Origin: Chromera velia
Taxonomy: Eukaryota > Sar > Chromeraceae
DNA: 55,248 nt
Direction: 5' to 3'
NCBI GenBank assembly: GCA_018398765.1
Contig: JAHBMJ010005290.1
Location: 9,077 to 64,324, forward strand
In this document: positions 1 to 55,248 of the stretch, one piece after another
Layout of the letters: each line of letters opens with the position of its first letter
Numbering within the stretch: position 1 is the stretch's first letter
Made by a program: the position numbers and the translations under genes
Notes under the pieces: model-generated
Database searches by the model: none
Told to the model about the DNA's origin: nothing
What the model saw: only the letters and a program-made list of their open reading frames with translations

Positions 1-1318
1 GGGGGGGGGGGGGGGAAGGGCTCGCTCTGTCTTCTCTCAACGCTTCCGTCTGCGCACAGCACTGGGCGACGGAAGACAGTCACAGGACGACGGAAGACAG
101 TCACAACAAATCACTTGGTCTTCCCCTCCGACTCTCTGTTCGGATTCTATTTTTTTCTCTCTCTCTCTCCCCCTCAGGGTTCATTGTGCTCTATGCTTCT
201 TTCTTTCTGCATGTGTATGCGTGTCGTCCCACGAGTGTGCAACTTGTGTGAGGTGTGGGTGCCTGTATGCGTAAACTCTGTGTGTGTGTGGCGACGCAGA
301 AGGTGGGAGAGAGGGGGTGCGCTCTGGTGTCCCGACTGTGGCATCGGGATCCTTTGGAGCGTCCGACGGCCGCAGAATGTGCCCGGCTTTTGAGAAATGC
401 CGTCAGTCAGTTAGTCAGACAGGCAGCCGGGTACGATCGCGGCCCCTCCATTACTTAAGCTTGCTTTCTCTTTCTCTACCCTGGTCCTTTTCGCGATGCT
501 CTCACTGCATTTTCTTCTCTCTCTTTCGTCACTCATTCACTCATTCTGTCAGTCCACGCTGGCTTTTATTAACAGCACCAAATTCTTTCTTTCTTTCCTT
601 CCTTCCTTCCTTCGGCAGTCAAACAGCCATGGAGAGTCCTGCACGCACGCATGCAAGCTCGCTGGTCGAATGAAGGAGGGACCCCCGTACAAACCAAACA
701 AAACTTGCAAGGCCGGGAGGCCAATTTGTATTTTGAGGTGTCGAGGGACGTCTCCCGCTCCATTCATGTGTGCAAAAGATGCCCTCCGATTGTCATCCAG
801 AGAGACCCTCAGTTTGCAACAGCGAGGTCTTTCTTCTGCCTGCCAGGCTCAAGAGCTCGAAAGCCGTTTCACGTAGTTTGATCGGCCCTCTTTGTGTTTT
901 TTGTGATCGCTTTCTTTCCTTCTGCAGGCAGCCGAACTGGTGTGAGAGAGGCTTTTCTTCGTCAGCGTCACTCCTTCTCCATGGAGGGAAGGGACACGAG
1001 CCCTTGGCGAAGCAGCAGAGAGAGACAGACAGGAGAAGAGAGAGAGAACAAGCAACGATGGAGAAGGGAAGGAGAAATGTCAAAGAAACCCAAAGAAAAA
1101 AAAGAAAAGAGCAATGGACACACGCACCATAAAGGAACGAAATGGACACGCCCGGAGGGAAAAGAAAAGACCCCAGGCGTCCATCCCCTGCAGGCGTGCG
1201 TCGCATTAAAAAAACAAAACTCCTCCCGCGCTGGTTAGCCGGTCCTTCTTTGAAAGAACGTTCATTCGGATCGAATCGATTGCCCCCCGGATTTCCAAAG
1301 GAGGCGACTCCACGGATA

Positions 1319-1383
1319 CCTCACCGCTGCTGCATTTGTGGGTTTGTGTTTCAAGCTCCGGACGTGCGGAATTGCGCTGAGCT
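1319..1383 (+). repeat. Dispersed repeat, copy 1 of a direct pair
   Basis: About 65 bases that resemble 2101-2168 in the same orientation. Both copies have a CCTCACCG start, then GCATTTG, then GTTTGTGTTTCAA followed by CTCCG and CGTGC. The flanks do not align obviously. It could be a fragment of an old mobile element. Neither copy has a coding frame that I can support. Confidence 0.5.
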
Positions 1384-2100
1384 CAGGTGGAGATGTCAGG
1401 TGCTTTTGGTTTCCGGGCGGGGAATGAGAGTGAGGGCCTCGTTTGATTTTCTTTCGTTCTGACTTTCCCTCTTTTTCTGTTTCTCTCTCTCTCTCTGTTT
1501 TTCTTTCGGTCGGGGGGTTGTGTGTAAGGGTGGGTGAAGTGGATCAACACTGACATGTAACATTCTCCACTCCCTTCCTTACTCCTTCCTCTCTTTCAGT
1601 CGTCTGTGGGGTTTTTTTCTTCTGCCGTCCTCCTCCCCAAAAACCTGCATGCCGTCCCTCATCTTTCCTCGTGTTCTATTCTTCTCTCTATTTGCATTTT
1701 TTGAACAGTGCGAGAGTGTGGACGGGTGAAAAAGTCAAAAATCAAGAGAAACACAAAAAAAGCGTCCCGCCTACTCTTGGGTGAAGAAGAAGGAGAACAA
1801 ACAAAGTGAAGGAGAGACCAAAAAAAGAACAACAGACAAAAGGGGGAGAAAGAAAAGACCTTCCGAAAGACCTCCAAATGAACGAATCGAGTTCCTTCCG
1901 GAGTCTTTTGAAGAGAGTTCGTTGCATGTCCGAATTAAGAGCGAATAAATGAATGAGTGAACATGATCAAATGGAATCAAGAACTCTAGCTCCTTTGATT
2001 CCACTGATTCTTCTTCTCTTTCTTTCTTTCTTTCTCACTCAAATGAGAGAAATGACTTGGAATCAACTTGAATACAACAAATGGGGCATCTTCGCCGAAG

Positions 2101-2168
2101 ACCTCACCGACCACTTTTGCATTTGGGAGTTTGTGTTTCAAACTCCGACCGTGCAGATGTGTGCTGTC
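2101..2168 (+). repeat. Dispersed repeat, copy 2 of a direct pair
   Basis: Diverged second copy of the element at 1319-1383, about 780 bases downstream and in the same orientation. The best conserved core is GTTTGTGTTTCAA plus CTCCG. Confidence 0.5.
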
Positions 2169-2217
2169 GGTGGGTGTGCTTTTGCCTGGGGATGTATCTT
2201 CTTAATTTGATTCTCTG

Positions 2218-2237
2218 CCTTTCTTTCTTTCTTTCTT

Positions 2238-2306
<69 letters not shown>

Positions 2307-2344
2307 GTGTACGCATGTGTGTCTGTATATATGTGTGTGTGTTT
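2218..2344 (+). repeat. Compound microsatellite (CTTT)n(CT)n(GT)n
   Basis: A run of CTTT units passes into CT units and then into GT units without a break. The same order of motifs, or its reverse complement, recurs elsewhere in the window, for example at 19286-19362, 23025-23332 and 35230-35325. Non-coding. Confidence 0.9.
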
Positions 2345-2530
2345 TACTCTCCCGCCATGCATTAAATCTTGTCCCTCTGCCCCTCTCCCCCCTCCTCCTC
2401 ATCTGTTCATCGTCGGATTCTCAATTGCAAGAGGGTGCACTGGTAGATTGTGAGTGGGAGTGAAGAGGAAGGCGAAACAGTGTGGAAGGAAAACAACGAG
2501 AGGACGTCATGTTTGCATGCATCATCATGG

Positions 2531-2572
<42 letters not shown>

Positions 2573-2880
2573 GGAGCGCAGACCGTGACTTGAACTGAGG
2601 GGCGTCGATGTGGTTGGCAGTTAGTTGACACCCAATTCAAATGGATTTTTTTTTTGCCTTTTGAGTCGACCATCGGTAGCGGTATCGATGCTGGAATTGG
2701 GAGGGCAGATGGGGTGTGTTCGTGTCTGTGCTCTGAAACTCGTTGCTTCCCATGAATAAATTGATTGGGACTCAATTTGGGAGACAACCTGTTTTCTTCT
2801 ATGCGACTCAGAACTTGTTACTGGTGCTTGCCACACTAGCCGAGTGTCCTTGGTGCTTGCCACTCGATCTAGTTGTCAGG

Positions 2881-3747
2881 CCTCTAGCCAGGCCTTGCCT
2901 TCATGCTTGTAACAAGTAACCTAGCATTAATTACACTGTTTGTAATTTACATAGACTCTAAATCCTCATTCAGTAAGTGTTAGTATTACCCAGTAATGGC
3001 AGTGATGACCATGAACTTGAATGTCAACTAGCATAATAGTAGTAGTAGTATTTGATGTTGCAATACCAAAAGAACTTTTTTGTCTATACTTCAGTGTTTA
3101 ATATTTAGTGTTTCTTTTTTTACTTAATTTTTTTGCATGAACGAAATGCGAGCTGAACAGATAGACTGCACGGCAGGATGATAAAAAGCATGCACGTAAG
3201 GGTGGAGTGAGAAGAATTGATTCTAGACTTAATTCTAAAACTTTGAATACATTACTAGGTTACCCCAGATGTATCAAGACTAATGATATACTTTTTAATA
3301 TTTTTACAACTTTATGCCTTTGTGTACAGGTAAGTACTACAGCAATGTAGCCAGGTGTGTTGCACTGTTACGCAGATCATGCAGCAGATGGATGGAAGGT
3401 CAAGAGTGAGGAGACGTGCTAGGAGCGAATGCTGCAGATCTAAAATACATTTCCCCCCTACAACTTATTATTACTTATAATAAAATAATAATATTATAAT
3501 ATTAGAATTTGATTAACAAAAGGGATATAATAAAGGATATTACCCGCGGATATACTATAAGGAATCTATAACACCGTGATAGACTTGGACTTAAAACTCT
3601 AGTCAGAACTATCATACGCTATGCCAGTGCAGACATTACTGCTAGGGTTGACACTGTAAAGCCTTCAACAATGAAAACTCAGGCCAACTTTCTTTCTTTA
3701 TTTATTTTTTTAGAACTTTGTTAATTTTACGAGTGAAAATTGAATCT
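2881..3747. other. AT-rich gene-free segment
   Basis: Base composition changes sharply to AT-rich around 2880, with poly-T tracts, TAATA runs and an AGT triplet run near 3041. No open frame of coding character is present. It may be a patchwork of old insertions. Confidence 0.5.
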
Positions 3748-3891
3748 GATGATGATGATGATGATTGAGGGTTAAATCCTAGATCTAGCGACGCCAGATC
3801 CCAAGCCACTAACAAGGCTTTGAGGACAACCCAGAACACACATTCATATGGGGGGGGATGAGGAAGCCTGCATGCCAATCGGATCGATTCA
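3748..3891 (-). mobile_element. 5'-truncated copy of the LINE 3' end
   Basis: Read on the minus strand, this segment matches the last ~150 bases of the LINE at 14017-14170. Shared parts include the hairpin region around GAATCGATCCGATT, the C-rich stretch, the block through CTCAAAGCCTTG, and the (ATC)n tail, which appears as (GAT)n at 3748-3765 on the plus strand. Similarity stops at about 3891, so only the 3' terminus is present. A 5'-truncated LINE insertion, or a short element that borrows the LINE tail, would both explain it. I could not find a tRNA-like promoter upstream to favour the second. Confidence 0.75.
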
Positions 3892-4720
3892 CCTTAAGGC
3901 ACGCCACATCTACGGAAGCGCATGGAGACATAAGCGCTCGGTATACGCGTACACCACATTCATACATTAAATTTTGAAACAATCCGAAAAGAGAGTAAAG
4001 GCAAGGATGGATGAGAGGTGATAAGAGAAAAAACGGAGTTAATAACAGACTCTTTCGAAGATCTACACTGGCTTATGCCACCCGAAGGCAAAGTGGTAAT
4101 TCAATCGAAGTAATCAATACCACAATTCAGTCACCAACTTGACAAGGGAAGAGGGAACCACAAAGGTTCAAGTTTATGCTCGCAATATGATCAGCTGGTT
4201 TTTATGAGGAAGGAGTAAAGAGAGAAGAAAATTTGATAAAGATAAACACCTGGTCAATCAAGTATATACACCCAAACATACATACAAACACCAGAAGCGC
4301 ATCACCAAAAGCCCAATCGACCCTGTGACTATCTCACAAGGTACTCGCAGATCTCTTAATGTGCTTGGAAGACCGTGCTCTCTCATGACTTGGGAGTTCC
4401 ATCTCCACCTTCGACAATCAGACGAGTCATTCGTCCTCCTGGCCCAACGCTTGCACAAGCCGTGCAGCCGTGTTGATTTGCCAGATAGTCCAGTATGGCA
4501 ACTGCCGTCTCTTGCACGAGGAGCGGGGAAAGAGAAGAGCTGTCTCTTGTTGGGTTGAAAGAAGAAATGTCTTCTCCTTCAAAGGCTGGCTTCACAGGCT
4601 GGTTGCACAAAAAAACTACAGAATTCTCACGACCAGCTCAAAGGTCAGATTTAACTAGCGATCAAACTATTAATTGGCTAAACCGGCTTTGTATGGATTG
4701 TCCATATTAAAAAACACCTA
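3892..4720. other. Gene-free spacer between two transposable element remnants
   Basis: Mixed-composition DNA without a supported gene. The short open frames at 4258-4710 overlap on both strands and show no recognisable domain. Confidence 0.5.
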
Positions 4721-4728
4721 TAGCAATC

Positions 4729-4934
4729 CCAGGCGTCAGCTAAAGAAAAAAAATAAGCCATCAGAGGAGATCTTTTTTTTTTCTTTCTTTTTTATTTTTT
4801 TTCTCTGAACAATGCTTAAAAACAGTCGTGCAACACATGAACAACACTTGAACAACAGTTGCCTAATTGAAAAAAAAAAAAAAAAGTAAAGAGTTTGGGG
4901 GAATCTTTTTTTTTTTTCTTTAGCCAACGCCTAG
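4729..4934. mobile_element. hAT-like MITE (206 bp) with 8-bp target duplication
   Basis: The element has imperfect terminal inverted repeats: CCAGGCGTCAGCTAAAG at 4729-4745 and the reverse complement of CTAGGCGTTGGCTAAAG at 4918-4934. An A-rich or T-rich run follows each inward. It is flanked by a perfect 8-bp direct repeat TAGCAATC (4721-4728 and 4935-4942). An 8-bp target duplication is characteristic of the hAT superfamily. There is no coding capacity, so it is a non-autonomous element. Confidence 0.75.
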
Positions 4935-5151
4935 TAGCAATCGATTGAAAACATAATACTGCCCATCAACTGCATTGATCATCCTTCTTCTGAGCTTCTA
5001 CAAAGCTCCTGCAGCTACAGCAGCAACCAGTTTGCCAGTGAATTCTCAGTGATCGTTTTCTCGTATTCAGGAGTGAACTGTGGGTGGAGTTCTCGTTATT
5101 TAACTTCTTCCATCTCCGTCTCTTCTTCTCAAACTCTTTCCTCCCGTAGGG

Positions 5152-6710
5152 ATGGCAGATCCACAGGGAAGTGGAAGTGCCCAAAAGGCCCAGCAGGAGG
5201 CCGGAGACCAGAGCAAGCCCGGGGGGGAGGACGGGCGCGGGGCAGGGCACGCGGACGCGTCTGATGATGCCGAGGTTACGCTGAAAGATATTTTCCGGTC
5301 TCAACAAAGAATAGAAAAGAAAATGGATGAGAGAGAGAGAGAAAGTCGAAAGAAAATCAGGACAAGTTAAACAACAAAGTCCAAGGGCAGGGCAAGAAAA
5401 TCCAGAGAGCAGAGACGAGGATCTCCAAACTTGAGAAGAGAGAGACGGGTTGTATGATTGATGATGAGTTCAAGGCGAGAGAAAGAAAGATCGGTGATCT
5501 GGTCATTCATGGTTTCGACTTCTCCTGATGCACTGCGGTCACGGTCGCCTCTATCACAGATTATGAGAATAAAAGGAAGAAAGAAGTGCTTGATGGAAAC
5601 GGAAGATGGGTGAAGCAGGTCGCTTTTCCTCAACAGAGGAAGGACTTCTCGTCCTTTGCCCCCGTTCGTCTGTTCTTCTCCAATCTGGCCGAGGCCGCCG
5701 GAAAGGAGAACCCCTCCCAGGTCTCCCAGCAACTCCAGATCCGTCACTTCAGGTACTGGACAGAGAGAGACGGGGGACACAAGGCCGAGATCACTCTGGA
5801 TTCCGGTGATCGGGGGGACTGGATAGATATAGTGGATTCAGTGAAGGAGGGGGAGGGAGTAAATAGGGATAGGTCGATCTTCTGGCCCTCCGCAGACTCC
5901 AGTTCCCTCTCAATGGACAAGAGGGCATCCACGGGGAGGGTTTTCATCTATCGGGGTACCACCCCACTGTTCCGTCTCTTCGTGCAGGTGCAGAAAGCCC
6001 TTGATGCGGAGGCGGGGGGGGAGGCCTCCTTCGCCCAACAAGCCCTCATCTCCAAATATGCCCAGATCTGCCAGGATTGGAATGCTGCAACCAAGCGGCT
6101 CAAGGGGGAAAGAGTCGAGTTTCTGCAGGAGTGGCAGACCGGTCTGCCAGACAGGGGAGAGAGGGATGGGAATGATGAAAGAGAGGGCAGGGGTAGGGAC
6201 CCCATTCTCAAGGGCAGTTGGAAGTCCCCCGGTTTCGCCGAAGACAGTCTATCCCCAGAGCCCGTCAGGGCGGACAGATCGGGTACGCCAAAACGTGGGG
6301 CAAGGGGGTTCGGGAGGAATCCGGGCACGGTCGAGAAAGACCAACGTGCTCACTCAAAGTTCGGGGGTGAGTACATCCTGATGAGAGGTGGCTTCGGGGA
6401 GGTGTCTAGGGGGGCTCCTCGCTCTGGGTTGTTCGGAGCTGACGGGTGGGAAGGGGGGCCCGCAGCTAAAGAGGATGAGATGAAGAGCATACACTCTAGA
6501 GCAGAGGGGTGCGCGATGGGGCAAGTCGCGTTCTTCCCGAGATCATTAGCACAGCAGCGCTCTCAGGCCTCCCCGCCCACCGATGTATCTATGGGAACGG
6601 GTCCATCGGGAACAGATGCCTCTGTTGTACAGAGCTTTATGCACATCAATAGACTAAAAGGGAGGGAATCGGGGGAAGGGGACGGGGGGGTGCGGCCCCC
6701 TCGGTATTGA
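5152..6710 (+). pseudogene. LINE ORF1, coiled-coil protein, frameshifted
   Basis: The frame starts at ATG 5152 (MADPQGSG). It runs into a charged heptad-like segment, ERIEKK-type then ISKLEKRE, which suggests a coiled coil for trimerisation as in many LINE ORF1 proteins. The reading frame shifts within the (GA)n run near 5330-5345. It then meets one in-frame TGA at 5526-5528 and continues in the same frame to the TGA at 6708-6710. The central part (RHFRYWTERDGG, WIDIVDSVKEGEG, SKYAQICQDWNAATKRL) looks globular but I cannot name its fold. No CCHC knuckle is seen in this part. The role in RNA binding is inferred from position only. Confidence 0.65.
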
Positions 6711-6850
6711 ACTACCCTCAGGGGAGGAAGAGCGGCAGGACCTTTTCTCTCTGCAGATCATCTCATCCTGTGACGCGGCAGTCTCGGGAGCTCCTGCCAA
6801 TTAAAGAGCCCCTACCCCACCCAAACCAATTTCTCCCTCCTTCCCTAGCT

Positions 6851-6955
6851 CCTACTGACGACTCGTTATCCCTGTCCCTCTGCTCATCCCTCCAGCCTGC
6901 CGATGACTCGTTATCCCAGTCCTTCTGCCCATCTCTACAGCCTACCGATGACGCG
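6851..6955 (+). repeat. 45-bp coding tandem repeat (2.3 units)
   Basis: Units start at 6851, 6896 and 6941 (partial). Each full unit encodes 15 residues of the type P(T/A)DDSLS(L/Q)S(L/F)C(S/P)SLQ. It lies in the middle frame of the LINE. Confidence 0.85.
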
Positions 6956-9261
6956 AGAGGCAACCCCCTCCATGAGAGAAGAGTGTTGCCTGTCTGCCTG
7001 CCTGCCTCGGCTTTGCCTCCCCAGCAGCCCCCCTCCAAACCCGGTCCCCTCGATTTGAACGAGTTGCAACTGGCTCGGGACCAGAAACCAAGAGAGGGCA
7101 AAGCTCCTCCCTGCCAACTATGCCGCACACATCAACCAGAGATTGGGGAGGAGCGGGCCCAGTGGGTCGATTCTCCTGTGCTTTTGTCAACCGTTTCCGA
7201 CAGTCAGACAGAAAGGGAAACAGACACAGACAGCCAAGTAAGTGGCGGAATAGATAGCTTGATGTAAGGACACTTTTTGGTATGCAGAGAAATGAATCGA
7301 CAGAAAGGAAATAATCTCTCTTCCGCCCTCACACCCCTAACAAAAAGAAGACTTAGTCAGCTAAATACGCAGACAGAGTCAATCTTATCGCTGAGAAGAA
7401 GGTTGGATGGAAAGGTAGAGAGGCAGCCCGCTCTCTTATATGAACTCATTCCGGCCCGCTCTCTCTTTTTCCCTCTCTGTGCAGGGAAAGAAGAACATGC
7501 CAAAAATGACTCTCGAGCGGATACGGATTTCCCCCCCCTTTGCTCGATGCCCCCTCCTCCTGGATTTTGCCCTAGGTGGGACGGGTTGCCTTGTGCTGAC
7601 CAGGCCTTTGCAGGAATTCCTGAGCCGGAGGTATAGAGAACTGTGCAGAAAGGAAAGGGGAGGATTCGTTCTTGGAAGGCAGAAAGGCATGCAGTTAGAC
7701 AGACGATGAGCACCAACAGATGGAGCGCACTTCAGGCAGAAACAGATGAGTTCGCAGAAAAGCTTTGTACAGATACATTAGGCAGACGGCCCTCTCAGTG
7801 TCTTTCCTTCTTCCCTCACTCTCGAGGGGAAACTTCACGGAAGAAGAGGCAGACACAGAGGAAAAAGATGAGAAGAAGATCTAATAAGAGCAGAGGAAGG
7901 GCACGGACAAGGAAGAATCTAGATAGGCAGCAACGAATTAACCATATGTGTTTACTGTATGATGCATCCTTTCCATGTACATGTCTTCCTCCATGCCTCT
8001 CTCTCCCTGTTGCCTCTCAGTTTGTTTTTGGTCGGTCCTCATCTGTTATCTTCCCCCCTTCTTTTGTATTCATGGATTCTTGTCATGGTTCTGTTCAACC
8101 CTCCGCCCCAACCCTCTGCTTGCCTCCGTTGCTTTCCCCTTCCCCATTTCATTTTCTTCCCCCCCCACCACCTCCCCCTCTGCCTCCTTCCTCGGAGGCT
8201 CCTCGTCCCCCTCCTGAACCTCCTCCTCCTCCTCCTCCTCACTTTGCTGTTCCTGCTCCTTCTCCACCTGTCTCACTTCCATTTCCCCTCACTCCACCTC
8301 CAGTGGCACCCCCTCCTTTTTGCTCCTCTCTGTCCTCTCTGCCTGTTGTTCAAGCGGCCTACGGACCGAGTTACGGTGTTCCTCATGGTGCTTCTTTCTT
8401 CTCCTCAGCTTCCTCTCTCCCTCTCCCTCCGCCCATCCATTCTCGTTCTGCTTTTTCCTTTCTACCCCCCCCGCAGAGAGAATGTGGACAGGGGGAGCAG
8501 CAGTCATACAGACAGGCCTCAGGTAGCAAATTGGGGGACGGAAAGAAAAGTAAAGAGAGGGAGAGATATGATGCAAAGGAGAGAAATAAAAAGAGAGAGA
8601 ATGGCAGGGAAAAGCCCGACAAGCAGGGCCGTAACAGACGGGGGGGGAACCATAAAGGGAAATGTTGTAACTGCAAGGCTTCTGCAGGCGGATGTCGTCT
8701 GTCATCTAGATGCTCATGCGCTAGAGGGTCGGAATCTCTCCCAGCTAGACCGTGCGTCGATTGCGACTGTTTCGAAAAAGGGTGCTGCAATAACCCCCTA
8801 AATGGAAAGAATCTCATATCCATCCCTCGATGAGAGCTGCATGAGGACAAACAACAAGAAAGAGAACGCCGTAGAAGGAGACATGAGCGTGATTTTCTGT
8901 CCTCGCCTTCCTCCTCTTCCTCTTCTTCTGTCTCTGATTCTTCCTTCTCTTCTTCTAGATCTTCTGATGACAAGGATGAGGAGGACCGAGCCCTCATACA
9001 TGGAGGCTCACGCTCTTCTGCAAGAATTCGTGCAGTGAGGGGCGGAAAGGGAAAGAGAAGAGAATATGATTTTTGGAGGAGGGGTGCTTCCGACTTCGCA
9101 TGGATAAGCGCAGATTAACTAAAAAAAGACGAGAAGCGTCTGGTGTGTGCCTTCTGGGCCGGTCGCAGGGAAGCATGCAGACTCAGAAAGTGTGAAGTTT
9201 CAGACCGACAAAAGCGTTATGCAGGTTCTCCTTCCAACCTTCCCCCCCCTCCGGTTGCAGT

Positions 9262-9370
9262 GTCGTCATCCTCCTCCTCCTCCTCCTCTTCTTCTCCTTC
9301 TTCCTCATCCTCCTCCTCTTCTTCTTCTTCTTCTTCTTCTTCTTCTTTTTCTTCTTCTTCTTCTTCTTCT

Positions 9371-9417
<47 letters not shown>

Positions 9418-9440
9418 TTCTTCTCCTTCTGTTTCTTTTT
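9262..9440 (+). repeat. (TTC)n/(TCC)n microsatellite encoding poly-Ser
   Basis: About 180 bases of CTT/CTC triplets near the end of the LINE middle frame. They read as serine in that frame, as leucine in the next, and as lysine/arginine on the other strand. This explains long but meaningless ORFs on all three. Confidence 0.9.
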
Positions 9441-9624
9441 CTTCTTCCTCTTCTGCTTCGGCTTCTGCATATGTTTCTGCTTCTGCCCCACCGGTGTGCC
9501 CCTCCGCAACCTCTTCAATCTCTCAATGGGTCTTTCAGCCGTCCCCCCCTCCCTTCTCTTTTCTTCTGCATCTTCATCCTTCCACAATGTTTTCTCTCCT
9601 TCTTACGATGTGACGTCTGGTCTC

Positions 9625-12600
9625 ATGGCTTCAGGAAGAAGGAAACTCACAATAAAAACGGTAAATGTGGGGGGGCTGGGGTCACGCATACGAAGCAAGG
9701 CTCTCGAGCGGTGGCTGGCCGCTTGCCAGGCAGACATTGTGGTGTTAACGGAAACGAAGTGCCTTTCCATACCCGTAAGAACATCCACTCATACAAGGCA
9801 TAATTTCGATCACTTTGAGTGGTTGAGAAGGAAAATCAAAGTAGAAGGGTCGAGAAAGAAAGCCGCAACCATCAGGGAAGCAAGGACAGGGGGTGTATGC
9901 ATCCTAGTCAGGAATTCTTTAGTTCATGAACTGCAGCCAAGGTGGGAGCTGGTGGGTCAAAATCTGGTCTGTCTGTCAGTGAATGTGCCTTCTCCCTCAG
10001 AAAGGGGGGAGTCAGCCACGAGAGTCCTCCATGTCTTCGGTATGTACTTTTTACCTAGAGGGTCTGACCTGAGACAGAGAGACAGGGAGCAAAGAGACAG
10101 AGAGAGAGAAGGTGTGATCGATGCACTGTATCAGGTACCTCTTGAGGATTAATTTTGCGTATCCTGGTTGGGGACATGAACGGCAAGCTGGGAACTCGGG
10201 TGCCGGAAGGGCTAATTTGGGAAAGAATGCTATGTCCCACTGATGAAAGCAGAGAAAAGAACGAAGTTGATGCTTGCAAGCCCTCTCGATTGTCAGCTTG
10301 CAGCCATGGCAGTCAACCTAACGAGCAAGGGAATTGGCTGATCTGTCTTTGTGAACGCTCTAACTTAATTCCTCTCCATGGCCTGTCCTTAAAATGTGAG
10401 AGGCTGGGTGTTGATGTCTCCTTTCCGGGCCCGTGCACCTTTTTTAAAGCAGGAGAAGAAACAACAGCGATTGATCACTTTTTTGTGGATCCCTTTCTTT
10501 TGACAGCCTGGTCCTCTGCCACTTCAAACCTGGAAGCTGATTTTGCCCCTCAACATGTTGTTCTTTCTCTTTCTTTTTTTTTTGATTCATCTCCTCCCCC
10601 TATGTCTTCTGATCCTCCGCATGCCCCCACGGGTGAAAAGAATTTCTCTTTTCTCCCCCCTCTCCTCACTGTTAATAGAACTTCCCCGGTGACTGATGAT
10701 AAAATGATTCCTCTCGCCAGAGCGGTCCTGCCGTTTTCTGAAACGGTTTTTCCTGGCCTATTCGACAGAGGGGTAAACAAACTGCGTGAAGCAGGTCAAG
10801 TTGTTTCCCTTATCCCACCTCCCCCTGACCTACCACCCCTTCCCCCATAACCACCTCCCCTTCAGAATGCTCCCCCCCCCAACTCTCTCAGTAAGGCTTC
10901 TTATCTTGACTAATTGGAACAGTTGGGTCTTTCTTGGGAAGAAAGGCTAGCACACAGTAAAGTGGGTGCAGTGGTAGACGGAGGAAAGGCATCCAAGAAG
11001 AGAAGACAGTCTGGGAGAAAGCAGAGCACCCGTCAGGCTTGGTGGGACCCTCAATGCCGCCTGATTCATTTGAAGGTGAAGGAGGCAGAGGAAAAGGCAA
11101 AGCATGTTCCAAACCCTTCTCACCCTCTGTGAAAAGAATGTGTCAAACTGAGAAGGGAAAGAGCTCGACTGTTTGCAGCAAAAAGGAGTAAGCTTGAGCA
11201 ACAGACAGAAGAGAGGCTAGCTAGAGAAGCAGCAGTTGACCCCTCGAAAGTTTGGCAATGGAACAGGAAAATCAAAACACAGAAAGGAGGGGATAATAAA
11301 CCCGCTGCATCTTCTTTCACTCAGTTCTGGGCAGGGGTCTTCGACGGTCCTGGTCTCCCGCCTGCACCTGTTGGTCTGGCCTTCCCCCCTCCTTCTCAGC
11401 CCGCCTTCTCTATACACATGATCGAGGAAACACTGAAAGGAATTGACCCAAAGAAGGCGCTGGGTTTAGATAGGGTTGGCCCCTGTCACCTCTCGTTATG
11501 TTTTGGTTTTTCTCCTCTCTCCCGCTTGCTGCTCTTTGTCTTTTTCAATTTGTTTCACCTTTTTTCTTTTTGGCCTGAACGCTGGAATGTATTGCGCATT
11601 GCTCCCGTTCCCAAGGGCCCGCCGAGTCTCGACTGTAACGAATGGCGCCCAATCCACATTGTGGGGCTTTTAGGTAAGATTTTTGCTTTATTGATGGACT
11701 CAAAGATCAGGAAAGAGATGAAAATTGACGAAAGGCAGCTCGGCTTCAGATAGGGGGTAGGGACAAGGGAGGCCTTCGCTGCTCTGTCTTTGTTAATTCT
11801 TAGCTCCAAAAAGAAGAAGAGCCCTCTGATTGCCGCGTTTATTGATTTCAGCAAGGCGTTTGATACAGTTCCTCAGGTCAAAATGTTAGAGAGGCTCAGG
11901 GAGGAAGGAGTAAGCCAAGCCGATGTTTGGATGATTCATTCGATGCATAGTCAGGTGAAGGCTTGGGTGGATGGGGCAACAGAATGCTTTCCAGAAGGCG
12001 GAGGAGTAAAACAAGGCGATCTTCTCTCTCCTCTCCTCTTTCTTCTTTTTATCAACAATCTGCATAAGTCTGTCAGCTCTGATAATGAAAACAGGAATCA
12101 AAGCTCGGCTGGGGGTACTGATGGAGAGACTCCTGTCAGACTGTCTGACGTTTTAATTGAAAGCATCGGATATGCTGACGACCTTGTTCTGTTTGCTCAC
12201 AGTGCTTCTGACTTGCAGAAACGCCTGTCTCGCCTCGAGGACTATTGTAAGGAGCACGGCCTGAAGGTGAATTTAAAGAAGACAAAAGTTATGCGTCTCT
12301 CCTCCCCCCACCCCGACCTAGTGCCCCGGACCCCTTTTCTTTATGAAGGCAGACCAGTGGAAGTGGTGAGTAAATATAAGTATTTGGGCAACTGGGTTTT
12401 TGAGGGCGGGGACCTTAGCAGGATAGTCGAAGCCCGCATTGAGGCGGCAGAGAAGGCTTTGGAGGCGGTGTTTAGTACTCTCTCTTCTCTGGGCTTTGTT
12501 TCTCCCTTTTCTAAAATTACTTTGTTCAAGGCCCTCTGGCTGCCAGTCGCGCTGTATGGACTGGAAACGATCCCGCTGAGAAAGACAGATGTTGCCTGCC

Positions 12601-14014
12601 TCGATGCATTACAGTTACGTTTTGTTCGATATTGTTTTGGTCTCTCCCATCACTCCTTTATTTCGCCTTCCCTTCTCTCTCTCTCTCTCTTGAGCCATTC
12701 AGTTCTCTACTTGGTAAGTTGAGTGGGGGCTTCATCCAATGCATCAAATCGATCGACCGTACTCTACCCCGGGCAGTGTGGAATGAGTGCTTGGCTGGCT
12801 CATGTGAACCCTTCGTTAAGACAGTCAAATGGCTGGCCGTTCCATTAGATTGCTCCCTTTTGTGGCCTCCATTGCCAAGCACGGTGGGGGACAAGTTTAA
12901 AGGGAAGGGCAAGGGCAGAAGGAAAAGGGCGGCAAAAAAGATCGTAGAGGGTGCCTGGCTGTCCGACTGGTTGAAAGAAAAAACTAGAAACGTTAGAGAC
13001 AGAGACGGAATTTTTCCCCACCTTGCAAATCTCTCCCCTTTCCAATCAGAGAATCCGTCCAGACAGCGTTTGGTCATGCACCTTCTGAGTGAAAGGAAAT
13101 GGCGTCCGAGAAGTGAAATGATAGAGTGCAGTGTTGAACCTCTGCCAAAGAGTCTGTTGCAGTCCTTCGCAGGCTTCCGTACGCTTTTCAGGGCTCTCAC
13201 AGGGGGGGATATAGATAGAACCCAACCGGAACGGCTGTGCGATAAATGTTTGTCCCCCTCGCATGTGATCAAAGATGAGGTTCATGTTCTGACGGAATGT
13301 AAGGACACAGAAAGGGAACGGACAGAGTTGTTAAGTCCCGACAAACCTAAGTACCGAAATCCGATACCGACCCCCCGATCCGAAATTTTTCGGTACTTTC
13401 GATACCTTTTCAGTACTTTCGGTACCAGCTTTTTTATATATTCTAAACAGGTTTTTAGAACTCTTTGCAGACTGTTTATACGCCGTTAGGACACTGGAAT
13501 GCTCAAAGATGACTAGCATGAACTTTTGGGTTTTATGCCTCAATCCATAGACCGTTCTAGAAGACAAAAGTCGCGGAACAATCAAAAAAGCTAGAAAAGA
13601 CTTTCTTAATTTTAATTTATCATTGTATTTTGTTTATTTTGTTTTATGAAGTGTGTTTAAATGATATTCTAACATCAGACTACATGTGATTTTTAAGTTT
13701 GAGAGTCATTTAGCTTGGTACCGAAAGATCCGATCCGAAATCCGATACCGACCCCCCCTCTGGTACCAAGTTAACAACACTGGGAACAGAATAGGCTGAA
13801 AGAACTGTATGAAATTGCGAAGCAGAAAGCACCCATTGACATAAGAATACAGATCGCACAACGCGTTGCAGGTGCAACCGGGAGGGGCACTTCTGATAAT
13901 GAGAAAAAAATAAAGGATATGGTGTTGCTGTTGTGCACAATTCTACCTAGAAGCGGTTCCAAAGCTATAGCCGACTGTCTCAAGAAGGTCCATTCTGTCG
14001 ATAAGGCAAGTTGA
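9625..14014 (+). pseudogene. LINE ORF2: APE endonuclease, reverse transcriptase, Zn knuckle
   Basis: The frame starts at ATG 9625 (MASGRRKLTIKTVNVGGLGS). The APE endonuclease shows ADIVVLTETKC, the LVGDMNGKLG box and AIDHFFVD. The reverse transcriptase shows KKALGLDRVGP, QLGFR followed by G.GT, IAAFIDFSKAFDTVP, GGGVKQGDLLSPLLF and the palm box IGYADDLVLF (about 12168-12197). The C-terminal Zn knuckle is CDKC...DEVHVLTEC (about 13240-13302). Lesions are a 1-base shift near 10150, in-frame stops at 10848, near 10909, 11130 and 11751, a frameshift in the (CT)n run near 12670-12690, and the MITE insertion at 13323-13782. Beyond the MITE the frame resumes (NRLKELYEIAKQ) and ends at TGA 14012-14014. 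Known role of the family: target-primed reverse transcription. Confidence 0.9.
13323..13782. mobile_element. hAT-like MITE nested in LINE ORF2 (460 bp)
   Basis: Terminal inverted repeats read CAGAGTTGTTAAGT at the left (13323) and CAGTGTTGTTAACT, as reverse complement, at the right end (13782). The flanks are an imperfect 8-bp duplication: GGAACGGA at 13315-13322 and GGAACAGA at 13783-13790. Sub-terminal GGTACC/TACCGAAA blocks are repeated directly and inverted, and an AT-rich core separates them. Insertion plus duplication is 468 bases, and the LINE frame is the same on both sides. CAG-type ends and 8-bp duplications fit hAT. Confidence 0.8.
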
Positions 14015-14015
14015 G

Positions 14016-14034
14016 GCGAATCGATCCGATTCGC
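14016..14034 (+). promoter_or_regulatory. LINE 3' UTR hairpin
   Basis: Just after the ORF2 stop the sequence reads GCGAATCG-ATC-CGATTCGC, a perfect 8-bp stem with a 3-base loop. The inverted copy at 3877-3890 keeps the inner AATCG-ATC-CGATT part. Many LINEs use a 3' stem-loop for recognition by their own reverse transcriptase; that role here is inference. Confidence 0.55.
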
Positions 14035-14142
14035 ATGCAGGCTTCCTCATCCCCCCCCCCATGAATGTGTGCTCTGGGTTATCCTCAAAGCCTTGCTAGT
14101 GGCTTGGGATTTGGCGTCGCTAAATCTAGGATTTAACCCTCA

Positions 14143-14170
14143 ATCATCATCATCATCATCATCATCATCA
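14143..14170 (+). repeat. (ATC)n tail of the LINE
   Basis: About nine ATC units end the element. The truncated copy at 3748 ends with the same unit, which marks it as the family's 3' tail rather than a chance microsatellite. Confidence 0.8.
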
Positions 14171-16438
14171 AATATGTAAACTAGTATATAAAACCCAGAC
14201 GATACTCAGACAAACTTTCTTTTTTTCTTTTTTTAGAACTTTCAGTGTGAACCCTCAGGCTAGCGTTACTGAGACGTAACCCAAGTTTTTAAAAGATTTT
14301 ATGTATATATATAGAACGCCCCGCCCTGCTAGCTCTGGCGACAGATAGATATAGCGGGAAGGCCCTAGGGCGGAACATATCAATCAATCAATCAATCAAT
14401 ATATATACGATAATCTAGGCATGTATATGATTGAGTATATGAATTAAATATTGAGTTTAAACATCAAGAGTCACATCATGAATAATGCTAGACATAATGT
14501 TCACTGTTCAGCAAATCGCTCAAACAAGGTTCTATGAAAGCCGCGGATCTAGAGCCGGATACAACCTGAAAATGCATGAAAGCCAACTTCTGAGTCGAAG
14601 TTCTGACTCTTTCGTTCATCCAATGACATACAACTTTCCTTTTGTGATTCAAATTATGAACTTAAAAACAAAAAAACACCCCCGCGTGTATGAAATGAAA
14701 GAGAGCCTGAGACTTCTTTCTCCTTGTTTTTGCGAGTCTATCTCGCACACATACACACATGCACACACACACATGCACACACACACACGCACGCAAAAAG
14801 GCAGTCAGGAAGCCATCAGCCCAGCAAGCGAGCGCGACTGCTCTCAAGTACGCACAGACTGAGCGAGCGATAGAGAGAGTGGGAGGAACGAGGAATGAAT
14901 TGGATTCGACTGGCGCTTCTTCGATCTTCCTAGCAGTCTTCTTGCCAGGAAAGAGACTGAGGGGGTATTGGGAGACGTGCTGCCGCACGTATTCGTCCAC
15001 GTACTTACAAAAAGAGCCCAACACGGCAACAGAAAAAACCACGCACACACACACACATACACACACCCGCTCGCGCGCAGCAGAGCCACAGGCAGGAGTG
15101 GTAGACACGCCGCCATTCCTCCCTCCGTCTTCTCTGTCTGAGACTCTGTCTGCAACTGGGCCTCCTTATCTAAAAAACGTACGGCCCGCAGACTGTCTGA
15201 CTGTCTGCCCATTCATGGATTTTCTCAAGTGATCACTCACTCAGATTTCTGCGTACATGCATGCTCATACGCAACCTAATCAAATCACTGACTGCACTTC
15301 ATAAGAGAAAGCGTTACCCGAATTCTCAAGCTGCTCTAACTGGCCCTCTTCCGCATTTCTCTGCATTCCGAGGTGCCCTCTCTCTCTGTATGAGGTGCCT
15401 GGTCCCTTTCTTTAAATTTGAATTCTGTTGTATTTGCCCCTTCACTTTGTTGTCAACCCTCCCAATTCTGTACTAAATGTACCTACCGATCTTGAATGAA
15501 TTCGTCTGCAGATTCAGAGACTGAAGGCAGAGGAGAAAGAGAAGAAGAAATTCAGTGGAAGCGAGAAGCGCTACCTTACCTAATCATTCTGTTGTTCGAT
15601 TTTACGGTCTCTTCCTTTCTCTGTCGCTCGGCTTCATTCCTTTTTTTTCCTTCCCCGGTCGATGCCTCTGTTCTCTTTAAAACAAGTGAGTCATCGAGGC
15701 GATCGAGAAACAAACAGTCAGGAAGCAGATCGAAGACAGGACAGACAGACGGGGACCAACTCGTCGATCGTTGCGCTCCCTCCAAGTTTCCTTCCTGACC
15801 TTCTTGGCTCCATTTTGTGCTGTTGTCCTTCTTTTCCTCTTCTTTTCCTTCCCTCTTTCTGTCTACAAGGGAGACTTTCAGAGCAGGCAAAATAAAGAAA
15901 TAATAAAATAATGGCCTTCGCCCCTCAGCCCTGTCTGCATTCATGAAGATACAGACAGAGGAGTACCTACCTGTGTGGCTGCAAGCAAGAGGGTCTTTCT
16001 TTTCTGTCTGTGCGCCTTTCTGCTGAGAGTTGGTTCGATCCGCCCCCCNCCCAGGCAGGCACTTAGAAAGAACAAACCGCCAGAATCCAAACTTTCATGA
16101 TCGCGACATGTACAGAAAGGACCTTTGCAGTCGTGCAGTTCAACGCATTGCGCCATAGAGAAAAGAAACCAAACAAAACAAAACAAGCATCAACCTTTCA
16201 TCTCTAATGTAGGAGAGAGAAGACACGGAGGCATGAAACCATCACCGACGACGGAAACACACTGAGAGAGCAACAAACGCACACATGCACGCGCACACCA
16301 AATGCACAGACGTAGAGACTCGTCAGCCGCACATAGCGAAGACAGGAAGATCAAAGACAGACCACCAGATTGACGCACGCAAGACGAACAAAATTCGATT
16401 CATTTCGTTTCGCCTGGACCCCCCGTTTGCCTTTTTGT

Positions 16439-16532
16439 TTTGTTGGAGGGTGGCTGTGCGATTGATTATTCTCGGGTCAGACCAGTTTGTTGGAGGGTGG
16501 CTGCGCGATTGATGATTCTCGGGTCAGACCAG
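16439..16532. repeat. 47-bp tandem duplication
   Basis: Two adjacent copies (16439-16485 and 16486-16532) of a unit beginning TTTGTTGGAGGGTGGCTG. They differ at only two positions that I can see, so the duplication looks recent. Confidence 0.9.
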
Positions 16533-17875
16533 TTAGACCATGCTCCTTAGAGGACTCCCATTCTTTTCTTTCTGCTTCCTTCAGGACTCGTCCCTGTTTG
16601 AAAACTTGATCACCCGTAACGAGAAAAGAAGGAATAGAGAAAGAAAGGGCCAAGAAACACAAAATAAATGGAGGCGACTTACTTGCTTCTCTCTCTGACA
16701 GACACCGTGTGAAAAACGGCACACAGGTTTTCAACCGCCCTGTCTTCTTATCGTTCTTGTTTTGCGTCTGACAGTCTGAGACACACAGACAGATCGAAAG
16801 ACGAAATAAAACAATGGACAGACAGACAGCTGGGTGGGGTGCGACTTCGGGATGCGGCCGGAAAGGGGGAAGGAACCGTAGGGAGGGAAATGGGAATTAG
16901 ATGTCACTTTGTCTGTGTTGTGATTTTTCGAACGGAAATCGCTCTACCAAATCTGCGTGCTTGAAAAACTTAAATCGAGTTGAATTAAAGGGGTTTCGAT
17001 AGAGGGAAAGGAAAGTAGAGGAGCGTTGGAGTGTCGGGAAGAGACGGACGGCGTATGGCCGAGAAAGAGATACCACGCTTGCAAGACGGGGAGGGAGGCA
17101 CATCCTTCACTGCGTCCCTCCCTCCCTATCTGGCTGCCTGGCTGGAGAAATGTGCGTCGATAATTTCTGCCTGCCTGCAGTCTTGCCCGTTTTTTTAAAT
17201 TCTCGTGCTACGATGCAATGAAGGGTGGACGAATATTCGTTCCTCTGTTTCGTCTGACCAAATTCTGTTGCTGCCTACTTTTCCCCTCTACCACCAGTAC
17301 TGAGGTCTCTGCAAGCTCTCTCCCATCGAACCCCCGCATAAAATTTGGAATTTTGAAAAGAAATAACGAAACGAAAAAGAAGAAACGACACACACGGATC
17401 CCCAACCCCAGCCCTCTTTTTGCCCCGTCTCCCTCATATCCTTCAGAGCCCTGCACCACCCAACAATGATGCCTTCCCCCCCCTCCCCACCCAGGAGGAC
17501 ACAGAAAGTTCAACAGAGCAGACAGAAAGGTAGAGAGAGACAAAACAGCACACACAGACAGATGGAATGTCATTCACGTTCCCCCAAGGGAACGGAAAAA
17601 CGGACACCCAAGAAGTAAAAGAGAAGAGAAGAGAAAGGTTACAGAGAGTCAGTCAGTCAGTCATTCACGAAGGCCGGCAAACAAGGCAGGCAGAAAGAAC
17701 GACAGAAAGAGCTGAAGCACAAAGACAGATAGAGGCACGCATGAAGAAATGCACCCATTTGGAGATCGAGTGAGTACCCCCTTTTCCACCTCCCCTACCC
17801 TCCATTTCCCCCCTCGCTTTTCTTCATTCATTCGACCCTTTCACGAACGAAAAAGACGTGTAATCCTTTGCATAC

Positions 17876-17940
17876 AAAGAAACAAAGAAGGCCGTTTGGA
17901 AAGAAACAAAGAAGGCCGTTTGCGAGGAAACAAAGAAGGA
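17876..17940. repeat. 24-bp tandem repeat (about 2.7 units)
   Basis: Units of the type AAAGAAACAAAGAAGGCCGT(TTG)N at 17876 and 17900, then a partial third copy from 17924. Confidence 0.85.
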
Positions 17941-18230
17941 TATGAAAAAGAAGGAAGCAGAGCGTCTCCTCTCGTCCATCGACCTTTCATTCCTCCACAC
18001 ACACACAAACACAATCACACCCAGACGTGCAACCCGCTTCCCCCCCCGAACCACCCCATTTACGCAAACACACACGCAGGGACAGGAAGAACGAGAAAAA
18101 GAGAGACCCCCTCCCCCCCTTTCCTTTCTACCACAAACCATTGTCACTCACTTCGAAAGAGAGCGCAACGAACCTGCCTCGCTGTCTTTCCTCTGTCCGC
18201 CTCTTCATGCTTCTATCTCTGCCTCCCCCC

Positions 18231-19308
18231 TTACAGACGGGCGAGCCCTCCGTGATGAGAGTGTCCGTGTGTGGGAGCGATCACTGTGTCCTGCTCTGCA
18301 AGCGCTTTATGGATTCTGGGTGCCTCCCTTCTTGACCTCACTCCAGTCTTCATCGTCTCCACGCAAACAAAATTGGGTGAGGGAACGTTGTAGGATTCTC
18401 CCGTGAAGGACAACTCCGAACTCTCTTGGTCGAATTTGAACAGGGTGATGGAGTTCGTGTCCTGATTTGCACACAGCACAAACTCACCAAGAGGGTCGAA
18501 TTGGAAATGACGGGGGGTCCTGCCGCGTGTGTGACAGTACGACACAATCTGCAGTGCATCCACATACACATGTATGATACAAACAAGAACAAATCGGGAA
18601 AACGACGTGTAGTTCTGTGCCTTTCCATTCTGAACAGAGACCCCCAAAAGCACAAACAAGAAGAAAGGGAACACAACGCAACATATGCTTTCGAATTCTT
18701 GCCGACCAGTCTACTCTGTTCTTTCCTCCCTGTACGGAAGGAATCACGGTGTAGACCAACTCTCTGTCCTTCGCTTCAACCAAATGATCTCTCGAGAATT
18801 GACAGCAACGAAATGGATGCCCCTCCCTCCCCACAGAAAGAGGAGAAAAACTAAGCAAAGTCAGTAGAACTCGTGTGTCGGATACCAAGCGATAAAACAC
18901 AGGCAGGCAGGCAGACTGACCGAGAGTTTCCCCCCCTCCCCACAGGAGGAAGAGTCGTCATCAATTCTGAACACGGCAATCGAGTCGTGTCCTCTGTTGG
19001 AGACAAACACGTGGAGCCCCTTGGGATCCACAGCAATCCTTCCACAGGTATTGCTCTTGCGGGGGTAGGCGGTGGGAATGGTTGAGATGTTCTGGATGAA
19101 TCTGCAGGTAGGTAGGGAGGTGGGCAGGAAGCAGAAGGAAGGGGGAAAAGCGATAGATTAGTTAATTGAGGTACCGCATCTCTTGAGGGCCCCTTTCGAT
19201 TTGGGGCGATCAAGAGGGAAATGACATACAGAGACATGAGGCAGAAAGAAAATAATGAGAAACAGAAACCTCGATCTTCTTGGAAGCACACACACACACA
19301 GACACACA

Positions 19309-19364
<56 letters not shown>

Positions 19365-21599
19365 GAAGTCGAGAGAAGGAGACAGGAAGACAAACTGAGT
19401 GCGAAGATCTCCCTTCGCTTTCCCTTTTCTCTTCCCGACTGCGGACTTTTTGGTATTTCACCTAGACATTCAGCTAGCTAATGAAGAAGTCCACACTCAC
19501 GACGCGTTGTCAGAGGGTCTGCACGCTACCAACCCTGCACGCTGCCCTTTCTCTTCAAGTGAAAAAGCAGTCAACAAAATGGTACAGTACAAATAGAGAC
19601 ATGCACACTCACTCACTCACTGACCTACCTGAGTGTTTGCACGTTGGACCCTTCAGTCAAAGAGTCCGCAGCTGCCATGTCGAACTCGAACACGCTGACG
19701 GTGCTGCTGAGCTCGTTGACCACGTAGACAGTGTTCATGGTGGGGTGGAACTCCAGATACCTGCATAGATGCATGGATGCATTCAAATTGCCAGGCACAT
19801 CTTTTTCTTGCAGTCCTGTCTTCCTTCCTGGGTCGGGATGGTGTCTGGGGGAGAGCCTGTCTGAAATGTTCCTTCCTGCGCTCTTATTTTGTCCGTTTCG
19901 TCTTTTCCATTCCTGCCTGGGTGCCCCTCCCTCCCTCCGTGCTTTTCTTTGAGCATGTATATTGAAATGCTGTCCCTCGTGCAACAGCAGGCTGGTTTCA
20001 TGCCTTTCCGTTTCTCCTGCTGCTCTCTTTCTGCAAAGGAAGAAAGAAGGAAAGGGGGAAGAAAGCAGTAAAAGAGGAACAGTTTATCTCGCAATCTCCC
20101 TCAGTCACTCGACTCCTTGCTTGCTGACCGACCGACCTGGGTCCGTGGGGTTTGCCTTCCTTTGGACCGCAGCTGATGGTGCAGGTGTACCTCAACTGCC
20201 CTGTGGCCTCGTCGTACACGTACTGCTTGATATCGTCCTCCCCTGCAGCAGTCATTCGTTCGTTCGTTCTCAGATTTGTTCACTCATCCATTCATCCGCA
20301 CACACACCTCTTCGTGTACGTGTTTGGATGCACACATCATCCAATGAAATGACATGTACGTATCGGGTGTCATGTCTTTATGTGTTCCGTTGCATCGTCA
20401 GTCAGAAGTTGTTCTCCTTAAGGCACCAACAATTGAAGCGAAGGAAAGGACAGAGAGGTAAACAGGGCATACGGGCGAGGGCTGGGTTGCTGGCGCGGAT
20501 GCGTGCATGTGGCTGCGTGAATGGACAGGAGTAGTGCATATGGGAAAACGGAACAGGCGGCTGAAAAAACAGTTTCCGGAAGACACCACGCGGACAGACG
20601 AAGCGGAAAGAGCTCAAGCATGCATACCCTCTCCGTCCTACTGCGCTCTTTCTGGGCGACTCAGGGAACAAAGAAAAAGAAAACTCTCGGACTCCAGACT
20701 TCTACTTGCTCGCTTCCTTCTCTACTTGTTTACATGCACCACATCCCCTCTATTTTCCTGTCCTCACTCACTGGCAGCGCACTTCACGCAGTACACACAC
20801 AAGCAGGTGGGTAGCGTCACTGGATCTGTCTTTCAGCCCTTCCTCCTTCCCCTCCTAGAAGCAGTTTTGTCTCCAGAGACCCTCTCACCTCCCCTCAACA
20901 AACTTGCGTGCTCCTCAGGCGCCCCCGAGAGCTCAAACAGATTAGACATGCACACAGGACGGCAACTAAGTAGGAGGAAAGGTACGGCAAACAAAGCGGG
21001 GGCTCACCAAGGTCCGGCACATATGCGACTCTGTTGACGTAGGGATCCAGTACGATGGCGTGAGCGTGGGGTTCGCTCTGCCTGTTGTTGAGGTGGTCTG
21101 CGATGTCCCGGGCAACCACAGGAGTGGCAGGAGCACGCTTGTGCTTGACAGGACCCAGCAGTCCAGTGGGAGAGACGGGGATGGTTCCGATGACAGAATC
21201 CCAATAATTCACAAACAGCATATGACGCTGGTCCGCTGCGATGGTCAGGTAGCAAGTGCTCTTCCCTTCCGCCGAAACACTTCCAAGCTTTACAAGCTCG
21301 CCCGTGGTGGGGGATACAGAGAAGGCAACAATCTCATTGTCCTTCGTAATGTCCTCCGTGCAGGTGTAGAGAATATTCTTCTGAGGGTGGAAGCGGATGA
21401 AGGCGGGGTTGGAGATGGCTGAGGTCTTCGTAAGAAGCGTGAGCGTTGCGGATTTTCGGTGCAGCCTGTAAACCCAGAGGGTGTCAGTGGCAGGATACCC
21501 TCTGGGCTGGTGGGCCAAGTTGTCGAACTGGTTGTAGCAAGCAACGAAGACCAGGGGGTCAGCGTTGGGTGTCACGGCTCCGTCTTTTCCGAGTGTCAT
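18231..21599 (-). CDS. Beta-propeller lactonase (6-phosphogluconolactonase/YbhE type), five exons
   Basis: Exons on the minus strand, in order: 21599-21008, 20242-20137, 19760-19629, 19101-18921 and 18548-18231. All four joins keep phase and give 442 residues. Donors are GTGAGC, GTCGGT, GTAGGT and GTCAGT, and each acceptor ends in GCAG. The product shows the repeated blades of PF10282 lactonases: NPAFIRFHPQKNILYT, AHAIVLDPYVNRVAYVPDLG, YLEFHPTMNTVYVVNELSS, IAVDPKGLHVFVSNRG and TPRHFQFDPLGEFVLCANQD. This fold hydrolyses sugar lactones such as 6-phosphogluconolactone, or acts as a carboxymuconate cyclase; substrate cannot be told from sequence. No signal peptide is seen, so it is probably cytosolic. 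The ATG at 21599 is the first in frame. The C-terminal ~35 residues after VCVE are His/Arg-rich and not part of the propeller. It shares its 5' spacer with the gene at 22384. Confidence 0.9.
19286..19362 (+). repeat. Compound microsatellite (CA)n(GA)n(CAGA)n in a lactonase intron
   Basis: Lies in the intron between the third and fourth exons of the lactonase gene. It follows the same motif order as other compound repeats in the window. Confidence 0.9.
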
Positions 21600-22383
21600 T
21601 TTCTTTGTGACAATGAAGGAAAGAGCTCAAGAAGCTGGGGAAGATCAGAGGAACCAACCGCAAAGCGAGCACAGGTGAAGGTGTCTGCAGGCAAGAGGAG
21701 TTTCTTCTTTCTCAGTCTCTGTTAGACTGAGCAAACCAATTAAAAAGACTTTCCGAAAACTGAGCAATCGAACCTTCAAGGTTTGTGTGAGAGGATGTTG
21801 GCACAATAGAGCGAAACTTTGATGCGCTTAGGTGGTGGTGTCGAGAGATATCAGAAACTGCGCTTCACCAGAACGTCTTCTGCTACTCTTCTGACCTATA
21901 TATACGTATGTGAAAGAATGGGACGCGAAAAAGGGCCCAGAAAAGGGCCCAGAGGGCCCCGCCTGAATCATTTCGGGCCCATGCACACTGATTCGCGATT
22001 GTCTGCCGGGGCTCGAGCCGCTTGACAAATTAAAAACTAGCTTGCATGCATGAATGCATGGGGCGCGGCCGCCGCGGCGCGCACTCGCGCGCGATCGACT
22101 CTTTCAATTAAATTTGGGTTCTTCTTTTTTGCGGGCCTATATATGTATATATATATATAGCTGCATGCATGCACTTCTTTATGTCAAAGTTCATGATTCC
22201 CCTATAGCTGTACAGCTCATGCAATGCTGTATGTGCATGGCCTTTGGTGTCGCTTCACTGCGTGATTCAACTTTCTCTTATACGATCGATTCATCTAAAA
22301 AAAGACGTCTTTCGTCTCTTGAAATCAAGTGCATTACATAGGAAGCCAAAAAAAAAAACGAAAGACGACCGACTGCTTGAGAG
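21600..22383. promoter_or_regulatory. Divergent 5' spacer, lactonase / secreted protein
   Basis: A 784-base head-to-head spacer. It contains clustered GGGCCC words at 21936-21981, including TTTCGGGCCCA. A GC-rich block with GCGGCCGCCGCGGCGCGC and CGCGCGCGATCGA follows at about 22062-22098. Then come a TATATATA run near 22138-22160 and TGCATGCATGCA near 22162. A GC block next to a TA run, placed between two opposite start codons, suggests a bidirectional promoter. No transcription start can be placed by eye. Confidence 0.45.
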
Positions 22384-23025
22384 ATGACTCAGATGAGACC
22401 GTCGACCGCCCGTCTCCTTCACCTGCTGGTCGTCGGAATCGTGAGCTGTTGTGCAAGTGCGAAGCAGCACACCCTCCTGAGTGATGCCTCAGCGTGCAGG
22501 AAAAATTTCGAAGACATTTGCTACGACAACAGTTTCCCGGGTTTTGCCCCAGAGGATCTTGAGGTACAAAAATTGTACCACGCCATTCGACATGACCTCA
22601 AATCCTGGCAAAACATGTATGAGTCAATCAGTGCAAGTAGAGATCCCCTCGTTGTGTGTCAAAAAATGGTGAACTCTAGTGGCAAGCCCTACTGTTCGAC
22701 ATCGACATCTTCAATAAAGAAGGCGATCTTCGGCACATCCCAAAGTTGCCGTGCTTGCCAGAAGATGGCCGAAGAGCTCAAGACCAAATTAATGGTCATC
22801 GAACGGTTTGGAAGGATCGACAGAAAGGACGAGGATTTTGTGCAGAGGGGGAGCTGCAATCCAGTCAGTTTTCTGTCGCTATCTCCCTCCCCCCCTTCCC
22901 ACTTCCCGAACCCTGCCCTCTCTCTCTTGCGTTAGCGTTTATACTTCTGTGTCTGCATGTCTGCCTGTTTGTCTGTAGGTCCGTTTTTCTGACTGCCCCC
23001 CCCACACACATCTCTCTGTCACGCA

Positions 23026-23076
<51 letters not shown>

Positions 23077-23875
23077 CGAACGAAAGAACGAACGAAAGAA
23101 AGAAAGAAAGAAAGAAAGAAAGAACGAAAGAACGAAAGAAAGAAAGAAAGAAAGAAAGAACGAAAGAACGAAAGAGCGAAAGAACGAAAGAACGAACGAA
23201 AGAACGAAAGAACGAAAGAACGAAAGAAAGAAAGAACGAAAGAACGAACGAACGAAAGAACGAAAGAAAGAAAGAACGAAAGCACGAAAGAACGAAAGAA
23301 CGAAAGAAAGAAAGAAAGAAAGAAAGAAAGAGAGTTGGTGTGCTCGTAGCAAATCTGTCAAGAGAATTGAAACTGGACAAGGTTGATCATTCGACTGCGA
23401 ATTTCACATCAGACAGAAAGAGTGCCTAAGGAGGAGCAGCGAGGCACCGGGCTGTGGCGCTGCCTCATTGTGGTTTGGTCTCATAGACGCAATCTTGACA
23501 GCGAAGGGACTGCGGATGACTCGTTGCCTGCCTGACCTTTCTCCTCTTAATTTTTGTGGCTGACTGCGTCACGGTGCGGGTACGAGAGTAGAGGCAGATC
23601 TGTAGAAGTGAGTAGACATGTGCGAGACTGCATGCTTGACGTCTTCGAACTGACAATCGGTTCGGAGGAAAGCGCTCTAGAATGGAACGAGCTGCTGCAG
23701 AGGAAAATACAGGTGTGAAATGGGGAAGGTGAATGAATGATTGAACGGCCTCTGCATGCAGATTGATTGTCCCGCCAATTTCGACAAGTGCCTGTGGCTG
23801 GAGATCTTTTCCATCGGAAGAAACTTTTTTTTCGAGTGTGATGAAGCGGCAGCGGCCTACAAGAGAATCTTTTAG
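22384..23875 (+). CDS. Cysteine-rich secreted protein, two exons
   Basis: Exon 1 is 22384-22863 and exon 2 is 23762-23875. The donor is GTCAGT and the acceptor ATGCAG, phase 0, giving 197 residues. The start MTQMRPSTARLLHLLVVGIV and the following SCCASA form a signal peptide with a likely cut after ASA. The mature part has about 12 cysteines, including a CRKNFEDIC pair, a SCRACQKM motif and, in exon 2, CPANFDKC and FFFEC. It ends AAAAYKRIF. The cysteine content implies a disulfide-bonded extracellular or secretory-pathway protein. I do not recognise the family; a saposin-like fold was considered, but the spacing does not fit well. The intron carries a ~300-base GAAA/GAAC microsatellite. Confidence 0.75.
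23025..23332 (+). repeat. Compound microsatellite (CA)n(GA)n(GAAA/GAAC)n
   Basis: About 300 bases inside the intron of the gene at 22384: (CA)n, then (GA)n, then mixed GAAA and GAAC units. It creates long artificial ORFs on both strands (Glu/Arg/Lys on plus, Ser/Phe/Leu on minus). Confidence 0.95.
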
Positions 23876-24873
23876 CATTGACACAAGGGGTCAACCGCAA
23901 GGAATTCAGTGGAGCCTCATAATTAGTGGGAGGAGCAAAGCTAAAGCGGACACGCCGACTTGAGATGGAAGTAACAATGCCGCGTTCGGAAAAGAAGTTG
24001 CCCACGGCAGTAAAGAGGGATCAATGACATGTGGATCCATGCAAAGAAGGAAAAAAGGCAAAATTAATAATTCGTTGAACATGAAAGTATAGAAGTAAAA
24101 ACGAAAAGCGGTTTATTCAATCAATTGATCTTGAGGTTGTAAGTATAATTTTAGTTACCTAAAAATTGTATAATTTTTTTTTCATTATTTTTTATTGGTT
24201 TATATTTGGATTATTATTTTATTTTACAAGACCAAATGCACTAAAAGATTGATTTATATGAAATTGAAAAATATGAATAAATTTAATTATAAGGAAAAAA
24301 AGTTTACGATTGAAATCCTAGTTGAAATCAGTTGTTATATATGATGATGATAATGAATTAGTTTTACAACTCAATTGCATTAGTTTTTTTTCTATTAATT
24401 TTAGCAGTGTTTTATTCTTTTTATCGTATTTTCTACATTTTGTTTTTTCTTTAACTTTTGTAGAATATTTTTTTTTTCATGCTAAGCGTATCTCAAAGAG
24501 AAAAAAAAAAATTGAAAATTTGATATATATATATATATATATATATACATATTTTTAATACAATGGCCTACAACACCAGGCCGGACACCTTGCAACACTT
24601 ATGCAACAACACCCGTGCAATGGCTAAACAACAGTTGTTTTATAGAGAAGAAATTAAAAAAAACCTCTGATAAACTGAGGTATATACATTTTTTTTTTTC
24701 TGTGATACCTCTACTAGTTTTAATGTTGTGAAATGACTTCTATTGTACAACAATGATTGTATATTATTATATAATGAGACCTAGATTCCCGGGTCCTAGA
24801 ATGACACATCCTATAGGACATATTGAAATAGAGTATGCAAATCTTGAAAACTAGCCTGAAAATCAGGCTGAAA
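23876..24873. other. Convergent AT-rich spacer
   Basis: Lies between two convergent genes. From about 24050 to 24850 it is very AT-rich with poly-A/T tracts and a (TA)n run at about 24523-24546. A segment at 24575-24650 with repeated CAACAC/ACAACAG words recalls the interior of the MITE at 4729, but no terminal repeats could be defined. Confidence 0.5.
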
Positions 24874-27836
24874 TTACAGTCTTGGGACTTCATATTGTTT
24901 CAACACTTGCCATAATACGTTTTGACAATCAGTATGGTTAGTATCGATCCGCCATTTGAGCAGGCGGAAGGAACGAGTTCCTTTTTCAGCAATCAGGACG
25001 TCACAAAAATCCAGATTGAAAGCCGTGACCCCCTTTCGCTGCGTAGTGGAGGAGGAAATCACGCCTTCTTCTAGGAGAACGTTTTTGGGTATGAGGTAAA
25101 AAAAGCGCCATTTGTCCTCGGAGCTTCCGGAGAGTTCATGCCCACCAGCACTGTCTCTCTCTACTGACATCTTCCGTGGCAATTTTGTATTTTGGGGAGA
25201 AGCCACCAGCAGAAAGTCAAAATCCCCTTCTTCGTAGGGTCGCATCTGGCAATGAACGCTCTTTCGCGAGGAAACAAACGCAAGTTTCCGATTCCGTATC
25301 CATATAGAACTTTTCAGCTGTACCCTTTGCCAGCCCATCGCCTGATAACCACGAAGGCGAACTTCCATATCAAATGGAAGAGAGGCACAAAGCGGATCAA
25401 GATTTTCTTCTATGCCGACTCTTTGAAACAGTTGTCGGCACTTCTGCAACATGATCTCTTTTCTCAAATGTGAAGGTCCCAGTTGACCCCTCAAAGTGTC
25501 CAGTCTCTGCAACAAGAAGGGACCCCTACTTTTTTGTGCCTCCTTCCATGTTTGGGAAAGTGCTGCTCCAACATGCCGACCCTCTAAAGAGTCGCAGTCG
25601 AAGGAGCATTGGTGTACAACGGTGTCATGTTTCCCCCCGAGAGTGAGGGACAAGCTTCCTCGACCGCTAAGGGTATCGAAATATTCTCCAGAAAAAATCC
25701 AAACTCAGGGTTTCGCCGTCGGGTTTTTCGATAATCCGATACACGCGACTGGCATTCCGGTGTATCCTCGAACACACCTGAAGAAAGCCACCGGGGATCG
25801 CCGACCTTCAAATAGGTTTGCTGACTTGACCTGTACAGGAAGCCACAGGTCTTCTGTGCATCCTACCGGTCGGATCGCGAGGTCAGCTTTCGCAAATGGT
25901 GGAAGCGGAAACACAGGCTCTTCAAATTTAAACCGTGAAAGTCTTTTGACGGTTGCAGGCTTTTTTGAAGCAACGAAATTCCACGTCTCTCTATTTCATA
26001 CCGCTCTCGCACAGAGAGACTTCTGTGTGTGGGGGGGCGTTTTTTAGTCGAGAGCGGATTAAGGGAAACTGAGGAATCTTCATTTTCCTCTGAGGTACGT
26101 GCAGTTTGTCTGTACGGGAGGGTATCTGTAGGACTTGCAGGGAGGCTGGAGTGCGTATTTGTCACAATCCATTCTCCGTCTCCGAGCTGCAAAGGACTTC
26201 TGTGATCTTCTGAGCAGGTTGCTGGTGGGTTCATCTGAGGAACAGAGGCAAAACCCCTGCTTTCTCGGGGGAAGAGGACATTTGACAATTGTATTCCTGC
26301 TGCGGTTGAATCCGATGCATCGACTCTCCATTGGATCAGACGAGAAGAGCGCCAGTTCTGGGGTTTGGCTCTTGGTGCATTTCGGGAAAAATCGAGCATA
26401 AAGGTTTTGACGCCCGTCTGACCTCCTTGTCTACTAGATACGACCCCTTCTTTCACAAGCTCTGCCATTCGGATCAGGTAGAAAAAATACCATCCCTTCT
26501 CTGTCTCTCTTTCAGTGGACACTTTGGTCACCATTTCATGACTTTCCAACCTCGGATAAGAAGAATCATTCTGAGGAGAGCTGACTAGGAGGAAGTCGAA
26601 ATCATCTTCATAGTACGGGACGGTAACTTGCCCCGTCCTTTTTCTTGATGTGACAAGGGAGCCGCCTGGCCCGTCTCCTGATCGATTGACCGAGTAGGCG
26701 CTTTTCAGCTGGAATCTTTGCCACTCTTTCTGGGGGCGGTCCGCAAGACGAATTTCTAGATCATGCGGAAGACTCAAACAACGGGCTTCCCTAATTTCCA
26801 CCTGTTCAGGAATACATTCAAATAGTTCTAAACATTTCTGTAGCATTCTCAACTCTACCAAATGCGCTCGACCCAGCTATGTCTGGAGGGTAGCGAAGCT
26901 CTTTAATTTAACCTGTGAACTCTCTCCCCTTTTTGCTTCTTCCCAAAGGGACAGCAGCACTCGACCCACATGACGAGAAAACGATTGCTTCTCGTCAAAA
27001 CTACACCTGCTCTCTTCAGTATCGTGCTTGCCACCACGAGAAATTGAAAGCTTTCCTGGAGGCGTGAGATACTCAAAGTACCTCCCAGGGAAAAGCCACA
27101 CAAGGGGTGGTTCCTGCAATCCTTTTTGCAAAGAAATGCAGATCACAGACATTCCGCTATATCCACGAACATCCTGGAACTCCCAGGTAAGCGCTTTTCG
27201 ATCAGGGCGGTTCTTGGTCCTCGACTTGACCTGCACAGGTAACCACAGGTCCTCTGAACACCCGATGGGCCGAAGCGCAATGTCTGCTTTCGCAAAATGG
27301 GGAAGAGGAATGGAGGGTTCCTCCCGTCTCCCAAAGTCTTCAGATGGGTGGAGGGATTCTCGAAGCAACGAAATGGTGGAACGCTCCACCTCGTGGAGTT
27401 CATAGCACGCTTTGGTGTCACCGTTGGCGCCTTTGTCATGGTCTGAGGATGTGTAAGTAGAGATGAGCCTGCGGCCGCCTGAGGGGTGTGATACACTTTG
27501 TCGGTCCTCTTTGCAAATCGAAAGAGGCAAATGAAAAAGTCTTGGCGGCGGTATTCCGTGCTCTGCCCCCTTGAAATGATCAAACAGGGAGGTTCCAGTA
27601 CTCTGTTTTTGACAGACAAGGCCAGAACTGGGTCTACACGTAACAGTCACCCTTTCACACCAATTGATTGGCACGCGGGTATTACGCTGATGAGGATACC
27701 TTTGCGCGACTTGTTTTTGTCCTTTCAAGGCAAGGGCAGATTCTCTCGAAAACTCCGTGACACCAACAAAGCCTCTCTTCAGAAAAACTCTGGCGAACAT
27801 GTGAGCAACAGATGTGCCACAACGTTGAGGCTGCAC
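24874..27836 (-). pseudogene. Four-domain nuclease-like gene, A1-B1-A2-B2, three lesions
   Basis: On the minus strand two related halves follow each other. Domain A reads ISLL..SL.PS.DF, then AD(I/L)A(I/L)RP(I/V)GC(S/T)EDLWLP, VQVKS, VRGY(S/T)GM, GGKHDT and a W(E/K)EA helix (A1 about 27400-26890; A2 about 26000-25560). Domain B reads LQKC..LF, LP.D(L/M)E(I/V)RL, W.(R)..QLKS, (E)(D/G)DFDFLLV.SPQ, FFYLI, EG(V)(V/I)SS and L(I/K)WR(I/V)D (B1 about 26860-26250; B2 about 25500-24900). The D...Q(V/L)KS pattern matches PD-(D/E)xK folds in the variant with Gln, as in Mrr-type enzymes. Lesions are TAG at 26877-26879 (a Gln in the sister half), a frameshift near 25930, and TGA at 25705-25707. The 5' start is uncertain: 27836 is GTG, and an ATG lies near 27800. 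Nuclease function is inferred from motifs only. Confidence 0.7.
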
Positions 27837-28964
27837 CTCGAAGGTATTTTGACAGGGAATGATTCAGCACATTAATAACATTCACGATACTGTCGTACAG
27901 GCTATTTTGAATGCTTGACCACCCTCGCTGAGCTTTACATGTATGCGGTGTGTTTTGATTTGATCAGTGACAGTGTGCATGGAGTTATGCATAGGTCAAC
28001 GCTGTGGCTTCGTATCAATATGAAGCCCGACACAGTTTTTCCCACGTATATCGGGAGTGTTACAGAATTAATGATGCAACATACATATCTTACTATACTA
28101 CACTCGCGTCTGGATCTGACTGCGTGGGCACCACCTGTGCAGAAATTTGCATCATGGGTCCAAATAATGTCCATATGGCCGGCAATTTTGATTCGTGCGC
28201 ACACAGACGCCATTCGGGGGCAATTTCGGGCCCAACTAATTAAGCAACACATAAAAATTTCTCTATAAGACGGCCTGCGCATGTCTTCTCTGATCGTATA
28301 TGCCGTTTTCCTTCAAAACTCAACTTAACTTGAGTCGTATGATTCAATCTGCTTACTACACGGCACAATACAATACAAAAAAATACGGCAATTGTTGTCA
28401 GAGTGAACGCTTGCATAGTGCGTTCCCCGACTCTCTGAGTTCATAGTTATGTTGCAAAAAGAGGAACGTGAAAAAGCGTCGATCCCATGCAGCCTGTTTA
28501 CGACCTGCCCCCGATCAAAGGATAAAAACTTTTGTTTGTGCCCCCCTTTCGACGCCCACTACGGGAGCACCCACCACGATACGTCGGCGCGCAGTGCGCG
28601 CCCACTCTCGTGTTACTATATCAATACATGCAGGAGACGTCTAATATCTGTTGTTTGGATTTGTTTTCGATCAATGTTTTGGTAAGTGCCCCGGCCCCGC
28701 TTCGCTTTCCGGGGCCATCGGAGACTTGGAGACGGCACGCAGTGAGCGAGGCCAGTGTGCGCGTTGAAGAGACGCGTAGACGGCGCGCAGGTCGTTGGTT
28801 AGATGGTCGAAGTCGCCTGCAGAAGTCATTGCACAGTCTCAATGGGTCTTGCAAGACTGTCTGGGTGTTTTTTCGGGGAGTGTACCACTGCACACGTCTC
28901 AACACACGAATCCGCAGGAAGTTGCATGAAAGAGGTGGCCGTCTCCGTCTGCTGATCCCCTTTG
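27837..28964. promoter_or_regulatory. Divergent 5' spacer, nuclease-like pseudogene / FASTK-like gene
   Basis: About 1.1 kb without a supported coding frame. It contains TTTCGGGCCCA at 28224-28234, the same 11-mer as at 21971, and a GC-rich partial palindrome GGCGCGCAGTGCGCGCC near 28582-28598. A short frame at 28628 ends at a good donor (GTAAGT near 28683) and could be a 5' UTR exon. Confidence 0.4.
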
Positions 28965-31900
28965 ATGCACATCCAGATGACAGCAGCACAATTGCCCTCT
29001 GTCCTGCGACAAAAAATACATGTCAGGGTGCTTGGCAGGTCTTTCAGCACCTCCCCGTCAACAGCTGTGATGACGGCAGCTTCTCCATCTTCAGTGCCAC
29101 CGTCAGGCTCCTTCCCTCCCTCCGTCTCTTCTTCGTCGTCGTCGTCGTCCTCCTCCTCCTCCTCCTCCCTCTTCAATCGTCCTTTTGAGTCTCGAGAGGA
29201 AGAGAGAACGGTGAGAACAATATTCCACCAGATGGGGGAGTATTCGGAAGAGAACACGAAGACCTCCCTGAAAGTTTATCACCTGCAAGAGCTCTCAAAG
29301 ACCTCCTTCAAGTTCCTTCATCTGAGAGAGCACCCTCTCTTCACGAAGTTAGTTGACGATTTAGAGGCCACAGCTCGAGAGATGTCGCCCACCCAATTGC
29401 TCGTCATGACACGATCTCTGGCACGCTTAGAGTACCCGGTGACGAAGAGGAAGACATGGAGAGCGATAGAGAAGTCTTGGAGAAAGCAGTGGATAATTGC
29501 CAGGAAGAAGTTGGAGGATGGCGGCAACGACCCGAATTCCACCTTCCTTCCCCTCGGTGTGGGGCATCTCGCACTGGCACTGCATTCTTTTGCAAAACTT
29601 CGTGTCAAGACAGACAAGCTCTGGATGGAGAAGGCACTCCGGTATTTGTTAAAGAACTGGAAGAGTTGGAGTGCACATGACATGGTTATACTTCTTTTCG
29701 TGATGCGAACATATGAGTTTCTGCCTCATCTGGACTTTCTCACAAAAGAGAGGGCATTGAAGAACTACCCGATGTGGACAGAGACCGAGAGGGAGGTCGA
29801 GGTCGACAGACACAGAATGAGACTCGCGATCATGCAGAGAATTGTGCAGGTATAGAGGGGGGGGGGGAATTTGAATGAATGAATGAACGGAAAGTCGATT
29901 TGATCCGTCTCGATAAGGGCGTGTAGATTGTGCGACTTTGGTGCATGCTGCATTCATGACTTGCAAAACGAACATACGAGCACAAAGAAGTCGATTGAGA
30001 GAATTGGGGGGCAAGAGAAGAGAAGAGAACAGAGAGAGAATTCTGTGAGTGCCCATCAGGAAATTCGAGAGGGAAGAATGGAAGGAGAGGTGGGACGAGA
30101 GGCGCCAGCGAAGGGGGGAAGGCGCAGATGGCCCGTGCTTTGCTCACATAAGACATGAGAACTTGTGCTTTCTCTCTCTCTTTGCATGTGTGTGTGTGTG
30201 TGTGTGTGTGTGTGAGTGAGTGAGTGAGTGTTTTAGAGAGGGAGGGAGAGAGAGAGAGAGGTCACTTATCATTTACTTTGTGCAGGTGACGATGTCTGAC
30301 TTGGATGAAATTCATCCGAGGTCCCTCGTGATGCTTCTACACCAGTTCTCTTTCTTCAAATGGGTCCCTATACCCCTAGTCCACAGGTGTGCGAACAAAA
30401 TCAGACCCCATCTGCAGAGGATGGACGACAAGAATCTGGCACTTGTCGCCCTCTCTTTTGCTCGAATGAAGGTCAGTCGATCCTGTAGATCTCGTGTAGT
30501 TGTCTTTGGACACAAGGGGGCACAGTGAGAGGGAAGGGGGAGAGAGGGGAGAGAGACGTACTCCGACCCATCCTCCATGCACCTGCAACTTTTGTATTTT
30601 CCTTCTCTTCCTTCGAGGATGTCAAAATAGAGACTAACAGTACCATAACATACGTACATTTACAAAGCATTCCGACATGTTAACTTTTTTGTTTTCGTCC
30701 TTCGATCTCCCTCTCTCATAGGTTCCCGACAAGCAACTGATCAAAAAGATCGGAGAGGCCTGTGCTGAGAGTGAAAAGTTCCCCCACATCTCCAACAGGT
30801 ACGTAAGATGAAAGAATTGATCGGTGGGGGGGGCTTTCGCCTCACTGGTTTGATTGCGCATGCTGTGCATGCTTAAGTGTTAGTTTGCGTGTTTGCGTGA
30901 AAGTTTGCATCGGAAAGGAGATCGTCGGAAAGGATTTTGTCCAGATGTTGGATGGTCCGTACATGACTTCTTCTTCTTCTTCTTCTTCTTCTCTGTGTTC
31001 TTGTTCATTTCTCCTCAAGTACTTGATGCTTGCCATTTCATCATCTGCTATCGTTTTTTGGAAAAACCTTAGTGCCCGCAGTCATGTCCTTCTGTCCTGA
31101 GAGTAGACACAGCCTCGTTGCCGGTTTTCGCTCCAGTTGGTCTGGTGGAAAGCCATTTTATTTGTGTATGCAAAAGGGAGGGAGTGCTTTTTTGGGTTTG
31201 GAATTTCGTGCATTGTTTTCGTGATGCCTGCAGGAGTCTCGCGCTGATTCTGTATTCATGTGGCAAACTCTCTTTGCGAGATCGCCTGATTCTTCAAATG
31301 ACGTCGGAGAGAATTCTGCGGTGCGTCTTTGGGCGTCCGCACCTCTCTGATAATGTACATGTGCAGGCGTATTCCATCGGGTGGATGTTTTTGCATCTCC
31401 GCATCTCATGGCCGCCACTCTTCGTCGCTCATCTTTGGGACTCTTCGCATTCCCCTCCGTGTTGCTACCCCTCTTTTCCAGTTCGTCACAATTCTCTCTG
31501 CTGCTGTCATCTTCTGTCTAGACCCCGACACCTACAGAGATGCGTGATGTGTCCATGCAGAGATGCATCAAACTTTTCTGACGTCTCTCTCTCACAAGTC
31601 GCACATGCTCTTGGTGGGTTAGTGCCTCGATCTTTTTCTCTGTCGCAAATTGGTTGGGATGGATCGGTCCTTCAGTACGGCTCTTGCAAAGTGTTTGCAG
31701 TTTTCAGTCTTTGGAGCTTTTGGCTTCTTCGTTTTTGTTCCGAAGTTCCAAAGTGGGTGTTCTGCAAACATGATAATGGGTCAAAGAACGGAGGTGGCAA
31801 TTATTGGATGAATGATGGGGGGGGTACATGTAGGGCACATCCCTTGGGTGAGTCTTGGTTGTCCATTTGCATGCATGCATGTGCAGGAAGACTTTTAGTT

Positions 31901-34900
31901 CGAGATGTCCCTGTGTGGAGAGGCCTGATTGATGCAACTTTGGTCGGTTGGTTGGTAGCTACATGGGTCCATTCTTTTTATGTTAGGGTCGTGGGTCTGT
32001 TGGGGCGTGGGATACTCTTTCTGTCGGTGTATGTGGTGTGTGTGTGTGTGTATGTGTGCTAGTCTCTTTCTCTCTCTCGCGCGCGCGCACGCGCGCGCGC
32101 GCTCTCCCTCTCCCACTGTGTGCGTGCGTGTGTATGTGTGTGTGTGTCCTGTCTGTGTCTTCATTCGTGCAGGAGCGCGCAGAGAACCAAACGCCACAGC
32201 ACCTCTCTGTCCTCCTCCAGGGTGCAGGACAGGTAAGTGGAAAGGAAAAGACATTCACTCATCGTGCCACTTTCTCTCCGCGAGCCTTGGCAACTTTGTC
32301 CGCGGAAAAGTCTTTGAATCAAAGAGTTCTCTGCGATAATGTAGTGGCAATGTGCAAAGAGATGGAAGAGTCTGTTTGCAAGCGTACGGCAAGAGAGGGA
32401 GGTTCTGTCTGTACTTGGTTCTCTTTCCTTCTACAAGGTCTGTCTCTGGCTCTCTTTCCTCGATCGTGCAGGTTGGACTGAATGCGGAGGGTGACATAGG
32501 ACCAGAGAACATGGGGCGGTTGAAGCAGGCCTCTCTGGATATTCTGGTCTGTCTCTCTATCTGTCTGTCTGCCTGTCTGTCTAGTTTTGTCTGTTTTTCT
32601 GTCTGCCTGCCTGTCTAGGTTTGTCTGTTTTTCTGTCGTGTGGGTTTCTCGGTCGGTCGGTCGGTTGGTCAGTCGGGGGGGGGGTTCGTATGGCGGCAGG
32701 TGGAATGGGTTGTTTGACAGGTGAACCTTCGTTCCTTTTAGAAAACTTTCTGAAGGGGGAAGGGGAGCGCTTTCTTCTTTTTGACTCAGCCATCGTTTCT
32801 TGTGCTTTTGTGCCTCTTGCTTCCCCTCTTTCACACGGACACACCCACATGCACGCACACACACGTCCATATGCTCGGAGACGGACAAAGAGTTTCCCCT
32901 CCCATATTGCAGACCGGGTTCTCTGCCCTCCAGAGCGTCAACTTTCTGGAAGGACTTGTCGGTATCGGGAGCCCAGATATTGTGAGTGCCTGTTGGGGGC
33001 AGTGGTAGTTAGTCTTCGGGGTGGTGTGCTCGGCGACTGTTTTCCTTTTGTTAGTTTCTCAACCGTTGCACTTCTGTCTGTCGTCTGCTCGAGTCTGCTT
33101 GTCGTTTTGCTGAGTTTTTGTCGATCTCCGGAGAAGATATGCCCATCTGCCCGTGATTCTTTTTGCGTGCCTTTCTGACTGTTCGTCTGCGTGATTATGC
33201 ACGTCAGCTTAATCGAAAGCCGAAGAGGAAGGGAGCGCACAGAGTAGCGCGGTCGCCTTTTCGTTCTCCTGACTGTCTCTGTTATGTCTTCATGGCCGCG
33301 TGCGTGCGCTCAGGATTTCATTGAGACGTTGTTATCTCATTTTGTTCGCGTTCGGGAGGTCAGTGACTGGTTGGGGGGGCTGGAGGGAACTGAAAGGGGG
33401 ACTCGAATTGGCAGAAAGGACAGGGGGGCAGTGGGGGTTGAAGGGATGGGGCAGGTAGGGGGGAAAGTGGATTCCAGCGATAAGAGGGAAAGTGGGTGTG
33501 GGGTGTGATCTCTCTGGAACATCTGTGTGTGGTAGCCTGTGTACGTGCTTGTGCTTTGAGAAAGGGGCCTCGAAGAAGAGAAATGGAGACCTTCGAGAGT
33601 GAAGAGACAGATCATTTGGTGACACTGAAGGATGTGACGGAGTTTGACATTTGTTTTGCATGAAGGCAGGACTTTCAAAAGTTTGGTTTTCTGTGTGCGA
33701 CGAAGCAGTTTTTTCGTTGGTCTTCATAGGCATGCGGACAGCTCTTGTGTTGAAGGACCTGATGGAAGCTTGTTGCTTCACGTCTGCCCGCCTCTGCGCA
33801 TTTGCGCTTGTGAATTTGAATATGGCTACACGGACGGAATGTGTGCATGCAGGGAGAGTCTCCGCCCAGCAGGCAGCATCAGATGCGCAAGATCGTGTTC
33901 TCGTTGGTGTTAGAGGTCCGCCACAAAGGAAGACATCAATCACCGGCACAGTATAGAGACAGGGAGGCAGTCAGAGACGGCGAAAAGGCACTGCCGCATG
34001 AAGGGCAGGAAAGACTTAAGGGTCTGAAAAAAGAAAAGAAGTCCGAAGACATCTCGCACCAGGCGCTCCCGTTGACTGACGCACGCACTCTTATACGAAT
34101 CCTTTTGAAGCCAGCCGTGTTTGTTTGACAGACTGTGACCCGATTTCATTCATGTGTCACGATTGCATCGACTGAAGTCCCTGCAGAGTATGTCTAGCTC
34201 CTCACCTCTTTCTCCTCTCCTCCCTTCCTCCTGTCGGCTTGTTTGTGTTTTTCTTTGCATCTGCCCTTAGCATCCTGACTTTCTTCGATCCATTCCGAAG
34301 TCCCTCGGCCTCGCTCTTGACAGGTTGGTTTTGTCTGTCTGTCCGTCAAAGCAATTGGTTTTCTTCAACTTCGCATTGAGCTTGGGGCATGTAGCTTCTT
34401 TGTGACAGCTGCCATTAAATAAAGAATAACCAGCTTTGGTAAATTTGCAACCAAAGACACAAGGAGAGAGGCGTCCAGTCGTGCCCGTCGGGTGCATCCT
34501 TCCTTCCCCCCTTCCTTCCATTTTGCCCCTGCAGACATTTCGTGAGAAACTACCTGTTCTGTATTCTTTTCTGCCTCTCCTCCACGCATTGCATTTATTC
34601 TATTTGGGAGAGAGCATAGTCAGGACATTCCACATCAAACAAAAACCATATTGAAAGTCGATCTTAGGAGAAATTCACTTTCGGTCTGTCTATCTGCTTG
34701 CCTTTGTGGACACCAAAGAGGTCGTTGTGGACACCAAAGAAGTCGCTCTTTATTTTCCTGCCGCCTCAAATCACACTGCATGCAGGTATATCGACGGTGA
34801 GCCTCTGGAGGCGAAGCCTGAACGCCTCTTTCACAGGCAACTGCAGAGAATGCTGGAGTCTTTGGGATTCGGTCCTGATCGGCTGGCTCTTCTTAAGAAT

Positions 34901-35246
34901 AAAGGACCCTACGCATTCGATGCAAGGATACTTCGGACGTGGGTTCTCTCTCTTTTTGTGTCGTTGTAGTTTTGCCTGTGTCCGCTATTTCTGTCTCTCT
35001 GTCTCTCTGTTTGTCTGTTGCTTTGTTTCGCGAACTCCGACATTTCCTCGGTTCGATTACACGTTTTTTGAAACATACACTTCCGTGTACTTTCATTCGG
35101 CTTCGCTTCTGCGCCCTGCATCTTTCGCCACACGTGTTCGTGTGCTATCCATCTTCTGACCTTCTTCCCTTGTCAGGTTCCCCTACATGCCTCTCATTCG
35201 TTTCCGTCTCTGTGTTTCCTCTTTGTTTTCCCCTCTCTCTGTCGCT

Positions 35247-35321
<75 letters not shown>

Positions 35322-35786
35322 CTGCGAGCGCGCCTTGGTGCGTGATCATGCCCTACCACTGAGCCCACACGTTGGCACCTGCGTTTCTTTGCACCCACAG
35401 CCGCGAAGAAGTGAAGCGCACAAAAAGACCACGACGGCTGGCACTGGAGGTATGTCTTCTTTTCTGTTTCCCCGGCCCCTCTCCGTTCTGTGTCCTTGTG
35501 TTTGTTGTCTGTTCATTCCCGATGAATCTGCATTCTTTGTGTTCGTTTTTGACAACAGACCGCCCGGCTTTGTGTTGAAGCTGAAGAAGAAGAAGAACAG
35601 GAGGAGCAAGGGAAAGAGAAAGGGGAAGAGGAAAAGGAAGAGGAAGGGAAAGAAGAGGAGGAAGAAGAACAAGAAGAAAAAGAAGAAGAAGAAGGAAGCA
35701 GAAGAAGAACAAGAAGAAAAAGAAGAAGAAGGAGAAGGAAGCAGAAGAAGAAGAAGAAGAAGAAGAAGAAGAAAAACGTACCGTGA
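28965..35786 (+). CDS. Mitochondrial helical-repeat (FASTK/HPR-like) protein, 15 exons
   Basis: Exons: 28965-29849, 30286-30471, 30722-30798, 31234-31320, 31561-31613, 31887-31942, 32173-32232, 32472-32546, 32913-32981, 33314-33358, 33853-33915, 34271-34323, 34786-34938, 35401-35449 and 35559-35786. All joins keep phase and give 712 residues. The N-terminus MHIQMTAAQLPSVLRQKIHV, followed by RVLGRSFSTS, is Arg-rich without acids and looks like a mitochondrial presequence. A poly-Ser run follows. The body repeats two-helix units such as SPTQLLVMTRSLARL, DDKNLALVALSFARMK, SLSQVAHALGRL, TPQHLSVLLQGAGQVG and RQHQMRKIVFSLVLE. These resemble FASTK_1 or heptatricopeptide repeats of organellar RNA-binding proteins. 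No RAP domain is seen at the C-terminus; it ends with a Glu-rich then Lys/Arg-rich tail (TGA 35784). Exons 6, 11 and 14 are the least certain. Confidence 0.75.
30184..30260 (+). repeat. (GT)n(GAGT)n(GA)n in an intron
   Basis: Simple repeat in the first intron of the FASTK-like gene, just before the acceptor at 30285. Confidence 0.9.
32035..32150 (+). repeat. (GT)n / (CT)n / (CG)n tract in an intron
   Basis: GT units, then CT, then an unbroken CG/CA alternation at about 32078-32102, then GT again. Alternating purine-pyrimidine runs of this kind can adopt Z-DNA; that is known of the motif, not shown here. It lies in the intron before exon 7 of the FASTK-like gene. Confidence 0.9.
35230..35325 (+). 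repeat. (CT)n(GT)n in an intron
   Basis: Compound repeat in the intron before exon 14 of the FASTK-like gene, with the same order as at 2218. Confidence 0.9.
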
Positions 35787-35869
35787 CGATGGACTGATTG
35801 CACAAACAAAGTTCTGAGTCGAAATCTCAACACTAGCTGATCTTCCGTTGGCCTCCGAACAGAACTCAC

Positions 35870-36492
35870 TTCGCAGGCCTGTTGCCCGTTGCATGAAGCT
35901 TTCAGAAGCCTTTCAGAACCGCGAAAGTGACAAACGGTTTTCACGAAGCCGTCTGCCTCCTCGGACGGGGCCCCGTAAGATGCATCCATCACCCAGACAA
36001 CTGGCACCTTAGGTTTGCGATCGACTCGTCCTCAAAATTGAACACTCGGCTAAATTCCGCTGCAAAATATCAAGAGGTTAAACCGGTCGGACATGCTTAG
36101 ATGAAACAGTGACTTTGAAAGGTGGTACGAGAGCGTACTTGGAACCGAAGTTGGAACCTCTTCTTTCGCCGCCTCATAGCCATTCTCCGCCAGTGCAAAT
36201 GTGCTGATGGGAAGTTCAGCGACTGCACGGTCGATCTTGCGTTTCAAGCGCGCTGTTTTGGGGACCGCGGGCGGCGTGCCAAGGGCAGACCGAAACTGAC
36301 CAAATGGGGACATGCCGACCGTGACGAGCTGCAAAGAGGTAGAGTCACTAGCAGAGTCATCAGTTATGCCTCTTGAACCGGCCGTCATAGGACTCCTTCT
36401 TGTGCCGCTGCCATCCAAAGGCTCACTTGAGGTTCGCCCTTTGGACGGTCAACCAGACATGCCAGCACGAAGGCAATCACGAAGGTCCTCAT
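35870..36492 (-). CDS. Small secreted protein with lectin-like exon, 3' end unresolved
   Basis: Minus-strand exons: 36492-36427, 36328-36158 (or to 36146) and 36007-35870. All joins are phase 0; donors are GTGAGC and GTTCCA, and a strong GTGAGT follows the third exon. Exon 1 encodes MRTFVIAFVLACLVDRPKG, a signal peptide. Exon 2 encodes a basic segment with PKTARLKRKIDRAVAELP. Exon 3 encodes VVWVMDASYGAP, then TVCHFRG and a CNGQQACE ending. The ASYG...C...C.G...C pattern recalls galactose-binding (SUEL-type) lectin domains, in which ASYG, a Cys and C.G...C recur. The expected downstream half is not confirmed. A candidate fourth exon starts at the acceptor near 35838 and would run antisense toward the 3' end of the FASTK-like gene. 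Family assignment is tentative. Confidence 0.5.
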
Positions 36493-36904
36493 CACAGCTG
36501 CCGTGATCAAGTTCCACTCAACAGACCACCGTGCAAGCTTCCATCGAAGACTTGAGCTTCAATGTGCGGCAAGCATGACGGTGCTAGCTCAAATCGAACG
36601 CGTCGTACGTATATCGATTGTACGTATCGATCAACATGTCGCGGTCGTGAGTGTTGCAGATGTGTTGCAGACGCAACACGCACGCATGCATGTGTTGCGA
36701 GCCCGCATGTTGCAGGCAACACATGAGCATGCACACGTGACACGAAATGACATGCACGCAGTCGGTTTGACCGCCTTCTCGCCTATATTAATAGCTTGTC
36801 GATCAGTATACATTGCCATACAAGCGTCTACCGATCCTCGATCAAGAAAGGAACAGAGTGACGCTGGAAGAAAGACACCAGGCCTGTTTTGGGCCGCTTG
36901 CAGG
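36493..36904. promoter_or_regulatory. Short divergent 5' spacer between two secreted-protein genes
   Basis: Only 412 bases separate the two start codons. It is dense in palindromic words: TACGTA and ATCGAT repeats at 36605-36633, TTGCAGACGCAACA, ACGCATGCATGT and GTTGCAGGCAACA near 36665-36725, and a TATATTAATA box-like run near 36783. The paired TTGC.../GCAA words form imperfect stems. A shared promoter is likely from spacing; factor identity is unknown. Confidence 0.5.
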
Positions 36905-37688
36905 ATGTGGCTGCTTTCTCTTGTATTTGTAAGCTTTGGGTTCTGCTCGGCCTCGAGTGTGGACGATCACTATTCCATCTCAGACGTTCGTTTGAAGGAC
37001 CGGTCGTCCGCGTGTTTTGAGGGACCTCTAAACACTGGACAGCCCGTAAGTTTGATAGTTGGTGAAAGGCCCTCAAAATTACCTCGACTTTGCCTGGAAC
37101 GAAGATGAGTGATTATTCACTTTCATGACCCTCACACTTTCGTGACCCTCCAGGTGACGCTGCACGTCAAGCAGACTCTTTTTCATGAAGACTCAGAAAT
37201 TTCCGTTTCAGACTCTGAAATCGACGTAATCGCGTTTGAGCACGGCGTCCCTCCGATAAACCAAGGTGGGTGGGGCGCGCAATTGTATAGACGGAGAAAG
37301 ACGTCCTGCAAAAGTATGGTGGAAAAGGAGTAACGGACACCGTGGCTTACACTCAACTAATATAATCGCTGCACCTGCTTGCAGCTTTGAAATCCTTGTC
37401 GTGCACAGGTGAGGTGTTTGTTCAAGTTTGTCTTCGAGTCTGTGTTTGTTCAAGTCTAGCAGGTGTGGTTCGAGCCTGTGGTTCGAGAGTGTGTTGCATT
37501 CTCCCTCGACTGGCTGCACAGGTGACGAAGCGGTAATGGAAGTTGAATTCGGTACCATGGGGACTTTAAAGTATGAGGTCACCCTGGTCTCATCTCGCGT
37601 GCTTGGAAGCAGCCCGGTGCCCCGAAATCACCCAAATTTCCCTGCCCTGCACCCTCATTCTCGCTTCGGCCACTCTGCTGAGCTCTGA
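36905..37688 (+). CDS. Small secreted protein, three exons
   Basis: Exons 36905-37045, 37154-37265 and 37522-37688, with donors GTAAGT and GTGGGT and acceptors CCAG and ACAG. Phase is kept and gives 139 residues. The start MWLLSLVFVSFGFCSASS is a clear signal peptide. The mature protein is acidic (SVDDHYSISDVRLKD, HEDSEISVSDSEIDV) and then has a beta-rich stretch (MEVEFGTMGTLKYEVTLVSS) before a Pro/His-rich tail. Only one cysteine remains after the signal. No family is recognised. It is head-to-head with another secreted-protein gene, so the two may be expressed together. Confidence 0.7.
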
Positions 37689-38509
37689 CTCGAGACTCCG
37701 ACACTTCTGACGACTTCGCGATATGTCTATACGCTCGCGCACAAATGTCTATAAATGTTTCTGATTTTTTCAATAATTGTCACTTCTGAATTCAGTTATA
37801 TTTGAAATTATTTGGCAGTGAAATTGGCAGGACGGGCTTGGTGAAGTGAGGGATTTGAGCGTAAGCTAGAAAAATCAAAAGGCACCTCGGAGTCCCCAAA
37901 CTTGTCTCATAAACTAGCTCGTAAAAAAAAAATAATAAGAGAAAAAAAAATGAGTTATAGGTCTATAGAGTTACAGTTCAACTTGGTACGCATACGTCTT
38001 CATAATTGTTTATGCAAGAAAAAGCTAAAAATTGAAATTAAATTCAATTTTTCAATTAAACTACTGTTATTCAAATGTTCCATTGAGTGTAACTATAAGA
38101 TTATATTTCTTCATTTCTTTAGCGCATTACTAGGTATATTAATTGATTTTACACATGCACTTTTATAGCTTTTAACGTGCTATTCCTCCTATTGGTTTGG
38201 TCCAAAATTGGTTAAATCGGTCGTTTTGATCTATTTTTACCCGGTCTAAAATCGGTTAAATTGGTCATTTTGACCTATTTTTACCCATTCCGAGTCATCT
38301 ACTACTTTTTAATATCATGCGTCAATTCTATCTCACACTGAGCTCTCAACTAGGTGGCGTTCTATTAATTAGATAAAAATAAGTGTGACGATCGTTTCCT
38401 TAACAAATAAATTAAGGAGTAATTAACAAAAAAAAAAAATCTTTTCTGAAGACAAAGAGCATGCATATAAGGCCTAGAATTGTGTCTAATACTAAAATTA
38501 TATATCTAG

Positions 38510-38547
<38 letters not shown>

Positions 38548-38658
38548 AAATTATATAAATGCTATCACTGGAAATGCACATACTATTAATGCATGGGGCA
38601 CCTTTCACACCTTCGGGCACTGAGTTTGATCCAACAAACAGTGTTGACACGAAATCAC
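37689..38658. other. Convergent AT-rich spacer
   Basis: AT-rich from about 37740 with poly-A runs and a (TA)n tract at 38517-38541. It contains a 44-bp tandem duplication (separate entry). No coding frame is supported. Confidence 0.5.
38199..38286. repeat. 44-bp tandem duplication
   Basis: Two adjacent units (38199-38242 and 38243-38286) of the type GGTCYAAAATYGGTTAAAT ending TATTTTTACCC. They differ at about five transitions. Confidence 0.9.
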
Positions 38659-38901
38659 TCATGAGAAGCACCCAAAGGGAAAATTGAATCCAATGGCAGC
38701 CCCTCGGGCCTCGTCTTCAACTGCGTGGACGTCAATACCATTACAGTTTCTCACAGTCTTCTTCTCTTCATTCGAAAAGGTGTCTGACCTGGTGTCCATA
38801 GTCCTTTTTTTTCTCGAGTTCCGGACAGACGTCCCAAAACAGATTGTCGCATTGTTTTCGACCTGTTTGTTTCTCACGATTTCTCCAACGCAAGTGTACC
38901 T
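38659..38901 (-). CDS. Possible terminal exon of an unidentified gene
   Basis: A minus-strand frame reads from an AG acceptor-like site near 38901 (RYTCVGEIVRNKQ), through GTSVRNSRKKRTMDTRSD and CNGIDVHAVEDEARGAA, to FNFPFGCFS and a stop. The mixed composition and four spaced cysteines look coding. No upstream exon could be joined with confidence. It could also be 3' UTR sequence of the large gene upstream on the same strand. Confidence 0.25.
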   Translation of the reverse strand, partial: RYTCVGEIVRNKQVENNATICFGTSVRNSRKKRTMDTRSDTFSNEEKKTVRNCNGIDVHAVEDEARGAAIGFNFPFGCFS

Positions 38902-38914
38902 CAACATGCAGTGA

Positions 38915-39839
38915 CCGTTTGACTCTTTTCATGCAACGCTCTGATGTTACTGCTCTCGAACAGCGGCGGATTCGTGTTCTGTCAGAAGCCAAGAAAGCGA
39001 ATCGATTTCTTGCCATTTAAATTGCGACAGCACCCTTCACCTAGTGTGAGTTCAAACCAGAAAGTTTTCGGATGGGGGAGACATCCAACTGCACTACGAG
39101 TATGAACAAGAGGAGACGATCTCAGGTCGGAAGCACGAGACGTGAACGGGAGCGAAACTTTAGACTGGGAGAGAGGGAGAGAAGGACGGAGGAAATGGTA
39201 GAGAAGACGCGAAAAGGAGAGGGCGTGTTTCTGATCAGACGCGAACTCTCAAATGCACATACATGGGTTTGCACACGAATGGGTACAGCCCGAACTCTTT
39301 CTAGCATACATCACTTCACCCATCCGCACCCCTGACACAGAAAGACGTGCCAGCTACCCGGACTCCTGCAACTTCTTCGGAAAGCAAAGAAGAAACAGAG
39401 AATGGTGAGGAAAAATTGACAAGGAGGATAGATTTTGGTACACACGTGCACTGCATGTGGAAGTTGAAAATGAGCAAGGCTTTGTTTGGCGTGAACACGC
39501 AGCAACAGCGACATTGGAAATGCACGATCGAACATGCATCATTTTTCCGTTTCCAATCCTCATCAAGCCAACCCGCCTGCTTGCCTCACAAGCCAAGCTC
39601 AACAAGACCGACAGAGCAGGCCAGACTGGGAACTCAAAAATGCAGTGTCGGGATGAAACAGAAACTCTAGGAAGCAGGCGAACAAAGAGGGGTCAGTCAT
39701 TCCGCTTACTCAAAGCGGCCAACCCCCCCCCCAATTGTTCAGTGGCACACGGAACCCAGTACCCCCCACTCTCCCCTCTCTATCAGTTTCCCTGCCACCG
39801 CCCTCTTTCCCCCAGCCGGCTTGTCAGTCTGCATAGACC
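38915..39839. other. Spacer downstream of the SAM-CHAT gene
   Basis: Short overlapping frames on both strands and no recognisable domain. It probably includes the 3' UTR of the minus-strand gene ending at 39840 and perhaps upstream exons of the frame at 38659. Confidence 0.4.
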
Positions 39840-42800
39840 TTATGAACAAGCAGCAGGGTGTGCAGGCGTCTGCAAGGCCTGGAGGAGGAGACGGAGCTGC
39901 CTCTCCTCCAGGGGGAGCCTCCGATTTCCCGACCCCCCACTTCCCCCATGGCCTGCGGGAGGTGCGGGGGGGGCCTCCGCTGTGCCCTCGTCCTTCGCCT
40001 CACACACACTCCCAGAGCCGTCTCTTCTCGCTTCTTCACAAATTTCGAGGGCACTCTGAAAGTACGAACGCCAGTCAGGGGTTCCCCCCGCGCCGTCACG
40101 GCAGGCCCCCGGCCGAGTCTGGCCGTCCGGCTCACCGCTGGAGCTCATGCGAATGCACAGACCCGCAAAATAAGCGGCACGACACAGATCATCACGCACA
40201 CGAAGGTACCACTCCTGTCCTGGGAGTGCGCTTCCTTCTTTCCCTTTTCCCTCTTCTGCTTTCGTCTGCTTCCACCACATCATGAGACGGTGGAAATCAG
40301 AGAACGCAGTCTCCAAGTGCGTCAAGGCCTCAGGGGCCTTCTCGGCAGCCAACAAAGCTCTGCCAAGGAACAGACGGGTTGACGCAAGGGCAAGGGGGTC
40401 CTTGTTAGTGCAGGCAGCGGAGAGACGCAGAGCAAGAGAGTCGTGAAGTGCGGCAACTGCCTCCTTCACTCTCTCACCCGCTTGGTCTTTCAGGCATTCT
40501 CTTGCGGTTGGGGGGCGGGTGGCGATCCCTGCGGAGGGGAACAGGGAGCCCGCAAACCCCTCCAGAGCCCCCATGATCGTTGCATCAGGGCGCCCCGTGC
40601 CATCCAATGCATCCTCCACCATCATCAAAAGTGCGCAACCGAGAGACAAACTCAGGTCGCACACCTGCCCTGTGTACTTTGCACCACAGCAGCTGAAAGT
40701 GGTAATGCAATTTCGGAAAAGGGGAATGGCATCGCTGGGTCTCTGTTGGAGCTCATACAGCTGAGCAAGTCGATGCTTTGTTTCCGCAACTGATGGGTGG
40801 TGTTCGGGCAGGTGTCCGACTAGAATTGTCAGTGCTTTCTTGAAGCAGTGCTCTGCCCCCGAAATTTCTTTCAACTGCACTCTCACTGCACCCAGTTCGT
40901 GGTACGACACCCCCACTTCCAAATGGTGAATGCCTAGGACTCGTTTCTTCAACTGCACTGCCCTGCCCAGCAGGTCACGTGCAGTCACCAAGTCCCCCGA
41001 ATTCCCACACGCCACACCGAATGCTGCCAAGGTCTGGCACGTCTCTATGGACATGGGGGCAAATCGGAGACGGAGATCCAGACAACAGTCGAAACAGGTG
41101 CGGGCTCGTTCGAAATCCCCCCGGGCTTGCCACTGGAAATTCGCAGCGGCAAACAGAATCGAGGCGAGCTGAGACACATACAGAATTGTGAAACTGCCCA
41201 TCGCAGTCGCGAAGGTCGACGCTGCACGGAACTTGGCAACTGTGGCAGCTGCCGTCCCCCTGTGTGCATGTGAGTCGACAGCGGCACGGAGACGGGTCCA
41301 GAGACGGTGTGCGGTGGTGTGACATGCAATGACCATCTTCCGATTGGATTCCATTTCGTCGATGGCTGCTATGAATTTGGCTTCTGCTGTGTCGTACCGC
41401 CAAGAGTCGCGGGCAATCTGTGCTTCCAGAAAGAACCCTTCGGCCCTTTGCATCGCGGCAGCACATCTGGCGAGTTGCTGCTGTGCCTGGATGGCTTCAT
41501 GTTCCCCGTCGATCTGAGATTGGAGACGGGGAACCTTGGGGACATCTGCCGTCTCCTGCTCTGCTGCCATCTGAGAGGCAACGTGGGCAAGGGCTGCTGC
41601 GTGGTTGGAATGCCCCACTTCCCCGTAGGCCTGTGCAAGGTGGAGGCACATGGAGGCAATGGCCTGGGGCTTGGCGGCGCCCTGGGGGGTCCACCAGGGG
41701 GACTCGTAGGGGGGCATGAGCAGCCACTTGAGAGGCTCGGAGTGGGGTCCGAGGGCGACAGTTTCGGGCACACTGGCAGTGGAGGAACCTGGGGCAGAGG
41801 AAGCGGTCTCAAGGGTGGCAGAGATATCTCTCTCGATGACGGAAGCAGAGGGTGTGACCCCTCTAGGAATGTGGGAAGCGGTTGGTTGGGGTGTGCGGCT
41901 GGATGCGGTGGCTGTTCCTGTTGCTGTTGTGCCGACATCTGTCGTGAGGACGCTCACGTTCTCATTCTCATTCGCCCAGTCGGGGGATTCGTCTGAGCAT
42001 ACGGGCTCGGGAAACTCCAAACAAGGCAGGGGGGGCGCCTGTTGTTGCTGTGTCTCTTCAACCACAGCCTCCCCCCCTTCTGCCTGCTGGACGCTCTTTG
42101 CGCCCCCCCTCACTCTTTCGTTAGCCCTCACACCGGAGTAGATGGAAAGGGCTGCGAGAGCAGGACTTCCATGTGCCCTGGAAGTTAGGGCCTGCTTCAC
42201 TCGCTCCGAAGCCTCACGCTCGAGGTCGGACGCCGAGACCCCGACTGACGTGTGGGGGTACGACATTTCGGCCTCTCCTGCATACTGCGGCACCATCCCG
42301 CAGAGGTTCACCCTCAGAAACGCAGTGCCATACCCTAGCAGATACGACTGCAGCTCATCTGACTGCGTTTGGGAGAAAGCATCTCCGGCTGCGACGGTCC
42401 CGGAAGGCAAATGTGCGAACGCGGGGTTACTCGGGGATGCAGAGAGACTGTCGTGACCCACACAGGTCCTGTCGAGGTGCATTCTGAGACTGCGTTCGGA
42501 GTTCATACAGGCTTTGTCAAAGGAAGACAGGAAGTCTTTTCGACTGGAGACGGGAGGAGACGGGAAGCGGGATGCCCCCTCAGAGGCTTTCACGTTCTCG
42601 CCTCCTGATGCCGAGTTACTCTCTGCCGTCAGTTGGGGTCGGAGGAAATATGCGAGTGTGGCAGAGGGAGAGACGGAGAGACTCTCGAGAGGAGGCAGAC
42701 TCGAAGCGCAGGACGCGCCAGAGACGATGTGCGTCTCCTCTCCGACAGAAGCGCTGTCGAGTTCCCTGGAGGAGACTTCTGCCTCCTCCAGGAGGGAAGG

Positions 42801-45800
42801 CCCCAAGTGGGGTCTGGGGGTCATGGGGAGGAAGTGCCCCTCTCCCTCTGTGTCTCGGACTTTGTTCGAGGGGTCATCACTTAGCTCGGTCTCATACTCC
42901 CCACGTCCCCCCGGGAAATCCTCTCGCCCCCCCGCAGACCACCATGAGGGCGTCTGCTGGGTCTGATGCTGCTTCTGCTGCTGCTCACGGCCTCTGTCGC
43001 ATCTTTGCAGAAGAGCCATACAGAGAGCACGCTCAAAGATTTCAATTCGGCGCATGGGATGCATACGCAGGGCGAAGACTGGAGCGCCCATTTGGGCAAG
43101 CGCAAGGAACGCGGGGGAGGCCCCGGCAATGTCCAAAGCGCACTCTAGATTGGGTCTCTCCCTGTCGAGCAGTCTCATCGCACTCGCACGGACTTCGGAA
43201 GGCACGACGTAGGTCGAGTCGCTTCGAGAAGGCACTCGATGCGATCCGTCTCCCGCCGAACTGCCCCCCATCGGCATGGGGGGAGGGGGGGGTCCCCACG
43301 CGGCTGTCAACGGATTCTGACGACCCCCCCCCGACTGTTGTCTAGAGGAAGACAGAGAACCCTCATCCCCCCCCAAGCCCCCTTCCTGCTGCGGCTGCTG
43401 TTGCTGTTGCTGCTGGTGGTGGACACCATAGCCGTCAAAGGTGACAGCACCAAGCACTGGCTGCTTGCTTGCAAAAACCGAAACCTTCCAGAGAATGGCA
43501 GCACAATAGAAGACGAAGCGGGTTCTCAAAAGCCGCTCCTCCTCTCTGGTCAACAATTGACCACGAACTGCATTCCCACCGTCATCCGCTGTCTCCTTCG
43601 CGGTTTCTTCCCCTTCTTTTCCGGTGGAGGGCGAAACCGCCCCCCACCGGCGGAGACACACCCTGATCAACGCATGCAGGAAGTAACTGTTGATCATCGG
43701 CTCGTATTCAACAAGCTTGCTCTCGTACAGGGCACCCAGGAACCCCCGGGCCCGTTCAACATCTCTGACCCCATAACCCGCACTCCCCAGAACTGCAGAC
43801 GCTCCCTCGAGGGTAAAATATCCCACGAAGATGGTCAGCTTGCAGAGAGCAGACCGAAGAGAGGGGTCAAGAGAATCTAGAGACGGTGCGAGGGTAGAGG
43901 CGTACTCACGGATACCGAAGGACAAAGACGCCTCCACACACGAAGAACCCGAACCGTCTCCCTCCCCCTCATCCTCTTCCACCCCACCCCCCGACTTCAA
44001 CCCCCCATCAGCGTCATCAACGACCTCTTCAAGAGGCCCCTTCAGCTGTCTGGGTCCGGCCGTCTCGTTCAACAGCCGGGTTGTCACGTCGTCAACCGAC
44101 AAGTCCTGGCGGCTAGACAAAAGCCGACCAATCACCCTTAGCACTGCATGAATATCGACAAGACAGAACAAGAAGGAAAAGATGAACAAGGCATTATGGG
44201 CGGGAACAGGTCCACAGGAGAGAACCCGTTGACTCTCGTACGGAAGGGACTTTCTCAACCAGTTTCTCCACTCACATACTCGAAAAGACCCTGTACTCCC
44301 CCACTTACTCACTCACACGCGCGCAGAGGGAGAGAAAGGGGAGGAGAACGGTAAACGAGACAAACGTACGCAAGAAAAGAGAAATCGGACAGTCACAGTA
44401 AAAATATTCACGCTGTACAAAATCGGTAGGATTCTTCTCACGATTTTGAGTCTTGCCTGTGGAGGAGGACAAGGAAGAAGAGAGGGAAGAAAAGAAACAA
44501 ACAGGCGACCCACCGAGTGGCAAATTCCCGCAAAGTTCAGCCAGTTTTTCTGCCTGAGCGGGTGACACACTGGGTGCCAGCTGGCGAAGAAGCTGCACCG
44601 CGGAGGGTTGCGGCAGCTCCCTCAGATGAATGTGCACGGGGACGACGGAGCTCTTGGGGGGCAGATCTCCCGCCTTGAGCAGTCTGCGGGATGTGAGGAG
44701 AATTTTCACATTGGGGCTTCTGTCAAGCAAATCGATGACCCATGCGAGGAATGGGATCGGGCATCTGCGGAGAAGTTCTTCCCCGTTGTCCATAATGATC
44801 AGTCTCTTCCCATTCACAAACGGAAGAGGCCGAACTCCCTCATCACTCCCCACACCAAGGACCGAAAGAGTCGTGCCCGCGACCCCCTCCACCCATTTCA
44901 GCCCCTTCAAAGGCAGCCAGTGGACCCCCTCACTGAACCAATGCCGTTTCCACACAAACCGACCCACGGCACACGCAAGTGCCGATTTACCCACCCCCGG
45001 TGCACCCACGATCACCACCAAACGCTGTGAGGTCTTCAGTGCCCTGCACACCTCCCACATCGGCGCCTCTCTGCCCACTACATGATCGAAATTAATGGAC
45101 GGCAGAATCGCGGGACCCAAACGAACGCTGCGATCCACAAACGCCCCCTTGGGCAGATCTCCGAACAGCACTGCACGGTGATTGCCTTTCTCGGGGAGGA
45201 GCACAAACTTCTCAGCCTCCAACGCCCCCTTCGGAATATCCGAAGAATGACGAACCAACCAGAGGGCATGACGGAAAGCCCCTTCGACACTCTGCCCTTG
45301 CAGCAGGGAGTGATACAGAGCGTACGCAAATTTGCGTGCAGCTTTATCAAGGATTCTCTGGTCTGTCTCCACTGCAATCACATGCCGAGCTCCTGCGTTG
45401 ACAAACGCAGTGGCAAGGGACTTGGAGTTACAGCTCGCGAGCACCACACACTTACAGGCAGCCTCGCTGGCCTCACCCATACCCCCCACCGATGGACTCC
45501 CGGCCCCCACCCCATTAGAGGACCCCCTTGCGGCGCTGAACAATTCGGCCAGCGCGGGTCCAGTCATGGCGATGGCGTCGCCATTCCCCGCCTCCAGGAG
45601 CAGCGTGCCGTCTGCGGAGGTGTGCCCGGTGATGTGCAGGACCTGACAACCTGAATACCCACATGCACGCATGCATGAGTATGGGTCAGAAGCAAAGAAT
45701 CCCGCGTGCAAAAAAGAAAGAATTGTGCAAAGAAGCGAGAGGACGGAAGGCGAAGCGGAGGCGCAATAAAAAAAAACAAGGGGAGAGAAACGGAAGGGCT

Positions 45801-46918
45801 TTTCTAGAGAGCGAGGGCAGACGGCCGTAGTAAACAGAGAGGAGATGGGGGAAAAACCCACACTTCCCATCTTTCCCTTTAGCTCTGCATTCTTCCCCCC
45901 CTTCTCTTTCTCTGCTTCTCCATCTCCTGGGGTAGCACAAAGACACGCATGCACCCTTCAGCTGACTAACCGAGCTGCATGATGTGGGAGAAGCTCTCGG
46001 GTGTTGCGTAGGAGAACCAGTATGTGCAGCTTCTGCCTGCGTCTGACATGGCCCTGAGCAGAAGGTCCTGCTCGCTGTCAACGTCCAGAGGGTCCAGCGG
46101 TCGGACCTGCAAAGAAGAGAAGAGAAGAACAGAGAGAGAACATGTATTTGCAAAAGAAGAAAATACGGAGAAAGGGGCTCAAATAGAGGTACTGAAATGG
46201 GTACCGACGGGAAAAGAGAAAAGGAGGCAGCGAGAGCGAGAGCCAGTGCAGAACCTTCAAACCAGTATGAACCAAATTCATGGGCCGACACACGACTTGT
46301 CGACTGACCGAGACAGTCTGTCCGACTTGGTTCATCTCAATGAGAGGAGAGGAGCCGATCACAGCAATGTCGATAGAGCTGTGAGTCCTCAGAGAGACAT
46401 CGTGCTTCAGTTGGTTCATTGCCTTCATGATTCTCTTCTTGTCTCCCAGAGTTGTGATCCCCATCTCAGACAGGTCCGAGCTGGTCAGATCGAACAGAAT
46501 GTCGCCTGCAGTCAAAATGCACACCAAGCAGAGACCGATAAGGTGGAGCAGCAGAGCAGAACAGTGATAAAGTAAGCAGGAGAAGAACCACAAGAGGACG
46601 TGCAAGATTTGAAGCGCGGAAAAGTGAGGGGAGGCTTTAAACGACTCACTCAAAGGCAAAGCTCTTGTACATATTCACAATTTTACAGGATGCCTGACCT
46701 GAAATCCCGTTTGTATGAAACTGCTCGACGAATGCCTCCAACCCCGCGTGCTGAAGCCACGCACACGTATCGTCCACTGTCCATGTGTGGACTTGGGCAG
46801 GATCTGGAAGGGAGAAAATTCTCTTCAGTTGATCCGAATCGGTTTCCATATTCGGGCTTTGATAGACTCCATCGCCATTCGGGGGGGCGCTCCCCGGAGG
46901 AACGGCCTCGCCGTTCAT
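39840..46918 (-). CDS. SAM-CHAT-NB-ARC-TPR protein (NLR-like), five exons, 1997 residues
   Basis: Exons on minus: 46918-46699, 46505-46309, 46106-45971, 45650-44514 and 44143-39840; phase is kept at every join. The SAM domain is at residues ~43-107 (VHTWTVDDTCAWLQHAGLEA, then ISGDILFDLTSSDLSEMGI). The CHAT (caspase-like) region is ~115-315, with LHITGHTSADG at 189-199 and VVLASCNSKSLA at 253-264. These place His194 (or His190) and Cys258 as a candidate catalytic dyad, and YHSLLQGQSVEGAFRHAL follows. The NB-ARC domain starts at VVGRE (375). Its P-loop is GAPGVGKSAL (400-409), Walker B-like LIIMDN (468-473), sensor KILLTSRR (500-507) and GLPL-type CGNLPLVLRVIGRLL (558-572). A long, partly disordered region with poly-Gln follows. 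Kinesin-light-chain-like TPRs lie at about 1560-1760. The family acts as a nucleotide-switched protease or death-type signal hub; the target is unknown. The ATG at 46918 is chosen because the upstream codon in the open frame is GTG. Confidence 0.9.
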
Positions 46919-47942
46919 TGCCACGAGACGACAAGAATGGTAACGAATCTACAATCAAGGCAAACGGACAACTACGAAACTGCTCTTGCTATGCATCGCA
47001 AAGAAAAAGGTTCTCCGAGGCTTCCAGCACGAGGGTGGAACTCAAGCCCCCCGTCATTCCTGATCGCGTCACTTTCCCGGGCCTCAACTTCCCCGTTGCT
47101 CGGTACTTACTCCAGGCTTTGGTAACTGCGGTAGTCTGGTACTTCTGCCCTCTACAGAAGGATGTCGGAAAGAGACGGGAATGGAGACGTCCTGCACCAG
47201 CCACCTGAAAGATCCTAAACTTAGACGCAAAACTTGTCAGCCGCGCCGCGCCCCGGCCGCGCGCGGCCCCTCGATCGAGTCACGCGCGCGGCGAGTGCAT
47301 GCAGGCACGCGATGGCCGAGCCCGGGGCATCTGACTCTGTATGCTAACCTTTTTTTAATTTAAACATTTTATTAATAATTCTTGACCAAAATATATATAT
47401 ACAGCCCGGCCGTCAAATGATCGCGAAGTGCATGCAGGCTGCTTGCATGATCCAATGACCATATTCATGTATTAATATAAGGAAATGCAGTAAAAAGAAA
47501 AAGGTACGAGGTTCTGCCTAAGCTTCATTCTCCACTGCATCGTTGCTGAAGACGTGATTTTATTCAGCAATTCATTCTTACGATAAGACCCAAAGTTTGG
47601 CTCGGAGACGTCCGACGAATTCATTTCGAGGTAAACTGCCCTTTCTGCTGGTCCGAAAGAGGGCTCTCTTGGCATCTGAGGTGCGTGTTTAGGATATTTG
47701 GGGGCGTTTCACCTACAGAATTCTGGGTTTGTGAATGAATGAATCATTTTGAGAGTGCGAATGAGCAAACCTCTCACTTCACGCAAAGCTTCGCAATTTT
47801 CTGCAACTCTGTCTGTCAAAACCCTTAACCGATATCAACGCGACCGAATAGAAGATCATTGACCCTCCCCCCTTCCTTGAATGCAGAACAAAACGAGAAC
47901 AAGTACAGACGGAGCAGGGACAGAAAGAGGCCCAGAAAGAGG
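46919..47942. promoter_or_regulatory. Divergent 5' spacer, SAM-CHAT gene / secreted protein
   Basis: Contains a GC-rich block at about 47238-47330 (GCCGCGCCGCGCCCCGGCCG, CGCGCGCGG, CGATCGA). AGTGCATGCAGGC occurs on both sides of an AT-rich dip with a TATATATATA run at 47390-47401. The combination of CGCGCG, CGATCGA, a TA run and TGCATGCA matches the spacer at 21600-22383. No coding exon is supported. Confidence 0.45.
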
Positions 47943-50900
47943 ATGAAAAGTTTCAAGGCACTCTTGTCGTATCTTTCTCTTCTGCTGCTCGTCGGCTCCC
48001 CTGGTCAGTCTCACTCGAAATGTGAAAGGCGAAAGCATGAGGGGATTTTAAGACTTAGAACTGACGAGAAGAGCAGGCGCAGTAGTGCCTTCAATTGCAC
48101 GTCGCCAATCAAGCATAATTCTGAGAAGAAAAGGACCATCTCCCGAGCATGCATCTTTTTGCATGTCTGACCGAGAAAAGCCAATCCAGTTGATTGCCCG
48201 GTGAAAGCTTTCTCCATCTTTTTCTTGTGCATATCCTTCATCCTTTTTTTTTCTGCTTTTCCTCGTGCTACGGTTGATTCCCGAAATTGCGTCGGCGAAC
48301 AAATCCGATTAAACACATCCTGTTGGCCTTCGGCGCTTGCATGTAGGTGGGAAGTCGCAGAAAAACCTCTTGCAGAAGGGGTTGCTTTCTTGCTCCCAAA
48401 TTCAAATTGCACCAGCAAACATGCCTGCCTTGTTCGTTTTGGCACACCACAAACAGGTGTAGAGATGTGCCAAACATTCATTGTTTTTTCTCTCATGCGT
48501 TCGTTGGTTTTATTTTTTATATATATGCATGTCAACTGTCTGGTAAAACAAGCATCTGCAACCCCTCGGCTGCCTTGATGGATTGATTCTTCGTTGCATA
48601 CAGAATCCGTGACTTTGTTGGTGTTGCAGGCAGCTGTTGGGCTGCTTTTGTCGAGAGAAGGGCGACGATCAAGTCTGTTGCCGAGGTCAGCTGTGGGTTT
48701 CCTGGGTTGTTCGTGTGGAGAAGAGTGATGTAAAGAAGTCGAATGAGCAGATGAATGAAGGGAAAGAGCCATGGTAGAAATGCAGCATTTGTTGTCCCTT
48801 CGGCTACTGTTCGCTGGTCTCTGCCCGTTTCTATCCCTTTTTTCTCGTCTTCTGCTGTCACGCTTTCTCCTCTCCCTCTAGTAATGTTACGTCGACAACT
48901 CAAGCAGATACACAAAATCAAATACGTGGTTTCACAACGTCAACCCATTCTGCTTCTTAGACAAAACGGACGATAGGTGGATATCCTCCTGTCCTTCCTT
49001 TTTTCTTCGCTAAATCACGAAGACCAAGATAATTTGCACTCTTCCAAACTGTTTTGGTCGACAGAATTTGAGACTGACAGACAAGGGATGCATTCTTTAA
49101 TTCAAAAAGACAGCTTCGAATTCTCTATTTGTTTTGTTGCAGTCAATAGAGCAGAAAGCGTTGGAAACCAAGACCGTCGAAGAGACAGAAAAAGTAGAGA
49201 AGCCCGACGTCCCCGTGGTGGAACAGGAGGAGGAGGAGGAGCCGATTGTTATGGAGGAAGAAGAGCCAGAGGAAACAAAGGAAGCCAATGCAGATCCAGT
49301 CCCCGCCATATCTCATCTCAAGAGAGGGGTCGGTCACTGTTTCCACTCCCCTCTTCTCCCCCCTCTTCACTTGCCTTCAATCGCGTCATCCCTTCTCTTT
49401 TCTTGCCTCCTCTGTCCCATCACACTCCTCCATAACTTCGAAAATCGCTAAAGCTGGACAAGTCAAAATAACACAGGCACCGCTGCAAACTCTGACAAAT
49501 TCAGAAAAGAGTCGTCAAGCTGTGTACGTCTGCATGCGCGCACGCATGAGTCAGACAGAGAGACAGACATGAGGACCGAGAGGAGCTCCGCGCCCCTCTT
49601 CCGTCTTCACATTTGAATGCATTTCCCTCCAATATGACTGCATGTGCGCATCGATCGATCATCATCCCAAATGAATGCAGACACATTTGGTCATCACTGA
49701 CGCCACTGTCGACGACCTTTTTGCCCTCGCCATCCTCTCACACAAACTTTGCCCGGCTGCAAAGGCCGCAGTCGAAGCAGGGGATGAACTGCCCGTGACG
49801 CTGGACGTTTTTGTCTCTGGACTGCAGCAGGTCGGTGGGTGGTTTCAATGTTTTTCTCTCTCTCTCTCAGAGGTGCATGGTGTGATTGTGTGAATGGAAC
49901 AGGTCGAAATCCGACTATTTTCCTCCACGGCTTTCTTCTTCCTGCTGTCTCAAGGGAATCTCATTTTTTCCCTTCCATTTTTCCCTCCCTCCTGTGTTCT
50001 TCGTCTTCTTCTTCTTCTTCTTCTTCTCCTTCTTCATCTCTCCTTAGTTTAATTTGGGGTGGCTGCCAATGATCCAGCTCGCTGTGTCTCCTCTTCTGCT
50101 TCGTTTCCGTACTTGTGCAGCTGTTTGCAGGGTACGAAGCAGTCCGGCAGACGATTACCTACTTTGGATGTCCAGAGCTGGTGGCGACGGTGGGTGTTTG
50201 GCCTTTTCGATCAATCAATCATCCGCTCTCTTGCTTTCGAAATGTTCTCATGCATGGCCTTTGGTTGATTCTTTTGGTCGCCTTTTCTGAGCTTTTTCCA
50301 TGCAGCAGCCAAGCAAAAAAAACAAAAAACAGATGATGTGTGATGGTGGAAAATGTCGACGTCTTTGTTAAAGTTTGTTTGTGTGTGTGTGTGTGTGTGG
50401 GTGGGTGTGTGGGTGGGTGGGTGGGTGGGGGGGTGGTCGAGAGAGATCGAACGGATTCGCTGCTTCATTACCTCCCCATCCTCCCCTGTCTGCGTGCAGA
50501 CGCGAATCGTGATTGCAGACAACGCACGCACAAGACCCAAACCCCACGAGGACTTCCTCTTGCAGGTACTTCTCACCGCCTGTCTGTCTGTCTGTCTCTA
50601 GGGAGAAGACGAAGAAGAAGAGAAAGAAGAAGAAGAAACATATAGTCTGTCTCTCCCCCTATTTGCCCTAATGGTCTGCAATTCCGGCCTGTACGCGATC
50701 AATCTGCATGTCTGTCAGAAGAAAATTTGTTAGTCGCTCCACATTAAGAATACCTGACTTCGCTTGTCGCTCTAGGTTTCGCTTCTTTCCTTCTAATGAG
50801 TCTTTTGCGAGTCGAGTTACTTTTCTTGTCTCCTCGGTCTCTTCGCCCTTTCATCGCTTTTCTTTCTCTAATGAACATCTGTGAATTCATTCCCCCCCCA

Positions 50901-51272
50901 CCACCACCACTGCCCTGTGTTTCTGTCTCCCCACCAACGAACCAATCAGATGATGGAGACGGTCCGGCAGAGAACGAAGGGCGCCATTGCGGTTGGTTGC
51001 TTCTGCAGGAGATACGCTGGTCGTTGTTGCGTTTCCGTTTCCAGCTCTTGTTTCTCTCTCCTTCTTTCTTGTCTCTTTTCCTCATGACTCACTGCCTTTC
51101 ATGGCGCTCTCATTTTCTTCCGCGTGATCAGATCTGCAGTCTCACTTTGAGTCTTCTTTTGAGCTCCATGGATCCCTCCCTGCGCATAAGCCTAGTTTTG
51201 GTGTTCTCCGGCCACTTCTTGGACATTCCCTTCACATGGGTTTGAATGTATATACGCCATTGTGTATGTAAA

Positions 51273-51309
<37 letters not shown>

Positions 51310-54300
51310 ACCATTCAGGGTCTCGTTTCTCAGCTGGAGGCTTTTGGGCTCGCTCATGTGAGGGAGGCTCCATTTTCTTTCTTTCGGAGTTTCTGTTTTC
51401 TTTCTCGCAAGAAGTGTGTGGATGGATTGATTCCCTCTCATTCTTTTTCTTTCTCCATTGCTGACGATCAATGTTGGTACTCGCTGGTCAAACTCCGTGC
51501 TTGTTGTTTGTGGCATTGTAGCTCCATTAGAACTTTTCATTCGTATTCTTATTTCTTTCGTCTTCCATCTCAACAAACTGCTTATGGTATATAAGAGTTC
51601 ATTGATGACTGCGGTTGTGCAGATTTGTTCCTGTCCAAGTTTTTCCTTTCCTCCGTTCATTTCGTTACATTTCACTGCCTTTCCTTTTCTTTCTTGCCCT
51701 TTGCGTGGCCTCGATTCCTCATACACTCACTGCAGTTTCCCAAGCTGACAATCCACCTGAGTCACTCTCTCGGGACTGCCCCTTCCTTCAAGACACTCAA
51801 AGACGCCTCGGGTAAGTCTGGAGAAAACACGAAGTTGGCACTGCGATCCCGCACAAAAGTACACAGACCAGCTGCTTGTGCTGAGGTTTTCATGGCACAA
51901 TGATGCAATGTCATTATTCATATAAGTCTAGCTGCTGTGGGTGCTACTACTATTGCACATGAATCAAGGATACGCATGCCTCTTTCTTTCATTTATGTGA
52001 ACGAAAAATGAAGCGACATGCAGACCGATCCGAAAATTAAAAAACAAGTCCAAGTCCCCCCCACCTTTCCATTGCATCACTGTGCGTTTCTATTCGCCGA
52101 TGTGGCTTAAATGCCAAATGCCCAGGAGGTGTAAAACAACCGCCGGCTCTTGTTCTGACACAAAGATCTTAAAAAGCTTCTTGTGACAATTTCAACACTT
52201 TTGTATTCTTCTGTGCACAGCCTTCTCTGCATTCGATCAAAAGTAGCAGTCAGATCAGAGGCTCTTTCTTTGACTCATTGTGCGCCCCCCCCCTGCCCCG
52301 CAGGAGTCTTCAAGCCCTTCGACCAGGTTCACCTTTTCGATGAGTCGTTCATCGTCAATGGTCCGTGGAAGAGAAAAACAAAGGGGGAAAAAAAGAGGTT
52401 TGGAGAGGGGGAAGAGCGGAAGGATGCAAGAGATACAAAGTGAAGCGGCAAAAAAAAGAGCTCACATTTTTCGGGGGGATTTTTATCTGTTGTTCTACTT
52501 AACCATAGAGCGTCCTTTTTGTTTTTGCTTCATTGCCCCCCCTCCGCCTTCCTCGAGTCTTGTGTGATGACTGATATTTCACCACTTTACATCCTCTCAA
52601 GTGGAGCTTTTTCTCTTCCCAAAATAATTCTTGTCCACTTTTTCTTTTCTGCTTTTGTTCTTTCTCTTCATTCAAGGGAGTTCGCTGGTTTGAAAGGCTC
52701 TCTGTGGTTCAAACAAACACGTCTGCCATCTTCTTGAAAAGGTTTGACTCCACACGTTTCCTCCCAAATGCGTAATTAGCATTCAGATTGAACTCAGAAG
52801 GCTTTTCTCTTGAATGACTGATTTCACTTGAGGACGGAATGCGTGAGTGCAGACGACTACCTGTTTGAGACGTACACGCACGAGGACGTCAGTAAGCTCA
52901 CGAAGCCAAACACATTTTTACATATCTAATGTCCATTCATGTGCGATGCTTTTCCAGACAAGAAACAAATGTCGTCTACCGCCGGCTCTGTGAGCAGGAA
53001 CATCAGAAAAAGACAACCTCAGGCTGCAGGACTACGTATCTGTCGTGTTCTTTCCCTCACCTGATATGCCTGCTTTTCTCTGAGTTCTCCTTTTCAGTTT
53101 CTTTCAAGCTAAGGTAGATGGCTGCGGAAAGGAAATTCTGAAGTGTAACCGACACATTGGTCGAACAAGGAACCAAATTTAGAGGACTTAGAAGCAGAAG
53201 AATGAAGCGATCTCTCTGCGTGCCCCATAGTGCGTGTAGAACAGAACCCCTCTATTTTGCCTCTCACATAATAAAGAACACGAATTGACATTTTCGTGCT
53301 TATCTCCAGGCTGCGTCGGGACGCGTTCTTCTCGACGAACCTTCCTCTCCTGCTATTCTTCTCGTGCCTGCAAACGGTCAGTTGGTCGGCCTCTCTCTCT
53401 AGCTGATGGTAGTCGCTCTGTCTGGCAAGCACGGGACGGGTAACAAGCACGAGTTTGTTTTCTCATACAGCCAGGGGTGCACATTGAGGAATGGGGGGAG
53501 AAGGCGGAGAAGGTAAATCGTCCTCCTTTAATCAGACGGTTTCGCTCCTGGCGTTGTGCAAGAAGGAAAAGGGCCCACCCAACTGCCTTCCCTCCGTCTC
53601 CGTGACACCACTCACATTTTCTTACCCCTTTGTTCCTGTATGTACGCATGCGTGTGGATGTGAATGGGTGTACCTGATGTAGTGATGCATCCACGCTCAT
53701 TTTTCTGTATGCAGGCGGGACTTTGCACATGCACGGTCCCTTCAGATTATCTGACGAGGAGGTGGGTGGGTCGAGTTGGTTCGTCTCTTTCAGTTCTTTC
53801 TCTTTCAGCCTGTGTGTGTCTGGCTGTTGCCTGTATTTGGTCCTTCTTTCCCTTGCGCTTTCTCTTTCATGTTTATTTATGCCTTCAATTTGATCAACTG
53901 GATGGATTTATAGCTGAATAGAGGCGAAGGACTCCATACATTTAATTCATCTCGGACAATAGACATCGAAGAGGTGCGTGTGCAAATCCCGATCGCATCC
54001 CCTTTGAATGAATGCATGAGTCTGAATGTGGTTGGTCTTTTTCAGATTGCATGAAAATTGCCCCTCCCCTCTGACATTTTTTTTTTGCAGCGTCTTCTCG
54101 TCCACACGACAGGCTGCGTCCACTTTTTGGAGTCCAAGATTGAGGTCATGAACGCAAAAACAATCGTGAGTTGAGACAAAGTGCTTACTACTCTAAGATG
54201 GAACGCAGAGGAAAGGAACGGATGGGAACCATTTGAGACGAAACACTCAGTCCATTTCTCAATCTCTTCTTTGCTTGCGGTGTTCCAAGGAAGTGGGTTG

Positions 54301-55248
54301 GTTCTCATGGCAGCAAAGTGAAATGAATGATGCTCACCGGGATGCGCCAGGAATTCTCAGGAAAGGAAGTGAGAAAGCATTCTCATCCATTGCTCACTGT
54401 TTGTACGTATTCTTCCTTTTGTGTTCCCCTCTTCCCCTTCCTCTCAGGTGTACAACAGAAGGATGAGCTCCACCCCCAGCCTCATGACGGGGAACTGGAT
54501 CAAAACCAACGGACCGGTGCGTCCCCTCGTCTCTCTCTCTCTCTCTCTGCCTTTTTCCTTGACAGTGCGAAGCCTCAACACATCGGATTTTCCTTTCATT
54601 TAATGTTTTGATCTCTTTGGAGCCATTTTTCATTTCGCTCAAACAGCTGCACTGCCCATAAAGTCTCTCTCTCGTCTTGTTCACACTTCTCCGTCTGTCA
54701 CCAGTTTGCTCATCATCAAAGCTCCCTTCCTTCCTTCCTTCCTTTCATGTGTTTTTCAGAAATTAATTTTTTCTGTTCTTCCTCGTTCCTTCTCCAACGT
54801 CACAGCTTCTCCCCCCCCCGTTGCAGATCTTCTCCTCCCTTGCTCAAATGCCCTTGACAGAAGGTCCTGCCTCAAACCTGAGAGACATGATCGTCAGTCA
54901 GGCAGGCAGGCATGCAGGCAGACAGACAGGAAGACAGTCAGACAGGCAGACAGACAGTCAAGCAGTCGGCTTAATTAAGTGTTGGGCACAAAACTCAGGT
55001 AACCAACACGTCTCTGAAACACCACAGGAGGAAATGAAACACCACAGAAGGAAATGAAACACCACAGAAGGAAATGAAGCACAAACAAACAACCCAGACC
55101 ATGCAAGGAGGGCTTGAAACCGGCACCACCATCCTATCCAATTTTGACACAAATCCGTTGATTGCGGCAGACATCTCTCTCTCGAGACAGACCCCTTCCC
55201 TTGCCTTCATTGTCTAGATTAGATCTTTCAAAAAAGCCAACCCCCCCC
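47943..55248 (+). CDS. Large secreted protein with a DxxxDD motif, at least 19 exons, 3' end unresolved
   Basis: Exons: 47943-48003, 48630-48685, 49143-49328, 49681-49830, 50121-50189, 50500-50565, 50950-50991, 51310-51357, 51736-51811, 52304-52360, 52853-52891, 52958-52970, 53310-53376, 53471-53512, 53715-53761, 53922-53973, 54091-54165, 54448-54516 and 54827-54892. All keep phase and give 427 residues so far; the 3' end is not found before the window stops. The start MKSFKALLSYLSLLLLVGSP is a signal peptide. A Glu-rich linker (residues ~60-95) follows, and then a globular part beginning THLVITDATVDDLFALAILS. The DATVDD motif after a hydrophobic strand recalls the DxDxxxDD Ca-binding start of inosine-uridine nucleoside hydrolases, but the first Asp pair is incomplete. 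Later parts include TRIVIADNARTRP, VFKPFDQVHLFDESFIV and LLVHTTGCVHFLE. The nucleoside-hydrolase link is weak. The 13-base exon at 52958 is the least certain. Confidence 0.7.
49990..50030 (+). repeat. (TTC)n microsatellite in an intron
   Basis: Short TTC run between exons 4 and 5 of the gene at 47943. Other simple tracts in its introns are (GT)n at 50380-50430 and 51273-51307, and CAGG/CAGA units at 54897-54960. Confidence 0.9.
55241..55248. other. Terminal C homopolymer
   Basis: The window ends in eight C residues and begins with fifteen G. The sequence probably stops where assembly failed in homopolymers, so the gene at 47943 is cut off by the contig end. Confidence 0.6.

Follow-up and report, generated by a model that had tools for sequence, protein, structure and literature searches.

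A candidate NLR-like protease switch in Chromera velia with a CHAT-STAND core shared with bacteria

Here we report a gene of Chromera velia that is predicted to encode, in a single chain, a SAM domain, a CHAT domain with an intact His/Cys pair, an ATPase of the STAND/NB-ARC type, a winged helix recognised by eye and TPRs, with a CHAT-STAND core that forms a conserved unit, also present in a diatom protein, environmental proteins and bacterial proteins. The gene lies within a window of 55,248 nucleotides, by which we mean the whole stretch of DNA analysed (contig JAHBMJ010005290.1, positions 9,077 to 64,324). An N-terminal effector, a central STAND module (assigned from profile scores below the cut-offs) and C-terminal repeats are found in one predicted spliced frame, in keeping with the domain order and NLR-like layout put forward in the original prediction, and on balance we lean towards reading its product as an NLR-like protease switch, which would make it an immune or cell-death receptor of a kind that has been little explored. 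CHAT-bearing NLRs are already known from fungi; what is added here is a CHAT-STAND-TPR protein in bacteria and a SAM-CHAT-STAND-TPR protein in a protist.

The gene is carried on the minus strand as five exons with GT...AG introns (Table 1) which, when spliced in silico, leave a single 1997-codon frame that stays open from an ATG at 46918 to a TAA stop, a span identical to that first proposed. Because of its introns, the gene is read as eukaryotic. Local alignments cross every exon junction: the SAM proteins P0032 and P0033 span junction 1/2, ten CHAT-STAND relatives aligned from aa 118-134 span junction 2/3, thirteen such relatives span junction 3/4, and six ATPase proteins span junction 4/5 (for example L041, 188-578, E 7.8e-21, and P0030, 358-587, E 2.5e-11). 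These counts leave aside P0032 at junctions 2/3 and 3/4 and P0002 at junction 1/2, which were taken as chance extensions. The open frame and the alignments over all four junctions together uphold the phase-consistent single gene of the original prediction. Furthermore, the end of SAM and the start of CHAT share exon 2, and CHAT and the ATPase share exon 4, so that the SAM-CHAT and CHAT-ATPase fusions scarcely depend on the splice prediction; since the winged helix and the TPRs share exon 5, the 4/5 join is the sole one on which the connection of effector to sensor depends.

Table 1. Features of the predicted gene (positions are those of the window; exons and residues follow the splice model).
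Feature	Positions	Strand	Residues	Remarks
Exon 1, intron 1 and the first part of exon 2	46405..46918	-		exon 1 is 46918-46699; carries SAM
SAM domain	46792-46699 + 46505-46405	-	43-107	Pfam SAM_2 E 1.4e-14, SAM_1 E 2.5e-14
Exon 2	46505-46309	-		SAM end and first CHAT strand (aa 118-139), uninterrupted; splice model
Exon 3	46106-45971	-	140-184	N-terminal part of CHAT; alignment with the bacterial L020 protein begins at aa 142
Exon 4	45650-44514	-		CHAT core, conserved linker, STAND ATPase from P-loop to GNLPL
His194	45624-45622	-	194	within GHT 193-195, exon 4
Cys258	45432-45430	-	258	within ASC 256-258, exon 4
P-loop GAPGVGKS	45006-44983	-	400-407	
Exon 5	44143-39843, stop 39842-39840	-		NB-ARC end, winged helix, low-complexity linker, TPR region; 1433 open codons by itself
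TPR region	41207-40554	-	about 1543-1760	Pfam TPR_12, exon 5

Both ends of the protein are covered by Pfam profiles. On the spliced protein the SAM profile scored 54.4 bits against a cut-off of 20.5, and TPR_12 matched four stretches in the exon 5 frame (E 1.8e-16), which agrees with the SAM domain and TPR C-terminus previously called from the sequence. By sequence kinship, the nearest SAM domains in the PDB are those of Caskin-1, DGK-delta, liprin-beta-1, Caskin-2, Shank2 and TIR-1, a kinship with SAM domains of polymer formers. More generally, SAM is described as an adaptor domain (PMC9815663). A search with region 40-420 listed no other SAM-CHAT protein, which is weak evidence given that known CHAT-STAND relatives were also absent from that list. 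P0032 scored highly in it (E 2.4e-59) because its SAM matches repeat; with 15 SAM stretches and no CHAT it was rejected as an orthologue, as was P0033, the only other match listed, which is named a diacylglycerol kinase. Pfam at E 0.01 found no SAM domain in the CHAT-STAND relatives P0001-P0006 and P0013, and there was no SAM match on the contigs of the two other CHAT places in the same assembly (L011 and L012, see below), a count to be read as a lower bound.

The CHAT profile (PF12770) matched aa 166-318 of the spliced protein with 33 bits against a cut-off of 24 (E 5.8e-8). In an alignment of 18 rows, His194 and Cys258 fall in the same columns as the dyad of 16 of the 17 other rows, the dyad being kept in 17 of the 18 in all and both residues being absent only from P0003. 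With the profile over its cut-off and both residues in conserved columns, the caspase-like CHAT domain with a GHT His and an ASC Cys was correctly called. The residue following the His is Gly in 16 of the 18 rows and Cys in P0003, and the window gene is the sole case with Thr. The domain is predicted by modelling to adopt a caspase/separase-like fold, and it closely matches activated SAVED-CHAT. In Craspase, the dyad Cys is reported to be required for cleavage, and the geometry of the dyad to shift upon activation (PMC9729208). The dyad residues make it likely that the window CHAT is a working protease, as had been supposed, although the Thr after the His, a caution that was not raised at the time, may weaken it.

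The assignment of the ATPase is more qualified. The motifs GAPGVGKS, LIIMDN (468-473), LLTSR (502-506), GNLPL (559-563) and FLHALIR (718-724), being the P-loop, Walker B, sensor T-S-R, GxP and winged-helix motifs, follow one another in an order that fits NB-ARC, and by eye the winged helix occupies aa about 660-735. On the spliced protein, Pfam scores lie below the cut-offs for both NACHT (20.7 bits vs 26.7, E 3.9e-4) and NB-ARC (20.1 vs 23.5, E 4.3e-4). A six-frame search of the assembly with NACHT picks out the window ATPase exon at 26.3 bits, or 27.1 with its neighbours, against the same cut-off of 26.7; the corresponding NB-ARC search found seven other places, the window gene not being among them. 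Those seven lie in open frames in which no CHAT was seen by eye. At the level of fold, Apaf-1, NRC4 and other resistosomes tie in Z with ORC, Cdc6 and ClpA, and with these ties, and the sub-cut-off scores on the whole protein, the evidence does not point to the NLR clade in particular. The ordered motifs agree with the NB-ARC ATPase of the original prediction. PADLOC matched nothing in exons 4 and 5 and, in three bacterial relatives, TPRs only; NCBIfam gave nothing over cut-off for the same exons and relatives. Pfam at E up to 1 found neither EAD nor SAVED in the window protein. EADs are described as adaptors in conflict systems (PMC7159879, PMC10907252), and given that no EAD was found, the window protein may resemble an EAD-CHAT-STAND-TPR conflict protein in its working but is not one of them.

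A pattern built from the module was run against a genome collection and hit 61 stretches, one of which, L020 (JAIMBB010000077.1, an Anaerolineae MAG), encodes a relative. This protein (1045 residues as scanned) contains EAD7 (E 2.3e-15), CHAT, NACHT and NB-ARC matches over both cut-offs, and TPRs, and it is 33% identical to the window protein over aa 142-512, covering CHAT, linker and ATPase (E 4.8e-43). It has the same four-part order and an intact dyad, and differs in carrying EAD7 rather than SAM, in having no introns and in reading GHG rather than GHT. By eye, the neighbouring genes on the same stretch look bacterial. When 400 Chloroflexota genomes were searched, matches were found in 7, bringing the total to eight loci including L020. 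CHAT passes in all eight, as does an ATPase family (only AAA_22 in L043), while TPRs are present in seven and EAD7 in one; the locus without TPRs (L039) ends at a contig edge.

Protein searches identified seven CHAT-STAND relatives, P0001-P0006 and P0013, with 25-29% identity and a common CHAT-linker-STAND unit. Their partners are ankyrins and a kinase domain in P0001, ARM and LRR in P0002, P0004 and P0005 (a near-copy of P0004), LRR in P0006, C-terminal ARM in P0003 and UBA domains in P0013. The one relative with a named source is P0003, from the diatom Pseudictyota dubia; P0001, P0002, P0004-P0006 and P0013 are environmental, and it is on their partner domains that we treat them as eukaryotic. 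The Pfam CHAT profile passes in P0001, P0002, P0004 and P0005, reaches 21 against 24 in P0006 and gives nothing at E 0.01 in P0003 and P0013, so P0003, P0006 and P0013 are counted as relatives on alignment, and P0013 also on fold. P0011 and P0012 are fragments with 58-59% identity that start past the His column and are silent on SAM, TPR and His; they probably come from a close relative. P0014 and P0015 are also partial, and none of these four was placed in either tree. P0007-P0010 and P0016-P0031 were rejected as CHAT-STAND relatives, being TPR, TPR-CHAT or ATPase proteins according to precomputed domains and local matches (and Pfam for P0008 only).

Within its own assembly (177.8 Mb in 4040 contigs, the window gene being on contig C3719), CHAT occurs in at least three places: the window gene, L012 and L011. 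In L012 about 1000 residues separate CHAT from the ATPase, for which Pfam offers only a sub-threshold AAA_16, and in L011 a hydrophobic segment lies ahead of CHAT and Pfam finds nothing for the ATPase frame. Both ATPases were detected by a profile built from those of the other members (41.0 and 33.4 bits, the top score among 1500 shuffled controls being 4.3). Taken with the varied partners of the relatives, these ATPases indicate that the window gene is one member of a set in which the core stays the same and the partners vary.

A tree of CHAT plus ATPase with 16 rows, which excludes L043 (branch 3.8), P0005 and three TPR-CHAT outgroup rows, separates nine rows taken as eukaryotic, together with L020, from six other Chloroflexota rows (100/99). 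The nine rows group together at 85/84 (not starred, and short of conclusive) and in 82% of bootstrap trees. Constraining the window gene to join L020 was not rejected (p-AU 0.154); descent from the L020 line alone was set aside, the unconstrained tree grouping the nine rows. In a 21-row tree of CHAT only, the CHAT domains of CHAT-STAND proteins split from those of three bacterial TPR-CHAT proteins (100/100), L020 takes no resolved position, and the ten rows taken as eukaryotic grouped in 4% of 200 bootstrap trees; the program warned of long branches meeting, the window gene with P0013. The simplest reading of these relationships would be a single bacterial source for the CHAT-STAND core, with the trees containing long branches and transfer in the opposite direction being possible. 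Most likely the core came once from a bacterium, and in eukaryotes was fitted with other adaptors and sensors. Only tentatively do we extend this to a hitherto unrecognised protist protease-NLR family, in which the core would have entered eukaryotes once from bacteria and EAD7, a death-like bacterial adaptor, would have been swapped for SAM in the window gene and, in relatives, for UBA, ankyrin-kinase or ARM/LRR parts, and perhaps for a membrane-anchored ectodomain.

Several known systems share parts of this architecture. SARM1/TIR-1 resembles the window protein in that SAM adjoins an immune or death enzyme, and the TIR-1 SAM is among the closest in the PDB (E 3e-8). The enzyme in that case is a TIR NADase, and there is no STAND ATPase. 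SAVED-CHAT (PDB 8tl0) has the same CHAT fold and dyad columns; it and the TPR-CHAT of Craspase are reported to become active through assembly or a bound partner (title of 8tl0; PMC9729208), SAVED-CHAT filaments turning CHAT on (PMC11229360; title of 8tl0), but unlike the window protein these systems have a cyclic-nucleotide or RNA-guided sensor and no STAND ATPase. Bacteria have TPR-CHAT proteins, and corals an expanded set of them (PMC12314368). Brown-algal NB-ARC-TPR genes, from a related supergroup, have a STAND and TPR layout by description, and the available text mentions neither CHAT nor SAM (PMC10197012). In fungi, NLRs with CHAT as their N-terminal effector have been reported (PMC9815663, PMC12881547), as has a SAM-type domain (SAM_Ste50p) on NLR N-termini (PMC9815663); these are eukaryotic, as is the window protein, to which they are likened by description, and in the available texts SAM and CHAT appear separately and not in one NLR. 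A fungal TPR-bearing CHAT activates a gasdermin (PMC12881547), whereas Pfam found no gasdermin (PF04598) in the genome that holds the window gene, a weak test for distant gasdermins. A phrase search, which misses papers that name both domains apart (such as PMC9815663) and lies outside most subscription papers, turned up no paper that describes an NLR with both SAM and CHAT; within the same scope no algal CHAT-NLR was found by title or listing, nor a CHAT domain linked with Chromera. The original statement that this four-part order was not known as a described eukaryotic system stands for SAM with CHAT in one NLR, as far as these sources reach, and is qualified by the fungal CHAT NLRs, the SAM_Ste50p NLRs and the bacterial CHAT-STAND-TPR proteins.

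By analogy with such systems, the functional interpretation first offered is plausible: sensing would fall to the TPRs, switching to the NB-ARC module, oligomerisation to SAM and cleavage to CHAT. In STAND proteins such as Apaf-1 and the resistosomes, exchange of ADP for ATP brings about activation, and rings are formed. At rest, ADP would keep the STAND module closed and CHAT silent. The TPR end would bind a ligand, or a host protein that has been damaged, after which ADP-ATP exchange would let the STAND domains assemble, and SAM-SAM contacts would build, extend or couple the assembly from the place that EAD7 holds in the bacterial relative. Assembly would then switch on the CHAT domains, as in SAVED-CHAT filaments, and cutting of a host substrate would lead to a defence or cell-death programme.

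Other readings must be weighed against this one. That the five-exon model fuses two genes, one for SAM-CHAT-ATPase (exons 1-4) and one for the winged helix and TPRs (exon 5), is very improbable: the joins are predicted from genomic DNA and the exon 4 frame does run open into intron 4, to 44305, but six local alignments pass over the 4/5 join, a division there would leave the ATPase without its winged helix and start exon 5 inside the GLPL region, and ATPase and TPRs share a frame in seven of the eight bacterial relatives. Less far-fetched, though still unlikely, is that CHAT is a pseudo-protease or weak protease and the protein a SAM scaffold, gated by ATP, to which further SAM proteins are recruited. 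The unique GHT would fit such a scaffold, as would the diatom protein, which keeps the module having lost its dyad, and the report that, in one class of bacterial systems, some 70% of the caspase domains placed as effectors are inactive (PMC7159879); the intact His and Cys of the window protein and its close fold match to activated SAVED-CHAT speak for a protease.

Granting that CHAT cuts, the switch might serve the cell cycle, development or stress housekeeping, an internal cue, answered by the ATPase and TPRs, leading to cleavage of a regulatory protein in a separase- or HetF-like manner. CHAT is similar to separase and has roles beyond immunity, taking part in division in other lineages (PMC9729208, PMC12314368, PMC8406250), the HetF CHAT in cyanobacterial division (PMC8406250) and the TTC28 CHAT in cytokinesis (PMC12314368), and the few CHAT matches in the genome are unlike expanded immune-receptor sets. 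However, CHAT and STAND with exchangeable adaptors and repeats is reported as the layout of conflict systems (PMC7159879, PMC10907252), and a housekeeping role seems to us doubtful, albeit deserving more weight than a scaffold. Counted against a defence switch were the Thr after the His, the lack of a PF04598 gasdermin, the ATPase fold ties, the 4% bootstrap grouping and the small number of CHAT matches (at least three). An NLR-like protease switch remains the reading that we favour.

If the protist-family reading is true, such a protein would be a self-contained apoptosome, a single chain with its own sensor, switch and caspase-like protease. To our knowledge, neither canonical NLRs of the animal or plant kind nor caspases have been described in these lineages, and metacaspases are the usual suspects for protist cell death. 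How protists sense infection and trigger cell death is largely open, and a chain that joins a switch to a caspase-like protease would be a direct candidate. The real surprise is the bacterial twin with the same order of parts, which would be workable in laboratory bacteria. Together, such proteins would show a path from a bacterial conflict protein to a eukaryotic receptor, in which the protease-switch core was kept and the adaptor changed.

Besides the gene in the window, Chromera velia has two other CHAT-STAND genes, L011 and L012 (see the table). The latter, the third such gene of the genome, is a single open frame of 1690 codons in which CHAT and ATPase are spaced about 1000 residues apart. 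The genome also holds seven NB-ARC matches (L013-L019), which sort by eye into two look-alike groups having an N-terminal region of unknown kind in common. Inspected in the same way, none of the seven was seen to carry CHAT, and on this visual comparison of sequences they probably form a separate NB-ARC family of Chromera velia.

Location of features in Chromera velia (G000, and the window) and in the Anaerolineae genome (G001)
Feature	Location	Open frames	Strand
L011, second CHAT-STAND gene	G000:C2406:94000-103500	6287-6991, 4016-6214, 2230-4065	minus
L012, third CHAT-STAND gene	G000:C1625:71500-81000	3792-8861	plus
L013-L019, NB-ARC matches (n=7)	G000 contigs C1207, C2930, C247, C637, C2089, C371, C1771		
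EAD7-like, match to L020 EAD7 end	G001:C3:5763-6050		
EAD7-like, match to L020 EAD7 end	G001:C248:21782-22078		
Retrotransposon-like frames	window 10146-12719		plus

The EAD7 end of the bacterial relative L020 was matched at two further places in its genome (42% and 38% identity), as expected if EAD7 pairs the L020 protein with separate partners. The diatom relative P0003 (Pseudictyota dubia) has lost both catalytic dyad residues and retained the CHAT-STAND unit, and is, as judged from its sequence, a natural pseudo-protease version of these proteins. In the environmental poly-SAM protein P0032 (2428 residues), SAM is the sole Pfam domain above cut-off, with 15 stretches.

Within the window itself, plus-strand open frames resemble, by eye, a non-LTR retrotransposon reverse transcriptase.

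In L011 the CHAT domain is preceded by a hydrophobic segment. Stretches upstream resemble, by eye, a signal peptide and an ectodomain of the galactose-binding-like (F5/F8 type C) kind, the latter with a Pfam E-value of only 0.17. If these upstream parts are real, L011 would be a membrane receptor with the protease-STAND unit as its tail.
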